Below are positions 1-11,863 of a DNA stretch of 11,863 bases, piece by piece. Position 1 is the first letter of the stretch; each line of letters begins with the position of its first letter. The DNA is from an uncultured Eubacteriales bacterium (lineage in GTDB: Bacteria; Bacillota; Clostridia; Oscillospirales; Acutalibacteraceae), in assembly GCA_900321905.1 (NCBI GenBank), contig ONXZ01000021.1, positions 1-11,863 of the forward strand. The letters run 5' to 3'. Position numbers and translations under genes: made by a program. Below the pieces are notes generated by a model, which saw only the letters and a program-made list of their open reading frames with translations, was not told where the DNA came from and did not search any database.

Positions 1-4
1 ACCG

Positions 5-21
5 CAAGGCTTGACGCCTTG
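5..21. other. Small hairpin at the window's left edge, possibly the end of an upstream gene's terminator
   Basis: CAAGGC (5-10) and GCCTTG (16-21) can pair around the five-base loop TTGAC. A short T run follows at 28-32 but is separated from the stem by GGGTGA, so this is not a clean intrinsic terminator. From here to the promoter at 151 I find no open reading frame with a ribosome binding site and no RNA gene. The stretch is probably the 3' flank of a gene lying outside the window. Confidence 0.25.
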
Positions 22-147
22 GGGTGATTTTTAATACAGTTATAGCGAAAAAGATGCCATTTTCAGGCTGACATTCTTTATGATGGACACCCCTTGCAAG
101 ACTCTTTTTGTTTTTGCCTAACCACAATATATAGTGTGTCAAAATAC

Positions 148-159
148 TTGTTGCAACAA
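148..159. promoter_or_regulatory. Perfect 12-base palindrome over the -35 region, candidate operator
   Basis: TTGTTG at 148-153 is followed directly by its reverse complement CAACAA at 154-159, and the -35 hexamer lies inside it. A second, imperfect 16-base dyad (seven of eight pairs) sits just upstream at 123-138. A repressor bound at 148-159 would block RNA polymerase at the operon promoter. No regulator gene is adjacent, and a palindrome of this length could be chance, so the operator role is inferred from position alone. Confidence 0.3.
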
Positions 160-179
160 CTGCCTAATAATGTTATAAT
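151..179 (+). promoter_or_regulatory. Sigma-A promoter of the surface-polymer operon
   Basis: TTGCAA at 151-156 (four of six matches to TTGACA) is followed by a 17-base spacer and a perfect TATAAT at 174-179. The -10 is extended by TG at 171-172. Transcription would start near 186, leaving a leader of about 25 bases. The ribosome binding site AGGAAG lies at 200-205, five bases before the ATG at 211. Confidence 0.75.
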
Positions 180-210
180 AATATGAAAATAATTAATTTA
201 GGAAGTAACA

Positions 211-1455
211 ATGTCAAGCGCCAATTCAATCATAACTAAGTTAACTAAAAATAATTCGCTGTTCAGAAAGATATATCACAAAGCCTCATACGATTTACGC
301 CTTGTGCGCTACAAAATACGCAAAGCGGGCAAGGGTATTGACGATAAAAAAGTTGTTTTTTCTGCTTTTGCGGGCAGAAAGTATGCCGACTCGCCGCGTG
401 CGATTTATGAGTATATGCTCGGCAGTGACGACTACAAAGATTTTAAATTCGTATGGGTTTTCACTCAGCCTGAAAATTATTCTTTTTTAAAAAACAACCG
501 CAATACCACAATCGTCAAACAGGCTTCAAAAGAGTGCGAACTCGCCTTTGCAACCGCGAAATACTGGGTGACTAACAACCGCACCTCTCAGCACAGATAC
601 CCCACAAAAGGCCAGGTGTTTATTCAAACCTGGCACGGCACGCCGTTAAAACGTCTGCGCTTTGATATTGAAAAACCGCAGGATTTTAACCATACGCGCG
701 ATGAGTTTGCAAAAATGTTTATTGGCGACGCAAAAAAGTTTACCTACTTCCTGTCGCCTTCTGCTTTTGCGAGCGAAAAGTTTATATCCGCATTCGGACT
801 TAAAGAACTCGGCAAGGAGGATATCATCGTTGAGGAGGGTTATCCCCGCAACGACTTTCTTGTTAACTATACGCAGGACGATGTCAACCGCATTAAAACG
901 GAACTCGGCTTGCCGGACGATAAAAAAGTTATACTTTACGCTCCTACCTGGCGCGATGACCAGTTTAAATTCGGCGAGGGATACCAGTACAAACCTGCAG
1001 TTGACTTTGACCGACTGCAAAGAGAAATCGGCGACGATTATGTTATTCTTTACAGAGCGCATTACTACATTTCAAATTCCTTTGATTTTGAAAAGTACGG
1101 TGGATTTGTCCTTGATGTTTCGTCGCTTGACGACATTAACGATTTGTACGTTGTGGCGGATATGCTGATTACGGACTACTCGTCGGTGTTCTTTGACTAT
1201 GCACTGTTAAAGCGACCAATGCTGTTTTATATGTACGACTTTGAACAGTATAAAAATGAACTGCGCGGCTTTTATATCGACATCAGCGAACTGCCGGGTC
1301 CGATAATTAAAACAGAGGACGAACTAATCAACAAAATCAAAAGCACACCCGATGATTTTGAATATGATGAAAAATACAAAAGATTTAACGATAAATTCAA
1401 TTATCTTGATGACGGACACGCGAGTGAACGCGTGGCGAAAAAACTGATTAAGTAA
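211..1455 (+). CDS. CDP-glycerol:glycerophosphate glycerophosphotransferase-like protein (TagB/TagF family)
   Basis: This 414-residue protein belongs to the TagB/TagF family (Pfam Glyphos_transf), GT-B-fold membrane-associated enzymes that move polyol phosphate from CDP-glycerol or CDP-ribitol to a lipid-linked primer or growing chain at the cytoplasmic face. It shows the family motifs in order: W141-H-G-T-P145; E208-E-G-Y-P-R213; a KKVILYAPTWR segment; R282-A-H284, corresponding to the catalytic-site histidine region; and T321-D322-Y-S-S325. The length matches a single-domain primase or polymerase, with no signal peptide or membrane helix. It starts at ATG 211 behind AGGAAG, and the next gene begins 16 bases after its stop. 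It is clearly paralogous to residues 1-400 of that next protein. Sequence alone does not tell whether it primes (TagB), polymerises (TagF/TarL), or uses glycerol or ribitol. No CDP-polyol synthase gene is in the window. Confidence 0.85.
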   Translation: MSSANSIITKLTKNNSLFRKIYHKASYDLRLVRYKIRKAGKGIDDKKVVFSAFAGRKYADSPRAIYEYMLGSDDYKDFKFVWVFTQPENYSFLKNNRNTTIVKQASKECELAFATAKYWVTNNRTSQHRYPTKGQVFIQTWHGTPLKRLRFDIEKPQDFNHTRDEFAKMFIGDAKKFTYFLSPSAFASEKFISAFGLKELGKEDIIVEEGYPRNDFLVNYTQDDVNRIKTELGLPDDKKVILYAPTWRDDQFKFGEGYQYKPAVDFDRLQREIGDDYVILYRAHYYISNSFDFEKYGGFVLDVSSLDDINDLYVVADMLITDYSSVFFDYALLKRPMLFYMYDFEQYKNELRGFYIDISELPGPIIKTEDELINKIKSTPDDFEYDEKYKRFNDKFNYLDDGHASERVAKKLIK

Positions 1456-1471
1456 TCCGAGGAGATATTAA

Positions 1472-4400
1472 ATGGATCCTAAAAAGATTATCAGAAAAGG
1501 CAAAAAGTTTGTTGCACAGAACATTGCCGACAAACCGCGACATATCAGGTATATCAACTTTTTTAAAGAGTGTGATGTTGAGCCGAACACAGTTTTGTAC
1601 CAGGCTTATGCAAACAAAATCCTGGCGGGCAACCCGTATGCTATTTTTCTGCACCTGATTAATAATCCCGAATACTCGCACCTCAAGCACATCTGGCTTA
1701 TCAAGGACAAGTCTATACTCAGTTATCCCGATGTTGCAAAGTATGCAAACGACGACAGAGTTAATTTTGTTATGGACGGCTCTGATGAGGCGCTCAAGGC
1801 GCTTTGCACCGCGCAGTATCTTGTCAATAACGCTGCGTGGCCGTCATACTATGTCAAAAAAGACGACCAGATTTATATTAACACCTGGCACGGCACGCCG
1901 CTCAAGGGACTCGGCAAGTTTGACAAAACTGCAAACCGCCGTCCGATTATGAGCGCGCAGCGCAACTTCTTGAGCGCGGATTACCTTGTTATGCCAAACC
2001 GCTACACTACCGATGTCCTTATGGAGCATTACGATGTCAGAAATGCGTTCAGGGGCAACGTTGTAGAGGAAGGCTATCCTCGTGTTGACCTTGTTGCAAA
2101 TACCGACAGGGAGGAAATGCGCCGCCGCCTTGAAAAAAAGGCAGGCACTTCGCTTGAGGGCAAAAAAGTTATTCTTTATGCTCCGACCTTCCGCAGCGAG
2201 ATGTCTTACGCCAAAAAGCACATTGACAACTCCGATGAAATCTGCGAATACATTGAACATATCGTTGACAATATGCCCGATAATTATGTTATGTTCTTTA
2301 AGGCGCACAGCAACCTTATACAGTATTTCAAGGGCAACAGCAAGATAACAGACCTGTTTTTGTTTGATGATTTTGAAACTAACAAGGTGCTGTCTGCAAC
2401 CGACGTGCTTATCACAGACTACTCGTCTGTATTCTTTGACTATCTTTGCACAAAGCGACCTATTATCTTTTTCACCTATGACAGAGCGCAGTATGAGGGC
2501 GAGCGCGGTCTGCTGTTTTCGCTTGACGAAGTTCCGGGCAGACTCTGCTATACGGAAAAAGATGTTGTTGATAGTCTTGAGCAGATTAACGACAACAAGT
2601 ATAATTACGACGAAAAGTATAATAATTTTATAGATAAATTCGCTTACAAAGATGACGGCGGCGCAACAAAACGCGTTGTCGATATCGTATGGGGCGGCAA
2701 AAAGTCAGACGCAGTGTTTACACCGTCAAGCGGCAAAAAGAGCGTGCTTGTTCACATCGGCACACAGATGGGCAAGGGTCCGCTCGCAAAGTGCGTTATT
2801 GACTATCTTAAGAGTATTAACACCGACGAGTACGATGTGTTCCTGTTTGGCAACTATTTTGAAAAGCAGCGTATGATGTTTGATAATGCCTGCGACGGAA
2901 TACGTTACCTTACAACACTTCCACCGACTGCTTATACCCTTACTGAAGCGGTCAGCAAAACAGTGTTTGGCGTTAACTCAATCAATATTTACGACCGTGA
3001 GTACAAGCGCAATCTCGGCAAGTGCAAGTTTGATTTGATAGTCAACTTCGGCAGCCATATGCCCGTTATCCGCAAAATGCTCGAAACGCAGGCGGATACC
3101 GAGCAGATTATGTACGTTAACAGCGCCGATTATTCAAAATCGCTTGTTAACGATATGCTTAAATTCCCGTACAAAAAGATTGTTGTGCTTGAGGATAAAA
3201 ACACAAAGTGCGATTCTTTTGCGGACAGCCGTGTAGAAATCAGGAAAGTCAGCCCTAAAACCGACAATATTCATCAGTATATGCTTGATATGAATATGCC
3301 GATGAAGGTGCTGTTCATTGCCTGCTTTGATTCGATGAATCACGCGTTTGTCAACATTATAAGGGAACTCGAAAAGCGCGGACATCTTTACAAAATTCTT
3401 ATCCGCGACCTCGACGATGAAGTTAACAACCTGATGTTTGCAGGCAATCCTAACATTGTTTCAATAGACGATTTTGACTACAAGAGCCTTGGCGAATACG
3501 ATTTTGTAGTCGGCGCGCCGATTAAGTTCCGCCGATTCAGAAAACTCTACAGGCAGATTGACAATCGCGGACTGTTTGTTTACACCTTCTCAAACCTGTT
3601 CTCCTCAATCACAATGCGTGTTGCGGCGGACGCTGTTATCACTATCGGTGAAAACAAGTTTAAGGAGTTTGAATCAAACTTCCTCAAATACAATATGATT
3701 GCCGCAGGCAACCCGCAGTACGATACCCTTGTGGAAAAGCGCAGGGGCGATATTAAAAACGAGGATATCAAAAAAATACTGTTCCTTGAGCAGGGCGCAT
3801 ATCCTTGCGGCGACAAGGGCAAAAAGCAACTTGCCGACACGCTTATTAATATGGCGGAGATGAATCCTGATAAGGAAATTCATATCAAGCCGCGTTACCT
3901 GCTTGATGATTCCGTCAAGAGTATTCACGTTGTGTCAGAGCATATTTACAACTACTTTGACCGCGTGCCTGAAAACCTCGTTTTGATTAATGAAAATCAG
4001 ATACTTGAGGAAATAATCGTTGACTACGATGCGGTTATAACTATGTGGAGCACGGCGTTCCTTGACGCAATTGCGCTCAATATGCCGCTTATGCTGATTG
4101 GCGGTTTTGACTCCGACGACGTGTTTGATATCAGGACTAACCGTGTGCAGGACGCTTACGACGAACTTGCCGAAAGCGGAGTGCTTGTTGATTTCAGGGA
4201 TATTATGGACAAGCCGCTTGAGTTCAAGCCTGTCAGCACCGATTTCCAGAAGAAGGAACTTATCAACTTCGACAAGCCCTGCTCGCCGTTTGTTGTCGAT
4301 TTGTTTGAAACCGTTAACAACAAACTCATAATTCCTGATTTGCGTTATGCAGGTTTCTTTGAAGTGACTTACAGAGATATCGCAAAAACGCTTGACGAAA

Positions 4401-5221
4401 TTAAACTTTACAATATGCACAGCGCAAAGTACCTGCGCTGGAAGGAAACTTACACTAAGTTTAACGAACTTATGCAGGAATATGTTTACATCAACAGATG
4501 TATGGGCAACATATTTGATTTGTCCGCTATGACGGCGATTATGGAAAACTGCAAGGTCGGCGACAGCATTGACGTTGAAAAACTGCTTGCAGATAAGTTT
4601 GCTGAAATAGAGGATAACTTCTATAACAACCCTGCAAATATCGAAAGGGCGAAAGAGGATAAAATCCTGTTTGACTTCTACTGCGACTGGCTGTACCGCA
4701 AAGGCAGGCTTGCCGAAATCGCAAATTTTGAAGGCACGCACGACGAGGTGCAGGAAGAAATTGAGTACTACACCGCTATTCGCTGCCTGAAACTCGGCAG
4801 GCAGGGCAAGGCTATACAGCACATTACACAGTATCTCACCTGCATAGTTGCCAAAAACAAAAAGGCGGAACTGCTCAAAGAAAAGCGTATGTACGACTAT
4901 ACCCAGCCGTTTTTGGAACCCAAGCACCGCTACAGTTTTATCAAGTATCTTTATGAAAATAAAAAGGTCGAGGAACTTGAACTGCTGAACTTTACTGTTT
5001 TGCAGCGCGACCCGATGACCGCGTACTTCAAAATGAAACTGTATAACGAACTCGGAGATTACGAAAAAGCGGTTGAGATTTATGACACGCTTGTCAACAG
5101 TCCGAACAGTCAACCTTCAATTTCCAAAATAATTGCAAAAAATCTATTTACAAATAAAGTAGAAATAGAGTATAATTATGCTAACAAAAACTTAGTTAAA
5201 TCTAACGATACGGAAAAATAA
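1472..5221 (+). CDS. Multidomain polymerase: TagF-like polyol-phosphate transferase fused to a GT-B-like transferase region and TPR-like tail
   Basis: This 1249-residue protein has at least three parts. Residues 1 to about 405 are a complete TagF-like domain: W139-H-G-T-P143, E199-E-G-Y-P-R204, K277-A-H279 and T315-D316-Y-S-S319. Residues 422 to about 600 form a Rossmann-like segment opening KKSVLVHIG, like the front half of a GT4 enzyme. From M609 (MKVLFIACFDSMNHAF) to about 910 is a second GT-B-like unit with H804-I-K-P-R808 and W859-S-T-A862. This may be equivalent to the basic/HP and S-T motifs of CMP-sugar transferases, but that is a guess. Residues about 950-1249 are alpha-helical, with a TPR-like repeat near 1187-1217 (LGDYEKAVEIYDTLV). 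AGGAG at 1460-1464 supports the start. Fused TagF, GT and TPR architecture is known in Gram-negative teichoic-acid-like capsule polymerases. Its place directly before the CMP-nonulosonate genes suggests it transfers that sugar as well as polyol phosphate. The N-terminal call is firm; the middle-domain substrate is inference. Confidence 0.8.
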   Translation: MDPKKIIRKGKKFVAQNIADKPRHIRYINFFKECDVEPNTVLYQAYANKILAGNPYAIFLHLINNPEYSHLKHIWLIKDKSILSYPDVAKYANDDRVNFVMDGSDEALKALCTAQYLVNNAAWPSYYVKKDDQIYINTWHGTPLKGLGKFDKTANRRPIMSAQRNFLSADYLVMPNRYTTDVLMEHYDVRNAFRGNVVEEGYPRVDLVANTDREEMRRRLEKKAGTSLEGKKVILYAPTFRSEMSYAKKHIDNSDEICEYIEHIVDNMPDNYVMFFKAHSNLIQYFKGNSKITDLFLFDDFETNKVLSATDVLITDYSSVFFDYLCTKRPIIFFTYDRAQYEGERGLLFSLDEVPGRLCYTEKDVVDSLEQINDNKYNYDEKYNNFIDKFAYKDDGGATKRVVDIVWGGKKSDAVFTPSSGKKSVLVHIGTQMGKGPLAKCVIDYLKSINTDEYDVFLFGNYFEKQRMMFDNACDGIRYLTTLPPTAYTLTEAVSKTVFGVNSINIYDREYKRNLGKCKFDLIVNFGSHMPVIRKMLETQADTEQIMYVNSADYSKSLVNDMLKFPYKKIVVLEDKNTKCDSFADSRVEIRKVSPKTDNIHQYMLDMNMPMKVLFIACFDSMNHAFVNIIRELEKRGHLYKILIRDLDDEVNNLMFAGNPNIVSIDDFDYKSLGEYDFVVGAPIKFRRFRKLYRQIDNRGLFVYTFSNLFSSITMRVAADAVITIGENKFKEFESNFLKYNMIAAGNPQYDTLVEKRRGDIKNEDIKKILFLEQGAYPCGDKGKKQLADTLINMAEMNPDKEIHIKPRYLLDDSVKSIHVVSEHIYNYFDRVPENLVLINENQILEEIIVDYDAVITMWSTAFLDAIALNMPLMLIGGFDSDDVFDIRTNRVQDAYDELAESGVLVDFRDIMDKPLEFKPVSTDFQKKELINFDKPCSPFVVDLFETVNNKLIIPDLRYAGFFEVTYRDIAKTLDEIKLYNMHSAKYLRWKETYTKFNELMQEYVYINRCMGNIFDLSAMTAIMENCKVGDSIDVEKLLADKFAEIEDNFYNNPANIERAKEDKILFDFYCDWLYRKGRLAEIANFEGTHDEVQEEIEYYTAIRCLKLGRQGKAIQHITQYLTCIVAKNKKAELLKEKRMYDYTQPFLEPKHRYSFIKYLYENKKVEELELLNFTVLQRDPMTAYFKMKLYNELGDYEKAVEIYDTLVNSPNSQPSISKIIAKNLFTNKVEIEYNYANKNLVKSNDTEK
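5147..5176 (+). promoter_or_regulatory. Internal promoter for the nonulosonate genes
   Basis: TTTACA at 5147-5152 (five of six matches to TTGACA), an 18-base spacer and a perfect TATAAT at 5171-5176 lie inside the last 25 codons of the preceding gene, in a locally AT-rich patch. The start would be near 5183, giving a leader of about 50 bases with AAGGAG at 5221-5226. This would let the synthase, phosphatase and cytidylyltransferase be expressed beyond read-through from the promoter at 151. Confidence 0.6.
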
Positions 5222-5234
5222 AGGAGTTAAATTT

Positions 5235-6098
5235 ATGAAAAAACCAAGAGTAATTGCTGAAATCGGTTGTAACCACAAAGGCGATATGGAAATTGCTAAA
5301 AAACTCATTGACGTTGCTAAAAACTACTGCAATGCCGATGTTGTTAAGTTCCAGAAGCGCCACATTCCCACCTGGGTTGAAAGGTATCCGGAACTTTACA
5401 ATGCACCTCACCCAAATCCGATTAACGCATACGGTCACACTTACAGAGAGCACAGAGAGGCTCTTGAATTTACAAAAGAGCAGAACAGAGAACTCAAGGA
5501 ATACTGTGAGAGTATCGGCATTGTTTGGAGCACGTCTGTGTGGGATATGGTTTCCGCTCAGGAGATTGCTGACCTCAAACCTGAACTTATCAAGGTTCCT
5601 TCTGCCTGCAACACAAACCTTGAAATGCTTGAGTGGCTTTGCGATAACTACGACGGCGAAATTCACATTTCAACAGGTATGACCACCTCAAAGGAAACTG
5701 ATGATATCGTTGAACTCTTTGAGAAAAAAGGCAGAAACAAAGACCTTGTTCTTTACAACTGCACATCGGGTTATCCTGTTCCGTTTAAAGATGTTTGCCT
5801 GCTTGAAATCTGCAATCTGCAGGAAAAGTACGGCGACAGAGTTAAGGAAATCGGCTTCTCCGGTCACCACCTCGGTATCGCAGTAGACGTTGCCGCTTAC
5901 ACACTCGGCGCAACTACAGTTGAGCGCCACTACACACTCGACAGAACCTGGAAGGGTACCGACCACGCTGCTTCTCTTGAGCCTGAGGGAATGCGCAAAC
6001 TTGTCCGCGACCTCAACGCTGTTCACGAAGCGCTGACCTACAAAGAGGTAGAAGTGCTTGACATCGAGGAAGTACAGAGAAAGAAGTTAAAGTGGTAA
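5235..6098 (+). CDS. neuB: Nonulosonate (sialic-acid-type) synthase, NANS-like, without SAF domain; probable KDN-9-P or Neu5Ac-9-P synthase
   Basis: The NeuB/NANS family condenses phosphoenolpyruvate with an N-acylmannosamine or mannose (6-phosphorylated in some members) to give a nine-carbon keto acid. This 287-residue protein is essentially the whole TIM barrel: IAE9IGCNH14KG; VKFQKR; STSVWD; a KVPSACNTN stretch; HISTGM; YNCTSGYP; then H211 and H232, whose 21-residue spacing matches the two metal-binding histidines of Neisseria NeuB. Y66-GHTYREH73, FSGHH and T238-W-K-G-T-D-H244 look like animal NANS rather than the usual bacterial SDHT and GPDH forms. This points to a 6-phosphorylated substrate. 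The chain ends at the linker (VQRKKLKW) where the antifreeze-like SAF domain would begin. AAGGAG eight bases upstream fixes the start. It is followed by the cytidylyltransferase and phosphatase genes expected for CMP-KDN or CMP-Neu5Ac. The family is certain; the exact sugar is inferred. Confidence 0.88.
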   Translation: MKKPRVIAEIGCNHKGDMEIAKKLIDVAKNYCNADVVKFQKRHIPTWVERYPELYNAPHPNPINAYGHTYREHREALEFTKEQNRELKEYCESIGIVWSTSVWDMVSAQEIADLKPELIKVPSACNTNLEMLEWLCDNYDGEIHISTGMTTSKETDDIVELFEKKGRNKDLVLYNCTSGYPVPFKDVCLLEICNLQEKYGDRVKEIGFSGHHLGIAVDVAAYTLGATTVERHYTLDRTWKGTDHAASLEPEGMRKLVRDLNAVHEALTYKEVEVLDIEEVQRKKLKW

Positions 6099-6109
6099 GG
6101 AGAACCCAA

Positions 6110-6793
6110 ATGGCTAATAAAAACGTTGCGTTTATTCCTGTAAGGGGCGGCAGCAAGTCTATTCCGTTTAAAAATATCAAGCCAATCGCAGGCAAACCGC
6201 TTGTCCTCTGGACAATCGAAGCCGCCGCAAAGTGCAAGTCGATTGACAAGGTTTATGTTTCCACTGACTCTGATAAAATCAGGGAAGTGGCGCAGACCTA
6301 CCGCGGCGAAGGCTGCGAAAAAGTTGAGGTTATCTCGCGCAGTGCCGAAACTGCAAACGATACCGCTTCAACCGAGTCTGCAATGCTTGAATTTGCAAAC
6401 AACTACGATTTTGAAAATATTGTTCTTGTTCAGGCAACGAGTCCGCTGCTGAGTGCTGAGGATATCCAGAAAGGCTTTGACAAGTACGGCGATTACGACA
6501 GCATTATCTCGCTCGTTGAGCAAAAGCGTTTTATCTGGGCAGACGATGGCGAAGGCGGCGTTAAGTCGTCAAACTACGACCACTTCCACCGCCCGAGACG
6601 TCAGGAATTTGACGGCTATCTTGTTGAAAACGGTGCGTTTTATATCACTTCAAAGGAAAGACTGCTTGCTACCGGCAACAGACTTTCGGGTAAAATCGGC
6701 GCAGTAGTTATGCCTGAGGAAACGTATTTTGAAATTGACGAGCCGTCAGACTGGATTATTATTGAAAACCTACTTAACGCAAAACAGGACTAA
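6110..6793 (+). CDS. neuA: CMP-nonulosonate (acylneuraminate/KDN) cytidylyltransferase
   Basis: This 227-residue GT-A-like nucleotidyltransferase activates a nonulosonic acid with CTP, giving the CMP-sugar and pyrophosphate. It carries the CTP-binding opening I9-P-V-R12-G-G-S-K16 (usually ARxGSKG), then KN22IKPIAGKPL, the Q108-A-T-S-P-L113 stretch and a late E208-I-D210 that takes the place of the usual D-x-D metal site. The length is typical of single-domain NeuA. A GTG at 6092 would add six residues, but it lies before the stop of the upstream gene. AAGGAG at 6097-6102 sits seven bases before ATG 6110, so I choose that start. The next gene begins two bases after its stop, suggesting coupled translation. 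A Kdo-specific enzyme (KdsB) is less likely given the NeuB-family synthase next door. Confidence 0.87.
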   Translation: MANKNVAFIPVRGGSKSIPFKNIKPIAGKPLVLWTIEAAAKCKSIDKVYVSTDSDKIREVAQTYRGEGCEKVEVISRSAETANDTASTESAMLEFANNYDFENIVLVQATSPLLSAEDIQKGFDKYGDYDSIISLVEQKRFIWADDGEGGVKSSNYDHFHRPRRQEFDGYLVENGAFYITSKERLLATGNRLSGKIGAVVMPEETYFEIDEPSDWIIIENLLNAKQD

Positions 6794-6795
6794 TT

Positions 6796-7269
6796 ATGAT
6801 TAAGTTATTTATCACCGACTGCGACGGCTGTATGACCGATGGCGGTATGTATTATGACAACCTCGGCAACGAGTGGAAAAAGTTTAATGCTCGCGACGGT
6901 ATGGGCTTTGAGATGCTGCGCAACAGCGGCGTGCTGACGGGTATTATCAGCAGCGAAAACACACCCCTGCTTGAACGCCGCGCGACAAAACTCAAGATTG
7001 ACGAATTTCATCAGGGCGCAAAAAATAAGCCGGAGGTGCTGGCTGAAATTTTGCAGCGCACCGGCATTGATTACAGCGAGGTTGCGTACCTCGGCGACGA
7101 CATCAACGACCTTAAAATGATGGATTTAGTCGGCTTGACCTTCTGCCCGAACGACGCTATGAAGCAGATTCAGCCAAAGGTTGACGTTATACTTAATAAA
7201 AAAGGCGGCGAAGGCGCTGTGCGCGAAGCCGCAGAATATGTTATTGAACTAAATGAAAAGGCTGACTGA
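6796..7269 (+). CDS. KdsC-like HAD phosphatase, probable KDN-9-P / Neu5Ac-9-P phosphatase
   Basis: This is a 157-residue, cap-less (C0) HAD phosphatase of the KdsC/KDN9P-phosphatase branch. Such enzymes work as tetramers and remove the terminal phosphate from a keto-sugar acid before CMP activation. Visible motifs are D8-C-D10-G-C-M-T-D15-G (nucleophile and acid/base), the KdsC-like F30-N-A-R-D34-G-M-G, motif II at I51-S-S53, K78 of motif III and G100-D101-D102 with N104-D105 of motif IV, then GGEGAVRE near the end. After motif II it has E54, R62 and K65. That spacing matches the Glu, Arg and Lys of Bacteroides thetaiotaomicron KDN9P phosphatase (E56, R64, K67, from memory), where the Glu/Lys pair distinguishes KDN9P from Kdo8P enzymes. 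The start at 6796 has AGGA six bases upstream. Its presence implies that the synthase product is phosphorylated. Confidence 0.85.
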   Translation: MIKLFITDCDGCMTDGGMYYDNLGNEWKKFNARDGMGFEMLRNSGVLTGIISSENTPLLERRATKLKIDEFHQGAKNKPEVLAEILQRTGIDYSEVAYLGDDINDLKMMDLVGLTFCPNDAMKQIQPKVDVILNKKGGEGAVREAAEYVIELNEKAD

Positions 7270-7280
7270 GTCAGCCTTTT
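7256..7280. terminator. Bidirectional intrinsic terminator overlapping the operon's last stop codon
   Basis: An 11-bp perfect stem (arm AAAAGGCTGAC at 7256-7266, complement at 7270-7280) encloses a three-base loop that is exactly the TGA stop codon of the phosphatase gene (7267-7269). The stem ends in TTTT on both strands, so it can stop the operon from the left and also transcription arriving from the glycosyltransferase gene on the right. Confidence 0.8.
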
Positions 7281-7284
7281 ATTA

Positions 7285-7453
7285 ATGGAGAATTGAGAGT
7301 TGAGAATTGAGAATTAATGTTACTCGGCTCCGCCTCAAACAAATAATTTTTGAACAGCATTTTATCAACGATGATTGTAGGGGCTGGCGCCCTCGACAGC
7401 CCGTTTTATTGCCCGAGCGAAGCGAGAAACCGGAATTCTCCATTCTCAATTCA
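7285..7453. repeat. MITE-like short intergenic repeat element
   Basis: The left edge carries near-tandem copies of a GAGAATT unit (7287-7316) and the right edge carries the unit in inverted orientation (7433-7452), so the element has imperfect inverted ends. Inside is GTAGGGGCTGGCGCC (7378-7392) with a GGGCTG...CAGCCC stem, a short T-rich stretch and a GAGCGAAGCGAG segment. I recall similar modules recurring between genes of gut Clostridia. It encodes no protein that I can support, and it fills the gap between two convergent genes. Its right end supplies the TGA stop codon of the glycosyltransferase gene. Confidence 0.5.
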
Positions 7454-8392
7454 GAGATTATTCCGCTTCATTACATCTTTTGCGATGTAGATTGGGCGAT
7501 TTTTAACTTGCTGATAGATTTTTGCTATATACTCGCCGATTATGCCGAGTATCACAAGCGTTATACCCGCAAAGAATGTTATCAGTATTACAAGTTGCGT
7601 AAAACCGTCCACGTTGATGTGCGATGTCAGTTTGCGTATAACCGTAACTATCAGATATATCAGCGAAAATATTGTTGCGCCCGTGCCGATGTAAATTGCA
7701 AGTTTGAGCGGCGCTGTGGAAAATGCAATTATTCCCGATATCGCGTATCTTACAAGTTTGCCGAAACTCCACTTTGTTTCGCCGCTGTTGCGCTCGTCAG
7801 CACGGTATTCCATATAATGCACGTTGAAGCCGACCCAACTGAAAATGCCTTTTGAAAAACGGTGGTATTCGCCGAGCGACAGGATTGCGTCGCGCACCTT
7901 CGTGTTGAACAGGCGGAAGTCGCTTGCGCCGTTTTTGAACTCTGTTTCAGCGAGAGTGTTCATCAGTTTGTAAAACAGCGACTTCATACCGCTCATAATT
8001 TTGCCCTCTTTACGCACGTTCTGGTAAGCGCACACGCAGTCAAAATCGCGGTTTGAGGTGATGAATTTATACATATCAAGTGCAGTTACAGGGCGCTGCT
8101 GCAAGTCGGCGTCAATAATGCAGATATACTTGCCGCTTGCGTGCTGCAAGCCTGCGTATATTGCGCTCTCTTTGCCGAAGTTGCGCGAGAAATCAATAAT
8201 GCTGATGTTTTTGCTAACGTGCGCTTCAAACAGCGATTTCAGCGCTTCGCCTGTTTTGTCGCTGCTGCCGTCGTTGACAAAAACATATTCGTATTTTATG
8301 CCTGAAAGTGCAAATACTTTTTCACTCTCGTCAAAAAATTTTTCAACATTGCCCTGCTCGTTGTAGCAGGGTATTACAAGCGATAAATCCAT
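7451..8392 (-). CDS. GtrB/DPM-type family 2 glycosyltransferase with C-terminal membrane anchor
   Basis: The 313-residue protein begins MDLSLVIPCYNEQ, the GT2 opening, followed by F38-V-N-D41-G-S-S-D45, a SRNFGKE stretch at 69-75 and the metal-binding D94-A-D96. Two hydrophobic helices at about 222-250 and 263-290 anchor it in the membrane. This layout fits GtrB, CsbB and dolichyl-phosphate-mannose-synthase-like enzymes, which load a hexose or amino sugar onto undecaprenyl phosphate for use outside the membrane. The sugar cannot be told from sequence. The usual DADLQDPP is DADLQQRP here, a departure just after the DxD. The frame extends 21 codons upstream, but AAAAAGGAC before ATG 8392 and the promoter at 8424-8452 favour this start. 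No partner flippase (GtrA) or acceptor transferase is adjacent. It converges on the polymer operon, so a role in decorating that polymer is possible but unproven. Confidence 0.82.
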   Translation of the reverse strand: MDLSLVIPCYNEQGNVEKFFDESEKVFALSGIKYEYVFVNDGSSDKTGEALKSLFEAHVSKNISIIDFSRNFGKESAIYAGLQHASGKYICIIDADLQQRPVTALDMYKFITSNRDFDCVCAYQNVRKEGKIMSGMKSLFYKLMNTLAETEFKNGASDFRLFNTKVRDAILSLGEYHRFSKGIFSWVGFNVHYMEYRADERNSGETKWSFGKLVRYAISGIIAFSTAPLKLAIYIGTGATIFSLIYLIVTVIRKLTSHINVDGFTQLVILITFFAGITLVILGIIGEYIAKIYQQVKNRPIYIAKDVMKRNNL

Positions 8393-8423
8393 AGTTTTAT
8401 CAGTCCTTTTTAAAAGTAATACC

Positions 8424-8452
8424 AATATAACATATATTTGGCGAAAATTCAA
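8424..8452 (-). promoter_or_regulatory. Promoter of the GtrB-like glycosyltransferase gene
   Basis: Read on the minus strand, TTGAAT (8452-8447), a 17-base spacer and TATATT (8429-8424) form a good sigma-A promoter with an extended TG one base before the -10. Transcription would start near 8417, about 25 bases before the ATG at 8392, with AAAAAGGAC in between. Confidence 0.6.
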
Positions 8453-8464
8453 CAAACAATACTA

Positions 8465-8492
8465 TTGACAAATGGAAAATAAAGACTATAAT
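8465..8492 (+). promoter_or_regulatory. Full-consensus sigma-A promoter of htpG
   Basis: TTGACA at 8465-8470 and TATAAT at 8487-8492 are both perfect hexamers, with a 16-base spacer. The start point would fall near 8499, inside the CIRCE operator. A strong promoter held down by a repressor is the usual design for CIRCE-controlled chaperone genes. Confidence 0.85.
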
Positions 8493-8496
8493 ATAA

Positions 8497-8523
8497 TTAG
8501 CACTCACGGGCAGAGAGTGCTAA
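8497..8523 (+). promoter_or_regulatory. CIRCE element (HrcA operator), perfect inverted repeat
   Basis: TTAGCACTC at 8497-8505, a nine-base spacer and GAGTGCTAA at 8515-8523 match the CIRCE consensus with no mismatch. CIRCE binds the heat-shock repressor HrcA. Here it begins four bases after the -10 box and covers the predicted start site, so bound HrcA would block initiation of htpG. The hrcA gene is not in this window. Confidence 0.95.
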
Positions 8524-8542
8524 TTTTGCAGAAATCTTAATT

Positions 8543-8551
8543 AGAAGGTGA
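8543..8551 (+). promoter_or_regulatory. Ribosome binding site that fixes a TTG start for htpG
   Basis: AGAAGGTGA differs from the ideal AGGAGGTGA at one base and lies five bases before TTG 8557. The GTG at 8548 that would open the same frame three codons earlier sits inside this Shine-Dalgarno sequence and has none of its own, so TTG is the likely start. Confidence 0.75.
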
Positions 8552-8556
8552 ACATT

Positions 8557-10431
8557 TTGAGAAAAAAACAATTTAAAGCAGAATCAAAAAAACTCCTTGA
8601 TATGATGATAAATTCGATTTACACCCACAAGGAAATCTTTTTAAGAGAACTTATTTCAAACGCGAGCGATGCCACGGACAAACTCTATTTCAAATCGCTT
8701 ACAGATACAAGTATTGCGACTGACAATCTTGAAATCCGCATTGACCTTGACAAGGACGCGCGCACTATTACAGTGTCCGATAACGGTATCGGTATGACTC
8801 CCGATGAACTTGAAAAGAACCTCGGCACTATCGCAAAATCAGACTCCCTCAACTTCAAAAAAGATAACGAGGGCGATGAAAATATGGAAAACATCGAGGT
8901 TATCGGTCAGTTTGGCGTAGGCTTTTACTCGTCATTTATGGTTGCCGACAAAGTTGAAGTTGTATCAAAGGCACTCGGCAGCGATGAAGCCGCAAAATGG
9001 GTCAGCGAAGGCGCTGACGGCTACACAATCGAGCCTTGTGAAAAGGACACAGTCGGCACCGTTATTACACTGCATATCAAAGAAAACACAGATAATGACG
9101 ACTACAATCAATATCTTGAGCAGTACAAAATTCAGGAACTTGTTAAAAAGTACAGCGACTATATCCGCTATCCTATTGTGATGGAGATGACTTCGCAGGT
9201 ACCGGACCCTGAAAAAGAGGGCGAGTACATCACCGAAGTTAATGACGAAAAACTGAACTCGCAGGTTCCGCTTTGGCGCAAGAGCAAGAGCGAAATCAAG
9301 GACGAGGATTACAACGAATTTTACAAGCAAAAGTTTTATGACTACACAGACCCTGCGCTTGTTATACACTCAAAAACCGAAGGACAGGCTACGTTTGACG
9401 CACTTATGTTTGTGCCTAAAAACGCACCGATGGACTTTTATTCAAAAGAGTATGAAAAGGGCCTGCAACTCTACTCAAACGGTGTGCTGATTATGGACAA
9501 GTGTGCCGACCTTCTGCCTGATTATTTCAGTTTCGTAAAAGGTCTTGTTGACAGCGCAGATTTGTCGCTCAACATTTCACGCGAAATTTTGCAGCACGAC
9601 CACCAACTTAAAATCATCGCAAAGGCGATTGATAAAAAGATTAAATCGGAACTCACAAAACTCCTGCGCAAAGAGCGTGAAAAGTATGAGGAAATCTGGA
9701 AAACCTTTGGTGTTCAGATTAAGTGGGGCGTTTATGCCGACTACGGTATGAACAAAGATGGGCTCAAAGACCTGCTTCTGTTCAAATCGTCAAACGGCGG
9801 CTGGGTAACGCTTAAAGAATACCGCGACAGAATGGCAGATTCTCAGGACACTATTTACTATGCATGCGGCGACAGCGAGGACAAAATCGCCCTTCTTCCG
9901 CAGTGCGAAGCGGTTAAGGAAAAAGGTTTTGAGGTGCTTTACTTCACCGACGAGGTGGACGAGTTCGCAATCCAAATGCTGATGGAATACGACGGCAAGC
10001 ACTTTGCAAATATTCTCAAAGATGACTTTGACCTGTCAACTGACGCTGAAAAAGAGGCTATGCAGAAGAAGAACGAGGACTCAAAAGAGTGGCTCGGTAA
10101 GATGAAAGACCTGCTCGGTGATGAGGTTACAGCCGTTAAACTCACAAACAAACTCGGTTCGCACGCCGTATCGCTTGCGGCAGAGGGCTATATGAGCCTT
10201 GAAATGGCAAAAGTTTTTGCACAGATGCCGGGCGCAAACGACCAGGTGAAAGCGCAACTTGTGCTTGAAATCAGTTCATCGCACCCGATTGCAGATAAAC
10301 TCGCGTCGGCAGATGACGCAACGCTTGAAAAATATACAAAAATTCTTTACAACCAGGCAAGGCTTATTGCAGGACTTTCCGTTGACAATCCTACCGAACT
10401 TGCAGACAGCATAGCAGACCTGATGGTGTAA
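8557..10431 (+). CDS. htpG: Molecular chaperone HtpG (bacterial Hsp90)
   Basis: HtpG is an ATP-driven homodimeric cytosolic chaperone that remodels partly folded clients together with DnaK. The 624-residue chain is full length. The N-terminal GHKL ATPase domain shows E31-L-I-S-N35-A-S-D38 (catalytic Glu and Mg-binding Asn), D75-N-G-I-G79-M and G117-Q-F-G-V-G122-F, the lid glycines. The middle domain carries N339-I-S-R342-E-I-L-Q, whose arginine corresponds to the ATP-sensing Arg of yeast Hsp90. The C-terminal dimerisation domain follows to residue 624, without the eukaryotic MEEVD tail. The start is TTG 8557, giving the family-typical M-R-K-K-Q-F-K-A-E-S N-terminus. The gene stands alone, with its own consensus promoter and CIRCE operator upstream and a hairpin and terminator downstream. 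Confidence 0.97.
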   Translation: MRKKQFKAESKKLLDMMINSIYTHKEIFLRELISNASDATDKLYFKSLTDTSIATDNLEIRIDLDKDARTITVSDNGIGMTPDELEKNLGTIAKSDSLNFKKDNEGDENMENIEVIGQFGVGFYSSFMVADKVEVVSKALGSDEAAKWVSEGADGYTIEPCEKDTVGTVITLHIKENTDNDDYNQYLEQYKIQELVKKYSDYIRYPIVMEMTSQVPDPEKEGEYITEVNDEKLNSQVPLWRKSKSEIKDEDYNEFYKQKFYDYTDPALVIHSKTEGQATFDALMFVPKNAPMDFYSKEYEKGLQLYSNGVLIMDKCADLLPDYFSFVKGLVDSADLSLNISREILQHDHQLKIIAKAIDKKIKSELTKLLRKEREKYEEIWKTFGVQIKWGVYADYGMNKDGLKDLLLFKSSNGGWVTLKEYRDRMADSQDTIYYACGDSEDKIALLPQCEAVKEKGFEVLYFTDEVDEFAIQMLMEYDGKHFANILKDDFDLSTDAEKEAMQKKNEDSKEWLGKMKDLLGDEVTAVKLTNKLGSHAVSLAAEGYMSLEMAKVFAQMPGANDQVKAQLVLEISSSHPIADKLASADDATLEKYTKILYNQARLIAGLSVDNPTELADSIADLMV

Positions 10432-10441
10432 GGTGATTAAA

Positions 10442-10465
10442 TTAATTTGCTCGCGGGCAAATTAA
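10442..10465 (+). other. Hairpin just after htpG
   Basis: TTAATTTGC (10442-10450) pairs perfectly with GCAAATTAA (10457-10465) around a six-base loop, 10 bases past the htpG stop. No T run follows, so it is more likely an mRNA 3'-end stabiliser or a weak pause site than the terminator itself, which lies 20 bases further on. Confidence 0.45.
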
Positions 10466-10484
10466 ATGATTGAAACTGTCCACT

Positions 10485-10525
10485 AAAAAATGACTTCGCA
10501 AGTATCGCTTGCGAAGCCATTTTTT
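10485..10525. terminator. Bidirectional terminator shared by htpG and the convergent GNAT-like gene
   Basis: An A6 tract and ATG on the left (10485-10492) pair with CAT and a T6 tract on the right (10518-10525). Inside them CTTCGCAAG (10494-10502) pairs with CTTGCGAAG (10508-10516) around loop TATCG, with one A/C mismatch between the two segments. The T run of each strand ends a gene arriving from that side. The right arm's T tract reaches into the TAA stop of the minus-strand gene (10524-10526). Confidence 0.85.
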
Positions 10526-11105
10526 ATTTATTCAGCATCATCAGAGTTTGTACATAACCTGTTGAGGCAAACATTTTTTGGTATGTCACAACAAAATTCT
10601 TTTGTTTCATTTGCTCAATAAGGCGGCGTGTCAGCGTGTCGTACATCAGGTTGAAGTCGCGCTCATACGACAGCGCAATCGCTTCGTCCACAAGTTCAAA
10701 CACGGCGTCGTCGTGCTTGTTGTCGGCAAAAATCGTCATAACCTTCAGCCTTTTGTTGCGCGGGGCAATCAGGTGCGTGATGTATGACAAGTTGCCGCGG
10801 TAGTAAAACATAGCGGGAGCGCTCTTAAATTTCTTCATTCGCTTTGCGCCTTTGCCGCTGAATTTGTGCGACGAGCGGCGCGGACTTGCCAGCACCACAA
10901 GTACGTCAAAATTCTCGTCTGTCAGCACATAGTCGTGGCATTCAATCCAGCGAGGAATGTTGTATCTCAAATATGCTTCAACAAAATCAAGGCGTTCGCT
11001 GCCGTCGGGACACATAAACTTAAAAATTTTATGGTCCACAATTTTCGGCGCCAAAATTTCGCTCAGTTTTTTAATATCTTTATCCTTCAGATCTTTGAGC
11101 CGCAT
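10524..11105 (-). CDS. Diverged GNAT-like (acetyltransferase-fold) protein of unknown function
   Basis: I recognise this 193-residue protein only by its outline. The opening (MRLKDLKDKDIKKLSEILAP), an EAYLRYNIPRWIECHDYVLTD stretch with a following VLVVLASP, and the end (RLIEQMKQKNF, then TGYVQTLMML) follow the layout of a common Firmicute GNAT family. The acetyl-CoA phosphate-binding R/QxxGxG/A loop is not visible; the equivalent place reads ADNKHDDA. It may be inactive, use another ligand or be a different fold. It has no signal peptide or membrane helix and is rich in Lys and Arg. I place the start at ATG 11105, nine bases after AGGAG (11119-11115, minus strand); the longer frame to 11153 has no such site. 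It overlaps the end of the upstream transporter gene by 26 bases, so the two are probably co-translated. Confidence 0.6.
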   Translation of the reverse strand: MRLKDLKDKDIKKLSEILAPKIVDHKIFKFMCPDGSERLDFVEAYLRYNIPRWIECHDYVLTDENFDVLVVLASPRRSSHKFSGKGAKRMKKFKSAPAMFYYRGNLSYITHLIAPRNKRLKVMTIFADNKHDDAVFELVDEAIALSYERDFNLMYDTLTRRLIEQMKQKNFVVTYQKMFASTGYVQTLMMLNK

Positions 11106-11863
11106 TATCTGCATCTCCTGTAATAGTATGTTCTTTTTCGAGTTTTTTAACAACTACCGACAGCATTATCAAACTCATAACAATGCACACAAAATCTGCC
11201 GCGGGTTGCGCCCAGATTATACCGTCAAGACCGATTGCTTTGTCCATAATGAACAGCAACGGCAGAAAAATCAAACCCTGACGTCCTACGGCAAGCAGCA
11301 GCGACTGCATACCCTTGCCCATACCCTGGAACGAAAAGTTGATTATAAACATTATTCCTATCAGCGCGCCTGATGACATTAGCGCTGTCAGCATTTTTAC
11401 GCCGTATTCTATAACTTCGCCGTTATCAATAAACATACCGATAACCTGTCTGCGGAAAAAGATGTAAACAGTCGTCATCACGCCGCCGATAATTATGTTG
11501 CACAGCATACTAAAACGCATACTGTTTTTCATTCTCAAATAGTTTTTTGCGCCGTAGCAGTAACCGACAAGCGGCTGAATACCCTGCGCAAGACCGAGTT
11601 GCAGCATAACAACAAGCATATTCGCTTTCATCGCAACGCCCATTGCCGCAACAGCGGTGTCGCCGTAGTGCGACAAAAACATATTTATAACTATATTTGA
11701 TACACTCATCAAAAGATTGTTGAGTGCCGCAGGAAGTCCCACGTTGATTACGCCCTTTGCAATGCCGTTTTTAACTGAAAAACGCTTTGGCGTGATTGAT
11801 AGTATCGACTTGCCGCGCAAGAAGTAAACAAGGAAGTACAGCACGCTCACAACGTTGCCCAAC
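11080..11863 (-). CDS. MATE-family multidrug/metabolite transporter, C-terminal part (truncated by window edge)
   Basis: About 261 residues are present, running off the right edge. The first in-frame codon, TTG at 11862, reads as an internal leucine (LGNVVSVLYFL), not a start. The visible part has about six hydrophobic helices, matching the second six-helix bundle of MATE transporters. It includes the VGLPAALNNLLMSVSN segment typical of the start of helix 7, then GLAQGIQPLVGYCYGAKN, which repeats the family's pseudo-twofold motif, and a GMGKGMQS loop. MATE proteins export drugs or metabolites in exchange for sodium or protons across the cytoplasmic membrane. The hydrophilic tail (KKLEKEHTITGDADNAAQRSEG) contains the ribosome binding site and start of the next gene. 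The substrate cannot be judged. Confidence 0.85.
   Translation of the reverse strand, partial: LGNVVSVLYFLVYFLRGKSILSITPKRFSVKNGIAKGVINVGLPAALNNLLMSVSNIVINMFLSHYGDTAVAAMGVAMKANMLVVMLQLGLAQGIQPLVGYCYGAKNYLRMKNSMRFSMLCNIIIGGVMTTVYIFFRRQVIGMFIDNGEVIEYGVKMLTALMSSGALIGIMFIINFSFQGMGKGMQSLLLAVGRQGLIFLPLLFIMDKAIGLDGIIWAQPAADFVCIVMSLIMLSVVVKKLEKEHTITGDADNAAQRSEG

Follow-up and report, generated by a model that had tools for sequence, protein, structure and literature searches.

A predicted single-chain polymerase joining TagF and DUF6716 domains beside nonulosonate genes in gut Clostridia

The window analysed here, the whole stretch of 11,863 nucleotides from an uncultured Eubacteriales bacterium (contig ONXZ01000021.1), carries an operon in which one chain of 1249 residues is encoded beside genes for a CMP-activated nonulosonic acid (Table 1). 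This raises the question of what the chain builds and which of its parts would transfer the sugar. An earlier note had read it as a polymerase of a polyol-phosphate/nonulosonate copolymer, an interpretation that is supported in part. The ORF of 1249 residues is genuine and conserved. A total of 17 homologues were found at E <= 1e-5, all of 1057 to 1249 aa, and 16 of these have both PF04464 and PF20471, which excludes chance. The domains run in the order TagF-type, GT4-type half, GT-B unit and tail.

Table 1. Features of the window
Feature	Coordinates	Strand	Evidence
Promoter-like site 31 bases upstream of the first gene; TTGCAA and TATAAT with a 17-nt spacer, and TG preceding TATAAT	151..179	+	consensus match only
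TagF/TarF-type glycerophosphotransferase, 414 aa, candidate primer/linker enzyme	211..1455	+	PF04464, 383 bits
Polymerase ORF, 1249 aa, ATG start	1472..5221	+	ORF call, Pfam, homologue search
TagF-like domain, residues 34-407, predicted CDP-glycerol:glycerophosphotransferase	1571..2692	+	PF04464; H140 aligned with H444 of TagF
GT4-type N-terminal half-domain, residues ~414-600, without C-terminal half, poorly conserved	2711..3271	+	Cps3D alignment up to its residue 894
DUF6716 GT-B unit, residues ~612-910, predicted CMP-KDN transferase	3305..4201	+	Pfam, profile comparison, alignment, structure model
K806-P807-R808, conserved motif of DUF6716 unit	3887..3895	+	alignments
S860-T861, invariant also in actinobacterial DUF6716	4049..4054	+	alignments
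Tail (residues 931-1249) with low conservation, possibly TPR-like (sub-threshold matches)	4262..5218	+	Pfam, alignment
NeuB-type nonulosonate(-9-phosphate) synthase, 287 aa	5235..6098	+	PF03102, 225 bits
NeuA-type CMP-nonulosonate synthetase (later ATG at 6110)	6092..6793	+	PF02348
KdsC-type HAD phosphatase, KDN-9-phosphate type	6796..7269	+	NF058599; 3e81; E54/R62/K65
Terminator-like hairpin overlapping phosphatase stop codon	7256..7280	+	listed on - strand; + letters give the same hairpin, then TTTTATT
GT2-type gene behind operon	7451-8455	-	Pfam

The TagF-like domain that had been proposed is borne out. It matches PF04464 with 265 bits over residues 34-407 and the active-site residues of TagF-like polymerases are kept (H140, K277, H279, D316, S318 and S319). 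The last five do not vary among the 15 aligned sequences, and the pairing of H140 with H444 of TagF was counted by hand. Residues 27-551 of the polymerase align with 375-894 of Cps3D, whose CgaT domain is given as 748-1136 in excerpts of PMC11666461, thus beyond residue ~414 the polymerase matches the N-terminal half of the Cps3D GT-B domain. This bears out the GT4-like half proposed at 422-600, with slightly different boundaries. Conservation over residues 422-605 is low, with a mean identity of 32% and 3 of 184 positions invariant. The proposed TPR-like tail was not confirmed, since TPR_6 scores 13.9 bits where its cut-off is 26.3 and TPR_8, at 12.7 bits, is also below its cut-off.

The second GT-B-like unit, which had been placed at 609-910 with DUF6716 suggested as a possible relative, stands on both counts. 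The Pfam match to PF20471 (DUF6716) covers residues 712-879 at 33.4 bits, above the gathering cut-off of 27, and profile-profile comparison extends it to 288 columns (E 1.7e-11, probability 97.3). All 10 related genomes have PF20471 above cut-off; five further genomes with scores below it were left out of the follow-up. The AlphaFold model of residues 600-935 is a complete two-half GT-B (pLDDT 86.5). Locus L013, whose 5' end is frame-shifted next to a run of N, was omitted from the structure alignment. In the alignment of 15 sequences K806, R808, S860 and T861 are invariant, and in an alignment of 22 rows Q774, R808, H819, S860 and T861 are. The S-T motif at 860-861 is therefore upheld, and of the H804-I-K-P-R808 motif K806 and R808 hold, but position 804 is H in only 6 of the 15 and Y, E, V, T or D in the others; the conserved histidine is H819.

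The modelled fold agrees with a GT-B enzyme but does not identify the nucleotide of the donor, because UDP-using and CDP-using proteins, TagF domains included, lie within 1-2 Z of each other in the VIA-align comparison. The top Foldseek matches are UDP-using (2-epimerases and MurG, TMq 0.49-0.60). The GT38 polysialyltransferase 5wcn ranks 46th in Foldseek and is absent from the 50 VIA-align rows listed, which excludes nothing. Among the five Pfam families listed for the polymerase at E <= 1 there is no PolyST (PF07388), GT52 (PF07922) or Maf (PF01973). PF05159, the family of KpsC/KpsS-type Kdo transferases, does not match the polymerase itself and matches the DUF6716 unit weakly in 4 of 11 genomes, once at its 20-bit cut-off. 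Actinobacterial DUF6716 shows matches (E <= 1) to PF05159 in 4 of 15 and, no stronger, to the general GT4-type model Glyco_trans_1_4 in 5 of 15. Searches of solved-structure sequences with the profile of the unit and with the actinobacterial profile gave chance-level matches only. A protein search with a Streptomyces-type DUF6716 returned names and no function, and no paper naming DUF6716 was found in the open-access subset. When 11 slices of the unit were compared with NCBIfam, one matched the model BFO_1060 (1e-6); among seven whole proteins scanned P0011 alone matched it, within its TagF part (4e-4), and no paper on this model was found in that subset either. The protein of L003 was rejected as a stand-alone relative, its VTDYSS motif, read by eye, being that of a TagF-type GT-B.

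As had been proposed, the partner genes are those for a CMP-activated nonulosonate. Profiles for NeuB and NeuA do not tell the nonulosonate sugars apart, and the solved relatives of the NeuA-type protein are PpNeuA and CMP-Neu5Ac synthetases. The phosphatase points to KDN, a relative of sialic acid. It scores 164.4 bits with NF058599, the NCBIfam KDN-9-phosphatase model, below the cut-off of 180, and it has the Glu/Arg/Lys set of the KDN type at E54, R62 and K65. Its closest solved chain is 3e81, which, going by the name of NF058599, we take to be the Bacteroides KDN-9-phosphate phosphatase; at two of these three positions the solved chains 4hgq and 4hgr have letters other than those of 3e81, as mutants would. 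The sub-threshold score and the undiscriminating synthase profiles could be read in favour of an N-acyl sugar made via a 9-phosphate, such as Neu5Ac. This is unlikely given the residue set, the 3e81 match and the mannose-P isomerase-like neighbours of two related loci (L011 and L012).

Inside the operon no transferase was seen besides DUF6716 and the two TagF domains, so that the earlier statement of no other obvious transferase holds apart from the first, TagF-type gene (383 bits with PF04464, and 322 bits with the TarF profile against a cut-off of 550). Promoter-like consensus matches such as that at 151..179 number 26 in positions 1-8700, where 16.4 are expected. The hairpin is likely, from its letters, to be the end of the operon. 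Behind it on the other strand lies the GT2 gene, of PgfS/ArnC type; enzymes of this type use polyprenyl phosphate.

In other genomes, too, DUF6716 lies close to nonulosonate genes. NeuB, NeuA and KdsC are near DUF6716 in 10 of 10 related named loci (L004-L013), and NeuB with NeuA and/or KdsC is found in 17 of 18 actinobacterial regions. Within these 17, only NeuB and KdsC were aligned in L068, and only NeuB and NeuA in L069 and L078, where no KdsC was seen; the remaining region, L074, has a DUF6716 copy without nonulosonate genes nearby. The linked NeuBs fall into two far-apart clades. The E/R/K set is present in the phosphatases of all ten related loci and 14 of 15 aligned actinobacterial ones (L067 lacks it), compared with 0 of 7 other loci of the class. 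In the four best other loci of the class with the same NeuB/NeuA-KdsC module (L082-L085), a Maf-type gene stands directly before NeuB instead, with no DUF6716 match in the stretch fetched. Their 640-aa genes were rejected as DUF6716 relatives, being Maf-type proteins by Pfam and one profile comparison. Exporter-type ABC genes and LicD are next to the DUF6716 gene in L007 and L009, as is an ABC-2 gene in L010.

Genome content was compared between 11 DUF6716 genomes, the window's own included, and 14 controls. TagD, the CDP-glycerol synthase, is above cut-off in 10 of the 11, among them the own genome, vs 2 of the 14. TagA (PF03808) is found in 1 of 11, which is not the own genome (84% complete), and in 7 controls. 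Maf is above cut-off in 1 of 11, with weak matches below it in G392 and G395; in G397 Maf is on another contig. PolyST is found in none of the 11, and the GT52 search was silent both there and in its controls, so that absence is not implied. What computation shows is thus which domains the chain holds, the GT-B fold of the DUF6716 unit, the linkage of the genes, the KDN-type residues of the phosphatase and a CDP-glycerol synthase encoded in the genome.

These observations bear on whether DUF6716 could transfer a UDP-sugar, as for teichulosonic acids of hexose and KDN, with KDN transferred by an unrecognised protein elsewhere. The closest folds are UDP-using, other glycosyltransferase genes are at hand (the GT2 gene behind the operon, and others of GT4 and GT2 type in the clusters of L007 and L009), and the Streptomyces polymer has galactose beside KDN (PMC11481543, in the part available). 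Such a division of labour is nevertheless quite improbable, given the rarity of Maf and PolyST in these genomes, the Maf-type gene that takes the place of DUF6716 beside the same module, the set of transferases in the operon with a GT2 of PgfS/ArnC type behind it, and the nearness of CDP-using TagF domains in the fold comparison. DUF6716 is probably a family of CMP-KDN transferases.

The polymerase would then be bifunctional, and on balance we favour, with somewhat better than even confidence, a glycerol-phosphate/KDN copolymer made from CDP-glycerol by the TagF domain and from CMP-KDN by DUF6716. NeuB would make KDN-9-phosphate, presumably from mannose-6-phosphate, the phosphatase would remove the phosphate and NeuA would then make CMP-KDN. 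The TagF domain would place glycerol phosphate on a hydroxyl of KDN and the DUF6716 unit would place KDN on the glycerol end; with each step acting on the other's product, the chain would grow as a copolymer. The product of the first gene probably primes or links this chain. The earlier copolymer proposal has gained from DUF6716, the NeuB/NeuA/KdsC linkage and TagD, but the donor of each domain and the alternation, like the acceptor, anchor and export, are what we infer.

CMP-KDN might instead serve for side branches or a separate KDN block on poly(glycerol phosphate), with no alternation in the backbone. The separate TagF-type gene could make the glycerol-phosphate chain, DUF6716 occurs without TagF in L013 and P0018, and the reference list of PMC9000132 has a title on a Streptomyces polymer whose backbone is KDN. 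This arrangement seems somewhat unlikely, as characterised TagF-like polymerases of such architecture build their backbones from both activities (PMC5974469, excerpts).

Among these polymerases the window protein would be a variant in which DUF6716 is new as the second transferase. According to excerpts of PMC11666461, Cps3D joins a glycerol-phosphate transferase to another GT-B transferase, the formula given for the Cps7D polymer is (Gal-Gro3P)n, and Kdo is the acceptor to which the TagF-like Cps7A transfers Gro3P. Like Cps3D and Cps7D, the window protein has a TagF domain with a GT-B activity behind it in a single chain. It differs in having DUF6716, and no complete GT4-type domain, as its second transferase and in having partner genes for a CMP-nonulosonate. 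Cps3D also has TPR at its N-terminus (same excerpts), whereas here TPR matches are below cut-offs. No nonulosonate-transferring TagF-like polymerase was found in the available parts of PMC11666461 and PMC5974469, nor a TagF-nonulosonate copolymer by title or abstract start among the matches listed in the open-access subset.

The actinobacterial DUF6716 proteins (PF20471; Streptomyces and other Actinomycetota) share full-length homology at 16-20% identity and adjacent NeuB and NeuA-KdsC genes, but lack a TagF domain in the same chain, and the first TagF protein of the window has no match in the 18 actinobacterial regions (tblastn, E <= 1e-4). Of the canonical wall teichoic acid pathway, TagD is above cut-off in 10 of the 11 DUF6716 genomes and TagA is found in one. 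Bacteroides thetaiotaomicron has a KDN pathway with synthase, phosphatase and cytidylyltransferase as here, and with common phosphatase residues. To our knowledge it is linked to no TagF fusion. Its KDN synthesis is cited in PMC12413058 (in part).

The teichulosonic acid region of Streptomyces coelicolor is SCO4873-SCO4882 (PMC13011467, excerpts). KDN is a building block there, possibly added by the same transferase family, although teichulosonic acid is phosphate-free (PMC11481543) and the TagF fusion predicts a phosphate-containing polymer. A paper on umbrella toxins mentions teichulosonic acid once and otherwise concerns teichuronic acid, in the part available. There is about an even chance that DUF6716 is an as yet unassigned GT-B family of CMP-KDN transferases, responsible for the KDN chains in the teichulosonic acids of actinobacteria, and that in gut Clostridia it came to replace the C-terminal half of the GT4 domain in a TagF-like polymerase, giving poly(KDN-glycerol phosphate), a nonulosonate teichoic acid of a new wall-polymer class.

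If this is true, a donor and a role that can be tested follow for thousands of DUF6716 proteins so far uncharacterised, and there is a concrete candidate for a transferase of Streptomyces teichulosonic acid. A glycerol-phosphate/KDN chain would be novel among wall polymers, with a one-enzyme route to KDN-containing polymers. Gut Clostridia would then display a doubly charged, sialic-acid-like wall polymer, with a bearing on host lectins, phage receptors and gut sialidases.

The GT-B unit of the 1249-aa polymerase scored above the Pfam cut-off for DUF6716, as did relatives from 10 of 10 genomes. When a profile built from 11 members of the fused family was compared with one built from 15 actinobacterial DUF6716 proteins, the two aligned over 288 columns (probability 97.3, E 1.7e-11). 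The Pfam and profile matches together bear out the earlier note, which had named actinobacterial DUF6716 as a possible relative. Five positions are invariant across the 22 rows of a joint alignment of the two groups: Q774, R808, H819, S860 and T861. D620 is absent from this set; in the profile comparison it matches D7, an aspartate that is invariant among the actinobacterial DUF6716. By analogy with CMP-sugar GT-B enzymes, D620 would be a candidate base, and K806, R808, H819 and S860-T861 candidate phosphate contacts. One slice of the unit, from a single alignment member, matches the NCBIfam glycosyltransferase model BFO_1060 (1e-6). In the E. coli genome used as a control, the DUF6716 model also scores above cut-off.

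A pattern from the unit's alignment was used to scan 84,980 species, with one genome per species, identifying 10 loci (L004-L013). The association of the unit with nonulosonate genes, seen in the window, recurs in all 10, where NeuB and NeuA lie with KdsC within a few kb; NeuA and KdsC are fused in six. This family is rare, with a full match in only the source genome among 391 genomes of its class. DUF6716 is above cut-off in 17 of 396 Actinomycetota genomes, one being the Coriobacteriia genome already sampled; the remaining 16 provided 18 regions. NeuB is present in 17 of these, as are NeuA and/or KdsC, and the only unlinked region (L074) holds a second DUF6716 copy in a genome where the other copy is linked. 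In the tree, a very long branch separates the NeuBs of the polymerase group from the actinobacterial ones, thus the DUF6716 linkage has been kept with two distant NeuB lineages. At L013 the nonulosonate genes are retained beside a DUF6716 without TagF on the chain, an indication that their partner is DUF6716 rather than TagF. Paired DUF6716 genes occur within one cluster in L067 and L080, and genomes G582 and G752 each have two copies at separate sites; the duplicates may serve two different KDN linkages or two steps. NeuA and NeuB are present in the actinobacterial clusters L069 and L078, with no KdsC match, and a different phosphatase or a different sugar may be in use there.

As a natural control, a reverse search with the phosphatase against 291 class genomes found matches in 13, including the source. 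The best four others (L082-L085) all carry the same NeuB and fused NeuA-KdsC. Upstream of NeuB, either adjoining it (L083, L085) or with one gene intervening (L082, L084), is a gene with PF01973 above cut-off in all four and the Maf N-terminal domain PF20157 above cut-off in two. DUF6716 was unmatched in these stretches, two of which end early at contig ends. Maf proteins are flagellin nonulosonate transferases, and these modules may be KDN-type flagellin glycosylation clusters. PF01973 is above cut-off in 4 of 4 Maf-locus genomes versus 1 of 11 DUF6716 genomes (G397, on a different contig), with weak sub-cut-off matches in two further DUF6716 genomes. PolyST was found in 0 of 11 DUF6716 genomes; a GT52 search gave no signal even in controls and is uninformative. 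Other transferase genes are near the DUF6716 loci, being GT2 on the opposite strand behind the window operon, GT4 in L007, and GT4 and GT2 in L009, and these count against DUF6716 as the exclusive transferase. DUF6716 is quite probably a CMP-nonulosonate transferase.

The closest solved chain to the phosphatase is 3e81 (137.6 bits), then 4hgq and 4hgr, taken as 3e81 mutants, followed by a YrbI-family phosphatase (108.6 bits) and chains named KdsC (at most 102.1 bits). E54, R62 and K65 are kept in the phosphatases of all 10 loci L004-L013 and their equivalents in 14 of 15 aligned actinobacterial phosphatases, three regions having yielded none to align. The set is found in 4 of 4 Maf loci against 0 of 7 other class loci. 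The window phosphatase is under the NCBIfam KDN-9-phosphatase cut-off. Mannose-phosphate isomerase-like genes flank the clusters in L011 and L012, and also in L084 and L085. There is good reason to consider KDN the likeliest sugar.

Within the polymerase, PF04464 (TagF-type) covers residues 34-407 in Pfam. The best relative with a solved structure is the capsule polymerase Cps3D, of which residues 375-894 aligned with polymerase 27-551. By the domain limits given in PMC11666461, this span passes the end of CgoT, the TagF-type domain, and takes in the N-terminal half of CgaT. Among 15 homologues, the TagF domain (59% mean identity) and the 612-910 unit (58%, 57 of 299 positions invariant, zero gaps) are well conserved, and the GT4-type half-domain weakly so (32%, 3 of 184 positions invariant). 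Of two relatives with the unit, P0018 starts exactly at its first residue and P0019 approximately 14 residues ahead. In our reading, DUF6716 either took the place of the C-terminal half in the GT4-type domain or joined behind a half already missing it. Among the 15 homologues, mean identity in the tail (931-1249) is 34%; its description as TPR-like was not confirmed, TPR scores being below the Pfam cut-off.

TagD is above cut-off in 10 of 11 genomes, including the source, therefore CDP-glycerol is the likely polyol donor. TagA was found in just 1 of 11, which makes use of the canonical linkage unit improbable. LicD, ABC-2 and ABC genes are upstream of the polymerase in L007 and L009. The sole genome without TagD above cut-off is G396, whose CDP-polyol may be supplied by the dehydrogenase-cytidylyltransferase fusion of L009.

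The window is one complete contig of a 1.76 Mb genome that is 84% complete. Its close relatives are Clostridia metagenome records, several of rumen or gut origin, and the source is thus taken as a gut Clostridium. The compact operon has intergenic gaps, in gene order, of 16, 13, -7 and 2 bases.

Features of the window and of related loci
Feature	Position	Strand	Remark
Promoter-like site	151-179		Ahead of operon
Operon	211-7269		TagF/TarF-type gene, polymerase, NeuB, NeuA, KdsC-type phosphatase
Hairpin with T-rich tail			Overlaps stop codon of last operon gene (phosphatase)
GT2 transferase, PgfS/ArnC type	7451-8455	-	Downstream of operon; also in L004, L005, L008
Promoter-like site, perfect TTGACA-16-TATAAT	8465-8492		Precedes HtpG gene
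HtpG gene	8548-10431		
Partial transporter	11080-11862	-	MATE-like by eye
Coriobacteriia DUF6716 plus tail	L013:9749-11695		Without TagF; beside NeuB and NeuA-KdsC; N run and frame change near start
Short-chain dehydrogenase fused to TagD-like cytidylyltransferase	L009:13881-15068		Behind NeuA-KdsC
739-aa protein, citrate lyase ligase C-terminal domain	L007:6067-8286		Immediately upstream of polymerase

TagF-like/GT-B polymerases are an established kind, according to PMC5974469. PMC11666461 gives the Cps7D polymer as (Gal-Gro3P)n and describes transfer of glycerol phosphate onto Kdo by the related TagF-like enzyme Cps7A. In Streptomyces walls, the teichulosonic acid contains KDN and lacks phosphate (PMC11481543), and is made by SCO4873-SCO4882 (PMC13011467). 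A protein search with one actinobacterial DUF6716 query found at least 3342 proteins among 8000 candidates scored, and all organism-named ones among the 120 matches listed are Streptomyces. DUF6716 is not named in any paper found in the open-access literature, and no TagF-nonulosonate copolymer was among the matches listed there. The finding of the earlier note is real, and better founded than sequence alone could show. Taken as a whole, the evidence leans towards the polymerase being a glycerol-phosphate/KDN polymerase.
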